Shown here: positions 1 through 64,000 of the stretch, in pieces
Position numbering within the stretch: the first letter of the stretch is position 1
Layout: every line of letters begins with the position of its first letter
Source: Pseudoxanthomonas wuyuanensis
GTDB lineage: Bacteria; Pseudomonadota; Gammaproteobacteria; Xanthomonadales; Xanthomonadaceae
Length of the DNA stretch: 64,000 nt
Direction of reading: 5' to 3'
NCBI RefSeq assembly: GCF_900215535.1
Contig: NZ_OCND01000007.1
Span: forward strand, 124,001-188,000
The notes under the pieces: model-generated
What the model was told of the DNA's origin: nothing
Databases searched by the model: none
Seen by the model: only the letters and a program-made list of their open reading frames with translations
Translations under genes and position numbers: made by a program

Positions 1-557
1 TGTTCCTGGTCCATCGCCTGGATCGCGCCACCAGCGGTTGCCTGCTGCTGGCGTTCGATCGCGAAGCGGCCAGTGCGCTGGGCCGTGCGCTGATGGCCGG
101 CGAAGTGGAGAAGGACTACCTGGCGGTGTGCCGCGGCTGGCCGGAGCAGAGTTTCACCGTCGACCACCCGCTCGATGGCGGCCCGGGCAAGCCGGAAAAG
201 AAGCCGGCACTGACCCGGTTCCAGCGCTTGGCGACCGGTGAACTGGCATTGCCGTCGGCCGGTTTCGAAACCTCACGCTACGCGCTACTGCGCTGCCGGC
301 CCGACACCGGCCGCTTCCGCCAGATCCGCCGCCACCTCAAACACGTTTCGCACCACATGATCGGCGACACCAGCCATGGCGACGGCCGCCACAACCGCCA
401 GTTCCGCATGCTCGGCGTGCACCGGATGCTGCTGCATGCGGTGCGGCTGTCGTTTCCGCACCCGGCCGGCGGCGGCCGGATGGAAGCGACCGCACCGCTG
501 GATGCGGAATTTCGCAAAGCGTTCGATTTATTCGGCTGGGACGAGTCGCTGCGGTGA
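1..557 (+). CDS. truC: tRNA pseudouridine synthase TruC (5' end missing)
   Basis: This is the C-terminal part of an RluA-family pseudouridine synthase. The family isomerises uridine in RNA; TruC acts on U65 of certain tRNAs. The open frame enters from the left edge, first full codon at base 3, and ends with TGA at 555-557. Almost at once it shows the catalytic motif HRLDRATSG, whose Asp is the nucleophile. Near the C-terminus a run of the type RQIRRHLKHVSHHMIGD followed by THGDGRHN-like residues (here SHGDGRHNRQFR) is characteristic of TruC rather than RluA, C or D. About 185 residues are visible, so only the N-terminus is cut off. An internal ATG at 93 lies downstream of the catalytic motif and is not the start. 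A REP hairpin follows the stop codon. Confidence 0.88.
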   Translation, partial: FLVHRLDRATSGCLLLAFDREAASALGRALMAGEVEKDYLAVCRGWPEQSFTVDHPLDGGPGKPEKKPALTRFQRLATGELALPSAGFETSRYALLRCRPDTGRFRQIRRHLKHVSHHMIGDTSHGDGRHNRQFRMLGVHRMLLHAVRLSFPHPAGGGRMEATAPLDAEFRKAFDLFGWDESLR

Positions 558-565
558 TCCTTGCG

Positions 566-634
566 CTGCAGGAGCGACGCGAGTCGCGATGCGGCTTTCC
601 CGATGGCTTATCGCGACTCACGTCGCTCCTGCAG
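566..634. repeat. Inverted pair of GTAG-type REP palindromes
   Basis: Two 25-base arms, 566-590 and 610-634, are reverse complements at 24 of 25 positions and are separated by 19 bases. Each arm holds the core GAGCGACG-GAGTCGCGA found repeatedly in this window. The pair lies between the convergent truC and MAPEG genes, so the folded transcript could act as a shared terminator or RNA stabiliser. Confidence 0.85.
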
Positions 635-644
635 GGACGACGCT

Positions 645-1034
645 TCAGGCGATCTTCAACGCCGCCATCACGATCAACGACAATGCTGCGGCAAAGCCGA
701 CCAGCCAGATCAGGCTGCGCAGCGCCTGCCTGTCGGCCAGATAGAAGATGCCATGCAGGATGCGCGCGGCAACGAACACGATGGCGATGGCGTTGACCGT
801 GGCAGGCGCAACCCCGGCCAGTTGCGCCATCAGCACGCCGGCGACGAAGGCCGGAAACGATTCGAAACCGTTGAGGTGCGCGGCGTTGGCGCGATGGGAC
901 CGCGGATTGTTCTGCCTGGCCTGCCAGCCGCGCGGGTCGCGGTTGTTGTAGCGCTCGCCGGACTGCTTGGCGATGGAAACCCACAGATAGGGCAGCAGTG
1001 CGGCGATCAAGATGCACCAGTAGGCGATGGCCAT
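645..1034 (-). CDS. MAPEG-family membrane protein
   Basis: The 129-residue product looks like a MAPEG (membrane-associated, eicosanoid and glutathione metabolism) protein: four hydrophobic segments and the loop with RNxNPR-like residues (here ARQNNPRSHRANAAHLNGFES), followed by FPAFVAGVL. Bacterial members are integral inner-membrane proteins, some glutathione-dependent and many uncharacterised. I chose the ATG at 1034 because GGAG lies 9 bases upstream and translation starts just before the first membrane segment (MAIAYWCILIAALLPYLWV). A longer reading begins at 1271, but its first 79 residues look non-coding. It converges on truC across the REP hairpin. Family assignment is good; the substrate is unknown. 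Confidence 0.82.
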   Translation of the reverse strand: MAIAYWCILIAALLPYLWVSIAKQSGERYNNRDPRGWQARQNNPRSHRANAAHLNGFESFPAFVAGVLMAQLAGVAPATVNAIAIVFVAARILHGIFYLADRQALRSLIWLVGFAAALSLIVMAALKIA

Positions 1035-1454
1035 GCGGATTGTCTCCAGGAAGGGCGCCCAGCCTAGCGCAATGGCGGGAGCTTGGCTCCACGACGGAAA
1101 AGATTCTTCTCCGATTCCCGGGACAGCAGCTTCGGAAGTCGTCGCCTTCCGCGCGCATGAATGTCCGCAACTTCGGAGGCTGTTCTCCCAAGCGCTGGCA
1201 AGCTGTCCAGAAGCCGGGGCCATGGCGTTGCGGAACCGTACGCGGCACGGACACCGCGTACGAGCTGACATGGCTGAGGCAAGCGCTTGATGGCGGGCCG
1301 GGCCCGCGTAGCGGATATGTACAGCGTGTCACGCAACGCCAAGGCCTCCGGCTTCCTCGCAGACCTCCCTTCACGACGGAGAAGAACCAAACAGAAAACG
1401 GCGCCCGAAGGCGCCGTTCTGCGTTCAGCGGAAAGCCGCAGGCGCGGCCCGCTC
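1035..1454. other. 420-base intergenic region without a recognisable gene
   Basis: The stretch separates the MAPEG gene from the M28 peptidase gene, both leftward. Open frames exist on both strands but their translations are Arg/Pro/Ala-rich and resemble no protein. The left part must hold the MAPEG promoter. The only clear element is the peptidase terminator at 1397-1418. Confidence 0.6.
1397..1418 (-). terminator. Rho-independent terminator of the M28 peptidase gene
   Basis: A perfect 9-bp stem (1397-1405 with 1410-1418, AACGGCGCC / GGCGCCGTT) closes a CGAA loop. Read on the minus strand it is followed by TTCTGTTTGGTTCTT. It lies 37 bases past the peptidase stop codon. Confidence 0.85.
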
Positions 1455-3167
<1,713 letters not shown>

Positions 3168-3467
3168 CGGGATTCCTCACACAACGGAATCCCGATTCTA
3201 GCCGGCTTTGCCGGCCCGAGCCTGTGCCGGCAACGGCGAACGGCGGTGGCCGGCCGCAGGCGAACCGCCGGGCCGGGCCGCCCGCGGCCAACGGCCTTGG
3301 AGCGTGTTACGTAGTCTGAGGTGGGTGCGAAGCCGCCCGGGATGCGTCGAGACAAGACGCGTAACGCGGTATCGGCGCGTTCCCGGGCGATTTCCCGTAG
3401 GGCTGGCCGTCAGCGGCACCGCGCCGGCTGGCGACCGACGCACTCATCTCAAAGTGCATGACACACT
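3168..3467. other. 300-base intergenic region with a structured element
   Basis: No credible gene is present. Bases 3168-3302 must carry the peptidase promoter and contain a short hairpin (GCCGGC-TTT-GCCGGC near 3200). Bases 3303-3463 form an imperfect inverted-repeat element, listed separately, ending just after the stop codon of the upstream repeat-protein gene. Confidence 0.55.
3303..3463. repeat. Structured element with imperfect terminal inverted repeats
   Basis: About 26 bases at each end are inverted repeats with roughly 19 of 26 matches by eye. Inside, CGCCCGGGA near 3338 pairs with TCCCGGGCG near 3382, and GCGTC/GACGC forms a small hairpin near 3343-3360. It carries no open frame. 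It may be a degenerate miniature mobile element or an mRNA 3' structure of the leftward gene ending at 3468. Confidence 0.4.
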
Positions 3468-4127
3468 TTAATCCTTCGGCGCGGTAGCGCTGTCGAAGAT
3501 CTGGGCGGTGGCGCCGGTGACCGGGCCGATGCTGGCGCTGCGGTGTACGTACAGCTTGACCGGGCGCTCGAACACCAGCGGGCCTTCGACCACCGCATTG
3601 GGACCGATGACGATGCGCGGGTCGCGCTTCTTCTCGAAACTGATGCCCGTGGACTTCTTGACCGCAATGCCGCCCTTGACCTGCGAATCGACACCGACGG
3701 TGATGTCGCCGCGGACCGTCTCGATGCCGCCGCCCAGACGGGTGGCGACCAGGCCGATGGAGCCGTTCACCGTTTCCACATCGCCGCGCACGCTGCCGCC
3801 GCGGTCGACGAAGATGCTGCCGTTGACGGTTTCGATATCGCCGTCGACGGTGACATCGCTGCCCAGCCGGATGCTGCCGTTGACCGTCGCCAGCGAGGCG
3901 GTCTGGGCCTTGTTGTCCACGGTGATCGAACCATTGACGGTGGAGGCGTCCTCGACGATGGCGCCGTCGCGGATGCGGATGCTGCCGTTGACGGTGTCCA
4001 GATCGCCATAGGTCTGGCCGGCCTCGGCCTCGATGCCGCCGTTGACCTTGGAAATCTCGGTCTGGCCGAAGGCCGGTACGGCGGCCAGCGCCAGCGTCAG
4101 CAGCAGAACGGTACGGGAACGCATCAT
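3468..4127 (-). CDS. Exported beta-solenoid-like protein built of TVNGSI repeats
   Basis: The 219-residue product has a signal peptide (MMRSRTVLLLTLALAAVPAFG, cleavage after AFG likely) and then tandem repeats of 18-19 residues. Six units start with VNG(S/G)I: VNGGIEAEAG, VNGSIRIRDG, VNGSITVDNK, VNGSIRLGSD, VNGSIFVDRG and VNGSIGLVAT, followed by a divergent VRGDITVGVD unit. A hydrophobic/Asn-Gly period of this length suggests a right-handed beta-helix, as in polymer-forming or bactofilin-like proteins. The C-terminal 70 residues lack the repeat and include a basic stretch (EKKRDPR). Two adjacent ATGs (4127 and 4124) follow GAGGAG; either may be used. I know no defined function; a periplasmic structural role is inference. 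It stands divergent from gpmI. Confidence 0.78.
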   Translation of the reverse strand: MMRSRTVLLLTLALAAVPAFGQTEISKVNGGIEAEAGQTYGDLDTVNGSIRIRDGAIVEDASTVNGSITVDNKAQTASLATVNGSIRLGSDVTVDGDIETVNGSIFVDRGGSVRGDVETVNGSIGLVATRLGGGIETVRGDITVGVDSQVKGGIAVKKSTGISFEKKRDPRIVIGPNAVVEGPLVFERPVKLYVHRSASIGPVTGATAQIFDSATAPKD

Positions 4128-4262
4128 CAGGACTCCTCCTCGGATAATTGGTACGGGATTGGATGCCTCTGCGGCGGCCATGGTTTAGATGGGTCGATGC
4201 CGCGTGAGGAAGACGCATCCCGGCAACGCTTTCTTCATGGCCGCCATGGGAGCACGCTTCGC

Positions 4263-4268
4263 TACAAT
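4263..4268 (+). promoter_or_regulatory. Possible -10 element for gpmI
   Basis: TACAAT lies 35 bases before the gpmI start codon and fits a sigma-70 -10 box. No good -35 box is visible at 16-18 bases upstream, so the call rests on the -10 match and position only. Confidence 0.35.
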
Positions 4269-4302
4269 CGACACCTGCCTGAAGTCACTGGGAGTTCCAA
4301 TA

Positions 4303-5871
4303 GTGCCCCGTTCATCCGCGTCTGCCGTGCGTCCCAAGCCCGTTGTATTGCTTATTCTCGATGGCTGGGGCCATCGCGAGGAACCCGCCGACAATGCCTT
4401 GGCGCAGGCCACGCTGCCCAATTGGCGGCGGCTGCTGGCCACCTGTCCGCACACGTTGATCCACACCGAAGGCCGCCATGTCGGCCTGCCGGACGGGCAG
4501 ATGGGCAATTCCGAGGTCGGGCACATGAATCTGGGCGCCGGCCGCATCGTCTACCAGGACCTGACCCGGGTCGACGCGGCCATCGAGGACGGCAGCTTCT
4601 TCGACAACGCCGAACTGGTCGCCGCCTGCCAGGCCGTCAAGGCCGACGGCGGTACGTTGCACATTTTCGGCCTGCTGTCGCCCGGCGGCGTGCACAGCCA
4701 TGAGAACCACATCTTCGCAATGCTGCAGCTGGCCCAACGCCGCGGCGTGCCGCGGGTGGCGGTGCACGCGTTCCTGGATGGCCGCGACACCCCGCCCAAG
4801 TCGGCCGAAGCCAGCCTGCGCAAGCTGCAGCAGCTGTGCGCAACGCTGGGCAACGCCCACATCGCCTCGGTCAGCGGCCGCTACTACGCGATGGACCGCG
4901 ACAAGCGCTGGGACCGGCTACGCAAGGCCTGGGATGCCATCGTCCAGGCGCAGTCGGAGCAACGCGCCGCCGATGGCGTTTCCGCGCTGCAGGCGGCCTA
5001 TGCCCGCGGCGAGAACGATGAATTCGTGTTGCCCACCGTCATCGACGGCGCGCAGCCGATGCGCGACGGCGATGCGGTGGTGTTCATGAACTTCCGCGCC
5101 GACCGCGCGCGCCAGATCACCGCCGCGTTCGTATCGCCGGAGTTCGAGGGCTTCAGCGATGCCGGCGAAGACGTCCGCCGCCCGCAGCTGTCGCGCTTCG
5201 TATGCCTGACCGAATACGACGCCAGGCTGCCGGCGCCGGTGGCATTCGGCCCGGACGATCTGCGCCACACCCTGGGCGAACTGCTGGCCGAGCACGGCAT
5301 GACCCAGCTGCGCATCGCCGAGACCGAAAAGTACGCGCATGTGACGTTCTTCTTCAGCGGCGGCCGCGAGGACGTATTCGCCGGCGAGGAACGCATCCTG
5401 ATTCCCAGCCCCAAGGTCGCCACCTACGATCTGCAGCCGGAAATGAGCTGTCCGGAACTGACCGCCAAGCTGGTCGAAGCCATCGGCTCGGGCCGTTTCG
5501 ACGCCATCGTCTGCAATATCGCCAACCCCGACATGGTCGGCCACAGCGGCGATCTGCAGGCGGCGATACTGGCCGCGCAGGCGGTGGACGTGGCGATCGG
5601 CGCCATCGATGCGGCGGTGCGCCAGGCCCATGGCGCGCTGCTGATCACCGCCGATCACGGCAACCTGGAAATGATGCGCGACCCGGACACCGGCCAGCCG
5701 CATACCGCGCATACGGTCGGCCCGGTGCCGTGCGTCTATGTCGGCGAACGCGCGGTGCAGCTGCGCGCCGGCGGTGCGCTGCGCGACATCGCGCCGACCC
5801 TGCTGGATCTGCTTGGCCTGCCGCAGCCGGCGGAAATGACCGGCCGCAGCCTGTTCGCGCCGGCGCAATGA
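4303..5871 (+). CDS. gpmI: 2,3-bisphosphoglycerate-independent phosphoglycerate mutase
   Basis: Interconverts 3- and 2-phosphoglycerate in glycolysis/gluconeogenesis in the cytoplasm, using two Mn2+ ions and a phosphoserine intermediate. The product is 522 residues, close to the usual 510-515. It shows LILDGWG with metal ligand Asp20, the catalytic serine in [10 protein letters not shown] (Ser70), the substrate-binding FLDGRDTPP and [11 protein letters not shown]-like segments, and the C-terminal metal sites [13 protein letters not shown] and ADHGN. The start is a GTG at 4303: GGGAG sits 8 bases before it and the family alignment begins there; an in-frame ATG at 4189 would add 38 unrelated residues. 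Its stop overlaps the envC start (ATGA), so the two are probably translationally coupled. Confidence 0.95.
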
Positions 5872-7109
5872 GAGTGAGCCGGCCGGCGACCTGCGCGGCA
5901 ATCCTGGCGTTCGCGCTGGGTTGCACGCTGGCCGCGGGTACCGTCGCGCAGAACCAACGCGAGGCGGAAAAGAAACTCCAGCACGTCCGCGAGGAGCTGA
6001 AGACGATTGCGCAGGAGCGCCGCAAGCTGGAAGGCGAGCGCGGCGCGGCATCGCGCCAGTTGCGCGAAGCCGACGAGAAGGTCGGCAAATCCAGCCGCGC
6101 GCTCAGCGAAACCGAGGCCGCACTGCAGCGCGAACAGCAAGCGCTGGCCGAGCTGCAGCAACGCCGCCAGCGCATGCAGCAGCAGATGGCCAGCCAGCGC
6201 GGGCAGCTGACCGCACTGGTGCGCGCGGCCTATACGCTGGGCGGCGACGCCCCGTTGAAGGTGCTGCTGGCGCAGGACCGGATCGCCGATGCCAACCGCG
6301 CGCTGGCCTACCACCGCTACCTGCAGCGCGATCGCAGCCAGCGTATCGCCGCCCTGACCGCCGAGCTGAGCGCGCTGGAGCAGGTCGAGCAGGAGATCGC
6401 TGCACGCCACGCCGAGCTGGATGCCGCCCGCCGCCGCCAGCGCGAGCAGATCGCAGCGCTGGAAAAGGATCGCAAGGCCCGCGCCGGCGTGGTGGCGGAG
6501 CTGGATCAGCGCTACCAGGACCGCAACGAACGCGCCAAGGCGCTGGGCCAGGACGCGCGTTCGCTGGAGCGGCTGCTGGCCAATCTGCGGGCCGCTGCCG
6601 CGCGCGCCGAAGCCGAACGCAAGGCCGCCGCCCGCCGTGCCGCGCAGGCGGCGGCCGACAAGGGCAAGGCACCGGCATCGGCGCGCGCGCCGGCGCGGCC
6701 GGCGGTGGCCAGTGCACCAGCGCTGAAAGTGGGGGGGCTGGGTTGGCCGGTGTCGGGCAACCTGCTGGCCCGCTACGGCGGCAAGCTGCCCGATGGCCGC
6801 GCCAGCGCCGGCGTGCTGATCGGCGCGCCGGTCGGCACCGCGGTCACCGCGGTGGCCGATGGCACCGTGGTGTTCTCCGAATGGATGACCGGCTACGGCC
6901 TGATCCTGATCGTCGATCACGGCAACGGCTACATGAGCCTGTACGCCCACAACGACAGCCTGCTGCGCGACGCCGGCGATCGGGTCAAGCGCGGCGATGC
7001 GGTGGCCCGGGTCGGCAGTTCCGGCGGGCACGGCACCCCGGCGCTGTATTTCGAACTGCGCCGCAACGGGCAGCCGGTGGATCCGTCCTCGTGGCTGCAA
7101 CGCCGCTGA
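5868..7109 (+). CDS. envC: EnvC-type murein hydrolase activator
   Basis: The 413-residue product has a signal peptide ending near VAQNQ, a long Ala/Glu/Arg/Gln-rich coiled coil (about residues 28-270), an Ala/Pro linker and a C-terminal LytM/M23 domain. The LytM domain is degenerate: where active peptidases have HxGxD it reads SAGVLIGAP, and the final HxH reads LYFEL, while YAHND keeps one His. Loss of zinc ligands is typical of EnvC/NlpD activators, which switch on amidases at the septum in the periplasm rather than cutting murein themselves. It overlaps gpmI by four bases, an arrangement common in proteobacteria. Calling it an activator rather than an enzyme is inferred from the missing ligands. 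Confidence 0.88.
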
Positions 7110-7203
7110 ACGGCGGCGTTCGGTCCGCTGGCCATTGAACGATGTTTTTACGGCCGGCTCGCGCATAATCGGCAGAAACTTCGCGCTGTCCGCGGGGTCG
7201 TAG

Positions 7204-7386
7204 GAACATGTTTAAGGTCTGTCGCGAGCGCAGCCAGAGCCTGCGCCCCGTACTTGATACGGGGTGGCGCGTGGCGGAGAGCAGAGCGCGTCGTTGTGGA
7301 GCCGGCAGTGTACGTACAGGTACATGAGCATTTCGAGCACCGCACGCGCGCCAGATGGCAAGCGCAGCAAGACTTTAAACAGGTTC
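7204..7386. repeat. MITE-like element with 17-base terminal inverted repeats
   Basis: The ends 7204-7220 and 7370-7386 are inverted repeats at 15 of 17 positions, with the shared core TGTTTAA. Inside are a 7-bp hairpin (CCCCGTA near 7246 with TACGGGG, 5-base loop) and a perfect TGTACGTACA palindrome at 7311-7320. The 183 bases carry no credible protein and fill nearly all of the 304-base gap between envC and the S41 protease gene. Confidence 0.55.
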
Positions 7387-7413
7387 TAAGTGCTATCCCT
7401 CGGAGTACGTGTA

Positions 7414-8736
7414 ATGTCTTTCCGTCTTTCGCTGGCCATCCTTCTCGCCCTGGGCGGCACCTCCGCCTGGGCGCAACAGACGCCTGAGCAGGAACAGGCG
7501 CGGGAGGTCGGCTCCAGCGACGATCCCGATGCCGCCGAGACCGCGCCGGCGAAAGTGCCGCTGGAGGAAATCCGCCGTTATGTGGCCGTATTCAACGCGG
7601 TCAAGGACGCCTATGTCGAACCGGTGCAGGACAAGGATCTGATGCAATCGGCCATCCGCGGCCTGCTGCTGGATCTGGATCCGCACAGCACCTATTTCGA
7701 CAAGGATGACGCGGCCGCCTTCGACGAGCAGTCCACCGGCGCCTATGACGGCATCGGTGTGGAACTGCTGCAGCAACCGGACAACACGCTGCGGGTGATT
7801 TCGCCCATCGACGACACGCCCGCCGCCAAGGCCGGCATCAAGGCCGGCGATGTGATCACCGCCATCGACGGCAAGCCGATCAGCGGCAAGGACGGCATGG
7901 AACCGCTGCGCGGCGAACCGGGTTCCAGCATCACCCTGACCCTGGTACGCGAAGGCACGCCCAAACCGTTCGACGTCAGCCTGACCCGGCAGACCATCCG
8001 CATCGCCAGCGTGCGCAGCCGCCTGCTCGAGCCCGGCTACGGCTACCTGCGCATCAGCGCATTCCAGACCGATACCGCGGCCGATTTCCAGAAGCACATC
8101 GACAGGCTGCAGGCCGGCGGCAAGCTGCGCGGGCTGGTGCTGGACCTGCGCAGCAATCCCGGCGGCCTGCTGCTGGCGGCGGTGCAGGTGGCCGACGAAT
8201 TGCTGGACAAGGGCACCATCGTCAGCACGCGCGGGCGCATTTCGATCAGCGATTCCAAGTTCGAGGCCACGCCCGGCGACCGCCTGGCCGGCGCGCCGGT
8301 GATGGTGCTGGTCGACGCCGGTTCGGCCAGCGCCGCCGAAGTGCTGGCCGGCGCGCTGCGCGACAACCAGCGCGCGCGCGTGATCGGCAGCCGCACTTTC
8401 GGCAAGGGTTCGGTGCAGACCGTACTGCCGCTGGACAACGGCGATTCGGTCAAGCTGACCACCGCGCGTTACTACACGCCCAGCGGCCGATCGATCCAGG
8501 CCAGCGGCATCGTGCCGGACGTGGTGCTGCATCCGGATGGCGAAGATCAGCCGGCCAGCCTGGCCGACTACAGCGAGGCGAAATTGCCCGGCCACCTGCG
8601 CGGCGACGAAGAGGATCAGGAAGGCTACGTGGCCGGCGACGTGCTCGATGGCGACAAGCCGATCGACGCTGCGCTGGCCGAGCTCAAGAAGAAAGTGGCC
8701 GTTAGTGCGCCAACGCCCGGCAGGCAGACACGCTGA
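7414..8736 (+). CDS. ctpA: C-terminal processing protease, S41 family
   Basis: The 440-residue product has a signal peptide (MSFRLSLAILLALGGTSAWA), an N-terminal helical segment, a PDZ domain (about residues 105-190, beginning GAYDGIGVELLQ) and an S41 protease core. The catalytic set is visible: Ser306 in GSASAAE, with Asp317 and Lys331 at the spacing known from E. coli Prc (TFGKGSVQT). These periplasmic enzymes trim or degrade proteins from their C-termini and often regulate murein hydrolases, which fits the envC neighbour. ATG 7414 is preferred over GTG 7390 because GGAG lies 8 bases before it and the signal peptide starts there. The last 60 residues are acidic and of unknown role. Confidence 0.93.
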   Translation: MSFRLSLAILLALGGTSAWAQQTPEQEQAREVGSSDDPDAAETAPAKVPLEEIRRYVAVFNAVKDAYVEPVQDKDLMQSAIRGLLLDLDPHSTYFDKDDAAAFDEQSTGAYDGIGVELLQQPDNTLRVISPIDDTPAAKAGIKAGDVITAIDGKPISGKDGMEPLRGEPGSSITLTLVREGTPKPFDVSLTRQTIRIASVRSRLLEPGYGYLRISAFQTDTAADFQKHIDRLQAGGKLRGLVLDLRSNPGGLLLAAVQVADELLDKGTIVSTRGRISISDSKFEATPGDRLAGAPVMVLVDAGSASAAEVLAGALRDNQRARVIGSRTFGKGSVQTVLPLDNGDSVKLTTARYYTPSGRSIQASGIVPDVVLHPDGEDQPASLADYSEAKLPGHLRGDEEDQEGYVAGDVLDGDKPIDAALAELKKKVAVSAPTPGRQTR

Positions 8737-8765
8737 GCGCGTCACCGACTTGGTCGGCGCTGGCC

Positions 8766-8940
8766 CGTGGAGCGGCGCGAGTGGCGACGCAACGAAGCGA
8801 AACGCTTTTTGACGCGGACAAGAGCGAAATAACCGTAGATAAGGCTCCGGTATCGACGGGGCACTATCCGTTGTTTTCGCCTTTATCCGTGTCGGAAAAG
8901 AGCCATTGGCTTTTCCGGTCGCGACTTATGTCGCTCCTAC
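8766..8940. repeat. REP-flanked composite repeat (copy 1)
   Basis: A clear GTAG-type REP in minus orientation lies at 8919-8940. A diverged REP-like stretch at 8766-8788 (GTGGAGCGGCGCGAGTGGCG) faces it. The interior, read on the minus strand, resembles the interior of the composite at 40842-41012: both have CGACAC-GATAAA near the REP and CTTATCT plus CGCTCTTG further in. No protein is encoded. A weak hairpin plus T-run near 8795-8810 could end ctpA transcription. Confidence 0.55.
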
Positions 8941-8982
8941 GGGGCAGGTAAGAATGCAGTCGCGCCGACGGCAGCGGCCGGC

Positions 8983-9396
8983 TCAGGTTGCGCCGGCCAA
9001 GGCCTCATCCCAGAACGCGGCTTCGATCTTGTGGCCATCGGGGTCGCGCACATAGCCGCCATAGTAGGCGGCGCCGTACTGCGGACGTGGGCCCGGCGCG
9101 CCCTCGTCGCTGCCGCCTGCGGCCAGCGCGGCGGCATGGAAGGCATCCACCGCCTGCGGCGACTCGGCGATAAAGCCGAAATGGGTGCCGTTGCCGATGC
9201 TGGCACGCGCGCCGTCCAGCGGCGTCTGCACCCAGAATTCGGGAAACGCCTTGCCGTAGGCCACCGCGCCTGGAAACGCCTCGATGCGGCGCGCGCCCAG
9301 GGTCGGCATCACCGCATCGTAGAACGCGGTCGCGCGTTCGAAATCGTTGCTGCCTACCGAGATATGCGAGAGCAGGCTGGGATTGGGTTCGCTCAT
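8983..9396 (-). CDS. VOC-superfamily (glyoxalase/dioxygenase-like) protein
   Basis: The 137-residue product is a single vicinal-oxygen-chelate module: it begins with the usual LSHISVGSNDFERATAFYD strand-helix and ends with GGYVRDPDGHKIEAAFWDE, with a candidate metal-site Glu near the end and His in SHISVG. Members form dimers and include glyoxalases, dioxygenases, antibiotic-resistance proteins and many of unknown function. Nothing here identifies the substrate. The ATG at 9396 begins directly before the domain. It lies 106 bases downstream of the monooxygenase-like gene on the same strand and may be cotranscribed with it. Confidence 0.85.
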   Translation of the reverse strand: MSEPNPSLLSHISVGSNDFERATAFYDAVMPTLGARRIEAFPGAVAYGKAFPEFWVQTPLDGARASIGNGTHFGFIAESPQAVDAFHAAALAAGGSDEGAPGPRPQYGAAYYGGYVRDPDGHKIEAAFWDEALAGAT

Positions 9397-9502
9397 GCCG
9401 GGAGATTCCTTGGTTATGGGGCGCCCAGGCTAGCGGCCATTGCGGTCAAGGAGTGTCCGCGATGAGGGTATGCAGAGCGCCGCGGCGCGCCTGCGGGCGC
9501 GC

Positions 9503-9901
9503 TCAGCCGCGCGGCGCCAGCCCGTGTCCGCCGACAGGTTGGGTCTCGGTCCGATGGCTGAAACCGGCAATCAGCGGTTTGCCGCGCGCGATGGCCTGTT
9601 GCACGGCGGGCAGCGCCAGCGAAGCGCGATGGCTGTCGCTGTTGTCCCAGACCTCGGTGATCCACAGGGCGTCGGCGTCGGCCGGGTCGCGGGCAATGAT
9701 GTAGCTCAGGCAGCCGGGCATTTCTCCTGTGCCCTCCAGCAGGATATCGATCAAGGTATCGCGTTGGCCGGGTACTGCGGTCATCTTGCCGATCAAACCG
9801 TACATCGGGTCTGCTCCTGTTGTTGAGGGCACGCCCCTGGCCGGCGCCGCCATAGCGACCGCAGCCAGACCTGGGAGGGCGATGAATTCGCGCCGGTCCA
9901 T
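9503..9901 (-). CDS. Tat-exported ABM-domain (antibiotic biosynthesis monooxygenase-like) protein
   Basis: The 132-residue product starts MDRREFIALPGLAAVAMAAPARG, a twin-arginine-type leader (RREFIAL) followed by a short hydrophobic stretch. The rest is a small ABM/YgiN-like ferredoxin-fold domain: MYGLIGKMTAVPGQRDTLIDILLEG, GCLSYIIARDPADADALWITEVWDNSDSH, then VQQAIARGKPLIAGF. ABM proteins include cofactor-less monooxygenases and heme- or quinone-modifying enzymes; function here is unknown. The ATG at 9901 is 11 bases past the DUF1820 stop codon, so the two genes are probably one transcript. An exported ABM protein is uncommon, as most are cytoplasmic. Confidence 0.75.
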   Translation of the reverse strand: MDRREFIALPGLAAVAMAAPARGVPSTTGADPMYGLIGKMTAVPGQRDTLIDILLEGTGEMPGCLSYIIARDPADADALWITEVWDNSDSHRASLALPAVQQAIARGKPLIAGFSHRTETQPVGGHGLAPRG

Positions 9902-9912
9902 GCCGGGTCGAT

Positions 9913-10233
9913 CTAACGCGGCTTGGCCGGCAACGGAAACGGCGTCACCACCTTCTCGCCGGTGGCCGCGTCGCGGATGGCCGACTGGCCTTTGCGCTCG
10001 ACTTCCTCGATGCGGATGATGCTCTGCATCGGCAGGTGCAGCACACGGGTGTTGCCGAACTCGTCGCGCAGCCGCTCCTCGGTGGGGTCTACCACCAGCC
10101 CGTCGTGCACATCGAACACCAGTTCGCCGATCTCGGTGAATCCCCACAGCCCGCTGGCCGCCACCTGCCGCGCGTACAGCTCGTAGACCTTGCTGTGATT
10201 GAGAAAGGTGACCTTGTAGAGCTTGTTCTTCAT
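9913..10233 (-). CDS. DUF1820 family protein
   Basis: The 106-residue product matches the small DUF1820 family of gammaproteobacteria: MKNKLYKVTFLNHSKVYELYARQV at the N-terminus, a central GFTEIGELVFD and the segment DPTEERLRDEFG, followed by HLPMQSIIRIEEVERKG. Its role is unknown. The start ATG at 10233 lies only 7 bases after a perfect TATAAT on the same strand, so the message may be nearly leaderless. It leads a probable two-gene unit with the ABM protein. Confidence 0.85.
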   Translation of the reverse strand: MKNKLYKVTFLNHSKVYELYARQVAASGLWGFTEIGELVFDVHDGLVVDPTEERLRDEFGNTRVLHLPMQSIIRIEEVERKGQSAIRDAATGEKVVTPFPLPAKPR

Positions 10234-10240
10234 GGCGCCG

Positions 10241-10246
10241 ATTATA
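10241..10246 (-). promoter_or_regulatory. Perfect TATAAT directly before the DUF1820 start
   Basis: On the minus strand TATAAT ends 7 bases before the ATG at 10233. If used as a -10 box, transcription would begin at or next to the start codon. No strong -35 box is visible at 17 bases, and no Shine-Dalgarno precedes the ATG. Confidence 0.4.
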
Positions 10247-10313
10247 AAGCGGTAGCGGTGTCCGGGCCCGGCGGCATGGCCAGGCCAGGCCTCAGCCTTC
10301 CCAGCCCCCGACC

Positions 10314-10355
10314 CCCGAGTCCCCAGTCCCCAGTCCCCAGTCCCCAGTCCCCAGC
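10314..10355. repeat. 7-bp tandem repeat array
   Basis: Six tandem units of seven bases: one CCCGAGT, four CCCCAGT and a terminal CCCCAGC. The array ends 3 bases before the rhomboid gene's stop codon (10359, minus strand). It belongs to the same style of heptad array as 22411-22445 and 32298-32325. Confidence 0.85.
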
Positions 10356-10358
10356 TCC

Positions 10359-11051
10359 TCAATACCCCTGCCGCTGGCGCAGCCGGCGGGCGATGGCCGC
10401 ACGGACGAACAGTGCGAACACCACGCCGAACAGGAAGCCGGCGATATGCGCCGACCAGGCCACCGCACCGAACGCCGGACCGATGTAGGCGAACACCACC
10501 TGCAGCAACGCCCAGATGCCGATCAGCAGCGACGCCGGCGCCTTGACGAACTCCAGGAACAGCCCCAACGGCAACACCACGCCCAGCTTGGCGGTCGGAA
10601 ACAGCGCCAGATAGGCGCCGATCACTGCCGACACCGCGCCGCTGGCACCGATGATGACGCTGTCCGGCGAGCCGATGGCCACCACCGCGGCCAGATTCGA
10701 CACCGCCCCGCCCAGCAGAAACAGCAGCAGGAACCGCCACGGCCCCATCGTGCGTTCGGCCGGCAGGCCGAAGATCAGCAGGAACACCAGATTGCCCAGC
10801 AGGTGCGCCCAGTCCGCGTGCAGGAACAGCGCACTGAACAACCGCAGCGCGGTGCCGTCGCGCAGCGACTCCCAGCCGGCCTGCAGGCTGAGCGCGCCGC
10901 CGGACAATGCGCCCCAGTCCAGCAGCAGGCTGTCCTGCGCCGCGTCGGGCCGGGTTTCGGCCCACAGGAAGGCCAGCCACAGCAGCGCGAACAGGCTGGG
11001 AGTGGCCCAACGCAACGGCGCCTTTTTGCGCGAGGGAATGGATACGAACAT
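10359..11051 (-). CDS. Rhomboid-family intramembrane serine protease
   Basis: The 230-residue product has six or seven hydrophobic segments and the rhomboid signatures: HADWAHLLGN in the second segment, the nucleophile Ser137 in GASGAVSAV, and His202 in AHIAGFLFG, which form the catalytic dyad inside the membrane. Rhomboids cleave other membrane proteins within or near their transmembrane helices; the substrate is unknown. The first hydrophobic segment begins near residue 18, and the large extramembrane loop after it (about residues 33-72) is typical. ATG 11051 is my choice; an upstream in-frame start at 11084 would add 11 residues and neither has a clear Shine-Dalgarno. Confidence 0.9.
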   Translation of the reverse strand: MFVSIPSRKKAPLRWATPSLFALLWLAFLWAETRPDAAQDSLLLDWGALSGGALSLQAGWESLRDGTALRLFSALFLHADWAHLLGNLVFLLIFGLPAERTMGPWRFLLLFLLGGAVSNLAAVVAIGSPDSVIIGASGAVSAVIGAYLALFPTAKLGVVLPLGLFLEFVKAPASLLIGIWALLQVVFAYIGPAFGAVAWSAHIAGFLFGVVFALFVRAAIARRLRQRQGY

Positions 11052-11279
11052 GCAGAGGCGACTGTAACGGTTCTGGCGCGGCAAGCTCCAACCGGGCTCA
11101 CAACCCTGAACCCCGGACTAACCCCAAACCGCCCGGATTGTTAGCGTTTAGTTAGACGTTATACTTGCATACGGCGTCGTATGTCGGGAGGGGCTTCCGG
11201 CGGACCAGAGGGTGAGGCATTCACCCGGTCGTTGACGATGCCGGTGAACCTTATCCCACGTCCTCCGGAGAAAACATCC

Positions 11280-12662
11280 ATGGAATTTGCAAACAACCTC
11301 ACCCGGGTCACCGCCCTGGCGTTCGGCATCGCCAGCGCGCTGGCCTGCGGTCAGGCCCAGGCCTCGGCGTTCCAGCTGAGAGAAAACAGCGTCAAGGCCC
11401 AGGGCCGCGCGATGGCCGGTTCGGCCTCGGCCTATGGCGACGCTTCGGTGGTGGCCAACAACCCGGCCATGATGTCCACCTTCAAGGAAAAGACCCTGCA
11501 GGCCGACGTCACCGCGGTGGATCTGTCGTTCGAGTTCACCGGTGGCGGCAATGCCGCGGCCGGTAGCGCGCTGCAGCAGCCGTTGACCGGCGGCGACGGC
11601 GGCGACGCCGGCGATCTGACCCCGGTGCCGGCCAGCGCGTTCATCCTGCCGCTGAGCGGCAGCTTCGAGTACGTGACCCTGGGCATGATGGTCAGCGCGC
11701 CGTTCGGCCTGAAGACCGACTACGACCGCAACTGGGTCGGCCGCTACCACGCCGTCGAGTCCGATGTGCGCATCATCGACCTGACCCTGTCGGCTTCGCT
11801 CGAGCTGAGCGAGCGCTTCTCGGTCGGCGTTGGCGCCATCATCGAGCGTTCGGACGTGACCCTGTCCAATGCCATCGACTTCGGCACCGGCATCTGCGCC
11901 AACCCGGCGACCCAGTCGCTGTGCTTCATGCCCAACCCGATCACCGGTCCCTACGGCCCGCAGAAGAATGACGGCTTCGTCTCGGTCGAAGGCGACGACA
12001 CCAGCTTCGGCTGGCTGTTCGGCGTGAGCTGGCGCCCGACCGATCGGCTGTCGCTGGGCTATACCCACCGCTCGGAAATCAAGCACGAAGTCAGCGGCAC
12101 GGCTACCTTCGAAGTTCCGGCCAACGCCGCATTCCTGACCTCCACCGGCCAGTACGTGACCGGCCCGGGCGGCGCCAAGCTGACCCTGCCCAGCACGGAC
12201 ACCTTCAGCGCCACCTTCCAGGCCACCGATCGCCTGGCCGTGATGGCCGAGGCCTCGCTGACCGGCTGGGAGTCGCTGGAAGAGGTGCGCATCGAGTTCG
12301 GCAACCCGGCGCAGCCGGATTCGGCCGAGGACTACAACTGGGGCGACAGCTGGTTCTATTCGGTCGGCGCCGAGTACAAGATCAGCGACCGCTTCACCGT
12401 GCGCGGCGGCGTCGGCCGCGACGAGTCGCCGGTCTCGCTGCCGTACCGCACCCCGCGCATGCCCGACCAGGACCGCAACTGGTACGCGGTCGGCCTGACC
12501 TGGGCGGCTACCGACAATCTGGAAATCAGCGGCAGCTACACCCGCATCCAGCTGGCCGACGACCCGCAGGTGGATCTGGTCTCCAGCAGCGGCTCGCGTC
12601 TGGTCGGTACCTACGACGGCGGTGCGGATCTGTACGGCATCTCGATGCAGTACCGGTTCTAA
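11280..12662 (+). CDS. FadL-family outer membrane transport protein
   Basis: The 460-residue product has a signal peptide ending in QAQA and begins SAFQLRENSVKAQGRAMAGSA, with ASVVANNPAMM close behind: the N-terminal hatch and NPA motif of FadL/TodX channels. The remainder is rich in alternating beta strands and ends with Phe (QYRF), as outer-membrane barrels do. Family members move long-chain fatty acids or hydrophobic aromatics across the outer membrane by lateral diffusion. GGAG lies 9 bases before ATG 11280; an in-frame ATG at 11181 precedes non-homologous residues. It is a single transcription unit closed by a strong terminator. No beta-oxidation genes are adjacent. Confidence 0.9.
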   Translation: MEFANNLTRVTALAFGIASALACGQAQASAFQLRENSVKAQGRAMAGSASAYGDASVVANNPAMMSTFKEKTLQADVTAVDLSFEFTGGGNAAAGSALQQPLTGGDGGDAGDLTPVPASAFILPLSGSFEYVTLGMMVSAPFGLKTDYDRNWVGRYHAVESDVRIIDLTLSASLELSERFSVGVGAIIERSDVTLSNAIDFGTGICANPATQSLCFMPNPITGPYGPQKNDGFVSVEGDDTSFGWLFGVSWRPTDRLSLGYTHRSEIKHEVSGTATFEVPANAAFLTSTGQYVTGPGGAKLTLPSTDTFSATFQATDRLAVMAEASLTGWESLEEVRIEFGNPAQPDSAEDYNWGDSWFYSVGAEYKISDRFTVRGGVGRDESPVSLPYRTPRMPDQDRNWYAVGLTWAATDNLEISGSYTRIQLADDPQVDLVSSSGSRLVGTYDGGADLYGISMQYRF

Positions 12663-12718
12663 ACCAGTCTGGTCCACGCCGGTCTGGCCAAGCCAGTCCG
12701 CAGGTTCCAACAAAAAAA

Positions 12719-12741
12719 CCCCGCTTCGGCGGGGTTTTTTT
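12719..12741 (+). terminator. Rho-independent terminator after the FadL-type gene
   Basis: CCCCGC (12719-12724), loop TTCG, GCGGGG (12729-12734), then seven or more T. A run of A precedes the stem, so it can also stop leftward transcription from the SMP-30 gene. Confidence 0.92.
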
Positions 12742-12845
12742 GGTTCTTCTTTCTCGCCTGACGGCTAAAGCGTTTTTACCCCAAGCGTTTACAGCGGGTT
12801 TTGGGGCGAGTAAACCCGATACCTCAACATCTACCCAACGCAGCC

Positions 12846-13832
12846 TCAGTAAGGCAGCCCGGCCACGTCCAGATCCAGCGACCACACCGTGCCGGCGCCG
12901 GTCAGGTACAGCGTCTTCATCTCCGGCCCGCCGAATGCGGCATTGGTGATGTTGGCGTCCACATCGATGCGCGCCAGCTCGGCTCCGGCCGGCGACAGCA
13001 CCCGCACCCGGCGCAGGCTGTGCTCGGTGACGTACAGATTGCCCAGGCAGTCCACCGCCATGCCGTCGGGCACCGCCACTTTCGCCAGGTCGGTACCGGG
13101 TTGCGGTTTGCCGTCCACCAGCGGATAGGCGCGCAGCACGCCGTCGCTGCCGCCGCCAGCCACGTACAACACATCGCCGGCCGGCGACAACGCGATGCCG
13201 TTCGGATTGGCGATGCTGTCGTCGACCACGCTCACTTCGCCGCCGGCATAACGGTAGACGCGGGTCTTGTCCTGGCCGCCGACCGCCGCCGACCGCTGGA
13301 AGTCCGGATCGGTGAAATAGATCGTGCCGTCCTGCGCGATGACCAGATCGTTGGGCGAATTGAACGGGTTGCCCTGGTACTGGCCGACGATGCGCGCGCG
13401 GTTGCGCTCGCCGACGTCGAAGCGCGCCAGTTCCTTGCGGTCATGGGTGGCGGCGACGATGCGTCCCTGCGCATCCAGCGCCAGGCCGTTGCTGCCGCTG
13501 CTGATGATGGCCGTCTCCAGCCGGTCCGGCGGGGTGAAGCGCTGGATGCGCGAGCGGAAGCCCTCGCTGAGCAGGAAATCGCTGTAGTACAGCGAACCCT
13601 CGTGCCAGACCGGGCCTTCGTACAGCCGCGGCAGATCGTCCTTGGCCTCGGTGACGGCGATGCGCCGGGCGCTCAAGGTGCCGCTGGGCGCGGTGCCGGG
13701 TTCGGCAGGACAGCGCCAGGCCGTCTCGCCCGCCGCCGCGGGGGTGGCCGCAACCGCTTGCTGCTCGGCTGGCTGGCAACCGGCCAGCACGGCCATCACC
13801 GCCGTGAACAGCGTCGAACGCCATGTTTTCAT
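12846..13832 (-). CDS. SMP-30/gluconolactonase-like lipoprotein
   Basis: The 328-residue product has a lipoprotein signal (VMAVLAGC) and a six-bladed propeller of the SMP-30/LRE type. Metal-site residues are recognisable: Glu in YEGPVWHEG, Asn in FNSPNDLV, and Asp in VPDGMAVD. Repeated strand pairs such as NGLALDAQGRIVAAT, DGTIYFTD and LGNLYVTEHS mark successive blades. SMP-30 enzymes hydrolyse sugar lactones with one divalent metal; being a lipoprotein it would act at the cell envelope. Whether it works on gluconolactone is unknown. It is convergent with the FadL-type gene and shares the bidirectional terminator region. Confidence 0.87.
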   Translation of the reverse strand: MKTWRSTLFTAVMAVLAGCQPAEQQAVAATPAAAGETAWRCPAEPGTAPSGTLSARRIAVTEAKDDLPRLYEGPVWHEGSLYYSDFLLSEGFRSRIQRFTPPDRLETAIISSGSNGLALDAQGRIVAATHDRKELARFDVGERNRARIVGQYQGNPFNSPNDLVIAQDGTIYFTDPDFQRSAAVGGQDKTRVYRYAGGEVSVVDDSIANPNGIALSPAGDVLYVAGGGSDGVLRAYPLVDGKPQPGTDLAKVAVPDGMAVDCLGNLYVTEHSLRRVRVLSPAGAELARIDVDANITNAAFGGPEMKTLYLTGAGTVWSLDLDVAGLPY

Positions 13833-13972
13833 TCCCTACCCCCGATTCGGACCGGCAGCAAGCGTACTTCAATTCGCCCGTGCTCCCTGCGCCCGGTGTC
13901 GCAAAGCGCAGGCGGCGACATCATGCCCGCGCCGGGAAGGCCCCGACGGCATGACCGGTCAATACCAGGAAA

Positions 13973-13990
13973 ACCCCGCCGTGGCGGGGT
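13973..13990 (-). terminator. Rho-independent terminator of putA
   Basis: ACCCCGCC (13973-13980) pairs with GGCGGGGT (13983-13990). On the minus strand the stem is followed by TTTTCC. It lies 26 bases past the putA stop codon. Confidence 0.85.
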
Positions 13991-14015
13991 CTTCTGCGGC
14001 AGGCGGGAACCGCCG

Positions 14016-17000
14016 TCAATCGCCCAACGTCAGCAGCGAGGCGTTGCCGCCGGCGGCGGTGGTGTTGACCGTCACCGTCTTTTCGGTGGCAAAGCGCGGC
14101 AGGTAGTGCGGGCCGCCGGCCTTGGGGCCGGTGCCGGACAGGCCCTGGCCGCCGAACGGCTGCACGCCGACCACCGCGCCGATCTGGTTGCGGTTGACGT
14201 AGACATTGCCCACCTTCACCCGCGCAGCGATGCGCTCGATGGTCTCGTCGATGCGCGAGTGCACGCCCAGGGTCAGGCCGTAGCCGGTGGCGTTGATGGC
14301 ATCGATGACCTGGTCCAGTTGCTCGGCCTTCCAGCGGATCACATGCAGCGCCGGACCGAACACTTCCCTGTGCAGCTGATCCAGCGACTGCAGCTCCCAC
14401 GCGCGCGGGGCGAAGAAGCTGCCGTGGCTGGCGGCCTCGCTCGTTGGCGCCTGCCTGATCAGGCGCGCTTCGGCGGCCATCCGCGCGGCGTGATCCTCCA
14501 GAATCTTCAGCGCGTCATCGTCGATCACCGGGCCGACGTCGGTCGACAGCAGCGCCGGGTCGCCGATTCTCAGTTCGTCCATCGCGCCGGCCAGCATCGT
14601 CATCACCTTGTCGGCAATGTCGTCCTGCACGAACAGCACGCGCGCGGCCGAACAGCGCTGGCCGGCGGAGGTGAACGCCGAACCGATGGCATCCTTGACC
14701 AGCTGCTCGGGCAGCGCCGAGGAGTCGGCGATGAAGGCGTTCTGGCCGCCGGTCTCGGCGATCAGCGTGGCGATGGGACCGGATTCGCGGCCGGCCAGCG
14801 CGCGGTTGATCGCGCGGGCGGTGTCGGTGGAACCGGTGAAGGCCACGCCGGCCACGCGCGGGTCGCGGGTCAGCGCCGCGCCGACGATGGCGCCGTCGCC
14901 GGGAACGAACTGCAGCACGTTTTCCGGCACGCCGGCTTCATGCAGCAGTTTGACCGCGGCATGGCCGATCAGGTTGGTCTGCTCGGCCGGCTTGGCGATC
15001 ACGCTGTTGCCGGCGGCCAGCGCCGCGCCCACCTGGCCCAGGAAGATCGCCAGCGGGAAATTCCACGGGCTGATGCAGACGAACACGCCGCGCCCGTGCA
15101 ACTGCAACTCGTTGGATTCGCCGGTCGGACCGGGCAGCTTTTCCGGCGCGCCGAAGCTGGCGCGCGCCTGTGCGGCGTAGTAGCGCAAAAAGTCCACCGC
15201 CTCGCGCACTTCGGCCACGCTGTCGGGGATGGTCTTGCCGGCCTCCTTGACGCAAAGCGCCATGAACCCGGGCATCCGCGCCTGCAGCAGGTCGGCCGCG
15301 TATTCGAGGATGGTGGCGCGGCTGGCGGCCGGGGTACGGTCCCAGGCCGGTTGCGCGGCAACCGCGTTCTGCAACGCCTTTTCCACCGCACCGGCATCGG
15401 CCGGCTGCCACTGGCCGACGATCTGGCGGCGGTCGGCCGGATTGGCGACGTTGGCCGCCGGCGTGGTCACCATGGCGCCGGGCACCAGCGGTGCGGCGCG
15501 CCAGCCGTGCTTGCCGGCGTTCTCGAAGGCCGCGTTGAGCTGCTCGGCGAGTACGCGCAGTTCGTTGTCGTTGGCGAGGTTGGCGCCCATGGAATTCTTC
15601 CTTTCAATGCCCTGGTTGCGGAACAGATCTTCCGGCAACGGAATACGCGGATGCGGAATCGACGCGAACGCCGACACGGTTTCGACCGGGTCGCGGACCA
15701 GATCTTCGATGGCCACGTCCTCGTCGGTGATGCGGTTGACGAAGCTGGAATTGGCGCCGTTTTCCAGCAGCCGGCGGACCAGGTACGGCAGCAGATCCTC
15801 GTGCGAGCCGACCGGCGCGTAGACCCGGCATGGCACGTCGAGGCGGTGCTTGGGAACGACCTCGGCATACAGGTCATCGCCCATGCCGTGCAGCTTCTGG
15901 AATTCGAAAGGCGAGGAACCAGAGCCATCCGACGCCGCGGTTTCCGCTGCTGTTCGTTTCTCCTCCGCACCTTGCCCCTTCCCAGACGCAAGCGACACCG
16001 ATGCCATCCGGCAAATCGCGGCGATCGTCTGCGCGTTGTGAGTGGCGAACATCGGGTACAGCGCGTCGATATTGGCGAACAACCGCCGCGCATTGGCCAG
16101 GTAGGACACGTCGGTATTGGGCTTGCGGGTGAACACCGGGTAGCCCGGGTGGCCTTCGACCTGCGCGCGCTTGATTTCCGCGTCCCAGTAGGCGCCCTTG
16201 ACCAGCCGCACCGGCATCCGCCGGCCGACCCGGCGGGCCAGATCGGCCAGGAAGTCGATCGCATACGGGGTGCGTTTCTGGTAGGCCTGCACGGCCAGCC
16301 CGTAGCCTTCCCAGCCATCGAGCGACGGGTCGGAGAAGGTCGCTTCGATCAGGTCCAGCGACAGTTCCAGCCGGTCGGCTTCCTCGGCGTCGATGGTGAA
16401 GCCGATGCCGCAGGATTTGGCCAGCTGCGCCAGTTCCAGGATCGCCGGCGCCAGTTCGGCCATCACCCGTGCGCGCTTGGCGTGCTCGTAGCGCGGGTGC
16501 AGCGCCGACAGCTTGATCGAGATGCTGGGCGCGGCGAACACGTCGGCGAAGGGCCCGGTCGCGCCGATGGCACGGATCGCCGCGCGGTAGGCGTCCAGGT
16601 AGCGCGCGGCGTCCTTGCCGGTCAGCGCGCCTTCGCCGAGCATGTCGAACGAATAGCGGTAGGCCGCGTTGGCGCCCTTGCGCGAACGCGCCAGCGCCTC
16701 GCCGATGGTCCGTCCCATCACGAACTGGTGGCCCATGATGCGCATGGCCTGGCGCACGGCCAGCCGGATCACCGGCTCGCCGACCCGGCCGACCAGGCGC
16801 TTGAAGGCGCCGCGGACGTCGGCGCGGGTCAGATCGTTGAGCTGGACCAGGCGTCCGGTCAGCATCAGTCCCCAGGTGGAGGCGTTGACCAGCACCGAGT
16901 CGCTTTCGCCCATGTGCTTCTTCCAGTCCGCGTCGCCCAGCTTGTCGCGGATCAGCTTGTCGGCCGTTTCCTGGTCGGGAATGCGCAGCAGCGCTTCGGC

Positions 17001-17312
17001 CACGCACATCAGCAGCACGCCTTCCTCGCTGCCCAGGTCGTACTGGCGCATGAACGCCTCGATGGCGCCCTGGTCGTGCGCGCGGGCGCGGACCCGTTGC
17101 ACCAGGTCGATGGCCAGCGCCTGCGCGTTGGCCTGTTCGGCGTCGGGCAGGCGCGCCTGTTGCAGCAGTTCGTGCAGGTGTTCGGTTTCGTCGCGCAACC
17201 AGGCGGCGGTGATGGCGGCGCGCAGCGGCGACGGCGGCGGCGGAAGTTCGGGAGCGATGAGGCTGCCGCCGGAAGCGGCAGCCCGCGGCGGGAGGGGATC
17301 GGGATTGGACAT
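14016..17312 (-). CDS. putA: Bifunctional proline dehydrogenase / P5C dehydrogenase PutA
   Basis: The 1098-residue product oxidises proline to glutamate: an N-terminal FAD-dependent proline dehydrogenase barrel passes pyrroline-5-carboxylate to a C-terminal NAD-dependent aldehyde dehydrogenase. The barrel shows SIKLSALHPRY, DAEEADRLE, VRLVKGAYWDAE and FATHNAQT. The dehydrogenase has LIAETGGQNAF (general-base Glu) and the nucleophile Cys887 in SAGQRCSA. There is no N-terminal ribbon-helix-helix region, so it should not bind DNA. An oddity is a low-complexity insert of about 20 residues (near 445-468, Ala/Ser/Gly/Glu-rich) between RMAS and FEFQKLHGMG, where other PutAs have only a short loop. 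It is monocistronic, with its own terminator, and divergent from the oxidase block. Confidence 0.95.
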   Translation of the reverse strand: MSNPDPLPPRAAASGGSLIAPELPPPPSPLRAAITAAWLRDETEHLHELLQQARLPDAEQANAQALAIDLVQRVRARAHDQGAIEAFMRQYDLGSEEGVLLMCVAEALLRIPDQETADKLIRDKLGDADWKKHMGESDSVLVNASTWGLMLTGRLVQLNDLTRADVRGAFKRLVGRVGEPVIRLAVRQAMRIMGHQFVMGRTIGEALARSRKGANAAYRYSFDMLGEGALTGKDAARYLDAYRAAIRAIGATGPFADVFAAPSISIKLSALHPRYEHAKRARVMAELAPAILELAQLAKSCGIGFTIDAEEADRLELSLDLIEATFSDPSLDGWEGYGLAVQAYQKRTPYAIDFLADLARRVGRRMPVRLVKGAYWDAEIKRAQVEGHPGYPVFTRKPNTDVSYLANARRLFANIDALYPMFATHNAQTIAAICRMASVSLASGKGQGAEEKRTAAETAASDGSGSSPFEFQKLHGMGDDLYAEVVPKHRLDVPCRVYAPVGSHEDLLPYLVRRLLENGANSSFVNRITDEDVAIEDLVRDPVETVSAFASIPHPRIPLPEDLFRNQGIERKNSMGANLANDNELRVLAEQLNAAFENAGKHGWRAAPLVPGAMVTTPAANVANPADRRQIVGQWQPADAGAVEKALQNAVAAQPAWDRTPAASRATILEYAADLLQARMPGFMALCVKEAGKTIPDSVAEVREAVDFLRYYAAQARASFGAPEKLPGPTGESNELQLHGRGVFVCISPWNFPLAIFLGQVGAALAAGNSVIAKPAEQTNLIGHAAVKLLHEAGVPENVLQFVPGDGAIVGAALTRDPRVAGVAFTGSTDTARAINRALAGRESGPIATLIAETGGQNAFIADSSALPEQLVKDAIGSAFTSAGQRCSAARVLFVQDDIADKVMTMLAGAMDELRIGDPALLSTDVGPVIDDDALKILEDHAARMAAEARLIRQAPTSEAASHGSFFAPRAWELQSLDQLHREVFGPALHVIRWKAEQLDQVIDAINATGYGLTLGVHSRIDETIERIAARVKVGNVYVNRNQIGAVVGVQPFGGQGLSGTGPKAGGPHYLPRFATEKTVTVNTTAAGGNASLLTLGD

Positions 17313-17325
17313 GAGTGACCGCGGG

Positions 17326-17346
17326 ATGGTCGGGAAAGTCGACCAT
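17326..17346. promoter_or_regulatory. Inverted repeat upstream of putA
   Basis: ATGGTCG (17326-17332) and CGACCAT (17340-17346) are a perfect 7-bp inverted repeat with a 7-base spacer, 14 bases upstream of the putA start codon. Its position suits an operator or a leader hairpin. The regulator is unknown; this is inference from symmetry alone. Confidence 0.35.
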
Positions 17347-17583
17347 TTTAGGACCAGCCGGGCGGGCGGGATACCGCCGGATCTTGCGCATCCGGTCCTC
17401 CGGACCGCCGTTGCCGCCCCCTGGCGGTGGCCGTAGCCGCTGCCGCGCGGCTGGCCGGATGCGCCTGGCGGCGGGCCTTTGCAGGGGCGGCGCGGGATTG
17501 CGGCGGATCAATGCAGCTTGCCGCTAACTGTGGTGGAGGCTACCATTTAACGGTTTTCCGCGGCCTCTGGCGCGGTCGGCGAC

Positions 17584-18063
17584 ATGATCGAAGTGGTTCC
17601 GTCATTGTCGGGTGGAGTTGGCGCGCGGCTGCGGCTGCGACCGCCCCGGGCGATGACGGCCCGTCAGTTCGTGGCCCTGTTCGCCGCGCTGGCGGGGGCA
17701 ATGTGGCTGGTGGCCCTGATGGGCTGGCTGGCCGGCAATGCCTATGCCCCCGCGTTCGCGTTGCTGCACAGTGCGATGGTGGCTGCGGCGCTGCGCTGGC
17801 TCTGGCGCAGCGGCGAACGTGGTGAGGACATCACCATCGGTCCGGACGCGGTGGAAGTCAGCCGCACCACCCAGGCCGGAGCGGTGTTCCGCGCGCATCC
17901 TTATTGGGTGCGGCTGCGTATCGAGGCAAGCGGAGAAAGGATTTCGCTGGCTTCCAGCGGCAGGCAGGTCGAGGTGGGCAACTTCCTCGGCCCGGCCGAA
18001 CGCCGGGAGCTGGCGGACAAGTTGCAGGATTTACTGGCGGCCGCAAGCGGCCGCAACCGATGA
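17584..18063 (+). CDS. DUF2244 membrane protein
   Basis: The 159-residue product belongs to DUF2244, a small family often found beside cytochrome c oxidase genes. Two hydrophobic segments (about residues 28-50 and 52-70) are followed by a soluble beta-rich tail with GEDITIGPDAVEV, AHPYWVRL and NFLGPAERRELADKLQDLL. Function is unknown; an assembly role is suggested only by its neighbours. It starts at ATG 17584 and ends 18 bases before ctaC, so it probably leads the oxidase operon. About 270 non-coding bases separate it from divergent putA. Confidence 0.85.
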   Translation: MIEVVPSLSGGVGARLRLRPPRAMTARQFVALFAALAGAMWLVALMGWLAGNAYAPAFALLHSAMVAAALRWLWRSGERGEDITIGPDAVEVSRTTQAGAVFRAHPYWVRLRIEASGERISLASSGRQVEVGNFLGPAERRELADKLQDLLAAASGRNR

Positions 18064-18081
18064 CGCATTGGGGTCTAGGCA

Positions 18082-19017
18082 ATGACGCAAGTGAACAGAT
18101 TTTGGAAGCGTTTGATGACGGCGAGCATGCTGCTGGCGATGCCGGCGCTGGCGTGGGCGCAGTCGGCGGACCCGAAGCCGTGGCAGCTGAACATGGGCCG
18201 CGGGGTCACCACCTCGTCCAACCATGCCTACGATGCGCACATGGTGGCGTTGTGGGTATGCGTGGTCATCGGCATCATCGTGTTCGGCGCGATGGCCTAC
18301 GCGATGTTCAAGTTCCGCCATTCCAAGGGCGCGGTGCCGGCGCAGTTCAGCCACAACACCACCGCTGAAATCATCTGGACGGTGATCCCGGTGCTGATCC
18401 TGGTGCTGATGGCCTGGCCGGCCACGGCCAAGCTGATCGCCATGTACGACACCCGCGATTCCGAGATGACGGTCAAGGTCACCGGCTACCAGTGGATGTG
18501 GAAGTACGAATACCTGGGCGAGAACGTCGCCTTCACCAGCCGCCTGGACCGCGAATCGGACCGCATCCGCCAGAGCGGCGAAGTGCCGGATCTGGAAAAG
18601 AACCCGCACTATCTGCTGGACGTGGACAACGCGCTGGTGCTGCCTACCGACACCAAGATCCGCTTCGTGATCACCGCCGACGACGTCATCCACGCCTGGT
18701 GGGTGCCGGCGCTGGGCTGGAAGCAGGACGCCATTCCGGGAATCATCAACGAGGCCTGGACCGACATCAAGGAACCGGGCATCTACCGCGGCCAATGCGC
18801 CGAGCTGTGCGGCAAGGACCACGGCTTCATGCCGATCGTGGTCAAGGCGGTGCCGAAGGCCGAATACCAGCAGTGGCTGGCCTCGATGAAACCGGCGCCG
18901 GCGGCCGAACAAGCCGCGCCCGCCGCCGAAGCCGAAGCCGTTCCGCTGGAAGGCGAACAGCCGGCATCCGACGCCGCCCCCACCAGCGAAACGCCTGCGC
19001 CGTCGGCGCAGGGCTGA
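18082..19017 (+). CDS. ctaC: Cytochrome c oxidase subunit II
   Basis: The 311-residue product has a signal peptide, two transmembrane helices (about residues 55-80 and 95-115) and a periplasmic cupredoxin domain carrying the binuclear CuA site, which accepts electrons from cytochrome c. The ligands are plain: His in HAWWVPALG and the Cys-Glu-Cys-His-Met set in QCAELCGKDHGFMP. YQWMWKYEY is the aromatic electron-entry region. The C-terminal 45 residues are Ala/Pro/Glu-rich with no heme motif (no CxxCH), so this is a plain aa3-type subunit rather than a caa3 fusion. It is the second gene of the oxidase operon. Confidence 0.96.
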   Translation: MTQVNRFWKRLMTASMLLAMPALAWAQSADPKPWQLNMGRGVTTSSNHAYDAHMVALWVCVVIGIIVFGAMAYAMFKFRHSKGAVPAQFSHNTTAEIIWTVIPVLILVLMAWPATAKLIAMYDTRDSEMTVKVTGYQWMWKYEYLGENVAFTSRLDRESDRIRQSGEVPDLEKNPHYLLDVDNALVLPTDTKIRFVITADDVIHAWWVPALGWKQDAIPGIINEAWTDIKEPGIYRGQCAELCGKDHGFMPIVVKAVPKAEYQQWLASMKPAPAAEQAAPAAEAEAVPLEGEQPASDAAPTSETPAPSAQG

Positions 19018-19048
19018 TCGTCCGCATTAGCTGCAAGAGAGTACGCAC

Positions 19049-20662
19049 ATGGCCCATACCGCAGTGGATCATCACGACGATCACCACGGCCACCAGCAGA
19101 GCTTCATCGAGCGCTGGTTCTTTTCGACCAACCACAAAGACATCGGTACCCTGTACCTGATCTTCAGCTTCGTCATGTTCATCATCGGCGCGGCGATGTC
19201 GGTGGTGATCCGCGCCGAACTGATGACCCCGGGCCTGCAGTTCGTCAGCCCCGAATTCTTCAACCAGATGACCACCGTGCATGCGCTGGTGATGATCTTC
19301 GGCGGGGTGATGCCGGCCTTCGTCGGCCTGGCCAACTGGATGATCCCGCTGCAGATCGGCGCGCCGGACATGGCGCTGCCGCGCATGAACAACTGGTCCT
19401 TCTGGATCATGCCGTTCGCCTTCACCCTGCTGCTGATGACGCTGTTCCTGCCGGGCGGCGCGCCGGCCGGCGGCTGGACGCTGTATCCGCCGCTGTCGCT
19501 GCAGGGAGGCTACAACGTGGCCTTCGTGATCTTCGCCATCCACATGATGGGCATCAGCTCGATCATGGGCGCGATCAACATCATCGCCACCGTGCTCAAC
19601 ATGCGCGCCCCGGGCATCGACCTGCTGAAGATGCCGATCTTCTGCTGGACCTGGCTTATCACCGCGTTCCTGCTGATTGCGGTGATGCCGGTGCTGGCCG
19701 GCGCGGTGACCATGCTGCTGACCGACAAGTTTTTCGGCACCAGCTTCTTCAATGCGGCCGGCGGCGGCGACCCGGTGATGTACCAGCACATCTTCTGGTT
19801 CTTCGGCCACCCCGAGGTCTACATCATGATCCTGCCGGCGTTCGGCGTGGTGTCGGAAATCATCCCGACCTTCAGCCGCAAGCCGCTGTTCGGCTACCAG
19901 GCCATGGTGTACGCCACCGCCTCGATCGCGTTCCTGTCGTTCATCGTGTGGGCGCACCACATGTTCACGGTGGGCATGCCGCTGGGCGGCGAGATCTACT
20001 TCATGTTCGCCACCATGCTGATCGCCATCCCGACCGGGGTGAAGGTGTTCAACTGGGTCAGCACCATGTGGCGCGGTTCGATCAGTTTCGAGACCCCGAT
20101 GCTGTGGGCGGTGGCGTTCGTCATCCTGTTCACCATCGGCGGCTTCTCCGGCCTGATGCTGGCCATCGTGCCGGCCGACTTCCAGTACCACGACACCTAT
20201 TTCGTGGTGGCCCACTTCCACTACGTGCTGGTGACCGGCGCGCTGTTCTCGATCATCGCCGCGGTGTACTACTGGTGGCCGAAGTGGACCGGCCGCATGT
20301 ACAGCGAGTTCTGGGGCAAGTTCCATTTCTGGTGGACGGTGGTGTTCGTCAACCTGCTGTTCTTCCCGCAGCACTTCCTGGGCCTGGCCGGCATGCCGCG
20401 CCGCATCCCGGACTACAACCCGGTGTTCGCCGACTGGAACCTGATCAGCTCGATCGGCGCGTTCGGCATGTTCGCCACCCCGTTCATCATGGCCGCCATC
20501 CTGTGGTCTTCGCTGCGCAGCGGCGCCAAGGCCGAAGCGCGCGCCTGGGGCACCGCCAAGGGCCTGGAGTGGACGGTGCCGTCGCCGGCGCCGCACCACA
20601 CCTTCAGCACCCCGCCGGTCATCAAGGATGGCGATCTGGCCCACGGCGACGTGACCCACTGA
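19049..20662 (+). CDS. ctaD: Cytochrome c oxidase subunit I (aa3 type)
   Basis: The 537-residue catalytic subunit reduces O2 to water and pumps protons across the inner membrane. About twelve hydrophobic helices are evident. Heme and CuB ligands appear as His in TTVHALVMIFGG, HIFWFFGHPEVYIMILPAFG (CuB His and cross-linked Tyr), WAHHMF, and the final HFHYVLVTG pair for hemes a and a3. GHPEVY marks the K-channel Glu/Tyr region typical of type A oxidases. The N-terminus has a His/Asp-rich stretch (VDHHDDHHGHQ). It lies 31 bases after ctaC. Confidence 0.97.
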   Translation: MAHTAVDHHDDHHGHQQSFIERWFFSTNHKDIGTLYLIFSFVMFIIGAAMSVVIRAELMTPGLQFVSPEFFNQMTTVHALVMIFGGVMPAFVGLANWMIPLQIGAPDMALPRMNNWSFWIMPFAFTLLLMTLFLPGGAPAGGWTLYPPLSLQGGYNVAFVIFAIHMMGISSIMGAINIIATVLNMRAPGIDLLKMPIFCWTWLITAFLLIAVMPVLAGAVTMLLTDKFFGTSFFNAAGGGDPVMYQHIFWFFGHPEVYIMILPAFGVVSEIIPTFSRKPLFGYQAMVYATASIAFLSFIVWAHHMFTVGMPLGGEIYFMFATMLIAIPTGVKVFNWVSTMWRGSISFETPMLWAVAFVILFTIGGFSGLMLAIVPADFQYHDTYFVVAHFHYVLVTGALFSIIAAVYYWWPKWTGRMYSEFWGKFHFWWTVVFVNLLFFPQHFLGLAGMPRRIPDYNPVFADWNLISSIGAFGMFATPFIMAAILWSSLRSGAKAEARAWGTAKGLEWTVPSPAPHHTFSTPPVIKDGDLAHGDVTH

Positions 20663-20681
20663 GCCGCCGGAAGCCGCCTGC

Positions 20682-20816
20682 ATGAACGCGCCGCTGCCGC
20701 CGAACCATGACGCCGCCCGCCGCCGCAAGGCGGTGGTGCGCACGGCGCTGGTCGTGGGCGGCATCGCGGTGGCGATCTACATCGCCTTCATCCTGTCCGG
20801 GGTGCTGAACGCATGA
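20682..20816 (+). CDS. 44-residue single-span membrane protein in the oxidase operon
   Basis: A short gene fits exactly between ctaD and ctaG: ATG 20682, TGA 20814-20816, overlapping the ctaG start ATG at 20813. The product begins [20 protein letters not shown], basic and probably cytoplasmic, and continues with one hydrophobic helix ([20 protein letters not shown]). Coupled overlap, codon use like its neighbours and a clean single-span topology make it a real gene. It resembles the tiny oxidase-assembly (CoxF-like) proteins annotated at this position in related bacteria; that role is inferred from position. Confidence 0.8.
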
Positions 20817-21391
20817 GCGCGCCGGCCTCCAACAGCGCGGGTCTGCTGAAGCTGGTCGGCGTGGCGCTGGCCGTATTCGTGCTGACGTTCTCGCTGGTGC
20901 CGCTGTACCGCATCGCTTGCGAAAAAGTGTTCGGCATCCGGCTTGAGCAGGGCCCCGGCCAGGCGCGTGCCGCAGCCGAAGCCAGGAAGGCGCGCACGGT
21001 GACCGTGCAGTTCGACGGCGGCGTCAATTCCAAGCTGCCGTGGGCGTTCCATCCCGAGCAGCTGACCATGCAGGTGGTCCCCGGCGAGCTGTACGAAGCG
21101 CAGTACTTCGCCCGCAACGACAGCCAGCGCGCCATTGTCGGCAGCGCGGTGCCGTCGGTGGCGCCGGCGCGGGCGTCGGGCTATTTCACCAAGACCGAAT
21201 GCTTCTGCTTCACCGCGCAGACGCTGCAGCCCGGCGAAAGCCGCGACATGCCGGTGCGTTTCATCGTCGATCCGGATCTGCCGGCCGACGTGAACACCAT
21301 CACCCTGTCGTATACCTTCTTCAAGAACGATGCACTGACCGCGCAGATCGGCACGGGCAATGCGTCGACTTCGCCGTTCGCGGCACCCTGA
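20813..21391 (+). CDS. ctaG: Cytochrome c oxidase assembly protein CtaG/Cox11
   Basis: Inserts copper into the CuB centre of subunit I. The 192-residue product has one N-terminal transmembrane helix ([22 protein letters not shown]) and a periplasmic immunoglobulin-like domain with the copper-binding motif CFCF (in [15 protein letters not shown]). The conserved [13 protein letters not shown] follows the helix. Length is normal. Its ATG overlaps the end of the 44-residue gene (ATGA), so the two are translationally coupled. Confidence 0.95.
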
Positions 21392-21420
21392 ACACAGCAA
21401 TAGGATCGGAAGACTCCGCC

Positions 21421-22299
21421 ATGGCCCAATCGCATTCGCCGGACGCCAACGTCTACTTCGTACCGCACCAGAGCAAATGGCCGTTCGTGGGCTCCATCGC
21501 CATGTTCGTGACCATGGTCGGTGTGGCCAGCTGGCTCAACGACGTCGGCTGGGGCAAGTGGGCGTTCTTCGCCGGCATCGCGATGCTGTGCGCCACGCTG
21601 TTCATGTGGTTTGGCGATGTCATCCGCGAGTCGGTGGCCGGCAACTACAACCGCCAGGTCGATGTGTCGTTCCGCATGGGCATGGTGTGGTTCATCTTTT
21701 CCGAAGTGATGTTCTTCGGCGCGTTCTTCGGCGCGCTGTTCTACGCGCGCCAGTACGCGTTGCCGTGGCTGGGCGGCGAAGGCGACGGCGTGATGACCAA
21801 CAGCCTGTTGTGGGAAGGCTTCAGTGCCGCCTGGCCGACCGCCGGTCCGGGCCAGGTCGGCGGTGCGTTCCAGACCATCCCGGCCTGGGGACTGCCGCTG
21901 CTCAATACGCTGATCCTGCTGTCCTCGGGCGTGACGCTGACCATCGCCCACCATGCGTTGAAGGCCGAACACCGCAAGCAGGTGCTGGTGTGGCTGGGCA
22001 TCACCGTGCTGCTGGGCTGCCTGTTCCTGTTCTTCCAGGCCGAGGAGTACATCCACGCCTACAAGGAACTGAACCTGACCCTGGGTTCGGGCATCTACGG
22101 TTCCACCTTCTTCATGCTGACCGGTTTCCACGGCGCGCATGTGTTCCTGGGCACGCTGATGCTGACCATCATGTGGCTGCGCGTGGCCCGTGGCCATTTC
22201 AGCAAGGACAACCACTTCGCGTTCGAAGCCGCCGCCTGGTACTGGCATTTCGTCGACGTGGTCTGGCTGGGCCTGTTCCTGTTCGTCTACGTGCTGTAA
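21421..22299 (+). CDS. ctaE: Cytochrome c oxidase subunit III
   Basis: The 292-residue product carries seven hydrophobic helices. Recognisable segments are MVWFIFSEVMFFGAFFGALFY, with the membrane Glu in helix III, and GFHGAHVFLGTLML and AAWYWHFVDVVWLGLF in the last helices. Subunit III stabilises subunit I and affects O2 access and turnover. Start ATG 21421 follows 29 bases after ctaG; longer in-frame readings from 21040 run over ctaG and are not used. A strong bidirectional terminator 66 bases downstream closes the first half of the oxidase locus. Confidence 0.96.
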   Translation: MAQSHSPDANVYFVPHQSKWPFVGSIAMFVTMVGVASWLNDVGWGKWAFFAGIAMLCATLFMWFGDVIRESVAGNYNRQVDVSFRMGMVWFIFSEVMFFGAFFGALFYARQYALPWLGGEGDGVMTNSLLWEGFSAAWPTAGPGQVGGAFQTIPAWGLPLLNTLILLSSGVTLTIAHHALKAEHRKQVLVWLGITVLLGCLFLFFQAEEYIHAYKELNLTLGSGIYGSTFFMLTGFHGAHVFLGTLMLTIMWLRVARGHFSKDNHFAFEAAAWYWHFVDVVWLGLFLFVYVL

Positions 22300-22364
22300 G
22301 CCGGGATTCGGGACTCGCGACTGGAACGGCAAAGAGCCGTCGTCCGCGAGCGCCGAACCAAGAA

Positions 22365-22394
22365 AGAAAAGCGACGGCTTGCCGTCGCTTTTCT
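22365..22394. terminator. Bidirectional terminator between ctaE and the DUF2909 gene
   Basis: A perfect 14-bp stem (22365-22378 with 22381-22394) with a TT loop; A-rich on the left and T-rich on the right (CTTTTCT), so it can work on both strands for these convergent genes. Confidence 0.9.
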
Positions 22395-22410
22395 GTTCCA
22401 GCAGGCTTTT

Positions 22411-22445
22411 CCCGAGTCCCGAGTCCCGAGTCCCGAGTCCCGAGT
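22411..22445. repeat. 7-bp tandem repeat array
   Basis: Five exact tandem copies of CCCGAGT. Two reverse-orientation units (GGGATTC, GGGACTC) lie near 22304-22317 on the far side of the terminator, so the blocks could pair. Confidence 0.88.
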
Positions 22446-22458
22446 CCAAGCCCAAGCC

Positions 22459-22683
22459 CTAGGGATTGGAACCGATCCCATGCGGCTGTATCCAGCCCAT
22501 CTTGATCGATACGATGATGATGAGGATCAGCAGCACCGACAGGCCGATACGCTTGGTCAGGGCGTTGACGGTGCGCTTGCTCTGACCCTTGTCGACCAGC
22601 AGGTAGTACAGGCCTGCGCCGAGGTTCCACACGATCAGTATCAGGAACGCGATGATTAGCAGGGTTTTCAACGAATCGTTCAT
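22459..22683 (-). CDS. Twin-transmembrane protein, DUF2909 family
   Basis: The 74-residue product is two hydrophobic helices joined by a basic loop: LLIIAFLILIVWNLGAGLYYLLVD, then KGQSKRTVNALTKR, then IGLSVLLILIIIVSIKMGW. This matches the DUF2909 twin-transmembrane family, often found beside SURF1 in oxidase clusters. Function is unknown. It is the only leftward gene within the oxidase locus and stands divergent from SURF1, with only 66 bases between start codons. Confidence 0.82.
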   Translation of the reverse strand: MNDSLKTLLIIAFLILIVWNLGAGLYYLLVDKGQSKRTVNALTKRIGLSVLLILIIIVSIKMGWIQPHGIGSNP

Positions 22684-22749
22684 GCTTTTCCCGGGGTGGA
22701 GTCGGCGTTGCTGCAGAAGCGCATTATTGCAGCCGCCGGGAAAATTCTG

Positions 22750-23496
22750 GTGAGCCGCCGCATGCCGCTGGCGCTGGGCTGGGGACTGGCGTTGCTGGCG
22801 ATGGCCGCGTTCAGCGCCCTGGGCAGCTGGCAGCTGGGCCGGGCCAAGCAGAAGCAAGCGATGCTGGCGGCCGTGCAACAGGTACTGGCGCAGCGCGACT
22901 CCCCGATGTCGATGTCTGCGGCGGCGGACGACTCGCAAGCGACCCGTTATGGCTGGGTGGCGGGGCAGGGCCGGTTCATTTCCGCGCCGGCGGTGCTGCT
23001 GGACAACCAGACCCGCGACGGCCGTGTTGGCGTGCGCGCGTACCGGGCATTCCAGCCGGTTGCCAGCGCAACGCCGCTGCTGGTCGAACTGGGCTGGCTG
23101 CCGCTGCCGCCGGACCGGCAATTGCCGACCGTGCCGCTGCCCGCCGGCGTGCAGGCGTTCCGCGGGCTGCTGACGCCGCCGCCTTCGCCGGGACTGGTCA
23201 ATGCCCGGCCCGCCCGCCAGGCCGATGGCACGTTGCTGGTGGCGGCGCTGGATCTGCGGCAACTGGCGCCGGCGCTGCAACTGGATGCGTTGGCGCCGCG
23301 CGTGCTCAAGCTGGACCCGGATCTGCCGCTGGGCTATGCGCGCGATCTGGAGATCCTGCCCAATACCTTGCCGCCCGAACGCCACCTGGGCTACGCCGTG
23401 CAATGGTTCGGATTGGCGTTGGCGGTGCTGGTCACCGCACTGGTGCTGACGGCACGCACGCGCAGGGGCAAGGGCGCAATCGGCGGCCGGCCATGA
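22750..23496 (+). CDS. SURF1-family oxidase assembly protein
   Basis: SURF1 proteins aid heme a3 insertion or assembly of subunit I. The 248-residue product has a transmembrane helix at each end (MPLALGWGLALLAMAAFSALG and FGLALAVLVTALVLTA) around a periplasmic domain. The family signatures are GSWQLGRAKQKQAML after the first helix and HLGYAVQWFGLA before the second. The start is uncertain: GTG 22750, with GGGA upstream, or ATG 22762; an earlier GTG at 22696 gives a poorly conserved extension. It begins the second half of the oxidase locus, 13 bases ahead of the Sco-like gene. Confidence 0.9.
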   Translation: MSRRMPLALGWGLALLAMAAFSALGSWQLGRAKQKQAMLAAVQQVLAQRDSPMSMSAAADDSQATRYGWVAGQGRFISAPAVLLDNQTRDGRVGVRAYRAFQPVASATPLLVELGWLPLPPDRQLPTVPLPAGVQAFRGLLTPPPSPGLVNARPARQADGTLLVAALDLRQLAPALQLDALAPRVLKLDPDLPLGYARDLEILPNTLPPERHLGYAVQWFGLALAVLVTALVLTARTRRGKGAIGGRP

Positions 23497-23509
23497 GAAA
23501 ATACCGGCC

Positions 23510-24082
23510 ATGAATTCCGCTTCCCCCGATCCCGCCCAGACCCGTCGTGGGCGCTGGATGCTGATTGCCCTGTTTGCGTTGTTCTTCGGCAGCGTCTTCG
23601 GTGCCGGCGTGCTGCGCTTCGCCGGCTGGCAGCCGGCAGGGTTGCGCAACCACGGCGAGTTGCTGCAACCGCCGGGCGATGCGCGCGCCATCGTGCCGCG
23701 GCTGGCCGACGGCGGCGAATACCGCTGGAACCCGGGTGAACGCATCTGGCGCATCGCGCTGGCGCCACCGGCCGATTGCGCCGCCGAATGCGTGCGGCTG
23801 GCGCAGGACCTGGACAAGGTGTGGCGGCTGTTCGGCCACAACGCCGACGAGGTCGAAATCCTGTGGATCGGCACGCCGCCAGCGGATGCGCCGCATCCGG
23901 CCTCGTTGCGGGTGCTGCAGGCCGATGCCGCGTTGCTGGCGGCGTTGCCGCGGCTGAACGACCCGGCCGGCGTGCCGGTGTATGTCATCGATCCCAATGG
24001 CTTCGTCGTGCTGCGCTACCCGCCCGGTTTCGACCCGGCCGGGTTGCGGACGGATGTGTCCAAGCTGTTGAAGCTGATGTGA
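23510..24082 (+). CDS. Membrane-anchored Sco-like thioredoxin-fold protein
   Basis: The 190-residue product has one N-terminal transmembrane helix (WMLIALFALFFGSVFGAGVL) and a periplasmic domain. CAAEC has the CxxxC spacing of Sco1/SenC copper chaperones, and VPVYVIDPNGFVVLRYPPGFDPAGLRTDVSKLL resembles the C-terminal end of a Sco domain. Between them similarity is weak, the segment before the cysteines is long for a Sco protein, and I cannot place the third copper ligand (His) with confidence. Its position between SURF1 and ctaA supports a role in oxidase assembly or CuA maturation; this is inference. Length and anchor suit a Sco family member. Confidence 0.65.
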   Translation: MNSASPDPAQTRRGRWMLIALFALFFGSVFGAGVLRFAGWQPAGLRNHGELLQPPGDARAIVPRLADGGEYRWNPGERIWRIALAPPADCAAECVRLAQDLDKVWRLFGHNADEVEILWIGTPPADAPHPASLRVLQADAALLAALPRLNDPAGVPVYVIDPNGFVVLRYPPGFDPAGLRTDVSKLLKLM

Positions 24083-24092
24083 GCCGTTGCCT

Positions 24093-25253
24093 GTGAGCCA
24101 ATCCCCGACCTCTTCCCCGGCGCGGCCTGCGCGCTACCGGCATTTCCACCGCATCGCCTGGCTGGCGGTGGCGCTGACCCTGTGCGTGGTCGTGTTCGGC
24201 GCCTTCGTGCGGCTGTCCGATGCCGGCCTGAGCTGCCCGGACTGGCCGACCTGCTACGGCCGCGCGGCCTGGCCAGGCGCGGCGCAGGAAGCGGTGGGAC
24301 ATGCCGCCAGCGAGATCCGCCCGTTCGAAACCCACAAGGCCTGGCGCGAACAGGTGCACCGCCACCTGGCCGCCTCGCTGGGCATACTGGTGCTGGTGCT
24401 GGCGCTGCTGGCGGCGCGCCGGCGCCGTTACGGCATCGCCCAGGTGCTTGCCGCTTCGGCCCTGGTGGCGGCGGCGATACCGCTGTACATGCACGGCGAA
24501 CACGTCGCGGCATCGGCGCTGGCCATCGCCGGCGAAGCGATACTGCTGTTGGCCGCGTTGCGCTGGAGCAATCTCGATCTGGCGCGGGTGGCGGCGCTGA
24601 CGCTGGCGGTGATCGTCTTCCAGGCGTTGCTGGGCATGTGGACGGTGACCTGGCTGCTGAAACCCATCGTGGTGATGGGCCACCTGCTGGGCGGTCTGAC
24701 CACATTCTCGTTGCTGCTGTGGATGGCCTGGCGCGCCACCGACCGGCCGATCCGGCTGGCCGATGCCGCGACGCTGCGGCGCTGGGTGATGGGCGGGCTG
24801 ATCCTGCTGGCGCTGCAGATCGCGCTGGGTGGCTGGGTCAGCGCCAACTACGCGGCGCTGTCGTGCGGCCTGGATTTCCCCAAATGCGCCGGGCAGTGGT
24901 GGCCGCAGGCGGATTTCCGCGAGGGCTTCGTGCTGTGGCGCGGCATTGGCGTCGACTACGAAGGCGGTGTGCTCGATGGCGCCTCGCGCATCGCCATCCA
25001 GCTGGCGCACCGCGTCGTCGCGGTGCTGCTGGCGCTGTACCTGCTGTCGCTTGCGATGCGCCTGCTGCGCACGCCGGGCATGCGCGGCTGGGCGATCGCG
25101 CTGGTGGTGCTGACGGTAGGCCAGGTCGCGCTTGGCATCCTCAACGTCAAGCTCAACCTGCCGCTGCCGGTGGCGGTGGCGCACAACGGCGGCGCCGCGC
25201 TGCTGCTGTTCACCCTGGTTTCGCTGATCGCGCGTCTGCGCAGGCCCGGATAA
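24093..25253 (+). CDS. ctaA: Heme A synthase (CtaA/Cox15)
   Basis: Oxidises the C8 methyl of heme O to the formyl group of heme A, required by the aa3 oxidase. The 386-residue product has eight hydrophobic helices. Cox15-type motifs are present: VRLSDAGLSCPDWPTCYGR after helix 1, EQVHRHLAASLG (heme His), GHLLGGLTT, and AHRVVAVLLALY, with LSCGLDFPKCAGQWWP in the second half. Start GTG 24093 is the likely choice, since TTG 24087 would add only two residues; no strong Shine-Dalgarno is visible. The ctaB start is 4 bases past the stop. Confidence 0.93.
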   Translation: MSQSPTSSPARPARYRHFHRIAWLAVALTLCVVVFGAFVRLSDAGLSCPDWPTCYGRAAWPGAAQEAVGHAASEIRPFETHKAWREQVHRHLAASLGILVLVLALLAARRRRYGIAQVLAASALVAAAIPLYMHGEHVAASALAIAGEAILLLAALRWSNLDLARVAALTLAVIVFQALLGMWTVTWLLKPIVVMGHLLGGLTTFSLLLWMAWRATDRPIRLADAATLRRWVMGGLILLALQIALGGWVSANYAALSCGLDFPKCAGQWWPQADFREGFVLWRGIGVDYEGGVLDGASRIAIQLAHRVVAVLLALYLLSLAMRLLRTPGMRGWAIALVVLTVGQVALGILNVKLNLPLPVAVAHNGGAALLLFTLVSLIARLRRPG

Positions 25254-25256
25254 GCC

Positions 25257-26189
25257 ATGAGCCCGTCGTTGCGCCAATACTGGGATCTGACCAAGCCGCG
25301 GGTGGTGGCGCTGATCGTGTTCACCGCATTGGTGGGCATGTTCCTGGCCATCGACGGATTGCCGACTGCGAAACAGGCGCTGCGCGGCGCGTTGGGCTTC
25401 CTCGGCATCTGGCTGGCGGCGTCCAGTGCGGCGGCGATCAATCAGCTGCTGGACTCGCGCATCGACGCCAAGATGGCGCGCACCTCGTGGCGCCCGTTGG
25501 TGCAGGGCCAGGTCAAGCCATGGCAGGCGCTGGCGTTCGCGCTGGCGCTGGCGGCCCTGTCGATGACCATCCTGGCGGTGTGGGTCAACGTGATCACGGC
25601 CTGGCTGACGTTTGCGTCGTTGATCGGCTACGCGGTGATCTACACCGTATTCCTGAAGCGGGCCACGCCGCAGAACATCGTCATCGGCGGCATTGCCGGC
25701 GCGGCGCCGCCGCTGCTGGGCTGGGCGACGATGACCGGCATGCAGGGCGAGTGGGACTGGCCGCACGCGCTGCTGCTGGTGCTGATCATCTTCGTGTGGA
25801 CGCCGCCGCATTTCTGGGCGCTGGCGATCTTCCGCCGCGACGACTACGCGCGCGCGCTGGTGCCGATGCTGCCGGTGACCCATGGTGTCACCTACACGCG
25901 CTGGCAGATCCTGTTCTACACCGTGCTGCTGGTGGAAGTGACGGTATTGCCGGTGGTGTTCGGCATGAGCGGGCTGTTCTATCTGGGCGGCGCGCTGGTG
26001 CTGGGTTCGGTGTTCCTGTGGTACGCATGGCGGCTGCTGAATCCGCCCGACGAATTCTTCGCGATGCGCGTGTTCAACTATTCCATCGTCTACCTGATGG
26101 CGCTGTTCGCATTCCTGCTGGTCGACCACTGGCTGATGCCGTGGCTGCAGCCGGCCGCGCCTGCGCTGATGGAATTCGTTCCGCAATAG
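25257..26189 (+). CDS. ctaB: Protoheme IX farnesyltransferase (heme O synthase)
   Basis: Transfers a farnesyl group to heme B to give heme O, the substrate of CtaA. The 310-residue product is a UbiA-type prenyltransferase with about nine helices and two Asp-rich sites: [20 protein letters not shown] (NxxxDxxxD) and the second loop with [33 protein letters not shown] follows as expected. It ends the oxidase/heme A block; a REP element and a convergent gene follow the stop. Confidence 0.95.
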
Positions 26190-26212
26190 ACGGTGCGGGC
26201 AATCGTTTCCCT

Positions 26213-26236
26213 GTAGGAGCGATGTCAGTCGCGACC
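26213..26236 (+). repeat. GTAG-type REP palindrome
   Basis: A single copy of the 24-base GTAGGAGCGA...AGTCGCGACC motif, between the convergent ctaB and phosphatase-like genes. Confidence 0.8.
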
Positions 26237-26252
26237 GGAATGACCGCCGCGC

Positions 26253-26789
26253 TCAGCAGGTCGCGCCAGTGCAGTCCTGCTTGTCCGCCGACTGCGGCAG
26301 CAGCCGCTGGGCAACGGCCGGCTCCAGCGATTTTATGCCGGCGGCCTTGCCCAACTGCATCGCATCTCCGGGACTGGCCTGTTCCTGCTGCGCGGCCATC
26401 AGCGCCAGCAGCGCGCCGACGCGATTGCCCGATGCGCAATGCAGCAGCACGCCGTCGCCGCTTTCGTCCAGCAGCTGTTTCAGCGCCGCGGCGTTGGCCG
26501 CGGTCAGATCGTCGGCGCCGGCGATGGGCAGGCGATGGAAACGCAAGCCGCGCGCCCTGACCTGGGCTTCCTGTTGCGCGGCATCGCCTTCGCCGGCGGG
26601 GCGCAGATCGATGACGGTATGCACGCCGTCGGCCGCCAGCCGATCCAGTTGTTCCGGTGTTGGGGGACCGCCGGTAGTCAGGCCCGGACGCGGCTGGCGC
26701 AGCTCGGTGGCGCCAAGCAATGCGCAGAACGCGGCCACCGACAGCAGCAACGCGACGTTCACCAGGGTGCGGACGATTGTGCGGTTCAT
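26253..26789 (-). CDS. Membrane-anchored tyrosine/dual-specificity phosphatase-like protein
   Basis: The 178-residue product has an N-terminal hydrophobic anchor (LVNVALLLSVAAFCALLGA) and a phosphatase-fold domain of the DUF442/beta-lactamase-hydrolase type: PPTPEQLDRLAADGVHTVIDLRPAGEG, GLRFHRLPIAG, then the P-loop HCASGNRVGALL. Compared with the HCxxGxxR signature, the loop here is HCxSGNR, the form common in this subfamily. The ending DCTGATC contributes two cysteines of unknown purpose. Substrate is unknown. It lies 16 bases after dnaG, so it probably shares the dnaG transcript. Confidence 0.78.
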   Translation of the reverse strand: MNRTIVRTLVNVALLLSVAAFCALLGATELRQPRPGLTTGGPPTPEQLDRLAADGVHTVIDLRPAGEGDAAQQEAQVRARGLRFHRLPIAGADDLTAANAAALKQLLDESGDGVLLHCASGNRVGALLALMAAQQEQASPGDAMQLGKAAGIKSLEPAVAQRLLPQSADKQDCTGATC

Positions 26790-26805
26790 GGCGTTCTCCG
26801 ATGGT

Positions 26806-28533
26806 TCAACTGCGGCCGATGCGCGCCTGCAGCAGCGCGCGCAGCTCGTATTTGTCGGCCTCGTCCAGCCCCAGCTCGCGCGACTTGACCTGCAGTTCCT
26901 CGATGCGCTGCTGCAGCGTCTGCTTGTCCAGCTGATGGACGGCATCCAGCAGCTCCACCCGCCAGCTTTCCTCGTCGCCAGGAATGACCTGCATGGCCAG
27001 CTTCTGCAGCGCGTCCAGTTCGCTGCGTTCGGCGAAATGCTCCAGCAACGCGCCAGTGCTGATATCCGGGCGCGTGCGCACGATTTCAAGCAGCTCCAGC
27101 AACAGCTCCACGCCCGGCTGGCGCAGTCCGGCGAACCCGTAGGGCGGCTCCAGCGCCAGCGCCAGCGCCGGCTTGTGCAGCAGCCGCACGACAATGCTGC
27201 GGACCAGGCTGGGCTTGTTGGCGCCGCTGGGCGCAATCCGCCGCGGCGGCGGGGCCGGCCGCGCCGGTGCCTGCGACTGCGCGCCGATGCCGGTGATTTC
27301 GCCCAGCCGCTGGCGCATCAGATCGCCGAAGGCGCCGTCGGGAATCTGCGCCAGCAGCGGCTTGGCGCGTTCGGCCAGCCGCGCGCGGCCATCCAGCGTG
27401 GACAGGTTGATGTCCTTGCCCAACTCGTCGAAGAAGAACTGCGACAGCGGCGTGGCGGCCTGCAGCCGCGCGTCGAAGCCGGCCGCGCCTTCCTGCCGCA
27501 CGATGGTGTCCGGGTCCTCGCCGTCGGGCAGGAACAGGAAGAACGCCTGCCGGCCGTCCTTCATCCGCGGCAGCACCGATTCCAGCGCGCGCCAGCCGGC
27601 ACGTTGGCCGGCGGCGTCGCCGTCGAAGCAGAAATACACGTCCGGCGCATTGCGGAACAGCAGTTCGGCATGCTCGGGCGTGGTCGCGGTGCCCAGCGTG
27701 GCCACCGCCTGGGCGACGCCGTACTGGAACAGCGAGACCACATCCATATAGCCTTCGACCACGATCAGCCGGGCGATCTTCTGGTTGGCTTGGCGCACCT
27801 GCCACAACCCGTACAGTTCGCGGCCCTTGTGGAACAGCGCGGTTTCCGGCGAGTTGAGGTATTTCGGGCCGTCGTCTTTGTCCAGCACGCGTCCGCCGAA
27901 GGCGATCACGCGGCCGCGGCGGTCGTGGATCGGGAACATCACCCGGTCGCGGAACTTGTCGTAGGTATGGCCGCGCTCGTTCTTCGACAGCATGCCGGCG
28001 CGTTCCAGCAGCTTGAGCCGGCGCTCGTCGGTGCCCAACGCGTCCTTGAGCGCGGAAAAGCCGTCCGGCGCGTAGCCGATCATGAACTGGCTGCGGACGG
28101 AAGCTTCCACGCCGCGGCCGTCCAGGTAGGCGCGCGCCTTGTCGCTGCTTTCCAGCTGGCGCTGGAAGAACCGCGCCGCCGCCTCCAGCGCGTTGTACAG
28201 ATCGCGGGTGTCGTTGTTCTGGTTGTGCTGCTGGGTTTCGCGCGGCACTTCCATGCCGTTGCGCCGGGCCAGTTCCTCGACCGCATCCAGGAATTCCAGC
28301 CGGTCGTAGTTCATCAGGAACGACAGCGCGGTGCCGTGCGCGCCGCAGCCGAAGCAGTGGTAGAACTGCTTGGTCGGCGACACCGTGAACGACGGCGAGC
28401 GCTCGTCGTGGAACGGACAGCAGGCGGAATACTCCTTGCCCTGGCGTTTCAGCGGCACGCGCGCGGCGATCACCTCGACGATGTCCGTCCGGGCGAGCAG
28501 TTCGTCGATGAAGGCGTCGGGGATGCGGGCCAT
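26806..28533 (-). CDS. dnaG: DNA primase
   Basis: Synthesises the RNA primers for replication. The 575-residue product has the N-terminal CHC2 zinc ribbon (CCPFHDERSPSF, YHCFGCGAHG), the catalytic TOPRIM core (VVEGYMDVVSLFQYGV, YFCFDGDAAGQRA) and a C-terminal helical DnaB-binding region ending in LLQARIGRS. Length is normal. It sits downstream of rpsU and yqeY as in the classic macromolecular-synthesis operon, but a GNAT gene and a YihY gene intervene and rpoD does not follow. Start ATG 28533 has no clear Shine-Dalgarno. Confidence 0.96.
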   Translation of the reverse strand: MARIPDAFIDELLARTDIVEVIAARVPLKRQGKEYSACCPFHDERSPSFTVSPTKQFYHCFGCGAHGTALSFLMNYDRLEFLDAVEELARRNGMEVPRETQQHNQNNDTRDLYNALEAAARFFQRQLESSDKARAYLDGRGVEASVRSQFMIGYAPDGFSALKDALGTDERRLKLLERAGMLSKNERGHTYDKFRDRVMFPIHDRRGRVIAFGGRVLDKDDGPKYLNSPETALFHKGRELYGLWQVRQANQKIARLIVVEGYMDVVSLFQYGVAQAVATLGTATTPEHAELLFRNAPDVYFCFDGDAAGQRAGWRALESVLPRMKDGRQAFFLFLPDGEDPDTIVRQEGAAGFDARLQAATPLSQFFFDELGKDINLSTLDGRARLAERAKPLLAQIPDGAFGDLMRQRLGEITGIGAQSQAPARPAPPPRRIAPSGANKPSLVRSIVVRLLHKPALALALEPPYGFAGLRQPGVELLLELLEIVRTRPDISTGALLEHFAERSELDALQKLAMQVIPGDEESWRVELLDAVHQLDKQTLQQRIEELQVKSRELGLDEADKYELRALLQARIGRS

Positions 28534-28664
28534 TGATCAGGGCGTGCGGCGCGGCCGGGGTCGGCCACGCCAGGTGCGTGCGGAGCGGGGAAACAATGAG
28601 GAAGTGTATGCCGATACGCAGCCCAATGACGGTGCCTGTCGCCGATTCAGGCCTGGCCGGGAGC

Positions 28665-29579
28665 TCAACGGTCCGGAGCGTCCGCCGGCGCGAGGACCTG
28701 ATGGATGCCGGCCTGCCGCAGCCGCAGCCGGGCCTGGACGCGCTCGTCGATGACCGCGGTCAGCAGCGCGCCGGCAAAGAACACCAGCGTGGCGTAATAG
28801 ATCCACAGCAACAGGATGACCAGCGTTCCCATCGAGCCGTAGGCGCTGCCGGGCGCCGCCTCGCTCAGATACAGCCCAATCAGCCAGCGTCCTGCGACGA
28901 ACAGCGCAGCGGTAATCGCGCCGCCCAGGAAGGCCTGCCGCCACTGCACGCGCCGGTCGGGCAGATAGTGGTAAAGCAGCGCGAAGGCGAATACGTAGAT
29001 GGCCAGCGATACGGCATTGCCCAGCACCGGCAACAGCGACGGCACCCGCGCAAACATCACCTGCAGCGCGGTGCTCAGCGTCATCGATACCAGCAGCAGG
29101 AAGCCCAGCGCGAACACCACCCCGAACGAGAAAATGCGCTTGCGCAGCCAGGCCGCCGCGCCGGCCAGGCGCTGGGCATCGGTGCGGAAGATCAGGTTCA
29201 GCGCCGCCTGCAGCCGTGCGAACACCACGGTGGCGCCGACGAACAGCAGCAAGGTGCTCCACAGCCCCGCGATCGAGCCCACGCCGGGGCGGTCGCGCGC
29301 GTTGGCGATGATGGTCGCGGCCACCGTGCGCGCGCCTTCGCCGGCAAGATCGCCGATCTGCAGGATCAGGGCTTCCTGCGCGGGGGGGTACAGCGAGGCG
29401 GTCAACCACAGCAACAGCAGCAGCAACGGCGCCAGCGACAGCAGGGCGTAGAACGCCAGCGCCGCGGCCTGGGTCATCAGATCGGTTTCGGCGAAGCGTT
29501 GCGCCAGCGCGACCGGCAGGCTTTGCTGCAGGCGTTGCAGCTGGCGTCTGAGTCTGGCGGGCGACAGGCGGCGGAGCAT
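28665..29579 (-). CDS. YihY/BrkB-family membrane protein
   Basis: The 304-residue product has six hydrophobic helices and the family motifs LMTQAAALAFYALLSLAPLLLLLLW, GSIAGLWSTLLLFVGATVVFARLQAALN and SAYGSMGTLVILLLWIYYATLVFFAGA. The family (once called ribonuclease BN, a label now considered wrong) is of uncertain role; a transport function is often proposed. It lies upstream of dnaG on the same strand with 131 bases between them. The ATG at 29579 begins just before a basic amphipathic N-terminus (MLRRLSPARLRRQLQRLQ). Confidence 0.88.
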   Translation of the reverse strand: MLRRLSPARLRRQLQRLQQSLPVALAQRFAETDLMTQAAALAFYALLSLAPLLLLLLWLTASLYPPAQEALILQIGDLAGEGARTVAATIIANARDRPGVGSIAGLWSTLLLFVGATVVFARLQAALNLIFRTDAQRLAGAAAWLRKRIFSFGVVFALGFLLLVSMTLSTALQVMFARVPSLLPVLGNAVSLAIYVFAFALLYHYLPDRRVQWRQAFLGGAITAALFVAGRWLIGLYLSEAAPGSAYGSMGTLVILLLWIYYATLVFFAGALLTAVIDERVQARLRLRQAGIHQVLAPADAPDR

Positions 29580-29678
29580 CGTGCCGAAAGGATCTCCGGT
29601 ATGGCGATGCCACCAGCATGCCAGAGCGGCGTTTGCGGTCCGTGAGCGCGGCCGCCGCCGCGCCGGGATCGCGTGCGG

Positions 29679-30170
29679 CTACTGGCTTTCGGCCAGCGCC
29701 AGCAGGGCAGCACCGCTCAACCGCTGCACGGTCCATTCGTCCTGACCCACCGCGCCCAGACTGCGGTAGAAGCCGATGGCCGGCGCATTCCAGTCCAGCA
29801 CCGACCATTCGAAACGGCCATAGCCGCGCTCCACCGCCAGCCGCGCCAGGTGCGCCATCAACCGCCTGCCCAGGCCCAGCCCGCGATACTGCGGGCGCAC
29901 GAACAGATCTTCCAGGTACAGCCCGGGCAGGCCCAGGAAGGTGGAGAAGTTCTGGAAGAACAGCGCGAATCCGGCCGGCTGCCCATCGACTTCGGCGATG
30001 ACGACTTCGGCGGCGGGATGGGCGCCGAACAGCTGTTCGCTCATCCCGGCTTCGGTGGCAACGGCTTCGTGGGCCAGTTTTTCGTATTCGGCCAGTTCGC
30101 GGATAAAGCCCAGGATCTGCGGAACATCCGTGCGGGTGGCGGGGCGCAGAGCGATGGCAGGTGCATTCAT
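29679..30170 (-). CDS. GNAT-family N-acetyltransferase
   Basis: The 163-residue product carries a complete GNAT fold: ALRPATRTDVPQILGFIRELAEYE at the start, LYLEDLFVRPQYRGLGLGRRLMAHLA containing the acetyl-CoA pyrophosphate loop (QYRGLGLG), and WNAPAIGFYRSLGA near the end. The pattern is that of spermidine/diamine acetyltransferases and relatives (LEYEK, NFSTFLGLPGLYLEDLFV), so a polyamine or amino-group substrate is plausible but unproven. ATG 30170 is chosen because the domain starts there; a longer reading from 30251 adds unrelated residues. Confidence 0.88.
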   Translation of the reverse strand: MNAPAIALRPATRTDVPQILGFIRELAEYEKLAHEAVATEAGMSEQLFGAHPAAEVVIAEVDGQPAGFALFFQNFSTFLGLPGLYLEDLFVRPQYRGLGLGRRLMAHLARLAVERGYGRFEWSVLDWNAPAIGFYRSLGAVGQDEWTVQRLSGAALLALAESQ

Positions 30171-30250
30171 GATGCATCGAACCTCGTGGTCGGTTCCCTG
30201 CCTGCGGAGGCGGGGAGGGCTGGGATGCTGCGGTAGCGCGCGAAACCACA

Positions 30251-30270
30251 CCCCCTGCTTTCGCAGGGGG
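30251..30270 (-). terminator. Hairpin after the yqeY-like gene
   Basis: CCCCCTGC (30251-30258) and GCAGGGGG (30263-30270) form a perfect 8-bp stem with a 4-base loop, 8 bases after the gene's stop. The following minus-strand sequence (TGTGGTTTCG) is only moderately T-rich, so termination may be partial. Confidence 0.55.
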
Positions 30271-30278
30271 AGCGCAAA

Positions 30279-30740
30279 TCAGCCGGCCAGCTTCTTCTTC
30301 AGCAGCTGCGAGACCAGACCCATGTCGGCCTGTCCGGCCAGCTTGGGCTTCAGTACGCCCATCAGCTTGCCGATGTCGGCCGGACCGATGGCTGCGCCGC
30401 TTTCAGCGGACATGCCGGCGATGGCCGCGTCGATGGCGGCCAGGATCTCGGCCTCGCCCAGCTTGGCCGGCAGGTAGCGTTCGATCACGACGATTTCGGC
30501 GCGTTCGACCTCGGCCAAGTCCTCGCGGCCGGCGGCCTCGTACTGGCTGACCGAATCCTTGCGCTGCTTGACCATCTTTTCCATCGCCGCCAGCACCGCG
30601 GCATCGTCCAGCTCGATGCGCTCATCGACTTCGCGCTGCTTGATGGCGGCGTTGATCAGGCGCACGACGCCCAGCGTGTGCTTGTCGCCGGCCTTCATCG
30701 CGGCCTTCATGTCGGCAGTCAGTTGTTCTTTCAGGCTCAT
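30279..30740 (-). CDS. yqeY: GatB/YqeY domain protein
   Basis: The 153-residue product resembles the free-standing tRNA-binding tail domain of GatB: MSLKEQLTADMKAAMKAGDKHTLGVVRLINAAIKQREVD, a middle segment with KQRKDSVSQYEAAGREDLAEVE, and the C-terminal GPADIGKLMGVLKPKLAGQADMGLV. Its precise job is unknown. GAGGAA precedes ATG 30740 at good spacing. It lies next to rpsU, as is common in proteobacteria, but the rpsU terminator stands between them. Confidence 0.93.
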   Translation of the reverse strand: MSLKEQLTADMKAAMKAGDKHTLGVVRLINAAIKQREVDERIELDDAAVLAAMEKMVKQRKDSVSQYEAAGREDLAEVERAEIVVIERYLPAKLGEAEILAAIDAAIAGMSAESGAAIGPADIGKLMGVLKPKLAGQADMGLVSQLLKKKLAG

Positions 30741-30814
30741 GCTGCTCTTCCTCGCAAGATCCGCCCCCTCAGGGACGGGTTGATGGCCGAATCGGCCAAA
30801 CCGAAAAACACAAA

Positions 30815-30843
30815 AAGCCGGCCACGCTCGCGCGTGCCGGCTT
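30815..30843 (-). terminator. Rho-independent terminator of rpsU
   Basis: A 12-bp stem with one bulged C (30815-30827 with 30832-30843, loop TCGC). On the minus strand it is followed by TTTGTGTTTTT. It lies 60 bases past the rpsU stop. Confidence 0.85.
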
Positions 30844-30902
30844 CTGGCGGCGCTTCCGCGGCTGCGCCTGGAGGCGCGCCGCGGAAGAACCCGCACCTGC
30901 GC

Positions 30903-31118
30903 TCAGTACAGGCGCTGGCGCTTGGTGACGTCGCGCGAGCTGCGGCGCAGCTGGCGCTTCACCGCGGCGGCGGCCTTGCGCTTGCGTTCCTGGGTCGGCT
31001 TCTCGTAGAACTCGCGCTTGCGGGTTTCGGCCAGGACACCGGCCTTCTCGCAGGTGCGCTTGAAGCGACGCAGAGCAAACTCAAAAGGCTCGTTTTCGCG
31101 GACTTTGACGCTGGGCAT
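30903..31118 (-). CDS. rpsU: 30S ribosomal protein S21
   Basis: The 71-residue, strongly basic product begins [27 protein letters not shown], continues [21 protein letters not shown] and ends RQRLY, all diagnostic of S21. S21 binds the 30S platform and helps base-pairing of mRNA with 16S rRNA. ATG 31118 matches the family start; an extension to 31151 is not conserved. A strong promoter and a strong terminator flank it. Confidence 0.97.
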
Positions 31119-31168
31119 ACGTAATCTCGACTCTATGTTCGGCCCGGTCACGCCGGGGTGAGCCGCGC

Positions 31169-31198
31169 ATTATAGCGGCGGGGCCGGGAAACGTGCAA
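31169..31198 (-). promoter_or_regulatory. Sigma-70 promoter of rpsU
   Basis: On the minus strand TTGCAC (31198-31193) and a perfect TATAAT (31174-31169) are separated by 18 bases, with about 50 bases from the -10 to the rpsU start codon. It faces away from tsaD, whose start is at 31209, so the two divergent genes share this short region. Confidence 0.8.
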
Positions 31199-31208
31199 CA
31201 TAGCCCCC

Positions 31209-32252
31209 ATGAAGGTTCTGGGCATCGAAACCAGCTGCGACGAGACCGGCGTGGCCGTCTACGACACCGGCCGCGCCGGGGCGGGCGCCCTGCGTGCGCA
31301 TGCGCTGTACAGCCAGATCGCCCTGCACGCCGAGTACGGCGGAGTGGTGCCGGAACTGGCCAGCCGCGACCACGTCCGCAAGCTGCTGCCGCTGATCCGG
31401 CAGACCCTGGCCGAGGCCGGCCTGGCGGTCGACGAACTGGACGGGGTGGCCTATACCGCCGGCCCCGGGCTGGTCGGTGCGCTGCTGGTCGGCGCTGGCG
31501 TGGCGCGTTCGCTGGCTTGGGCGCTGGACCTGCCGGCGGTGGCGGTCCATCACATGGAAGGCCATCTGCTGGCGCCGCTGATGGAGGACGACCCGCCCGA
31601 ACCGCCGTTCGTGGCGCTCTTGGTCTCCGGCGGACACACCCAACTGGTGGCGGTGGAGGCCATTGGCCAGTACCGGCTGCTCGGCGAGACGCTGGACGAT
31701 GCCGCCGGCGAAGCCTTCGACAAGACCGCCAAGCTGATGGGCCTGCCCTACCCGGGCGGGCCGCAACTGGCCAAGCTGGCCGAACAGGGCCGCCCGGGCG
31801 CCTACCGGTTCTCGCGGCCGATGACCGATCGGCCGGGGCTGGATTTCAGCTTTTCCGGACTCAAGACCCAGGTGCTGCTGGCCTGGCGCGACAGCGATCA
31901 GGGCGCCGATACGCGTGCCGACATCGCCCGCGGCTTCGAGGACGCGGTGGTCGAGACGCTGGCGATCAAATGCGAACGCGCGCTGGATGCGGCCGGCTGC
32001 GACGTGCTGGTGGTCGCCGGCGGGGTCGGCGCCAACCGCCGGCTGCGCGCGCGCCTGCAGCAGATGGCGGAAAAGCGCGGTGGCCGGGTCTGCTTTCCGC
32101 GCCCGGAGCTGTGCACCGACAACGGCGCGATGATCGCCTTCGCCGGTGCGCTGCGGCTGCAGGCCGGCCAGCACGAAACGGCGGAAGTCAAAGTCGCCCC
32201 GCGCTGGGACATGGCGGCGCTGCCGCCGGTGGCGGCAGCGCGGGAATCGTAA
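31209..32252 (+). CDS. tsaD: tRNA threonylcarbamoyladenosine transferase subunit TsaD
   Basis: With TsaB, TsaC and TsaE it installs t6A at position 37 of ANN-decoding tRNAs. The 347-residue product shows [17 protein letters not shown] at the N-terminus, the metal site [20 protein letters not shown], and the nucleotide-binding [21 protein letters not shown] and CTDNGAMIA. Length is typical. It is divergent from rpsU, a conserved neighbourhood in proteobacteria. It ends ahead of a block of heptad repeats and folB. Confidence 0.96.
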
Positions 32253-32325
32253 ATGGGGAATCGGGAATCGTAAAAGCGATCCCGCGTATGCCGTTACCAT
32301 TCCCCATTCCCCATTCCCCATTCCC
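32242..32325. repeat. Facing 7-bp repeat blocks between tsaD and folB
   Basis: Units of GGGAATC type lie at about 32242-32270 and four exact CATTCCC units at 32298-32325. The two blocks are in opposite orientation, so the transcript can fold into a stem-loop. The right block ends 6 bases before the folB start codon. Confidence 0.8.
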
Positions 32326-32331
32326 GGTCTC

Positions 32332-32694
32332 ATGGACAAGGTCTTCATCGAAGCGCTGGAAGTCGACGCCGTCATCGGCATCCACGACTGGGAGCGCAGC
32401 ATCCGCCAGACCCTGAGTCTGGATATCGAACTGGGCTTCGACAACCGCGTGCCGGCCGCCAGCGATCAGGTTGCCGATACGCTGGACTACGACGCCATCA
32501 GCCAGCGCATCACCGCGTTCGTGCAGCAATCGCAATTCGGCCTGGTGGAAACGCTGGCCGAGCGCTGCGCGGCGCTGGTACTGGCCGAGTTCAACGTGCG
32601 CTGGTTGCGCTTGAAGCTGAGCAAGCCCGGCGCGGTGCGCAATGCGCGGGCGGTGGGCGTTGTCATCGAACGTGCACAGGAGTCCGCCGGATGA
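32332..32694 (+). CDS. folB: Dihydroneopterin aldolase
   Basis: Cleaves 7,8-dihydroneopterin to 6-hydroxymethyl-dihydropterin in folate synthesis. The 120-residue product has MDKVFIEALEVDAVIGIHDWERSIRQTLSLDIEL, DYDAISQRITAFVQQSQFGLVETLAERCA (catalytic Glu/Lys region) and the ending LRLKLSKPGAVRNARAVGVVIER. Length is normal. Its leader contains the heptad array and shows no purine-rich Shine-Dalgarno. The stop overlaps the start of the MscS gene (ATGATG), suggesting coupled translation. Confidence 0.93.
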   Translation: MDKVFIEALEVDAVIGIHDWERSIRQTLSLDIELGFDNRVPAASDQVADTLDYDAISQRITAFVQQSQFGLVETLAERCAALVLAEFNVRWLRLKLSKPGAVRNARAVGVVIERAQESAG

Positions 32695-33971
32695 TGGAAC
32701 GGCTGCAGGCGTTGCGCGCAACGCTGGAACCGTATCCCTGGGCCTACACCGCCGTTGTCGCCGCGGCGCTGCTGACGGCCGCATGGCTGGCCAACTGGGT
32801 GACCAAGCGGGTGCTGCTGCGCGGGCTGCGCAAGGCGTTGAATGCCTCGCCGCTGGCCGGCGGCGATCACCAGGTCAAGCTGCGGGTGATTCCGCGGCTG
32901 GCCAACGTGGTGCCGGCCATCGTACTGGCCGCAGGCGTGGCGGTGGTGCCGGGCCTGCCGGAGCTGCTGGTCGCGGTGGTGCGCAACGTCTGCGTCGCCT
33001 TCATCATCCTGACCGTCGCGCTGGCCATCTCGGCGGCGCTGGACATGGTCAACGAGGGCTACCAGCGGCGGCCCGATGCGCACAACAAGCCGATCAAGGG
33101 CTACCTGCAGTTGCTGAAGATCGTGGTCTTCGTCATTGCCGCGGTGCTGATAGTCGCGGCGCTGATCGACCGCTCGCCGGTGATCCTGCTGTCGGGCCTG
33201 GGCGCGATGATGGCGGTGCTGATCCTGGTGTTCCAGGACACGCTGCTGTCGCTGGTGGCCAGCATGACCATCAGCTCCAACGACATGGTGCGGGTCGGCG
33301 ACTGGATCGAGATGCCCAGCCAGAATGCCGATGGCGACGTGATCGACATCGCCCTGCATACGGTGAAGGTGCAGAACTGGGACAAGACCATCAGCACCAT
33401 CCCGACCAAGAAGCTGATCAGCGACTCGTTCAAGAACTGGCGCGGCATGAGCGAATCCGGCGGGCGCCGGATCAAGCGCGCGCTGTACCTGGACCAGAAC
33501 AGCGTGAGGTTTCTGGAACCGGACGAACGCAGGCGCCTGCGCCGCTTCTCGCTGCTCGACGGTTACCTGGCCGGCAAGGAAGACGAATTGGCGCGCTGGA
33601 ACGCGCAGCTGGCCGAACGCGGCAAGGAGCCGGTCAACACCCGCCGCGTCACCAACCTGGGTACGTTCCGCGCGTATGTCCAGCAGTACCTGCGCGCTCA
33701 CCCGGACATCCATCAGCAGATGACGTTGCTGGTGCGCCAGTTGCAGCCGACGCCGGCCGGCTTGCCGCTGGAAATCTACTGCTTCACCAGTACGGTGGAA
33801 TGGGGACGCTACGAGAACATCCAGTCGGATATCTTCGATCATCTGCTGGCGATCCTGCCCGAGTTCGGCCTGCACGTATTCCAGCAGCCCGGCGGCGCGG
33901 ATCTGCGCCAGGCCGGCGCGGCGGCGCTGGCCGCATCGACCGCCTCGGCCACGCTGGCCGGGACGCCCTGA
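32691..33971 (+). CDS. MscS-family mechanosensitive channel, YbdG type
   Basis: The 426-residue product has about five transmembrane helices and an MscS core: the pore helix region with SGLGAMMAVLILVFQDTLLSLVASMTI, then the beta domain NDMVRVGDWIEMPSQNADGDVIDIALHTVKVQNWDKTISTIPTKKLISDSFKNW. That long beta-domain signature and the extended cytoplasmic C-terminus are typical of the YbdG/MscM group, which responds to mild hypo-osmotic shock. Start ATG 32691 overlaps folB. It probably shares a transcript with folB and the FolK-like gene, which follows 7 bases later. Confidence 0.92.
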   Translation: MMERLQALRATLEPYPWAYTAVVAAALLTAAWLANWVTKRVLLRGLRKALNASPLAGGDHQVKLRVIPRLANVVPAIVLAAGVAVVPGLPELLVAVVRNVCVAFIILTVALAISAALDMVNEGYQRRPDAHNKPIKGYLQLLKIVVFVIAAVLIVAALIDRSPVILLSGLGAMMAVLILVFQDTLLSLVASMTISSNDMVRVGDWIEMPSQNADGDVIDIALHTVKVQNWDKTISTIPTKKLISDSFKNWRGMSESGGRRIKRALYLDQNSVRFLEPDERRRLRRFSLLDGYLAGKEDELARWNAQLAERGKEPVNTRRVTNLGTFRAYVQQYLRAHPDIHQQMTLLVRQLQPTPAGLPLEIYCFTSTVEWGRYENIQSDIFDHLLAILPEFGLHVFQQPGGADLRQAGAAALAASTASATLAGTP

Positions 33972-33978
33972 TCTGCAT

Positions 33979-34383
33979 ATGCACCGTTACCTGCTGTTGC
34001 TGGGCACCGATACCGACGACGAATCGTGGTTGCGGCAAGCCCGGATCCGGCTCGGCCAATCCGGCAGGTTGCTGCGCGAGTCGAAGCTGGTGCATGGCCC
34101 CAGCGTGGTGCCGGGCGATGGCCACCGCTACATCAACCAGGCCTTGCTGATCGAAACAACGCAACCTCGGGACGAGTGGGCGGCATGGCTGAAACGGGCC
34201 GAGCGCGATCTGGGCAGGCGCCGCGATGGCGCCAACTACCTCATCGATATCGACCTGGCCGCCGAATGCGATGCGCAGGATCGCGTGATCTGGCACAACC
34301 CGGACAAGCTGGCGCATGCGTTGTTCCGTGAGCTGGCGGGACAAGTATTGCCTGAAGCTGCTGTTCTGCACGGCATGGAATAG
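33979..34383 (+). CDS. Divergent HPPK (FolK)-like protein
   Basis: The 134-residue product has the outline of 6-hydroxymethyl-dihydropterin pyrophosphokinase: YLLLLGTDTDDESWLRQARIRLGQSGRLLRESK in place of the usual ALGSNLGD opening, then HRYINQALLIETTQPRDEWAAWLKRAERDLGR (family FLNAVVELETxLSPxELLxxLxxIExxLGR) and LIDIDLAAECD in place of RTLDLDLLLYGD. It is about 25 residues shorter than normal FolK and ends soon after the Asp pair, lacking the HPR segment of true enzymes. It may be a non-canonical pyrophosphokinase or a relic with a new role. Location close to folB and a pteridine reductase supports a pterin connection. Confidence 0.62.
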   Translation: MHRYLLLLGTDTDDESWLRQARIRLGQSGRLLRESKLVHGPSVVPGDGHRYINQALLIETTQPRDEWAAWLKRAERDLGRRRDGANYLIDIDLAAECDAQDRVIWHNPDKLAHALFRELAGQVLPEAAVLHGME

Positions 34384-34392
34384 CCTTCCTTG

Positions 34393-34416
34393 GTAGGAGC
34401 GACGTGAGTCGCGACC
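34393..34416 (+). repeat. GTAG-type REP, start of an 80-base repeat
   Basis: The REP is followed by about 60 more bases (to about 34473) that align without gaps, roughly 84% identical by eye, to the sequence starting at 38128. A weak facing REP half (GTCGCGACTTACC) lies near 34507-34519. Confidence 0.75.
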
Positions 34417-34559
34417 GCGCCCCGATAGCCATTCGGTGCCAACAATGAAGAACGCGCCGCAGCGCATCCGGATGGCCAAGAGGCAGGCTTCAATCGCTCT
34501 ACGCGCGTCGCGACTTACCGATGCCGACATGCCGACACCGCGCCTACAAACGCGATCCG

Positions 34560-35300
34560 TCAGATAAAGATCGAGCGGCCGCCATCGATGGCGACGATCT
34601 GGCCGGTGATATAGCCATTGCCGGTCAGCAGCCAGCGCACCGCCGAGACGATGTCTTCCGGCGAACCCTGCCGCTGCAGCGCGGTGCGCTGGCGCACGAT
34701 GTCCAGGGTTTCGGCCTTGACCGGGTTTTCCGACCACAGCACGTTGCCGGGGGCGACGGCATTGACGCGTATCTCCGGCCCCAGTTCGCGCGCCAGCGAC
34801 TGGGTCATCATCGCCAGCGCCGCCTTGGCCATGCAGTAGACGCTGTGGCCGGCCAGCGGGCGCTGGGCGTAGATGTCGGCCAGGTTGACGATGGCGCCGC
34901 CGGCCGCCTTCAGATGCGGCGCCGCCGCCTGTGCCAGGAAGAACGGTGCGCGCGCGTTGGATGCGAACAACTCATCCCACTGTTGCGGAGTCACCGTGCC
35001 CAACGGCGTGGCGTAGTAGGCCGAGGCATTGTTGATCAGCGCATCCAGCCGGCCGAAGCGGCCAACCGTGGCGGCGACGATTTCCGCCAGCCGGTCGAAC
35101 TCGCCCAGATCCGCCTGCACCGCCAGCGTGCTGCCAGCGCGCGCGGCTTCCAGTTCCGCCACCAGCGCCTGCATCTCCGCGCCGGAGCGGCGGTAGTGCA
35201 GCGCCACGTCGTAGCCGTCGGCATGCAGGCTGCGCGCGATCGCCGCGCCCACGCGTTTGGCGCTGCCGGTGATCAGGGCGACGGGGCGGGTAGCGTTCAT
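34560..35300 (-). CDS. Pteridine reductase (SDR family)
   Basis: The 246-residue short-chain dehydrogenase has the nucleotide motif TGSAKRVG, the TGxxxRxG form that separates pteridine reductases from ordinary SDRs (TGxxxGxG). Other features are INNASAYYATPLGTVT, NLADIYAQRPLAGHSVYCMAKAAL with catalytic Asp, Tyr and Lys, and RVNAVAPGNVLW. Such enzymes (PTR1/FolM type) reduce biopterin, folate or dihydrofolate with NADPH. It lies convergent to the folB-MscS-FolK-like unit, giving a local pterin/folate cluster. The ATG at 35300 starts directly before the Rossmann fold. Confidence 0.88.
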   Translation of the reverse strand: MNATRPVALITGSAKRVGAAIARSLHADGYDVALHYRRSGAEMQALVAELEAARAGSTLAVQADLGEFDRLAEIVAATVGRFGRLDALINNASAYYATPLGTVTPQQWDELFASNARAPFFLAQAAAPHLKAAGGAIVNLADIYAQRPLAGHSVYCMAKAALAMMTQSLARELGPEIRVNAVAPGNVLWSENPVKAETLDIVRQRTALQRQGSPEDIVSAVRWLLTGNGYITGQIVAIDGGRSIFI

Positions 35301-35446
35301 GCGGACGATCCGTTGACGTATCTGGCGCTATTGTCGCTGCAAGCGTCGCCTTGCGCGCGGCGCTTGACGGATTTGCCCGGTGCAGGCATGTTGCATTGCA
35401 CCACCCCTGCCGGCATCGGGCCTGCAGACGCAGCGGAAAGGGGCGA

Positions 35447-36895
35447 ATGGACTGGGCGAAATACCGCACCACCACTTTCGACGAGCTGATCCAGGCCAAT
35501 GGGCAGCCGCATCCGGCCGCGCGCCGAGTGGTCGAATACCTGGCCGGGCTGTCCAGCCGCGAAATCGCCGAACGCCAACTCGCCGCCGATGTCATCGCCC
35601 GCGTCCAGGGCATCACCTTCACCGTCTATTCCGACGGCCGCAACGTCGATCGCACGCTGCCGTTCGATCTGATTCCGCGCGTCATCGACCGCCGCGAGTG
35701 GCAGCGCACCGAGGCCGGCCTGAAACAGCGCATGCGCGCGCTGAACCTGTTCATCGGCGACATCTATGGCCGGCAGCGCATCGTCAAGGACAAGGTGTTT
35801 CCGGCGATGCTGCTGAAGGATTCGGTCAACTTCCGCCCGCAGTGCGTCGGCGTCGAGCCGCCGCTGGGCGTATGGGCGCATGTCTGCGGTTCGGACCTGG
35901 TGCGCGACGGCGACGGCACGCTGTACGCGCTGGAAGACAACCTGCGCATTCCCAGCGGCGTGTCGTACATGCTGGAAAACCGCATGGTCGCCAAGCGGGT
36001 GTTTCCGGAACTGTTCGAAACCAGCTCGATCCTGCCGGTGGACGACTATCCCAGCCAGCTCTACGACACCCTGGCCGCGCTGTCGCCGCGTCCGGGCAAC
36101 ACCCCGGTGATCGCGCTGCTGACGCCGGGCGTGTTCAACAGCGCCTATTTCGAACATGCCTATCTGGCGCAGGCGATGGGCATCGAACTGGTGGAAGGCA
36201 GCGACCTGTTCGTCGCCGACGACGACTGCACCTATATGCGCACCATCTACGGTCCGCAACGGGTCGACGTGATCTACCGGCGCGTGGACGACATGTTCAT
36301 CGATCCGGAAGTGTTCCACCCCGAGTCGGTGCTGGGGGTGCCCGGGCTGATCCGCAGCTGGCGCGCCGGCAAGGTGGCGCTGGCCAATGCGCCCGGCGCC
36401 GGGGTGGCCGACGACAAGGTCGTCTTCGCCTATGTGCCGAAGATGATCAGGTACTACCTGGACGAGGAACCTATCCTGCCCAACGTGCCCAGCTACCTGT
36501 GCCACAACGCCAAAGAGCGCAAGTACGTGCTGGCCAACCTGGACAAGCTGGTGGTCAAGCCGGCCAACGAATCCGGCGGCTACGGCATGCTGATCGGGCC
36601 GCGCGCGGGCAAGCGCCAGCGCGAGAAGTTCCGGCAGCTGATCGAAGCCGACCCGCGCAACTACATGGCCCAGCCGACGCTGTCGCTGTCCACCGCGCCC
36701 ATCGTCACCAAGCAGGGGCCGTCGCCGCGGCACCTGGACCTGCGGCCGTTCATCCTGTCGCGGCAGGACACCTATGTGACCACCGGCGGCCTGACCCGGG
36801 TGGCGATGGAGAAAGGATCGCTGGTGGTCAATTCCTCGCAGGGCGGCGGCGCCAAGGACACCTGGGTGGTCGACCTGGAAGAGGAGGAGGACTAG
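35447..36895 (+). CDS. Circularly permuted ATP-grasp type 2 protein
   Basis: The 482-residue product belongs to the DUF404/DUF407 circularly permuted ATP-grasp family. Landmarks are YRTTTFDELIQANGQPHPAARR, DLIPRVIDRREWQRTEAGL, HVCGSDLVRDGDGTLYALEDNLRIPSGVSYMLENR, VPSYLCHNAKERKYVLANLDKLVVKPANESGGYGM (ATP-grasp lysine and glycine loop) and the C-terminal SSQGGGAKDTWV. ATP-grasp enzymes make amide or peptide bonds. It is almost always encoded with an alpha-E protein, and often with a transglutaminase and the Anbu peptidase, in a system whose product is not established. GGAAAGGGG precedes ATG 35447. The following structured element separates it from the alpha-E gene. Confidence 0.92.
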   Translation: MDWAKYRTTTFDELIQANGQPHPAARRVVEYLAGLSSREIAERQLAADVIARVQGITFTVYSDGRNVDRTLPFDLIPRVIDRREWQRTEAGLKQRMRALNLFIGDIYGRQRIVKDKVFPAMLLKDSVNFRPQCVGVEPPLGVWAHVCGSDLVRDGDGTLYALEDNLRIPSGVSYMLENRMVAKRVFPELFETSSILPVDDYPSQLYDTLAALSPRPGNTPVIALLTPGVFNSAYFEHAYLAQAMGIELVEGSDLFVADDDCTYMRTIYGPQRVDVIYRRVDDMFIDPEVFHPESVLGVPGLIRSWRAGKVALANAPGAGVADDKVVFAYVPKMIRYYLDEEPILPNVPSYLCHNAKERKYVLANLDKLVVKPANESGGYGMLIGPRAGKRQREKFRQLIEADPRNYMAQPTLSLSTAPIVTKQGPSPRHLDLRPFILSRQDTYVTTGGLTRVAMEKGSLVVNSSQGGGAKDTWVVDLEEEED

Positions 36896-37158
36896 GGCTT
36901 GCTACCGCTGTTGGGACAGGCCACGCCGCGCTTGAGTGCGTGCGGGGCAAGGAAGAACGAGGGAATCTATGTCGATAAATGACCGAGTAATGACGCAGCA
37001 CCGCGCGCACTCAAGCGCGGCCCCTCGGGTTGTCGTGTCCGGCCGCCATGCGGCCGCGCACGACTTGGACAGGCGGCCAGCCTGCCGCGGCGTCGTGCAC
37101 GACCACCTGACGACCGGACACGGCAACGTGGCCTGTCCCAACAGCGGTAGCAAGCCCT
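36894..37158. repeat. 265-base nested inverted-repeat element (three-way-junction fold)
   Basis: Outer arms 36894-36925 and 37127-37158 are a perfect 32-bp inverted repeat. Directly inside, 36926-36940 pairs perfectly with 37006-37020 (15 bp), and 37029-37042 pairs with 37114-37127 at 13 of 14 positions; within the latter 37058-37064 pairs with 37092-37098. Together this is a long stem opening into two internal hairpins. The left arm starts inside the TAG stop of the ATP-grasp gene, and the right arm ends one base before the alpha-E start codon. No protein is credible within it, and no clear target-site duplication flanks it. Confidence 0.85.
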
Positions 37159-37159
37159 G

Positions 37160-38101
37160 ATGTTGTCGCGCGTGGCCGACAACCTGTACTGGTTCAGCCG
37201 CTACGTGCGCCGCGCCGAGAACACCGCGCGGCTGGTCGGCGTCGGCAGCCAGCTGCAGCTGGACATGCCGCGTTCGGTGCGCTTCGCCTGGCGGCCGATG
37301 ATCGACACCGCCGGCGCCGGCGAGGTGTTCGCCGAGCTGTTCCCCGATGCCGGTGAGGACGTCAGCGACGTCGAAGTGGTGCATTTCCTGCTGCTGGACG
37401 AGCGCAATACCTCGTCTCTGCGCAGTTCGGTCGATGCCGCGCGCGAGATCCTGCGCAGCATCCGCGACAGCCTGCCGCAGGACGTATGGGAAGCGGTCAA
37501 CGACCTGCACCTGTACATCGCCGCCAACGGCGAGCGCAGCATCAGCCGGCGCTACCGCATCGACTTCCTCAGCCGCATCATCGACGGCTGCCTGAAGGTG
37601 TCCGGTCTGCTCAGCGCCAACGTCAGCCGCGACATCGGCTTCCAGTTCCTGCGCCTGGGCACGGCGCTGGAGCAGGCCGACATGACCACGCGTATCATCG
37701 ATGCCGGCGCCTCGGGCCTGATCACCCCGCGCAACGAGGACGATCTGGAGGTCTACCAGAACATGCAGTGGATGGCGGTGCTACGTTCGCTGGCCGCCTA
37801 CCAGATGTACCGGCGCCATGTGCGCCAGCGGGTCACCGCCGAGCATGCGCTGCGCTTCCTGCTGCAGAACAACGAGTTCCCGCGCAGCGTGCAGTTCTGC
37901 CTGATCCGCGCCCAGCGCGTGCTGCCGGCAATGCCGTTCCGTCCCAGCGTGGACCGGCACATGAACCGCGTCGTCGGCCTGACCCGCAACGCCGATCCGG
38001 CCTGGCTGGCGGCCAAGAACCCGGCCGCCTTCATGGACGAAATCCAGGTGCACCTGGGCGCGCTGCATAGCGCGATTGCCGAAGGCTATTTCCACGGTTG
38101 A
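37160..38101 (+). CDS. Alpha-E domain protein (DUF403)
   Basis: The 313-residue, mostly helical product begins MLSRVADNLYWFSRYVRRAENTARLV, the hallmark of the alpha-E family, and contains VEVVHFLLLDERNTSSLRSSVDAAREILRSIRDSLPQDVWEAVNDLHLY and NVSRDIGFQFLRLGTALEQADMTTRIID. Alpha-E proteins accompany circularly permuted ATP-grasp proteins and are thought to act with them in making or modifying a peptide; the reaction is unknown. The start matches the family, yet no Shine-Dalgarno precedes it because the structured element reaches the start codon. Translation may depend on unfolding of that element or on reinitiation. Confidence 0.9.
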   Translation: MLSRVADNLYWFSRYVRRAENTARLVGVGSQLQLDMPRSVRFAWRPMIDTAGAGEVFAELFPDAGEDVSDVEVVHFLLLDERNTSSLRSSVDAAREILRSIRDSLPQDVWEAVNDLHLYIAANGERSISRRYRIDFLSRIIDGCLKVSGLLSANVSRDIGFQFLRLGTALEQADMTTRIIDAGASGLITPRNEDDLEVYQNMQWMAVLRSLAAYQMYRRHVRQRVTAEHALRFLLQNNEFPRSVQFCLIRAQRVLPAMPFRPSVDRHMNRVVGLTRNADPAWLAAKNPAAFMDEIQVHLGALHSAIAEGYFHG

Positions 38102-38127
38102 AGCGGTATCGCCACTCCAAGCGTTTT

Positions 38128-38270
38128 GTAGGAGCGACGTGAGTCGCGATGGCGCCCCGACAGCCATTCCGGGGGCGCAATGAAAAACGCGCCGCAGCGC
38201 GCTCGGAGAGTAAACAAAGCTGGGTTTGTCGCGTCTTCTGGCTAGCGGTCGCGACTCACGTCGCTCCCAC
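38128..38270. repeat. Composite repeat with REPs facing each other
   Basis: A REP at 38128-38150 and an inverted REP at 38247-38270 bound about 97 bases. The first 80 bases match 34393-34473. It lies between the convergent alpha-E and Anbu genes. Confidence 0.78.
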
Positions 38271-38295
38271 GGGGGACAAGCACGGAAGGAACACC

Positions 38296-39126
38296 CTACT
38301 GCTGCCCTTGCGCATCGCCCGGATCCTGCCGCGACGGCAGCCGCCGCGGCGGCATCGGCGGCAATGCGCCGGTCGGCGCTTCCGGTTCGTGCGGCGGCTC
38401 CCATGGGAAACGCGGCAGGCTGCGCACGGCCGCTTCCAGCTTGCGCGACCAGCTGTCGTGGATTTCCGCGTACAGCGGGGTGTCGCTTTCCAGCCGCATC
38501 TTCTGGGTGACTTTCAGATCCCCGGCGCGGACGATGGCCATGTCCACCGGCAGCCCGACCGACAGGTTGGAGCGGATGGTCGAATCCAGCGACACCAGCG
38601 CGCAGCGGGCGGCGTCTTCCAGCGTGGTTTCCGGGCGCAGGATGCGGTCCAGGATGGGCTTGCCGTACTTGGATTCGCCGATCTGCAGGTATGGCGTCTC
38701 CGGCGAGGTGGCGATGCAATTGCCGAGCGGATAGACCATGTACAGGCCGGGCCGCTCGCCGGCGATCTGGCCGCCGAGGATCAGGGTGGACTGCACGCTG
38801 ACCCCGCTCTGCTGGGCATCGTCGCTGACCCTTGCCTGGCTGGCGACCAGGGTTTCGCCGACGTACTCGGCTACCTCGTACAGATGCGAGAACGTGCGCA
38901 GGCTGCGGGCGGCGTTGGGATCGTCGGCATCGCGCTGCAATCGCGACAGCGTCAGCTGGGTGGTGGCCAGGTTGCCGGCGGACATGATCACGAACACCCG
39001 TTCGCCCGGCCATTCGAACAGGTGCATCTTGCGATAGACGCGCACGTCGTCGAACGAAGCGCTGGTGCGCGTATCCGCGGCGAAGACCAGGCCTTCGTTC
39101 ACTTCGATGCCGACGCAGTAGGTCAT
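38296..39126 (-). CDS. Anbu-type proteasome-related peptidase
   Basis: The 276-residue product is the bacterial ancestral proteasome beta-like protein: MTYCVGIEVNEGLVFAADTRTSASFDDVRVYRKMH at the N-terminus, with Thr2 as the candidate nucleophile after Met removal, then VIMSAGNLATTQLTLSRL, LGGQIAGERPGLYMVYPLGNCIATSPETPYLQIGESKYGKPILDR and STIRSNLSVGLPVDMAI. Anbu forms open helical oligomers; its substrate is unknown. The last 45 residues are Pro/Arg-rich and variable. It is convergent with the ATP-grasp/alpha-E pair, with which Anbu is genomically linked; the transglutaminase often found with them is not in this window. ATG 39126 is required to place Thr at position 2. Confidence 0.93.
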   Translation of the reverse strand: MTYCVGIEVNEGLVFAADTRTSASFDDVRVYRKMHLFEWPGERVFVIMSAGNLATTQLTLSRLQRDADDPNAARSLRTFSHLYEVAEYVGETLVASQARVSDDAQQSGVSVQSTLILGGQIAGERPGLYMVYPLGNCIATSPETPYLQIGESKYGKPILDRILRPETTLEDAARCALVSLDSTIRSNLSVGLPVDMAIVRAGDLKVTQKMRLESDTPLYAEIHDSWSRKLEAAVRSLPRFPWEPPHEPEAPTGALPPMPPRRLPSRQDPGDAQGQQ

Positions 39127-39230
39127 GGCGTGTCCGTTGTTGCTATGCACCACGATTCTATGCGTGCCCCGCAGCCTTGGCTAGCCGCGGCCCACGTACA
39201 ATGGCGGGCATTCCCCACACTGGTTACGCA

Positions 39231-40415
39231 ATGCAGGCCGAACTGCCTTTGCCCGACGCCGATGCGCAGGCCCATAGCCGGCGATTGAGCGACTTCATCC
39301 GCACCGAGATTGCCGGCGCCGGCGGCGCGATACCGTTCTCCCGCTTCATGGAGCTGGCGCTGTATGCGCCCGGACTGGGTTATTACAGCGCCGGCAGCAG
39401 CAAATTCGGCGAAGCCGGGGACTTCGTCACCGCGCCAGAACTGGGGCCGCTGTTCGCCAGTTGCGTGGCCGAGGCGGTGGCGCCGGTGCTGCAGCAACTG
39501 GGGCCGGAAGCGGAGTTCGTGGAAATCGGCGGCGGCAGCGGCGCGTTCGCCGAGGTGATGCTCAAGCGCCTGCTGGCGCTGGATGCGCTGCCGGCCCGCT
39601 ACGCGATTCTGGAGCCGAGCGCGGATCTGCGCGAGCGCCAGCGCGAACGGCTCGGCCGCAGCCTGATTCCGCCGGTGTTCGACCTGGTGGAATGGCTGGA
39701 CCAGCCGCCGGCGCAGGACTGGAATGGCGTGTTGTTCGCCAATGAGGTGATCGATGCCTTGCCGACGCCGCGTTTCACCCTGCGCGATGGCGAAGTGTTC
39801 GAAGAAGGCGTAGCGCTGGATGGCGAAGGCCGGTTCGTGCGTACCGAGCGTCCGGCCGATGCGCTGCTGGCTGCCGCGGTGCGGCATGTCGAGCGCTACC
39901 TGGATGCGCCGTTCCCCGATGGCTACCGTTCCGAACTGCTGCCGCAGTTGCCGTACTGGATCCAGGCGGTGATGGGCGGGCTGCGGTCCGGCGCCATGCT
40001 GTTCGTCGACTACGGTTATCCGCGCCGCGAGTACTACCTGCCGCAGCGCAGCGACGGCACCTTGCGCGCGTTCTACCGCCAGCGCGTGCACAACGATGTC
40101 TTCCTGTGGCCGGGCTTGCAGGATCTGACCGCTTCGGTCGACTTCACTGCACTGGCCGAAGCCGGCACCAATGCCGGTTTCGATCTGGCCGGCTACTGCA
40201 CGCAAGCCAGTTTCCTGCTGGGCAACGGCCTGCAGCAGCGGTTGGAGGAAGTCGAAGAACGCGCGCAGGAAACGGCCAAACAGCGCTTCCGCAATGAAGC
40301 CAAGCAGCTGACCCTGCCCAGCGAAATGGGCGAACGCTTTCAGGCCATGGGTTTCGCGCGCGATGTCGAATTCGGCGCGGCGTTCCTGATGAACGATCTG
40401 AGCTGGCGCCTGTAG
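39231..40415 (+). CDS. MidA/NDUFAF7-family class I methyltransferase
   Basis: The 394-residue product matches COG1565: IPFSRFMELALYAPGLGYYSAGSSKFGEAGDFVTAPELGPLFASCVA, the SAM-binding VEIGGGSGAFAEVML, YAILEPSADLRERQ, LFANEVIDALPTPRF and LFVDYGYPRREYY. The mitochondrial relative dimethylates an arginine of complex I subunit NDUFS2; the bacterial substrate is not established. ATG 39231 is chosen because conservation begins soon after; an upstream start at 39177 adds 18 unlikely residues. VanZ-family gene follows 11 bases later, suggesting one transcript. Confidence 0.9.
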   Translation: MQAELPLPDADAQAHSRRLSDFIRTEIAGAGGAIPFSRFMELALYAPGLGYYSAGSSKFGEAGDFVTAPELGPLFASCVAEAVAPVLQQLGPEAEFVEIGGGSGAFAEVMLKRLLALDALPARYAILEPSADLRERQRERLGRSLIPPVFDLVEWLDQPPAQDWNGVLFANEVIDALPTPRFTLRDGEVFEEGVALDGEGRFVRTERPADALLAAAVRHVERYLDAPFPDGYRSELLPQLPYWIQAVMGGLRSGAMLFVDYGYPRREYYLPQRSDGTLRAFYRQRVHNDVFLWPGLQDLTASVDFTALAEAGTNAGFDLAGYCTQASFLLGNGLQQRLEEVEERAQETAKQRFRNEAKQLTLPSEMGERFQAMGFARDVEFGAAFLMNDLSWRL

Positions 40416-40426
40416 GACGCGCACGG

Positions 40427-40825
40427 ATGAAACCCTTCAAGTACCCGAAGTTGTGGTTGTCAGTGTGGCTGGCCGCCATTGCCGCCGTCGTCGTTCTTTC
40501 GCTGCTGACCTTGTCCGGCCTGCCGGAACTGCCCAAGGGCAGCGACAAGCTCGAACACTTCCTTGCCTATTTTTTGCTGTCGGCCGCCGCGGTGCAGCTG
40601 TTTTCCACGCAGCGCGCGCATGGCCTGGCGGCGGTCGGGCTGATCGCGATGGGCATCGGGCTGGAATTCGCCCAGGGCGCCTACACCACCCAGCGCATGC
40701 AGGACCCGTTCGACGCGTTGGCCAACACGCTGGGCGTGCTGGCCGGACTGGCGGTTGCGCTGACCCCGCTGCGGGACCTGTTGCTGCGCTTCGAACGACG
40801 GCTCGTTGCCCGGACACCAGGCTGA
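40427..40825 (+). CDS. VanZ-family membrane protein
   Basis: The 132-residue product has four hydrophobic helices and the VanZ pattern: KGSDKLEHFLAYFLLSAA (conserved Asp-Lys and His on helix 2) and GIGLEFAQGAYTTQRMQDPFDALANTLGVLAG. VanZ proteins are associated with envelope stress and low-level teicoplanin resistance in Gram-positives; in Proteobacteria their role is unknown. It is close behind the MidA-like gene and is followed by a REP composite. Confidence 0.85.
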   Translation: MKPFKYPKLWLSVWLAAIAAVVVLSLLTLSGLPELPKGSDKLEHFLAYFLLSAAAVQLFSTQRAHGLAAVGLIAMGIGLEFAQGAYTTQRMQDPFDALANTLGVLAGLAVALTPLRDLLLRFERRLVARTPG

Positions 40826-40841
40826 CGCGCCGGCTGATCCT

Positions 40842-41012
40842 GTAGGAGCGACGCGAGTCGCGACCGTGCTGCGACAAACCTTCGACACAGATAAAAGCGG
40901 ATAGGGCGGATAAAACATCCTGTTCTTATCTGCATTCGTCCGCTCTTGCCTGCCTCCACTCTTTCCCGGCGATGAGGATCCACCGACACCCTGTCGCGAC
41001 TCACGTCGCTAC
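40842..41012. repeat. REP-flanked composite repeat (copy 2)
   Basis: A REP at 40842-40865 faces an inverted REP at 40993-41012. The interior contains ACACAGATAAAAGCGGATA and TTATCTGCATTCGTCCGCTC, themselves near-inverted, and resembles the interior of the composite at 8766-8940. It lies between convergent genes. Confidence 0.75.
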
Positions 41013-41036
41013 TGCAAGGTTGCGATGGCGGTGGCG

Positions 41037-43373
41037 CTATGGCTGCAGCGCCACTTCATCCAGCACCCACATGTCCGGCCGGGTGTCGCCGGTAAACAGC
41101 ACGCAAAGATCCTGTTTGCCGGTGATGCCTTCAGGTAGCGAGGCGGTCAGATTGATGAATCCATCGGCATCCGGTGCCGCCGGCAGCGTTACGCTGTTGA
41201 GCACCTTGCCGTGGCAGCCGTTGGCGCGGATTTCCAGTTCGCCGTGCGCGGTTTTGGCGGGCTCGAAGGTGCGGCTCGGCTCGTCGTGCGCCAGCTGGAA
41301 GTAGTACGGAATCCGGCCGGCACGCACGTTGACGGCGCTGATGCCGTCCAGATCCGCGCCGTTCCACTGCCAGCACGGGTAGAAGATGGTGACGTTGAAG
41401 ATGGCGCGTTCGCCTTGCGCCGGGCCGTCGTCTTCCAATCGCAGCAGCAAGCGGCCGGTGTCCGGACAGACCGCCAGCTGTTCGTCGCTGCGCCGCAGCA
41501 GCGAAGCGGCATCAATCCGGAACTCGCTGGTGTCGCCAAGCGGCTTGCCTTCGAAGAATGTGGCGGCGCGCACCTGCACCGGCAGCTTCACATCGAACGG
41601 CGACCGGTATACCGGAGAGGCGGCAACGGGTTGGCTGCCGTCGGTGCTGTAGCGCACTTCGTAGCCGAGCGGGTTGGAAAGCATGACCTGTGCGGTACCG
41701 GCCTTGCGATCATCGTCGATGGCGATGCCCACTTCGAACGGCGTCTTCGCGTAGCCAATGCCCATCGCGCTGTAGCGATGCAGCTGCGCCGGCAGCCGGG
41801 CCAGGAAATCCGGATAGTCCTTGCCGGCCTGCGGCGTCCAGCCGGTTTCGGCGACCGCGGCCAGGCGCGGGAACACATTGTGCTGCAGGCGCTGGAAGTT
41901 GCGCGTGTGTTCGGTCCACATATTGGCCTGCAGGCCGAGAATATGGTGCCTCTGGCTGTCTTCCAGTTCAGTCGGTACCGGTTCGAAGGCGTAGATCTGC
42001 TCCAGCGGGATAGTGGCGGGCCGACCCGGCGGCTCGTTCGGCGAGTCGGTCTGCAGGTAGTCCAGATAGGTTTCCGACGACGGCGACATCACCACGTCAT
42101 GGCCCTGCCTGGCCGCTTCCAGGCCGCCTTCGATGCCGCGCCAGGACATCACCGTGGCTTCCGGCGGCAGGCCGCCTTCGAGGATTTCGTCCCAGCCGAT
42201 CAGGCGGCGATCGTGCGCGGCCAGGAACTTCTCCAGTCGCTTGATCAGATGGCTCTGCATCGCCATCTCGTCCTTGGCGCCAAGCTCGCGCATGCGCTGC
42301 TGCACACGGGCCGAAGCCTGCCACTGGTCCTTGACCGCTTCGTCGCCGCCGACATGCACATAGGGGCCGGGGAACAGTTCGACGACTTCGGCCAGGACGT
42401 TCTCGAGAAACACGAACGTGCTTTCTTCCACATTGAACAAGGTGGTGTTGACGCCCCATTCGTTCAGCACATGGATCGGCTTGCCGGTCACGCCCAATTC
42501 GGGGTAAGCGGCCACCGCGGCCTGCGCATGGCCGGGCACGTCGATTTCCGGGACGATGGTGATGTGCCGCTGGGCGGCGTATTCCACCACCTCGCGGATC
42601 TGATCCTGGGTGTAGTAGCCGCAGTACGGTACTGGCTTGCCGGTCGCGGGATCCCTGCCGGCATCGCCGGCGGGGATGCGGCAGCCGCCGACCTCGGTGA
42701 GCCTGGGGTAGCGCTTGATTTCGATGCGCCAGCCCTGGTCATCGGTCAGGTGCCAATGGAAGGTATTGAGCTTGTGCAGCGCCATCGCATCGAGCATCTG
42801 CTTGATTTCATCGACCGACTGGAAGTGACGGGCGGAGTCGAGCATGAAGCCGCGCCAGGCGAAGCGCGGGGCGTCGTCGATGCGCAGCGCCGGTACGCTG
42901 ATGCGGTCGTCGTCGTTGCCGGTCAGCAACTGCCACAGCGTCACCGCACCGTAGAACAGGCCGCGCGCGTCGGCAGCGGTCATCTGGATCCGTTCGGGGG
43001 AGACCTCCAACATGTAGGCCTCCGGTGAAGCGGCGGCCATGCCCGAGTCGATGGCGAACACGATGCCGCTGGCATCGTCGTCCGCTGCGTCGGAGATTTT
43101 CAGATCGATGCCGCGCGCCTTGGAGACAAAGCCGGCGAACTGAGCGGCCACCGTTCTTGCCGCTTCGCCCCGGGCCAGTAGCGGCGTGGCCGCGTCCACG
43201 ATGAACTCGCCGTCGTTGCGCTGCACACTGGCCGGCGCAGGGATCAGCGACAGGCGCTCGGCTGTGGGCGTATCCGTATCGACGGGCTCGTCCTTGCCGC
43301 ATCCGGACAACGCCACCGGCAGCAGGCCGGCGGCCAGCAGCAACGCGAAAACCCTCGTACCTGAAAAGCCCAT
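41037..43373 (-). CDS. GH20 beta-N-acetylhexosaminidase, lipoprotein
   Basis: Releases terminal GlcNAc from chito-oligosaccharides, probably in the periplasm or at the outer membrane. The 778-residue product has a lipoprotein signal (VALSGC), an N-terminal GH20b-like domain, the catalytic barrel with FMLDSARHFQSVDEIKQMLDAMALHKLNTFHWHLTDDQGW, and the catalytic pair Asp344-Glu345 in HVGGDEAVKDQW, where substrate-assisted catalysis uses the acetamido group. After the barrel comes a chitobiase-type Ig-like domain (EVRYSTDGSQPV), and the C-terminal 150 residues form a further beta domain. It is the last gene of the leftward arm of the GlcNAc locus, 103 bases and a terminator-like hairpin after the TonB receptor. 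Confidence 0.94.
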   Translation of the reverse strand: MGFSGTRVFALLLAAGLLPVALSGCGKDEPVDTDTPTAERLSLIPAPASVQRNDGEFIVDAATPLLARGEAARTVAAQFAGFVSKARGIDLKISDAADDDASGIVFAIDSGMAAASPEAYMLEVSPERIQMTAADARGLFYGAVTLWQLLTGNDDDRISVPALRIDDAPRFAWRGFMLDSARHFQSVDEIKQMLDAMALHKLNTFHWHLTDDQGWRIEIKRYPRLTEVGGCRIPAGDAGRDPATGKPVPYCGYYTQDQIREVVEYAAQRHITIVPEIDVPGHAQAAVAAYPELGVTGKPIHVLNEWGVNTTLFNVEESTFVFLENVLAEVVELFPGPYVHVGGDEAVKDQWQASARVQQRMRELGAKDEMAMQSHLIKRLEKFLAAHDRRLIGWDEILEGGLPPEATVMSWRGIEGGLEAARQGHDVVMSPSSETYLDYLQTDSPNEPPGRPATIPLEQIYAFEPVPTELEDSQRHHILGLQANMWTEHTRNFQRLQHNVFPRLAAVAETGWTPQAGKDYPDFLARLPAQLHRYSAMGIGYAKTPFEVGIAIDDDRKAGTAQVMLSNPLGYEVRYSTDGSQPVAASPVYRSPFDVKLPVQVRAATFFEGKPLGDTSEFRIDAASLLRRSDEQLAVCPDTGRLLLRLEDDGPAQGERAIFNVTIFYPCWQWNGADLDGISAVNVRAGRIPYYFQLAHDEPSRTFEPAKTAHGELEIRANGCHGKVLNSVTLPAAPDADGFINLTASLPEGITGKQDLCVLFTGDTRPDMWVLDEVALQP

Positions 43374-43419
43374 CGAATCATCCTCGTGTTATGGCCAGCT
43401 TGCTTGCGATTCAAACAAA

Positions 43420-43445
43420 GCGGGCCCGGACAAGTCCAGGCCCGC
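43420..43445 (-). terminator. Terminator-like hairpin between the TonB receptor and hexosaminidase genes
   Basis: An 11-bp stem with one mismatch (43420-43430 with 43435-43445, loop CAAG). On the minus strand it is followed by TTTGTTTG. Lying inside the leftward unit, it may lower hexosaminidase expression relative to the receptor. Confidence 0.65.
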
Positions 43446-43476
43446 AGCGGGAGAGATGTCCCTTGCATCGACAGCG

Positions 43477-46239
43477 TCAGAACTTGAAGCGGAAGTTAAG
43501 GTAGTACTGGCGGCCGTTCTGATAGATCGAACGCGGCTGGTCGCGGTTCAGTGCGTAGTACTTCAGCTTCGGCTCGTTGAGGTTCAGGCCGTCCAGGGTG
43601 ATCGACAGCCAGTCCGTCGCCTTGAAGCCCAGCGACGCAGACAACACATCGGTCTCGTCTTGGTAGAACGCAGTCGCACGATCCAGGCCGCTGTAGAACT
43701 CCGAGCGGTAGGTATAGTTGATGCGGGCGTTGAAGCGTTCGTTCTCGAAGTAGGCACCAATGTTGTAGGTGTTTTTCGAGGTGCCTACCAAGTCGCGGCC
43801 GTCGTCCTGTTCACCGTCGGCGTAGGTGTAGTTGGCGTTGATGCCGAAGTTCTCGCCGATCGGCTGCTCATACGTCAGCTCGATGCCTTTGACCTTGCCA
43901 TCGCTGTTGACCGGCACGGTCAGCACGTAGTCCGCCAGGTAACCCTGCGGACTGGTGGTGCTGTAGGTCATGTATTGGCGGGTCTCCTGGCCGTAGGACA
44001 CGTAGTCCTTCAGATCCATGTAGAACACGCTGGCTGCCAGCAGGGCACGCGGGGCGAAGTACCACTCCACCGACGCATCGAAGTTGGTGGACAGGATTGG
44101 TTTCAGGTCGGGATTCCCGCCGCTGCCGGAACCGACGCCACCATCGGTGGCAGGTGGGCTAAGCGAAACCGCACCGGCCAGTGCCGAATAGTCCGGACGG
44201 GTCATCGTGCGCGACGCGGCGAAGCGGGCCACCAGGTCGTCGGTGATGTCGAATTTGATGTTGGCGCTGGGCAGCAGGTCGGTGTAGGTGTGCTCGGTGA
44301 CCACCGGCAGGTACGGGCCGAAGTCCGAACCGGTGATGGCATCCGGCGAACCAGTGCCGGAGACGTTGTTGTGGATGCGCTCTTTGGTCCGCACGTAGCG
44401 CAGACCCATGTTGCCGCTCCAGCGGTCGCCTTCCAGATTCAGCTGAACGTAACCGGCCGAGTTCTCTTCATGGATTCCGTACAGGCCGGCCCAGTCGGTG
44501 CGCGTGGCGGGGTTGCGATTGGTGAAGCGGTCGTTGAAAGCGGCCAGCTGGCTGGGCGAAAAGTACCAGATATCGCGCGGGAAACTGCCGCCCAGGCCGC
44601 TGGCAAAATCACCCGGATAGTTGGCGTAGCCGCCGGTCGGGTAGTTCGCTGGGTCGAACGGCGACTGCGTGCCCACCGGGCAGAAGTATTGTTGGCTCCA
44701 ATCGAAGGCCACCGTGTTGCCACTGGCGTCCTTGCACGCCGGGCCCTGGCCGGTCGCGCCCAGAGATTCGCGGCTGTGCTCGGCGTAGCGCAGGCCGAAT
44801 TGCAGCGAGGTCATCGCGCCGCTGTCGATGAAGTATTCGCCATCGATTTGACCCCACTTCTCTTCGTCTTCCACCTTCACGTCCTGGTAGCCGAAGATCC
44901 AGCCCAGCGTGTCGGCCGACGGATTGGCCGGGTTGCCGCCGATGTTCCAGTCGGCGGCACCCACGCCATTGAGGCCCCAACTTCCACCGCCGCCGATGCC
45001 TACGTTCCATTCGGCCACGTCCTGGGTCGGCGTTTCGCCGGTGCCATCGGAGGTGCCCAACTGGGCCTTGAACACCAGCTTGTCGCTGGCTTTCCACTCG
45101 GCATCAAAGGCGACAAACGAGGAATCCGCGCTCGCGTCCGGGCGAGAGATCTGGTCGTATACGCCATAGGTGGTGCCCGGCACGCCGGCGAAGTCGGCTT
45201 GCACCAGCGTGCCGTTGCGGACTACGTAGCCCGGCAGCGGCGCCTGGCCGTTGCCCTGCGCCAAAAAATGGGTCACCCACAGCAGGTAGTTGCGGTTGTA
45301 GTTGCCGGCGTCCTGGTTGGACACGAACGCGTTGAGGCCCAGGGTCAGGTCCTCGGTGGGCTTGAGCTGGACTTCAAGCAGGCCACCCTTGCGCTTGCGC
45401 TTCTGCTCAAACAGCGCCGAACCGATCATGGTCGGGTACCACACGTTGGCGAGGTCAGGATTGCTCAGTGCAACTGCGCTGTCCGGTGCGATCTGCTCGT
45501 AGCCCAGCAGCTCTTGGCCGTCGCGGCGCAGGCTGCGCTCTTCGGAGAATGCCTGCAGCAGCACACCGAAGGTGTTGGCGTCGTTCTTCCAGTTCAGCAG
45601 GCCGCTGAACTGCGGTTCGGTTTCGCTCGGTAGGTCGGAGTACACCGCGCCGATTGACGCTTCTGCGGTGAAGTTCTCGGCGAACTCCAGCGGCTTGCGC
45701 GTGATGATATCCACCGATCCCGCCACGCCGCCTTCCACCAGGCTGGCTTGCGAGGACTTGTGCACCACGATCTGGCTGACTAGTTCGGACGGCAGCAGTG
45801 TATAGCTGACGCTGCGGCCGACAGTGCCGGTTTGATTGAGCACAAACCAGTCGCCGGAGGCGATGTTGTGACCGTTGAACAGGGTCTGGGTGAGGCTGGG
45901 ATTGGTACCGCGCATGGAGACGCGGTCGTTCTCGTCGAAGCCACCTTCATTGGCACCTGCCGAGCTGACCGTCACACCGGGGATGCGCTGCAGCGAGTCG
46001 GCGACGTTCTTGTCGGGCATCTTGCCAATGTCCTCGGCGGTGATGACTTCGACATGGGAGCGAGCCTCGCGCTTCACGTCCAGTGATCTTTCCACGCTGC
46101 CACGGATACCGGTCACCACGATCGTGTCCAGATCGGTTGCGGCGGGCTGCTCGGTTGCGGCTTCCTGAGCCTGTACCTGCGCGGCCACGCCAAGACACGT
46201 CACGATGGCGGCGGATAGAACGGATTTGCGGTAATTCAT
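43477..46239 (-). CDS. TonB-dependent receptor of the chitin/GlcNAc locus
   Basis: The 920-residue product has a signal peptide ending in VQAQ, a TonB box/plug (LDTIVVTGIRGSVERSLDVKREARSHVEVITAEDIGKMPDKNVADSLQRIPGV) and a 22-strand barrel ending in Phe (YLNFRFKF). The opening of this plug is typical of the large Xanthomonadales receptors that import sugars rather than iron chelates. Location beside a hexosaminidase, GlcNAc kinase and NagP suggests uptake of chito-oligosaccharides; the substrate is inferred from context. GGGAGAGAC gives a good Shine-Dalgarno before ATG 46239. It probably shares the nagK transcript, 132 bases downstream of it. Confidence 0.92.
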   Translation of the reverse strand: MNYRKSVLSAAIVTCLGVAAQVQAQEAATEQPAATDLDTIVVTGIRGSVERSLDVKREARSHVEVITAEDIGKMPDKNVADSLQRIPGVTVSSAGANEGGFDENDRVSMRGTNPSLTQTLFNGHNIASGDWFVLNQTGTVGRSVSYTLLPSELVSQIVVHKSSQASLVEGGVAGSVDIITRKPLEFAENFTAEASIGAVYSDLPSETEPQFSGLLNWKNDANTFGVLLQAFSEERSLRRDGQELLGYEQIAPDSAVALSNPDLANVWYPTMIGSALFEQKRKRKGGLLEVQLKPTEDLTLGLNAFVSNQDAGNYNRNYLLWVTHFLAQGNGQAPLPGYVVRNGTLVQADFAGVPGTTYGVYDQISRPDASADSSFVAFDAEWKASDKLVFKAQLGTSDGTGETPTQDVAEWNVGIGGGGSWGLNGVGAADWNIGGNPANPSADTLGWIFGYQDVKVEDEEKWGQIDGEYFIDSGAMTSLQFGLRYAEHSRESLGATGQGPACKDASGNTVAFDWSQQYFCPVGTQSPFDPANYPTGGYANYPGDFASGLGGSFPRDIWYFSPSQLAAFNDRFTNRNPATRTDWAGLYGIHEENSAGYVQLNLEGDRWSGNMGLRYVRTKERIHNNVSGTGSPDAITGSDFGPYLPVVTEHTYTDLLPSANIKFDITDDLVARFAASRTMTRPDYSALAGAVSLSPPATDGGVGSGSGGNPDLKPILSTNFDASVEWYFAPRALLAASVFYMDLKDYVSYGQETRQYMTYSTTSPQGYLADYVLTVPVNSDGKVKGIELTYEQPIGENFGINANYTYADGEQDDGRDLVGTSKNTYNIGAYFENERFNARINYTYRSEFYSGLDRATAFYQDETDVLSASLGFKATDWLSITLDGLNLNEPKLKYYALNRDQPRSIYQNGRQYYLNFRFKF

Positions 46240-46371
46240 GATGTCTCTCCCATCACTTATTGAGTTTCGGTTCGGGAGCGAGCCCGCGACCGTGCCTGTA
46301 CCCTGATTGCTGCGACCGGACGGTGCCGCGTGCCCGGTCGATGACGCTCGCGCCTGTCCCGGCGCCTTCTC

Positions 46372-47379
46372 TCAATCTCCGTTGCGTTGGCCGAGATACC
46401 AGCTGGCCGCGCCAATCACGCCCAGTTGCCCGTGCTCGACCAACTTCACGGGAATCCGCTCCAGCGCCTCGCGCATCGGTCCCTTGTTGAGAAACCGTTC
46501 GACGAAGCTGCTGTGCAAAAGGAAATCGCGTATCTGCGGCAGGATGCCGCCGGCCAGATACACGCCGCCCTGCACGCCGTACAGCAGCGCCATGTCGCCG
46601 ACCGCGCTGCCCAGCAGGCCGCAGAAGACTTCCAGGCTTTCGCGCGCCAGCGGGTCGTTGCCGGCGATGGCGGCGGCGGTGATTTCGCCAGGCTGGGCAT
46701 AAACCGGCCGGGCGCCGCGCAGCGCGCACAACGCGGTGTAAAGGTTCATCAGGCCGGGGCCGGACAGCGCGTACTCGATCGGTACATGGCTGCGGGTCTT
46801 CAGCATCTGGGCCAACAGCGCCATCTCGGTGGCGTTGCCGGCGGTCAGCGCGGCCTGGCCGGCTTCGGTGGGCAGCACCACGGCGCGCTTGCCGGCAGGA
46901 ATCCACACTGCCGCGCCCAGGCCGGTACCGGGGCCGAGAATCAACGTCGGGCCACGCACGGCGGCACTGGCCGGACCGGCGAGCTGCAGCACCTCGCTGG
47001 CATCGACCTGCGCCGCGGCATGGGCGACGGCTTCGAAGTCGTTGACCAGGCGCAGGTCGGCAAAGCCCAGCCGCTGGCGGATATCCTGCGGCGACAGCCG
47101 CCACGGCAGATTGGTGGTGATGACGGTGCCGTCTTCGAGCGGGTAGCCGGCACTGGCGATGACGCCGCGACTGACCGCAACACCGGGCAGGCTGTGCAGG
47201 AAGTCCTCGATGATGTCGGCCAGGCTGCCGTAATCGGCGCAAACGTACTTGCGGTACTCGAGCACGCGGATCGGATGGGCGGCATCGCCGCTGGCCTGGA
47301 CCAGGCCGATGCGGACGTGGGTGCCGCCGACATCGGCGGCGATGAACGCGCTGTCGAAGGAAGCGTTGTCCGGCGTCAT
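46372..47379 (-). CDS. nagK: Glucokinase-family N-acetylglucosamine kinase
   Basis: The 335-residue product is a Glk-type (COG0837) hexokinase: FIAADVGGTHVRIGLVQASG (phosphate 1), LVNDFEAVAHA with catalytic Asp, LILGPGTGLGAAVWIPAG (phosphate 2) and GGVYLAGGILPQI (adenosine). In Xanthomonadales such kinases replace ROK-family NagK in GlcNAc pathways; specificity for GlcNAc over glucose is inferred from the locus. ATG 47379 has GGAG 6 bases upstream. It heads the leftward arm, 111 bases from the perfect NagR-type operator. Confidence 0.85.
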   Translation of the reverse strand: MTPDNASFDSAFIAADVGGTHVRIGLVQASGDAAHPIRVLEYRKYVCADYGSLADIIEDFLHSLPGVAVSRGVIASAGYPLEDGTVITTNLPWRLSPQDIRQRLGFADLRLVNDFEAVAHAAAQVDASEVLQLAGPASAAVRGPTLILGPGTGLGAAVWIPAGKRAVVLPTEAGQAALTAGNATEMALLAQMLKTRSHVPIEYALSGPGLMNLYTALCALRGARPVYAQPGEITAAAIAGNDPLARESLEVFCGLLGSAVGDMALLYGVQGGVYLAGGILPQIRDFLLHSSFVERFLNKGPMREALERIPVKLVEHGQLGVIGAASWYLGQRNGD

Positions 47380-47489
47380 GTACGGCTCCGGCGTTGGATT
47401 GGCGATTGCGACCACACGTTTCCCCACAGATCCGCTGGCGGGAAAGCGCCAGTGGCCCTCCCCAATGCCGTCGGAGTGTGGGAGCGATT

Positions 47490-47503
47490 TGACAACGTTG
47501 TCA
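47490..47503. promoter_or_regulatory. NagR-type (LacI-family) operator
   Basis: TGACAACGTTGTCA is a perfect 14-base palindrome with the central CG usual for LacI-family operators, and it fits the NagR box described for Xanthomonadales. It lies 111 bases from the nagK start and about 55 bases before the possible nagP -10 box. Confidence 0.85.
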
Positions 47504-47665
47504 ACACTCTGTCATGAATCAAGGGCGGGGCGGTGCAAAAAGTGATCATTTTCGTCCTATAACGATCGCACGGGATTCGATTGGGTTCATATGGGTACAT
47601 TTCTATTCATTTTTAGCAGGTTTGATGGCACATCTGAGCGGACTTTATGCTGCGATGCAGCATCG

Positions 47666-47692
47666 AAGGCCTGGGAGAGACAGGCCTTTTCT
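47666..47692 (+). promoter_or_regulatory. Terminator-like hairpin in the nagP leader
   Basis: AAGGCCTG (47666-47673) pairs with CAGGCCTT (47681-47688) across a 7-base loop and is followed by TTCTG. A second hairpin, ATGCTGC/GCAGCAT (47647-47663), lies just before it. If transcription starts near 47570, both fall in the untranslated leader and could attenuate nagP. Confidence 0.5.
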
Positions 47693-47733
47693 GCTCCAGG
47701 GGGCGTCGAAAAGTGGCTTGCGGGGCATTTTTG

Positions 47734-47747
47734 TGACAACGTTATTC
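47734..47747. promoter_or_regulatory. Second, half-conserved NagR-type site
   Basis: TGACAACGTTATTC matches the full operator over its first ten bases and one more; the right half has decayed. It lies 80 bases before the nagP start, on the far side of the hairpins from the perfect site. Confidence 0.55.
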
Positions 47748-47826
47748 CCGCTCGAAGCAGCCCGGCGCCCGACGCCCTGCTTCTCGCGAACGAGCCAGCC
47801 CACATCCGCAGCGGAGTCCGCCCGTC

Positions 47827-49101
47827 ATGACAGCCGTTCAAGGCACGCGCCACACCACTTCCATCGCCATTATCGGCGTGTTGTTCTTCATCATCGGGTT
47901 CTTCACCTGGATCAACGGACCGTTGATCACCTTCGTCAGGCTGGCTTTCGATCTGGACGAGGTGAACGCGTTCCTGGTGCTGATGGTGTTCTACCTGTCG
48001 TATTTCTTCCTTGCCCTGCCGGCGGCTGCGCTGCTTAAAGTCACCGGCATGAAGAAGGGCCTTGCGGCCAGCCTGTTTGTCATGGCCATCGGCGCGGTGC
48101 TGTTTGGCGAGTTCTCGACCCAGCGCTGGTATCCCGGCGCGCTGTCGGGACTGTTCGTGATCGGCGGCGGTCTTGCGCTGCTGCAGACCGCGGTCAATCC
48201 CTACATCAGCATCCTGGGGCCTATCGAAAGCGCGGCGCAACGCATCGCGGTGATGGGCATCTGCAACAAGGTGGCCGGCATCCTGGCGCCGTTGGTGCTG
48301 GGCGCGCTGGTGCTGCACGGCATCGGCGATCTGGCTACGCAGGCCGAAGCCGCCGATGCGGCCGGAAAGGCAACGCTGTTGAACGAGTTCGCCGCCAAGA
48401 TCCACATGCCTTATCTGGTCATGGCCGGCGTGCTGGTGGCCGTGGCCATCGCCATCCTGTTCTCGCCGCTGCCGGAGCTGAAACCGTCCGAAGCCAACGC
48501 CGAACCGGCCGGCACCGGCGGCGACGGCAAGCGCAGCGTGTTCCAGTTCCCGCATCTGTGGCTGGGCGTGCTTTGCCTGTTCGTCTACGTGGGCGTGGAA
48601 GTGCTGGCGGGCGATGCCATCGGCACCTACGGCAACGGCTTCGGCCTGCCGCTGGACGAGACCAAGTTCTTCACCTCGTTCACGCTGACCGCAATGCTGT
48701 GCGGTTACGTGATTGGATTGCTTGCGATTCCGCGCTTCATATCGCAGGAACGCTACCTCAGCGTTTCGGCAGTGCTGGGCCTGGTGTTCGCCGTGGCCGC
48801 GCTGTTGACCAAGGACTACGTGTCGGTGGGCTTCATCGCCGCGCTGGGCTTCGCCAACGCGATGATGTGGCCGGCGATCTTTCCGCTGGCGATCAAGGGC
48901 CTGGGCCGCTTCACCGAAACCGGCTCGGCGCTGCTGATCATGGGTATCGCCGGCGGCGCCATCATCCCGCAGCTGTTTGCGGTGCTGAAGCAGCACTACG
49001 ATTTCCAGGCTGTGTTCGCCGCACTGGCGGTGCCGTGCTACCTGTACATCCTGTTCTTCGCGCTGCGCGGCCACCGCATAGGCAAGCCGCAACGGCGCTG
49101 A
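47827..49101 (+). CDS. nagP: N-acetylglucosamine permease NagP (MFS)
   Basis: The 424-residue product has twelve hydrophobic helices and belongs to the FucP/NagP branch of the major facilitator superfamily: FFIIGFFTWINGPLITFVRLAFDL in helix 1, FYLSYFFLALPAA, GLALLQTAVNPYISILGP, and GFANAMMWPAIFPLAIKGLGRFTETGSALLIMGIAGGAI. These are proton-sugar symporters of the inner membrane. Substrate GlcNAc is inferred from nagR, nagB-II and nagA directly downstream. It leads the rightward operon; nagR follows 41 bases later. Confidence 0.93.
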   Translation: MTAVQGTRHTTSIAIIGVLFFIIGFFTWINGPLITFVRLAFDLDEVNAFLVLMVFYLSYFFLALPAAALLKVTGMKKGLAASLFVMAIGAVLFGEFSTQRWYPGALSGLFVIGGGLALLQTAVNPYISILGPIESAAQRIAVMGICNKVAGILAPLVLGALVLHGIGDLATQAEAADAAGKATLLNEFAAKIHMPYLVMAGVLVAVAIAILFSPLPELKPSEANAEPAGTGGDGKRSVFQFPHLWLGVLCLFVYVGVEVLAGDAIGTYGNGFGLPLDETKFFTSFTLTAMLCGYVIGLLAIPRFISQERYLSVSAVLGLVFAVAALLTKDYVSVGFIAALGFANAMMWPAIFPLAIKGLGRFTETGSALLIMGIAGGAIIPQLFAVLKQHYDFQAVFAALAVPCYLYILFFALRGHRIGKPQRR

Positions 49102-49142
49102 ACCGGGCATCATTGCCCAACCCTCGAACGAAAGATTCCGCC

Positions 49143-50225
49143 ATGCGCAGACCGACCATCAAGGATGTTGCCGAACGGGCCAAGGTTTCGTTGAAGACCG
49201 TGTCGCGGGTCATCAACAACGAGCCCTCGGTGATGCAGGGCACGCGCGCGCGCGTGCTGCATGCCATCGCCGAGCTGGACTACGAACCGGATCAGTCCGC
49301 GCGCAACCTGCGCAGCGGCACGCCGTTCGTGATCGGACTGGTCTACGACAATCCCAATCCGTATCACATCATCGGCGTGCAGAACGGCGTGCTGGCGGCC
49401 TGCCGCGAAACCGGCTTCGGCCTGCAGATCCATCCGGTCGATTCCACCTCGCCGCTGCTGGCCGAGGAACTGGTCGAGTTCGTCCAGCGCTCGCGCCTGG
49501 CCGGACTGGTGCTGACCGCGCCGATGTCCGAACGCATGGATCTGGTCAACGCCCTGGCCGCGCGCGGAGTCAAGCTGGTGCGCATCATCGCCGCCACCGA
49601 GGATCCGCAGGACGGCCACGCCTGCGTCTACGTGGACGACCGCGATGCCGCCTACGAGATCACCGAGCATCTGATCCAGCTGGGCCACCAGCGCATCGGT
49701 TTCCTCTGGGGCGGGCTGGCGCACCGTTCCAGCACCGAGCGCTACGCCGGCTACGAGCAGGCGCTGAAGGATTACGGCATCTCCGTCGACAAGCACCTCA
49801 TCGTGCCCGGCGACTACACCTTCGATGATGGCTTCCGCGGGGCGCGCCGGCTGCTGGCGCTGCGCGAACCGCCGACCGCCATCTTCGGCTCCAACGACGA
49901 AATCGCCGCCGGCGTGCTGGCCGCGGCCAAGTCGGCCGGCATGAACGTGCCCTACGACCTGTCCATTGCCGGCTTCGAGGACAGTCCGTTCTCCAAACAG
50001 TCCTGGCCGCCGCTGACCACTGCCAAGCAGGCCACCGAAGACATCGCCAAGCAGGCGGCACGGCTGCTGATCGCCGGGCTGCGCCAGGACGCCTACGACG
50101 ACAACCCCACCCCCGTGCACAACCAGGGCTTCGTGCCGCAGCTGGTGGTGCGCGGGTCCTCCGCACCGGTGCGGCCGCGCAGCGAACGCCCCGAACGCCT
50201 CGAACGAACCGACCCCAATCCATGA
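49143..50225 (+). CDS. nagR: LacI-family regulator NagR
   Basis: The 360-residue product has the LacI helix-turn-helix (RRPTIKDVAERAKVSLKTVSRVINNEPSV), hinge helix (SARNLRSG) and a periplasmic-binding-protein-like effector domain (GLVYDNPNPYHIIGVQNGVL through SIAGFEDSPFSKQSWPPLTT). It most likely represses the nag operons through the palindrome at 47490-47503 and is released by GlcNAc-6-phosphate or a related sugar phosphate. The C-terminal 20 residues are Arg/Pro/Glu-rich and variable. Its stop overlaps the nagB-II start (ATGA). ATG 49143 begins directly at the DNA-binding domain. Confidence 0.92.
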   Translation: MRRPTIKDVAERAKVSLKTVSRVINNEPSVMQGTRARVLHAIAELDYEPDQSARNLRSGTPFVIGLVYDNPNPYHIIGVQNGVLAACRETGFGLQIHPVDSTSPLLAEELVEFVQRSRLAGLVLTAPMSERMDLVNALAARGVKLVRIIAATEDPQDGHACVYVDDRDAAYEITEHLIQLGHQRIGFLWGGLAHRSSTERYAGYEQALKDYGISVDKHLIVPGDYTFDDGFRGARRLLALREPPTAIFGSNDEIAAGVLAAAKSAGMNVPYDLSIAGFEDSPFSKQSWPPLTTAKQATEDIAKQAARLLIAGLRQDAYDDNPTPVHNQGFVPQLVVRGSSAPVRPRSERPERLERTDPNP

Positions 50226-51286
50226 CTGACCGCCCAGCTTTGCCGGCCGAAACCGACACCTTGATGTTCCAGGAAGCGCGACAGACCGCCGAGGTCGTCG
50301 CCACGCAGTTCTCCCGCAACGACGCGGTCATCCGCGCGCTGGCGCAACAGCTGCGCGAGAATCCGCCGCCGTTCGTGGCCACCTGCGCGCGCGGCAGTTC
50401 CGATCACGCGGCCACCTACGCCAAATATCTGTTCGAAACCCAGCTGGGCATCGTCACCGCCTCGGCCTCGCCGTCGGTCGGTTCGGTCTACGAGGCCAGG
50501 CAGCAGCTGAAAGACGCGCTGTACCTGGTCATATCGCAATCCGGCAAAAGCCCGGATCTGCTGCGCAACGCCGCCGCCGCCGCCGAGGCCGGCGCGCGTG
50601 TGGTCGCCATCGTCAACGCCGAGGATTCGCCGCTGGCGGCACTGGCCGATACGGTCATCCCGCTGCATGCCGGGCCCGAACGCAGCGTGGCCGCGACCAA
50701 GAGCTACCTGGGATCGCTGGCCGCGATCCTGCAGCTGGCCGCGCACTGGAAGAATGAAGCGCCATTGCTGCAGGCGCTGCCGAAGTTGCCGGACGCATTG
50801 CGCGCGGCATGGCAGTCGGACTGGTCGTCGCTGACCGATGGCCTGGCCGATGCGCACAACCTGTTCGTGCTGGGCCGCGGGTTGGGACTGGCGGCGGCGC
50901 AGGAAGCGGCGTTGAAGTTCAAGGAAACCTGCGGCCTGCATGCCGAGGCCTACAGTTCGGCGGAAGTGAAGCATGGTCCGATGGCGCTGGTCGGCCCGGG
51001 TTTTCCGGTGCTGTGCTTCGCCCAGCCGGACGAAACCGAAGCCGGCACGCTGGCGCTGGCGCGCGAGTTCCGCGGCCGCGGCGCCCAGGTGTGGGTGTCG
51101 TCGGAACACGGCGACCCCGGGTCAAATCCGGAGCAGGCCTTGCCGCTGGCGCCTGCGCCGCATCCGGCCTGCGCACCGTTGCTGACCATCCAGAGCTTCT
51201 ACCGCGCCATCAATGCGCTGGCGCTGCGCCGCGGCCACAACCCCGATGTGCCGCCGCATCTGAACAAAGTCACCGAAACCGTATGA
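50222..51286 (+). CDS. nagB-II: Glucosamine-6-phosphate deaminase NagB-II (SIS type)
   Basis: Converts glucosamine-6-phosphate to fructose-6-phosphate and ammonia. The 354-residue product has two SIS domains and resembles the isomerase half of GlmS without the glutaminase half: MFQEARQTAEVVATQFSRND, FVATCARGSSDHAATYAKYLFE, LVISQSGKSPDLLRNA and AALKFKETCGLHAEAYSSAEVKHGPMALV. This is the alternative deaminase common in Shewanella and Xanthomonadales. It overlaps nagR at its start and nagA at its end (both ATGA), so nagR, nagB-II and nagA are translationally coupled. Confidence 0.94.
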   Translation: MTDRPALPAETDTLMFQEARQTAEVVATQFSRNDAVIRALAQQLRENPPPFVATCARGSSDHAATYAKYLFETQLGIVTASASPSVGSVYEARQQLKDALYLVISQSGKSPDLLRNAAAAAEAGARVVAIVNAEDSPLAALADTVIPLHAGPERSVAATKSYLGSLAAILQLAAHWKNEAPLLQALPKLPDALRAAWQSDWSSLTDGLADAHNLFVLGRGLGLAAAQEAALKFKETCGLHAEAYSSAEVKHGPMALVGPGFPVLCFAQPDETEAGTLALAREFRGRGAQVWVSSEHGDPGSNPEQALPLAPAPHPACAPLLTIQSFYRAINALALRRGHNPDVPPHLNKVTETV

Positions 51287-52422
51287 ACACCTTCGCCTTC
51301 GTCAACGCAAACGTGCTGACCGCGGACGGCTTCCGCTCCGATCTGGCGGTGCTGGTCAAAGGGCGCGACATCGCGGCCCTGGTGCCGTGGGCGGAACTGG
51401 GCGAGGACATCGAGCGCCGCGATCTGCACGGCGATGCGCTGCTGCCCGGCTTCATCGATGCGCAGGTCAATGGCGGCGGCGGGGTGTTGTTCAACAATGC
51501 GCCCACGGTCGATGCGCTGCGCACGATTGCGCAGGCGCACCGCAGGTTCGGCACCACCGGACTGCTGCCGACGCTGATCAGCGACGATGCCGCGGTGATG
51601 GCGCAGGCCATTGCGGCCACGCGCCAGGCCATTGCCGAAGGCGTGCCGGGCATCCTGGGCATCCATCTGGAAGGCCCGTACCTGGCGCCGGCGCGCAAGG
51701 GCACGCACAACGCCGAGAAATTCCGTGTGCCGGACGAAGCCGAAATCGAGCTGGCCACATCGCTGGAAAACGGCGTCACCTTGCTGACGCTGGCGCCGGA
51801 GCGGGTGCCGGCCGAGAGCATCCGCGCGCTGGTGCGGCGCGGCGCGATCGTGGTGGCCGGCCATACCGCGGCCAGCTATGAGCAGACCCGCGCTGGACTG
51901 GCGGCCGGTGTCCGCGGGTTCACCCATCTGTACAACGCGATGTCGCCGCTGCAGGGGCGCGAACCGGGCGTGGTCGGTGCGGCGCTGGAAGACCCCGACA
52001 GCTGGTGCGGCATCATCGTCGACGGCGTGCATGTGCATCCGGCCAGCCTGCGCGTGGCGCTGGCGGCCAAGCCGCGCGGCAAGCTGTTCCTGGTCACCGA
52101 TGCGATGCCGCCGGTGGGTGCGGCCGATCCCAGCTACGAACTGTATGGCGAAACCATCACCGCCAGGGATGGCGTGGTGCGCAATGCCGCCGGTGCGCTG
52201 GCCGGCTCGGCGCTGGACATGGCCACCGCGGTGCGCAATGCGGTGGAGCTGCTGGGACTGCCGCTGGAAGAGGCGGCGCGGATGGCATCGACCTATCCGG
52301 CCGAATTCCTGGGCCTGCAGGCCAGCCATGGCCGCATCGCCGCGGGCTATCGCGCCGACCTGGTGGCGCTGGACGGGGACATGCAGGTAACCGGCACCTG
52401 GATCGCCGGGCAGGCGCCATAG
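51283..52422 (+). CDS. nagA: N-acetylglucosamine-6-phosphate deacetylase
   Basis: Removes the acetyl group from GlcNAc-6-phosphate. The 379-residue product is an amidohydrolase-type barrel: LLPGFIDAQVNGGGGVLFNN, ILGIHLEGPYLAPARKGTHN (metal Glu), VVAGHTAASYEQTRAGLAAGVRGFTHLYNAMSPLQGREPG (metal His residues and substrate loop), IVDGVHVHP and the catalytic Asp in VTDAMPPVG. Length is normal. ATG 51283 overlaps the nagB-II stop; longer in-frame readings run back over nagB-II and are not used. Confidence 0.95.
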   Translation: MNTFAFVNANVLTADGFRSDLAVLVKGRDIAALVPWAELGEDIERRDLHGDALLPGFIDAQVNGGGGVLFNNAPTVDALRTIAQAHRRFGTTGLLPTLISDDAAVMAQAIAATRQAIAEGVPGILGIHLEGPYLAPARKGTHNAEKFRVPDEAEIELATSLENGVTLLTLAPERVPAESIRALVRRGAIVVAGHTAASYEQTRAGLAAGVRGFTHLYNAMSPLQGREPGVVGAALEDPDSWCGIIVDGVHVHPASLRVALAAKPRGKLFLVTDAMPPVGAADPSYELYGETITARDGVVRNAAGALAGSALDMATAVRNAVELLGLPLEEAARMASTYPAEFLGLQASHGRIAAGYRADLVALDGDMQVTGTWIAGQAP

Positions 52423-52432
52423 GAGCGGCCTG

Positions 52433-53503
52433 ATGCCGGCGGCGCCGCGGCTTGCCTCGGTCGATGCATTGCGCGGGACTACCGTGGCGGCGATGCTGCT
52501 GGTCAACAATCCCGGCGACTGGGGTCATGTCTATGCGCCGCTGTTGCATGCCCATTGGCATGGTTGCACGCCGACCGATCTGATTTTCCCGTTCTTTCTG
52601 TTTATCGTCGGCGTGTCGATCGCATTGGCGATCCTGCCGCGGAGCGAAGCGGGCGTGACCAAGCCCGCGCTGGCCCGGGCGGTGTGGATACGCGGCGCAA
52701 AAATCGTCGCCATCGGCCTGCTATTGCATGCGCTGGCGTGGTGGTGGCTGGACCAGGCCTGGTTCCGCCCGTGGGGCGTGCTGCAGCGTATCGGCCTGTG
52801 TTTTATTGCGACCGGTTTGCTGGCGTTGAGCACGCGGCAGCGCACGCAATGGTGGCTGATCGGCGCGCTGCTGATCGGCTACTGGGGCGCGCTGGCCGCG
52901 AGCGGAAGCTACGCACCGTGGCTCAACCTGGCCAGCCGCGTCGATACCGCGCTGTTTGCGCCGCTGCTGTACCGGTTCGATCCCGCCAGCGGCCACGGTC
53001 ACGACCCCGAAGGGCTGTTGAGCACATTGCCGGCCATCGCCACCACGCTGCTGGGCCTGCGCGCCGGCGACTGGTTGCGGCAAGGGCGTAGCGCCCGGCT
53101 GTTGCCGGTCGGCATCGCGCTGCTGGCATCGGGCGGGTTGTGGTCGGTGTGGCTGCCATTGAACAAGAACCTGTGGACGTCCTCGTACGTGCTGTGGACG
53201 GCAGGCTGGGCGATGCTGGCGCTGTGGCTGTGCCACGCGCTGATCGATCGCCGCGGCTGGCCGGCGCTGGGACGCAGCTTCGGCGTCAATGCGATTGCCG
53301 CCTACGCGGGCGCGGCGGTGATGGTGTACGCCTTCGCCGGGCTGGGCTGGTGGGAACCCATCTACCAGTCGGGGTTTTCCAGCTGGATGACGCCACGCTT
53401 TGGTCCGTATGCGCCATCGCTGGCCTTCGCGCTGGCCTTCGTGCTGGTGTGGTGGGGGGTGGTGCGCTGGATGGACAGGCGTCGCTGGCATCTGAAGGTG
53501 TGA
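52433..53503 (+). CDS. nagX: NagX-type acyltransferase-like membrane protein
   Basis: The 356-residue product has about ten helices and belongs to the DUF5009/HGSNAT-like group: RLASVDALRGTTVAAMLLVNNPGDWGHVYAPLLHAHWHGCTPTDLIFPFFLFIVGVSIAL. In human HGSNAT related proteins acetylate glucosamine across a membrane; NagX is a conserved member of bacterial GlcNAc loci whose reaction is not established. It follows nagA by 10 bases and ends the rightward operon. An imperfect stem (53506-53512 with 53522-53528) lies past the stop but has no T-run. Confidence 0.9.
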   Translation: MPAAPRLASVDALRGTTVAAMLLVNNPGDWGHVYAPLLHAHWHGCTPTDLIFPFFLFIVGVSIALAILPRSEAGVTKPALARAVWIRGAKIVAIGLLLHALAWWWLDQAWFRPWGVLQRIGLCFIATGLLALSTRQRTQWWLIGALLIGYWGALAASGSYAPWLNLASRVDTALFAPLLYRFDPASGHGHDPEGLLSTLPAIATTLLGLRAGDWLRQGRSARLLPVGIALLASGGLWSVWLPLNKNLWTSSYVLWTAGWAMLALWLCHALIDRRGWPALGRSFGVNAIAAYAGAAVMVYAFAGLGWWEPIYQSGFSSWMTPRFGPYAPSLAFALAFVLVWWGVVRWMDRRRWHLKV

Positions 53504-53683
53504 TTGGCAAGCGGTGGTGCGGCTTGCCGCCGCATGCAAGATGCGGGGCTGCGCCGTGGCGGGCGCCTGCGGCGGGGCTGGCTGGTCACGGCCGGGGCGT
53601 TCCGGGCCGGCGCGCCAAGCCAGTCACGCTTTTTTTCGCAGCAGGGGTGTAAAAACGCTTTACCCTCCAGAAGCGGGTGCGCC

Positions 53684-54979
53684 ATGAATCGTGTTCCTGT
53701 CCTGCTTTCCGGCCTGCTGTTGTTGAGCGGCTGCGGCGGCGCCATCGAAGCGACCTCGCCGACTGCCGACGAACAGCGCGAATCGGCCGAATCGGCTCCG
53801 CTTTTGCTTGTCGGCACCCGGCCGGCGCCGGCCGAAGCGTCAGCGCCGGCCGCTGCCGCAATCCAGGCCGGAGCCACGCCGATGGCCACCCAACGCGTCA
53901 CCGGCGGGCCATTGCCGCCACGCCGGATTCCCAACCCGCCCTTCGTCAGCAACGAGGTGGCGCGCTTTGACGAACCGTGGGCGATGACCTTCCTGCCCGA
54001 TGGCCGCCTGCTGGTCACCGAGAAACGCGGCCGCCTGCGACTGGCCAATGTGGCTACCGGCCAGGTCGGCGAAATCACCGGCGTGCCGGCGGTGGCTTAC
54101 GGCGGCCAGGGCGGATTCGGCGATGTGGTGCTGCATCCGCAATTCGCCAGCAACCGGCTGGTGTACATCAGCTATGCCGAAGCCGGCAGCAACAATACCC
54201 GCGGCGCGGCGGTGGCGCGGGCCACGCTGGCGCTGGACGCCAGCGGCAACGGCGGCAGCCTGTCCAACCTGCAGGTGATCTGGCGGCAGGCGCCAAAGGT
54301 GACCGGCGAAGGCCATTACAGCCACCGCATCGCCTTCGGCAGCGACGGCAAGCTGTGGATCACCTCCGGCGACCGGCAGAAGATGGACCCGGCGCAGGAC
54401 CTGCAATCGGCGCTGGGCAAACTGATCCGCCTGAATGCCGATGGCTCGGTGCCGGCCGACAATCCGTTCGCCAGCCAGGGCGGCGTGGCGGCGCAGGTAT
54501 GGACGCTGGGCCATCGCAATCTGCTGGGCATCGATTTCGATCCGCAGGGCCGCTTGTGGACGCATGAGATGGGGCCGGCCGGCGGCGACGAACTGAACCT
54601 GATCGAGCGCGGCAGCAACTACGGCTGGCCCATCGTCTCCAACGGCAACCACTACGACGGCACGCCGATTCCCAACCATGACACCCGGCCGGAGTTCAAC
54701 GCGCCGGAGGCCTGGTGGACGCCGGTGATCGCGCCGTCGGGCTTCGTCATCTATACCGGCCAGATGTTTCCGTACTTCCACGGCCACGGATTCATCGGCG
54801 GCCTGGCGTCGCAGGCGCTGATCCGCATCGAGTTTACCGGCACCCAGGCGCGCGAGGCCGCGCGCTACCCGATGGGGCAGCGCATCCGTGAAGTGGAGCA
54901 GGGCCCGGACGGCGCGCTGTGGCTGCTGGAAGACGGCAGCAACGCACGCCTGCTGAAATTGACGCCGAACCCGAACTAG
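53684..54979 (+). CDS. PQQ-dependent sugar dehydrogenase-like lipoprotein
   Basis: The 431-residue product has a lipoprotein signal (LLLLSGCGG), an Ala/Pro/Glu-rich linker of about 70 residues and a six-bladed propeller of the soluble glucose/sorbosone dehydrogenase family. Characteristic stretches are [24 protein letters not shown]-like residues (here [13 protein letters not shown]), [40 protein letters not shown] with the catalytic His, [30 protein letters not shown] and NYGWP. Family members oxidise aldose sugars in the periplasm with PQQ. Whether PQQ is made here is unknown. The start is ATG 53684; no strong Shine-Dalgarno is visible. It does not overlap nagX (181-base gap) and may be separately transcribed. 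Confidence 0.88.
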
Positions 54980-55009
54980 GGCGTGTCAGTTGCTTTGGTC
55001 CCTTGTTGG

Positions 55010-55140
55010 AGCGACGGCTTGACCCGCCGTTCGGCGGTTGAAAGCCAACAGCCGAATGGCTGGTCAAGTCGCGATTGGCTTCGCTAGGAAGGCTCATCGC
55101 GACCTACCGGCACCGGCATGCCGGTGCCACTCCTACAGGA
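55010..55140. repeat. REP-like composite with a perfect 20-base palindrome
   Basis: The block starts with a GTTGGAGCGACGG REP half and ends with its inverted counterpart (CACTCCTACAG). Inside, GGCTTGACC (55022) faces GGTCAAGTC (55063), and GGCACCGGCATGCCGGTGCC at 55109-55128 is fully palindromic. It lies between convergent genes. Confidence 0.65.
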
Positions 55141-55167
55141 TGGACAGGACCGCTGCCCTGAAACGGA

Positions 55168-55530
55168 TCAGTCTCGCATTTCGACGATAGGCTTGAAGCC
55201 GCCCCAGATCATCCGTTTGACGTCGAACGGCATCGTCTTGACATCCATGTTGGCGATAAGCGGGTCGGCCATCACCTGCTTATTGACCTTGTCGCGGTGC
55301 GCACGCGAGCGGTAGGTGATCCACGAGAACACCACCACTTCGTCCGGTTTCAGCTTCACGCTCTTCGGGAACGATGTGAGCTTGCCGGGCTGCACATCGT
55401 CGGCGACGCATTCGACGTAGTCGAGCGCGCCATATTGGCGCCAGATCTTGCCGGCCTTGCGGGCCAGACTGCGGTAGGCGGCCAATTTGGCCTTCGGTAC
55501 CGGTAGCAGGAAACCATCCACGTAAGCCAT
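55168..55530 (-). CDS. DUF1428 family protein
   Basis: The 120-residue product matches DUF1428 (dimeric alpha-beta barrel, YbaA-like): MAYVDGFLLPVPKAKLAAYRSLARKAGKIWRQYGALDYVECVADDV, VVFSWITYRSRAHRDKVNKQVMADPLI and the ending DVKRMIWGGFKPIVEM. The function is unknown. It is complete, with ATG 55530, and convergent with the PQQ dehydrogenase gene. Confidence 0.92.
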   Translation of the reverse strand: MAYVDGFLLPVPKAKLAAYRSLARKAGKIWRQYGALDYVECVADDVQPGKLTSFPKSVKLKPDEVVVFSWITYRSRAHRDKVNKQVMADPLIANMDVKTMPFDVKRMIWGGFKPIVEMRD

Positions 55531-55598
55531 TGCTCATCTCCTCCTCTGGGGTCGCGGTCGCCGGAGGCCGCAACACGCGCAGCTTCCGGCAGCGGGTT

Positions 55599-55877
55599 CT
55601 ACGATGTCGGTTCGACAAACGGTTCCGCGGACCGCGGCGCGCCGGGCGCCTGCTCGTCCAATGATTGCCGGTAGCGGATGCAGCCGCGCAGGAACTGCGG
55701 CCATTCCGGCACGACCGGTACCGGGTCGGTCTTTTCCGGCAGCAGCGACCACAGCGCCGGGTGGTGCCAGCACAGTTCATGGCCGCTGCTGTCGCGATGT
55801 TCGCGGATGCCATGCCGCAGCCTTCTGACCTCGGCCAGCAACTGTTCGCGCGTCAGCGATTGGAGATCGTCGTCCAT
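55599..55877 (-). CDS. Conserved hypothetical protein (92 residues)
   Basis: I recognise no named family. The product starts MDDDLQSLTREQLLAEVRRLRHGIREHRDSSGHELCWHHPALWSLLPEKTDPVPVVPEWPQFLRGCIRYRQSLDEQ: a short coiled segment, then a Trp/Pro-rich conserved-looking core (LCWHHPALW, VPEWPQFLRGC) and a Pro-rich tail. Codon use matches neighbouring genes. The core looks like a small protein widespread in proteobacteria, but no role can be assigned. It sits between DUF1428 and cca on the same strand. Confidence 0.72.
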   Translation of the reverse strand: MDDDLQSLTREQLLAEVRRLRHGIREHRDSSGHELCWHHPALWSLLPEKTDPVPVVPEWPQFLRGCIRYRQSLDEQAPGAPRSAEPFVEPTS

Positions 55878-55987
55878 GGGCCGGTCGAATGGAATCGTGT
55901 GCCTTTACCGCGGCGGGCATTGCCGGCAGTGTCGACGCGGCGTGGTTAAGCGGGTGTCATTGGCCGCCGGGGCGTGCTGCGATGCCT

Positions 55988-57214
55988 TCAGCCCTGCGCT
56001 CTGGCTATGCCGATGGCCGCAACCCGGGCCTTGCGCAGCGCCTGGCCGATCTCCGGGCCGGCCATGCCGTCGCTGGCGACGTCGCGTGCGCTGACTGCCA
56101 TCGCCGCCTGGTGCAGCCGCTGCAACTCGGCGCCCTGCGGGTAGCCGGCGTTCTCGCTGCCCAGCCGGCCGCGCTTGTCGGCTTCGCAGACCAGCGCCAG
56201 CTGGGCGATGCGCGCCGGCTTGCGGAACGCATCGCAGCGCGCCAGCAGTTCGTGCACGGTGGCATCGCGCAGTTCGGCCAGCCGATGCACGTTGAGGTGT
56301 TCGCGGCAGGCCATCACCGCCAGTTCGCGGTACTCGGCCGGCACCTTGAGCCGTTCGCACAGCGCCAGCACCGGTTTGATCCCGGCATGCTCATGGCCGA
56401 TATGCTTGGGCAGCATGTCTTCCGGCGTCAGCGCCTTGCCCAGGTCGTGGGTCAGCGCGGCAAAGCCGATCAGCGCATCGCCGGGCGCCAGCCGTGCGGC
56501 CATGTCGCTGACCAGTTGCTGGTGCACGCCGGTATCGACTTCCGGATGGTATTCGGCGCGTTGCGGCACGCCGTACAGCGCATCGACTTCCGGCAGCACG
56601 GCCGCCAACGCCTGCGCATCGCGCAGCGTGGACAGGAATGCGGATGGCTGTTGGCAGGCCAGCGCGCGCCGCAATTCCTGCCAGACCCGTTCCGGCACCA
56701 GCGCATCGAGTTCGCCGCTGGCGGCGATTTGCCGCATCAGCGCCAGCGTCTCCGGCGCCACCGTAAACCCAAGCGGCGCGAAGCGGGCCATGAAACGCGC
56801 CGCGCGCAGCACCCGCAGGGGATCCTCGACGAAGGCCGGGCCGACATGGCGCAGCACCCGCGCGTGGATGTCGCGCGCGCCGCCGTACGGGTCGACCAGA
56901 TTGCCGGACTCGTCCTGGGCAATCGCGTTGATGGTGAAATCGCGGCGCTGCAGATCCTCTTCCAGCGTCACCGACGGATCGGTGTCGACGACAAAACCGC
57001 GATAGCCGCGGCCGCTCTTGCGTTCGGTGCGCGCCAGCGCGTATTCCTCGCCGGTTTGCGGGTGCAGGAACACCGGGAAATCGCGTCCCACCGCCTTGTA
57101 GCCGTCCTGCAGCATCTGTTGCGGGGTGGCGCCAACGACGACCCAGTCGCGGTCGCCCGGCTCGATACCCAGCAACCGGTCGCGCACGGCGCCGCCGACG
57201 AGATAGATCTTCAT
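55988..57214 (-). CDS. cca: Multifunctional CCA tRNA nucleotidyltransferase
   Basis: Adds or repairs the 3' CCA of tRNAs. The 408-residue product has the class II nucleotidyltransferase head ([28 protein letters not shown], catalytic carboxylates in DRDW), [10 protein letters not shown], the neck region [21 protein letters not shown], and a C-terminal HD phosphohydrolase domain ([14 protein letters not shown]). That HD domain marks the bifunctional E. coli-like form with phosphatase and phosphodiesterase activities. ATG 57214 starts exactly at the domain. It lies 233 bases downstream of slt. Confidence 0.96.
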
Positions 57215-57446
57215 GGACAGAATGATGCCTGATTCTTCTGTTGGTTCGGAGAAGGAAGAATCCAGCTCCGACTGATTCGGAACGACTCCGGTTTGAGAGA
57301 CCTAACCGCTGGGTCGTCGAAAACACCAACGGCATTCAAAGCCCCTCCCCCTTGCGTGGGGAGGGAGGGGAAGCCGCTGCGTCCTCCCGCAAGCAGGCTT
57401 CTTCGCCCCGCGAGGCATGGGGGGAAAGCACCGAACGTGTGAAAAA

Positions 57447-59411
57447 TCAGCTCGCCGCGCTGGGCGCCGCCGCCGGGCAGACGAAGGATTTGCGTTTGCC
57501 CTGGATGCGGCCGTGCATGCGGTCGGTCACCGGCAGCGCATCGCCGTTCAAGCGCCAGTCGTAGATCACGCTGAAGGCCAGCACGCGGGCGACGTACTCG
57601 CGGGTTTCCTTGTAGCTGATGGTCTCGATCCAGAAATCGGCATCGTAGTTGGGCCGCTGCGACTGCCAGCGCGCGGTCGGCGCCGGGCCGGCGTTGTAGG
57701 CGGCGATGGCCACGTACGGCACGCCGTACTTGTCTTCCATCTGCCGCAGGTAGGCGGTGCCGAGCATGATGTTGGTGTCCGGGTCGTACAGGCTGGCGGC
57801 GCCGGCCCAGGGCATGCCCAGGCGCTTGGCGGTGGCCGCGCCAGTGGTCGGCAACACCTGCATCAATCCCATCGCGTTGGCGCCGGAGCGCGCGCGCGGA
57901 TTGAATACGCTCTCGGCGCGGATTTCCGCCGCCACCCAGGCCGGGTCGATGGCGTTCTTGGCCGCCTCGCGGCGAATCGCGGCATCGTGGTGCAGCGGAA
58001 AGCGCAGCTCGTACAGCCGCTGTTCGTCGGGATTGCGACCCAGCGAGAACACCGCGCGGTCGAACCAGCCGTTGTCGCGCGCCACTTCCACCGCGAGGCG
58101 GCGCTGGGTATCGTCGAAGCGCGCCAGCGCGCTGTTCCATTCGGCCGTCGCCCAGCCCGGCCGCTCCAGCTTCCACAATTCCATCGCCCGCACGATGGCG
58201 GCATCGCGGGCGACGGCGTTCCTGGCCGCCGCGCTGTCGTTGGGCTTCAACGGGCACAGCGCATACGGCCGGTTCAAGCGATCGGCGGCCAGAAAGCCAT
58301 GGAAGGTCGCCGACCGGGCGGCTTCGCCGAACAGGCGCTGCGCTTCGGCAGCGTCGCCGGTCTTTTCCGTCAGCCGCGCCTCGAAATAGCGCCAGCGCGA
58401 ATCCTCGCGCTGGGTCTTGGGCATCTTGCGCAACCCCGCCAGCGCCGCACGCCAGTCGCCGCGCGCCATCGCCTCGCGCACGCGCCACTCGTACAGGCGT
58501 TCGTCATAGGCCGACTCGGGAACGGCGTTCAGACGCCGGGCCGAATCCGGTTCGTACGAGGCCACCGTCCACAGCGCGATCTGGTACAGCACCTGGCCGC
58601 GCTCGGCTTCGTTCATGCCCAGCGCCTGCGCATATTGCGGCAGTTGCGCTTCGGCCGCGCCGGGATTCTTGCTGCCCAGCCTGGCCAGGCCTATCGCGGC
58701 CATGCGCCGGCTGCGCTCGGTCCTGGGCCAGGTCAGCGCGCGCGCGTGCACGCCATCGATGAAGGCAGCGTAGTCGTTGGCCAGCGCGGCTTCGCTGGCC
58801 GGCAGGCCGCGTGCGGCGGCGCGCATCACCGCGGTCTGCTGTTCCGCAGCGGCCGCGTCGATGCGCTGCCAGCGCAGTTCCGGGCTCAGGCCGCCGCGGC
58901 TGGCCAGCAGCGCGAACACGGTATCGCAGCCATCGGGCAGCGACTTGGCGCCGCTGCGCCAGACCGCCTGCGCATCGGCGGTCCATTGCGCGTCGATGCG
59001 GCCGGTGGCCTGACGGGCATTGAGCTCGGCGCACCGCAGGGCGGCGTTGTCGGCCGGCTGCCAGTGCTGCAGGAAGGTCCGCCAGTCCTGCCGGCGCGAC
59101 AACGCCGCCAGCCACAGGTTGCGGAACTGCTCGGCCACGGCCTGGCCCTGGTAGCGCTGCAGGAATGCCTGCGCCTGCGCATTCGATACGCCATCCATGT
59201 TGCGGCTGAGCTGGGCAAACTCGACCCAGCCGTACAGCGGGTGATTGGCGATGCCGGCCGATTGCGCGGCATTGAACTGACCGCGGCCGGCGGCATCCAG
59301 CGCGGCGCGGATCTGCGGGCGCTGCGCGTCCAGGTTCTGCGCGCGGACGGCAGTGCCGGCCAACAGCGTCAAGCAGGCAACGAGTACGATGAAGGGAGTG
59401 GGGCGATTCAT
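57447..59411 (-). CDS. slt: Soluble lytic murein transglycosylase (Slt70 type)
   Basis: Cleaves the MurNAc-GlcNAc bond of peptidoglycan with 1,6-anhydro formation. The 654-residue product has a signal peptide (FIVLVACLTLLAGTAVRA), a long alpha-superhelical U-domain of repeated short helices, a linker and the C-terminal SLT domain: WVAAEIRAESVFNPRARSGANAMGLMQVLP, catalytic Glu500, then NIMLGTAYLRQMEDKYG and AIAAYNAGP. It ends with a Lys/Arg-rich tail. It is divergent from the TauE/SafE permease gene, 53 bases apart. Confidence 0.95.
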   Translation of the reverse strand: MNRPTPFIVLVACLTLLAGTAVRAQNLDAQRPQIRAALDAAGRGQFNAAQSAGIANHPLYGWVEFAQLSRNMDGVSNAQAQAFLQRYQGQAVAEQFRNLWLAALSRRQDWRTFLQHWQPADNAALRCAELNARQATGRIDAQWTADAQAVWRSGAKSLPDGCDTVFALLASRGGLSPELRWQRIDAAAAEQQTAVMRAAARGLPASEAALANDYAAFIDGVHARALTWPRTERSRRMAAIGLARLGSKNPGAAEAQLPQYAQALGMNEAERGQVLYQIALWTVASYEPDSARRLNAVPESAYDERLYEWRVREAMARGDWRAALAGLRKMPKTQREDSRWRYFEARLTEKTGDAAEAQRLFGEAARSATFHGFLAADRLNRPYALCPLKPNDSAAARNAVARDAAIVRAMELWKLERPGWATAEWNSALARFDDTQRRLAVEVARDNGWFDRAVFSLGRNPDEQRLYELRFPLHHDAAIRREAAKNAIDPAWVAAEIRAESVFNPRARSGANAMGLMQVLPTTGAATAKRLGMPWAGAASLYDPDTNIMLGTAYLRQMEDKYGVPYVAIAAYNAGPAPTARWQSQRPNYDADFWIETISYKETREYVARVLAFSVIYDWRLNGDALPVTDRMHGRIQGKRKSFVCPAAAPSAAS

Positions 59412-59464
59412 GGCGGAAATATACCGAAGCCGGATGAACGCTCGTGATGAGGATGAAGGACGCT

Positions 59465-60271
59465 ATGGGCTGGGAAGGTTTGCTGGTGTTTCCGTTGTTG
59501 GGTGTAGCGGCCGGCGTGTTGGCCGGGTTGCTGGGGATAGGCGGGGGCCTGGTGCTGGTTGCGGCGCTGGTGTGGCTGCTGCCGCTGTACGGCATTCCCA
59601 CCGAAGCGGCGATGCATGCGGCGCTGGCCAGCTCGCTGGCCAGCATTGTGCTGACCGCGGCGTCGTCGGCGTATTCGCATCATCGCCGCGGCAGCGTGAT
59701 GTGGCCGACGGTGGCATGGATGGTGCCGGGCCTGCTGATCGGCGGCTGGCTGGGCAGCGGGCTGGCGGTGTATCTGGATGATGCGGTGTTGCGCTGGATC
59801 GTGGCCGGCTACTGCTTTATCGCCGGCGCCCAGATGGCGTTCGGCAAACCGCGCAACGGCGGCAATGGCGACGCGGTGCCGCCGCCGCGCGGATGGCCGA
59901 TGAGCGTTGCCGGTTCCGGTATCGGCGCAGTGTCGGCGGTGGTCGGCATCGGCGGCGGCAGCATGACCGTGCCGTTGCTGGTATGGCTGGGAGCGGCGCC
60001 GGTGCGCGCGGTGGGCACGTCCAGCGCCTGCGGCGTGGCCATCGGCATCGCCAGCGCAACGGGTTATGCGCTGCATGCGCCGGCCGGCGCGTTGCCGCAG
60101 CATGCCTTGGGCTACATCTATTTACCTGCGGCGATAGGCGTGGCGATTACTTCGGTGCTGGCGGCGCCGTACGGCACCCGGCTGGCTCACCGCATCAGCG
60201 GCGCCGCGCTGAAGCGGGTGTTTGCGGTGTTCCTGGGGCTGATGGGGCTCAGCATTGTGATAGCCGGGTGA
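59465..60271 (+). CDS. TauE/SafE-family permease
   Basis: The 268-residue product has eight helices in two repeats, each with a GIGGG turn: AGLLGIGGGLVLVAALVW and SAVVGIGGGSMTVPLLVW. SxxxG and TSSACG-type loops (GTSSACGVAIG) fit the family. Members export or import sulfite, sulfoacetate or other organic anions; the substrate is unknown. ATG 59465 is preferred, with GAAGGA 5 bases upstream and the first helix starting there, over GTG 59444. It does not share an operon with slt, which is divergent. Confidence 0.87.
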   Translation: MGWEGLLVFPLLGVAAGVLAGLLGIGGGLVLVAALVWLLPLYGIPTEAAMHAALASSLASIVLTAASSAYSHHRRGSVMWPTVAWMVPGLLIGGWLGSGLAVYLDDAVLRWIVAGYCFIAGAQMAFGKPRNGGNGDAVPPPRGWPMSVAGSGIGAVSAVVGIGGGSMTVPLLVWLGAAPVRAVGTSSACGVAIGIASATGYALHAPAGALPQHALGYIYLPAAIGVAITSVLAAPYGTRLAHRISGAALKRVFAVFLGLMGLSIVIAG

Positions 60272-60420
60272 AAGCGTGATGGCAGTTGCCATTCGCTACA
60301 CGCAACCGTCTTTTGCTTGCCGGTTCTTTACGGGTTGTTTACAAAAGCCGACAGGCCACTGTTGCAGTAGGCAGGGGGAAGGGGCGGTGGCCAACACTAC
60401 CCATCCATGGAGAGAGAGCC

Positions 60421-63285
60421 ATGAAACTGCGACGCCAACGCTTGGCCATAGCTGTTCACTGTAGTCTGCTGCTTGCCGTTCCTTCGATCGTCCTGGCGCA
60501 GGATGCGCCCACCACGCTGGATGCCGTACAGGTCACCGGTACCCGCATCAAGCGCGCCGAACTGGAAGGCCAGGTCCCGGTGCAGACGCTCACCCGCGAG
60601 GACATCGAGCGTTCGGGCCTTAACTCGATAGGCGAGGTGCTGCAGGAGCTGACCGGTTCCGGTTCGGCGCTCAACACCAAGTTCAACTCGTCCGGCAACT
60701 TCGGCTTCCCGCCCGATGGCGGCGGCGTCGGCGCCGGCTCGGCGCAGGTGGATCTGCGCCACCTGGGTTCCAAGCGCGTGCTGGTGCTGGTCGACGGCAT
60801 CCGCTGGATCAATGAGGCCTCGGCTTCCGGCGTCGGCGCGGCGACCGACCTCAACACCATCCCGCTGGCCATCGTCGAGCGCATCGAAGTGCTCGAAGAC
60901 GGCGCCTCGTCGCTGTACGGTTCCGACGCGATTGCCGGCGTGGTCAATATCATCACCCGCCGCGAGTTCGACGGCGGTCAGGTCACGCTGAACTACGGGC
61001 AGTTCAGCAAGGGCGACGGCACCCAGCAGGGCATCGACCTGGCCTGGGGCCACAGCACAGAGCGCACCAGCCTGTTCCTGGGCGCCAGCTATACCGACCA
61101 GGACCCGGTCTACTCGCGCACCCGCGAACAGTCTCGCTTCCCGACCCCCGGCACCGGGGTGGCGTTCGGCAGTTCGGCCACGCCGTACGGGCGTTTCATC
61201 TTTGCCGATCCCAACAGCGGCGAGGTCGTGGATCTGACGCCGAATACCGGCGCAACCAGCCCGGTCTATGACTCATCCCAGACCGGCTGCGACCGCACCG
61301 ACGATTACCACTGCTTCAGCACCGCCGACCGCTTCAATTTCGCCGAATACAACCTGCTGGTCACCCCGTCCGAGCGCAAGGGTGTGTTCGGCCAGTTCCG
61401 CTTCTTCATCAACGACAACCTGCACTGGTACGTCAAGGCGCTGGGCAACCGCCGCGAGTCGACCAACCAGGCCGCGCCGGAACCGTTGTTCCTCGGCCCG
61501 GAAGCCGGCACCGGCAATCCGTTGGCCGACAACATCTTCATTTCCGCGCTGAACCCGTACAACCCGTTCGGCTTCGATCTGGATTCGGAAGACAATCTGA
61601 TCCTGATCGGGCGCCGCCCGGTGGAAGGCGGCGCGCGCGTGTTCGAGCAGAAGGTCGACACGCAGTACTTCAACACCGGCCTGGTCGGCAGTTTCGGCGC
61701 CGGCAACCGCACCTGGTTCTGGGACGTCAACGCCGCCTACAGCAAGAACGAGGCCGAGCAGACCAACTACGGCAGCTACAACATCAACAACATCGCGCTG
61801 GCCCTGGGCGACCCGGCGGCCTGCGCCGCGGTGGCCGGCTGCGTGCCGCTGAACATCTTCGGCGGGCCCGGCACCATCACCCCGGAGATGCTGGCGTGGA
61901 TCCAGCCGGTGGTGCGCGACCGCAGCGAGAACAAACTGACCCTGGCCTCGGCCAACCTCAGCGGCGATCTGTTCGACATGCCGGCAGGGCCGCTGGCATT
62001 CGCCGCCGGCTACGAATACCGCAAGTACGAAGGCTGGTACCAGCCGGATCCGCTGACCGTGGCCGGCCACTACAACGGCGTGCCGTCGCTGCCGACCGCT
62101 GGCGAATACGACGTCAACGAAGTGTTCGTCGAACTGAGCGTGCCCATCTTCGCCAAGTCCGCGCTGGGCGAAAAGCTCGATCTGAGCCTGGCCGGGCGCT
62201 ATTCGGACTACTCCACCTTCGGCGGCGAGTTCACCCCCAAGTACGGCCTGCGCTGGCAGGTGACCGATGAATTCCTGTTGCGCACCACCTACGCCGAAGG
62301 CTTCCGCGCGCCGTCCATCGGCGAGCTGTTCGGCTCGGCGGCGCGCGCGGATCTGCAGATCTCCGACCCCTGCTCGATCGGCCTGGGCGGCACGCCGCCG
62401 CGCGGCAACCCGGCCAACTGCGCCGCGTTGGGCGTGCCGAGTGGTTTCCAGCAGCCCAATTCGCAGATTTCGGTGACCACCGGCGGCAACGAACTGCTGG
62501 ACCCGGAGCGCTCGCGCAGCTTCAGCGCCGGCATGGTGTGGAGCCCCGGCTTTGCCAGCGATGCGTCATGGTCGGATCGGCTGGATCTGGAAGTGACCTT
62601 CTACCGGCACAACCTGGAAGGCGCCATCCAGGCCATCGACGCGCAGACCCAACTGGACCTGTGCGTGGAAACGCTGGATCCGCAGTACTGCGACGGCATC
62701 ACCCGCGCGGCCACCGGCGGCATCAACGGCTTCAACAACCGGCTGGTCAACCTGGGCTACATCAAGACCGACGGCTGGGACGTGGATCTGTTCTGGACGC
62801 TGCCGGAAACGGCCGCCGGCCGCTTCAAGCTGGCCTGGCAGAACACCTTCGTGACCCGTTACGAAGCCGTCGGTGCCGGCGGTTCGCGGCAGCCGCGCGA
62901 ACCGGGTGTGGAAGTCAATGACAGCGCGATCCCGGAGTGGACCTCGACCGCCACGCTGGACTGGAAGCTGGGCAACTGGAATGCCTCGTGGTCGATCCGC
63001 CACATCGACGAGCTGACCGAAGACTGCGGCGACGCGGCCGCCTTCCCGGTATGCAGCGACCAGGCCAACGGCACCAATACGCTCGACGCCACCACCTACC
63101 ACGATGCGCAGGTGGGCTATAAGTTCAACTGGCTGAAAGGCCTGCAACTGACCGCCGGCGTCAACAACCTGTTCGACGAGGATCCGCCGATCTGCCTGTC
63201 ATGTTCGCTCAACGGCTACGACGCCTCCACCTACGACATCCCGCAAGGACGCTTTTGGTACCTGCGCGCGGACCTGAAGTTCTAG
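60421..63285 (+). CDS. Cysteine-paired TonB-dependent receptor
   Basis: The 954-residue product has a signal peptide (ending in VLAQ), a plug with [35 protein letters not shown] and [37 protein letters not shown], and a barrel ending in Phe (WYLRADLKF). The ligand is unknown. Unusually, six cysteine pairs at short spacing (2 to 15 residues between partners) fall along the barrel half, for example [36 protein letters not shown] and CLSC; they could staple extracellular loops. GGAGAGAGAG precedes ATG 60421. It stands alone between the permease and a strong terminator. Confidence 0.93.
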
Positions 63286-63704
63286 TCCGGGGATGCGGCA
63301 AACCGCAGCACGGAAGGAGCCGGCGCAAGCCGGCTTCTTTCTTGGGTACCGTTGATTTTCGACCGAACAAGTTACTTTCCGCTGGCGATAGAACGCAGCG
63401 ATGCTTTGTTGCACCATGCCACCCAACGTTCTTCCATCCCAGCTACAGTTCATTCCGTCTCCGTCTCCGTCTCCGCCTCTGTCCAGCCAGCCATTGGCAT
63501 CGAGGGAGAGCATTCCCAATGCTCACCCTGCACAGCGCAATTCTCCAGACGGGATGTTCGCCGGGCGATCCGACCAGGCCGTGCTTGCCGTGCCGATGAA
63601 CCTTGTGCCCATTCAGGTTTTCCTCTGCCCTGCCATTGTCGAATTCCTGCGGGCCTGATCGTCATGGCTGGGAGGGACTTCCTCGGAACGCAGCGGAGCA
63701 AGCC
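63286..63704. other. 419-base intergenic region without a gene
   Basis: It holds the receptor terminator (63314-63340) and an array of CCGTCT hexamers at 63455-63478. The right half is less G/C-rich than the surroundings. A short open frame at 63401-63658 gives a Pro/Ser-rich sequence unlike any protein I know and starts without a Shine-Dalgarno, so I leave it out. Confidence 0.55.
63314..63340 (+). terminator. Rho-independent terminator after the cysteine-paired receptor gene
   Basis: AGCCGGC (63318-63324), loop GCAA, GCCGGCT (63329-63335), extended outward by G-U, G-C and A-T pairs, then TTCTTTCTT. It lies 28 bases past the stop codon. Confidence 0.85.
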
Positions 63705-64000
63705 ATGCCAGCACTCAAGCGGTTGCAGTGGTCGGTAGACATTGCCGCACCGGCCTCCAGGGTCTACCAGACGTTGGTCGGGCCGCAGAGCTATCGGGAA
63801 TGGACGTCCGCCTTCGGTGAGGGCCTGTACTTCGAAGGCTCGTGGCAGAAGGGGCAACGGATACGCTTCCTGACTCCGGACGGGCACGGGGTGATTTCGG
63901 AGATTGCCGAGAGCCGGCCTAACGAGTTCATCTCGATCCGGCATCTGGGCTACATCGATGACGATGGCGTTGAGGACACCAGTAGCGAAGCGATCCGCGC
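63705..64000 (+). CDS. SRPBCC-domain protein (3' end missing)
   Basis: The visible 98 residues begin MPALKRLQWSVDIAAPASRVYQTLVGPQSYREWTSAFGEGLYFEGSWQKGQRIRFL and continue GVISEIAESRPNEFISIRHLGYI, the N-terminal two thirds of a START/Bet v1-like (SRPBCC, AHSA1-type) domain. Such proteins bind hydrophobic ligands or chaperone partners; the role is unknown. The frame runs open to the right edge, so the C-terminus lies outside the window. The ATG at 63705 is the first plausible start; no Shine-Dalgarno stands out. Confidence 0.8.
   Translation, partial: MPALKRLQWSVDIAAPASRVYQTLVGPQSYREWTSAFGEGLYFEGSWQKGQRIRFLTPDGHGVISEIAESRPNEFISIRHLGYIDDDGVEDTSSEAIR

Follow-up and report, generated by a model that had tools for sequence, protein, structure and literature searches.

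The gap between the ATP-grasp and alpha-E genes

The window, i.e. the whole analysed stretch of 64,000 nt from Pseudoxanthomonas wuyuanensis, contains an ATP-grasp gene and an alpha-E gene whose intergenic region is occupied by a single inverted-repeat element. Its parts and neighbors are listed by window position:

35351–36895, + strand: ATP-grasp gene, circularly permuted, upstream (ORF; PF14403, E 5e-160; the annotated start is approximate)
36893–36894, + strand: left flank TA, within the stop codon, probably an altered copy of a duplicated target TG
36895–36924, + strand: left terminal repeat, 30 nt, an IS5-type end of the GGGCCTGTTAAC kind, here GGGCTTGCTACC
36925–37021, + strand: left hairpin arm, 97 nt, better fold on + (106.6 bits with covariance model R1, of which the window copy is itself a part)
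36948–36967, + strand: tandem-GA core of the left arm, 5’ side, conserved
36982–36996, + strand: tandem-GA core of the left arm, 3’ side
37022–37028, + strand: junction between the arms, 7 nt, CCCTCGG
37029–37127, − strand: right hairpin arm, 99 nt, better fold on −, with conserved G.U pairs there
37128–37157, + strand: right terminal repeat, 30 nt
37158–37159, + strand: right flank TG of the C-TGATG target
37160–38101, + strand: alpha-E protein gene, downstream (ORF; PF04168, E 2e-81)

The palindromes that the first-pass annotation had described in this gap are exact and far beyond chance. The outer 32-nt arms (36894–36925 and 37127–37158) are 100% complementary and lie 201 nt apart; inner pairs are found on the left (36925–36948/36998–37021, 24 nt, 92%) and on the right (37029–37064/37092–37127, 36 nt, 81%). 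The RNA fold of 36885–37165 reaches −190 kcal/mol compared to −118.2 (sd 5.1) for 200 dinucleotide shuffles, none of which folded equally well (z −14.2). The limits of the element had been placed at 36894–37158; the arms are as claimed, but comparison with other copies sets the element proper to GGGC...GCCC at 36895–37157 (263 bp), flanked by TA on the left and TG on the right. The ATP-grasp stop codon TAG occupies 36893–36895 and shares its G with the first base of the element, and the alpha-E ATG at 37160 is located three bases beyond the last one. As described before, no Shine-Dalgarno sequence directly 5’ of this ATG could be recognized by eye. Between 36850 and 37200 we found neither a sigma-70-type promoter nor, on either strand, an intrinsic terminator (stem followed by a T run). 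An antisense ORF of 202 aa runs across the gap mechanically and was not counted as a gene.

Empty sites, copies and IS5-type ends

For comparison we surveyed 38 genomes of the same genus, of which 33 had an alpha-E match, and compared 30 loci including the one in the window. Because 25 of these 30 loci show a plain TGATG overlap of the ATP-grasp stop with the alpha-E start and carry no element, we consider the element to have been inserted into C-TG-ATG. The other five are the window itself, a decayed copy of the element in the same gap of G171 (L166), L154, L158 and one locus with a 55-nt spacer. In L154 and L158 (sister species) the gap holds an unrelated long hairpin (GTAGGTCGGGGCTACGCCCCCGAC...). 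An ancestral insertion common to the window and G171 is not supported, the two species not being sisters in the alpha-E tree; their elements grouped together in 8% of 200 bootstrap trees, and the window copy is 88.5% identical to L087 compared to 77.5% to the G171 copy. Either a recurrent hit at the same site or a transfer would give this pattern.

The empty site also bears on the earlier statement that no target duplication is visible. The flanks in the window do differ (TA and TG), which is explained by the site being C-TG-ATG: the target TG was probably duplicated and its left copy then changed to TA. A duplicated TG would have given TGG, with loss of the stop codon, and the present TAG retains a stop. 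Copy L019 has TG on both sides, beside an ATG, and copy L002 repeats the pattern of the window, having TAG to its left and TGATG to its right. Among 57 copies the flanks are TA/TA in 30 and others in 27, a count in which a fixed TA inside the element would look alike, and 11 of the 57 start or end inside a stop codon according to a home-made ORF caller. The coincidence of both boundaries with codons had been taken as an argument for function or for selection against other insertion sites; it requires no function here, since the target, CTAG/CTGA, is itself a stop codon or a stop/start overlap. In L189, L202 and other copies from Rhodanobacter and Dyella some flanks are TTA or TAA instead of TA, which looks as if they had been moved by another IS5 subgroup with a 3-bp target.

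A search of the same genome and of other Xanthomonadaceae, as proposed in the first-pass annotation, revealed copies at unrelated loci. Its own genome, searched with the element, yielded 25 matches, a number of which are fragments or a single terminal repeat. The matches form groups with different ends: GGGCCTGTTAACGCTATTGGG... (family A), GGGGCTGTTGCCGTTTCCCG... (family B) and GAGCGTGTTATGGCCTTTGGG... (family C, with the same build as the element in the window). A 12-base end pattern occurs at 79 sites of this genome compared to 6 for the reversed pattern, and facing end sites are 35–302 bp apart, except for one wider pair whose ends belong to two different elements. The covariance model of the left arm matched 21 times, one match being the window’s own arm on the other strand.

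Several irregular forms were noticed among these copies. A 27-bp palindrome, AGAGCCTGCCCCGTACTTGATACGGGG, is present in the genome in nine copies (0–1 mismatch), eight of them inside family A, B or C elements. It is located exactly in the arm junction in L005, L007, L008, L018 and L021, and may be a nested small element targeting the junction; also listed for it are the positions C15:53343, C19:238214, C20:76754, C20:241749, C20:312943, C20:623830, C20:1009002 and C12:3347. At C14:8809–8859, C20:1107657–1107707 and C15:103266–103318 facing family C ends lie about 50 bp apart; these are minimal remnants consisting of both ends without arms. L023, L071 and L073, each about 150 bp long, appear to lack one arm, and L013 carries a different short palindrome in the apex of its right arm.

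The element is short, gene-less and bounded by terminal inverted repeats, has copies at unrelated places and is missing from the corresponding site in relatives, which are the features of a miniature inverted-repeat transposable element (MITE). A miniature mobile element had been one of two possibilities raised before, and transposons of relatives strengthen it. L119 is an 805-bp transposon whose ends read CTA followed by GGGCCTGTTAACACTA; L122 and L135 have the same ends, and those of L118 are a cousin. The reading frames of the L119-type transposons match PF13340 (DUF4096, an IS5-type domain), PF01609 and NCBIfam NF033580 (transpos_IS5_3), which we take to be the IS427-like subgroup. The terminal repeats of L119, L122 and L135 agree with those of family A in 15–16 of 16 bases, and TA adjoins the ends. 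In addition, a single family C-type end is located near the transposase of L138. As IS5 transposons of relatives have nearly the same 16-bp ends, we regard a MITE mobilized by IS5-type transposases as the most likely identity of the element. Within the family 18 of 99 genomes have a PF13340 match. The P. wuyuanensis genome has none; its one PF01609 transposase has other ends than the element, and 10 of the 14 element-bearing genomes are without a PF01609 match. For this reason we infer mobilization from ends and flanks, by which the element was very probably moved by an IS5-type transposase. An autonomous transposon was also sought in the P. wuyuanensis genome as a same-family pair of + and − ends 303–4000 bp apart, and no such pair was found.

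Beyond this genome, family A DNA was matched in 38 of 149 genomes of the family at E 0.001, many of them weakly. The core pattern of the left arm identified 36 named loci, including Lysobacter, Xanthomonas, Luteimonas, Pseudoxanthomonas, [Pseudomonas] boreopolis, Rhodanobacter and Dyella; the matches in Eggerthellaceae (L177) and Collimonas (L194) are without terminal repeats and look like chance. With the left-arm model 57 of 299 genomes of the order Lysobacterales were matched, as were 21 of 369 genomes of the class, namely P. wuyuanensis and 20 outside the order. Relatives of the element are present in Lysobacterales and in other gammaproteobacterial orders. All nine distant loci that were read have the junction CCC-NNN-GGGTTG, with TNC (UNCG) in eight, and L237, L239 and L245 among them carry the end GGGCCTGTTAACACTA. 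Relatives are also located on plasmids of Azotobacter chroococcum and Methylophaga frappieri, and queries with distant copies gave four plasmid records for one and three for another. A distant-copy query against phages gave none, family A matched neither phage nor plasmid cargo (one query each), and two exact patterns were found in no viral contig.

Conserved fold and strand preference of the two arms

Among 47 collected copies the nine outside 258–275 bp were set aside, and the remaining 38 full-length copies were aligned (22 from named loci, 8 from the P. wuyuanensis genome and 8 from other relatives). From the 36 named loci 11 had been left out by hand, for want of a terminal pair, for a partial or off-register pair or as doubtful copies. 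Mean pairwise identity is 69% (minimum 53%). The elements, of about 265 bp, are Y-shaped and their interior has a near-constant length. RNAalifold predicted 93 pairs, 74 of them with compensatory changes; 95.7% of the paired cells are able to pair compared to 74.6% in shuffles, and the covariation score is 0.584 compared to 0.182 for shuffled alignments and 0.068–0.095 for slid partners. These compensatory changes characterize the repeat family as a whole. The first-pass annotation had treated copies at unrelated loci and compensatory changes as pointing to alternative explanations, a mobile element or an RNA; both observations were made here.

In the core of the left arm on the + strand Watson-Crick pairs alternate with tandem GA/GA mismatches. 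The core is near-invariant on both sides, where 22 of the 38 rows were collected by a 20-nt pattern from it, which biases the conservation of those letters, and the other side of the core as well as the remaining 16 rows are free of this bias. In the window copy the 3’ side reads GTAATGA in place of GTGATGA, so that one normally conserved G is altered. A possible likeness of the core to kink-turns or hammerheads was considered and dropped. Of the 38 copies 25 carry TNC as junction loop (UNCG on the + strand; N being T in 13, A in 5, C in 5 and G in 2) and 5 carry its mirror GNA; the window copy has CTC. The CC-TNC-GG junction of most relatives would form a C(UNCG)G tetraloop. Three copies scanned against Rfam had no match at the gathering score, and the matches obtained, all far below it, were mostly to microRNA models; a known Rfam RNA is thereby set aside for these copies.

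The two arms differ in the strand on which they fold better. Among imperfect pairs the ratio of GT to AC cells is 71:17 in the left arm, 7:44 in the right arm and 30:33 in the terminal stem; the left-arm GT count used a fold derived on the + strand, which favors GU there and works against the right-arm result. When the arms alone were folded as RNA, the + strand gave the more stable left arm in 36 of the 38 copies and the − strand the more stable right arm in all 38, and the terminal stem, serving as internal control, was divided 16 to 15 with 7 ties. Restricted to 22 representatives with less than 85% identity, the preference was kept (left on + in 21, right on − in 22, stem 10 to 9 with 3 ties). 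On its favored strand the right arm is a near-continuous helix with conserved G.U pairs (226 GU compared to 13 AC cells). All 10 copies of family C have the identical preference, but since these copies hardly differ from each other they amount to little more than one case; the preference is also seen in 8 of 8 distant elements (from 8 of the 9 loci), some by less than 1 kcal/mol. DNA energy parameters agree with the RNA preference (left 36/38, right 36/38). The repeat family thus has both features by which we recognize a selected RNA structure, compensatory changes above controls and a strand bias.

In the distant elements the left arm read on + and the right arm read on − align as homologues over the core. 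Model R1, built from 31 of the 38 left arms (without L003, L180 and five others), all from Lysobacterales, also matched the opposite arm on the opposite strand in three of the nine distant loci: L238 with 57.4 bits, L240 with 53.3 and L239 with 43.1, the last being close to the 40.5 and 37.8 bits of two left arms read backwards. The right arm of Lysobacterales has moved beyond the reach of R1. In our reading the element contains one hairpin motif twice, in inverted orientation, each copy being sense to transcripts that enter from its side, and the old, many-copy superfamily is best explained by arms that represent, or descend from, an inverted duplicate of a single structured motif.

Possible role and relation to known repeats

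We propose that the element is a non-autonomous MITE moved in trans by IS5-family transposases that would act at CTAG-like sites and duplicate TA, and that selection, most likely at the RNA level, would act on each arm in the strand which places it first for a transcript coming from its own side. Because each arm favors the strand met first from its side, the element would present a working hairpin whichever way it has landed. The combination of a mobile element with two-sided selection at the RNA level is, in our judgment, likely, and that the selection acts on RNA rather than on single-stranded DNA is, taken by itself, probable to a slightly higher degree. The fuller picture of an orientation-proof inverted RNA pair that keeps its interior, trades its ends between IS5 lineages and lands in stop codons or overlaps has about an even chance of being right. 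As to the function, an orientation-independent handling of read-through mRNA might be imagined, by RNase III-type cutting, by protecting the message upstream or by insulation; such an effect is a tentative suggestion that we would not presume. In an approximate context table (home-made ORF caller) many copies lie a few bases from co-directional genes in both orientations, which speaks against a role as strong terminator; of the 47 copies of families A and B 15 are in tandem one way and 12 the other way, 14 lie between divergent and 3 between convergent genes, and 3 were left unassigned.

A purely selfish IS5-type MITE, whose arms are kept complementary by template switching with no selection of an RNA, would share all the mobile features described above, and covariation alone can be produced when one arm of a palindromic DNA is corrected against the other. 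Two observations speak for it. Pairs often show full transversion swaps, and copies more than 90% alike have 17 pair positions changed on both sides and 63 changed on one side, compared to 601 and 543 between copies 80–90% alike. However, correction should erase the tandem-GA mismatches, yet these are near-invariant, nor should it give the two arms opposite preferences and leave the terminal stem with none. We therefore consider this explanation unlikely. Since DNA parameters give the same strand preference, the arms might instead act as folded single-stranded DNA, for instance bound by a factor of transposition or replication, and each favored arm does lie in the 5’ half of its own strand. 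We know of no step in IS5-type transposition that requires such strands, and left arms are common to elements with very different ends, which makes a tie to one transposase unlikely; we regard this possibility as quite improbable, more so than a selfish element.

The remaining explanation, that a cis-regulatory RNA arose at this locus for the control of alpha-E translation, had been the second possibility of the first-pass annotation. It would fit the missing Shine-Dalgarno sequence and the decayed copy at the same site in the non-sister species G171. Against it stand the plain overlap in 25 of 30 same-genus loci, the dispersal of copies beside many different genes (by the approximate gene context) and the closer match of the window copy to L087 than to the G171 copy. 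We reject a dedicated alpha-E riboregulator as extremely improbable. At this locus the element landed in the C-TGATG overlap of the two genes; speculatively, its fold would bring the purine-rich end of the ATP-grasp gene, likely the old Shine-Dalgarno region, close to the alpha-E start.

Several known repeats resemble parts of this picture. In contrast to the IS5-family DUF4096 transposons (NF033580), with which it shares the terminal bases of family A and the adjoining TA, the element is gene-less, and transposon ends of the L119 type are without such arms. REP palindromes, which are shorter than the element, and ERIC palindromes (the latter treated in PMC10969869) are dispersed intergenic repeats that can alter mRNA levels. 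That source also describes the Correia elements (NEMIS) of Neisseria, mobile repeats without genes; RNase III cuts their RNA at the terminal repeats. Going by this description, the arms of our element differ in lying inside the terminal repeats. MITEPsy1 of Pseudomonas syringae is likewise gene-less, probably derived from IS5 and found at CTAG or YTAA, but it has 100 nt, 18-nt repeats and a 4-nt duplication, and the accessible portion of PMC3189936 reports no structured arms. By its build and probable mobility the element is probably an IS5-type MITE, near MITEPsy1 in its target. A keyword search of the open-access literature gave no description of the element, nor of constant-size inverted structured arms across orders.

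MITEs have mostly been viewed as decayed transposons whose interior matters little. Here the interior is the part conserved across orders, in its length, its compensatory pairs and its tandem-GA core, and the ends vary. The finding also accounts for the coincidence of such insertions with stop and start codons. If our reading is true, these elements can sit in operons without breaking genes, by landing in stop codons and stop/start overlaps. Two-sided RNA elements would then bring an RNA function to the operons of many Gammaproteobacteria, and each copy would be a natural test of the effect of intergenic hairpins on expression.
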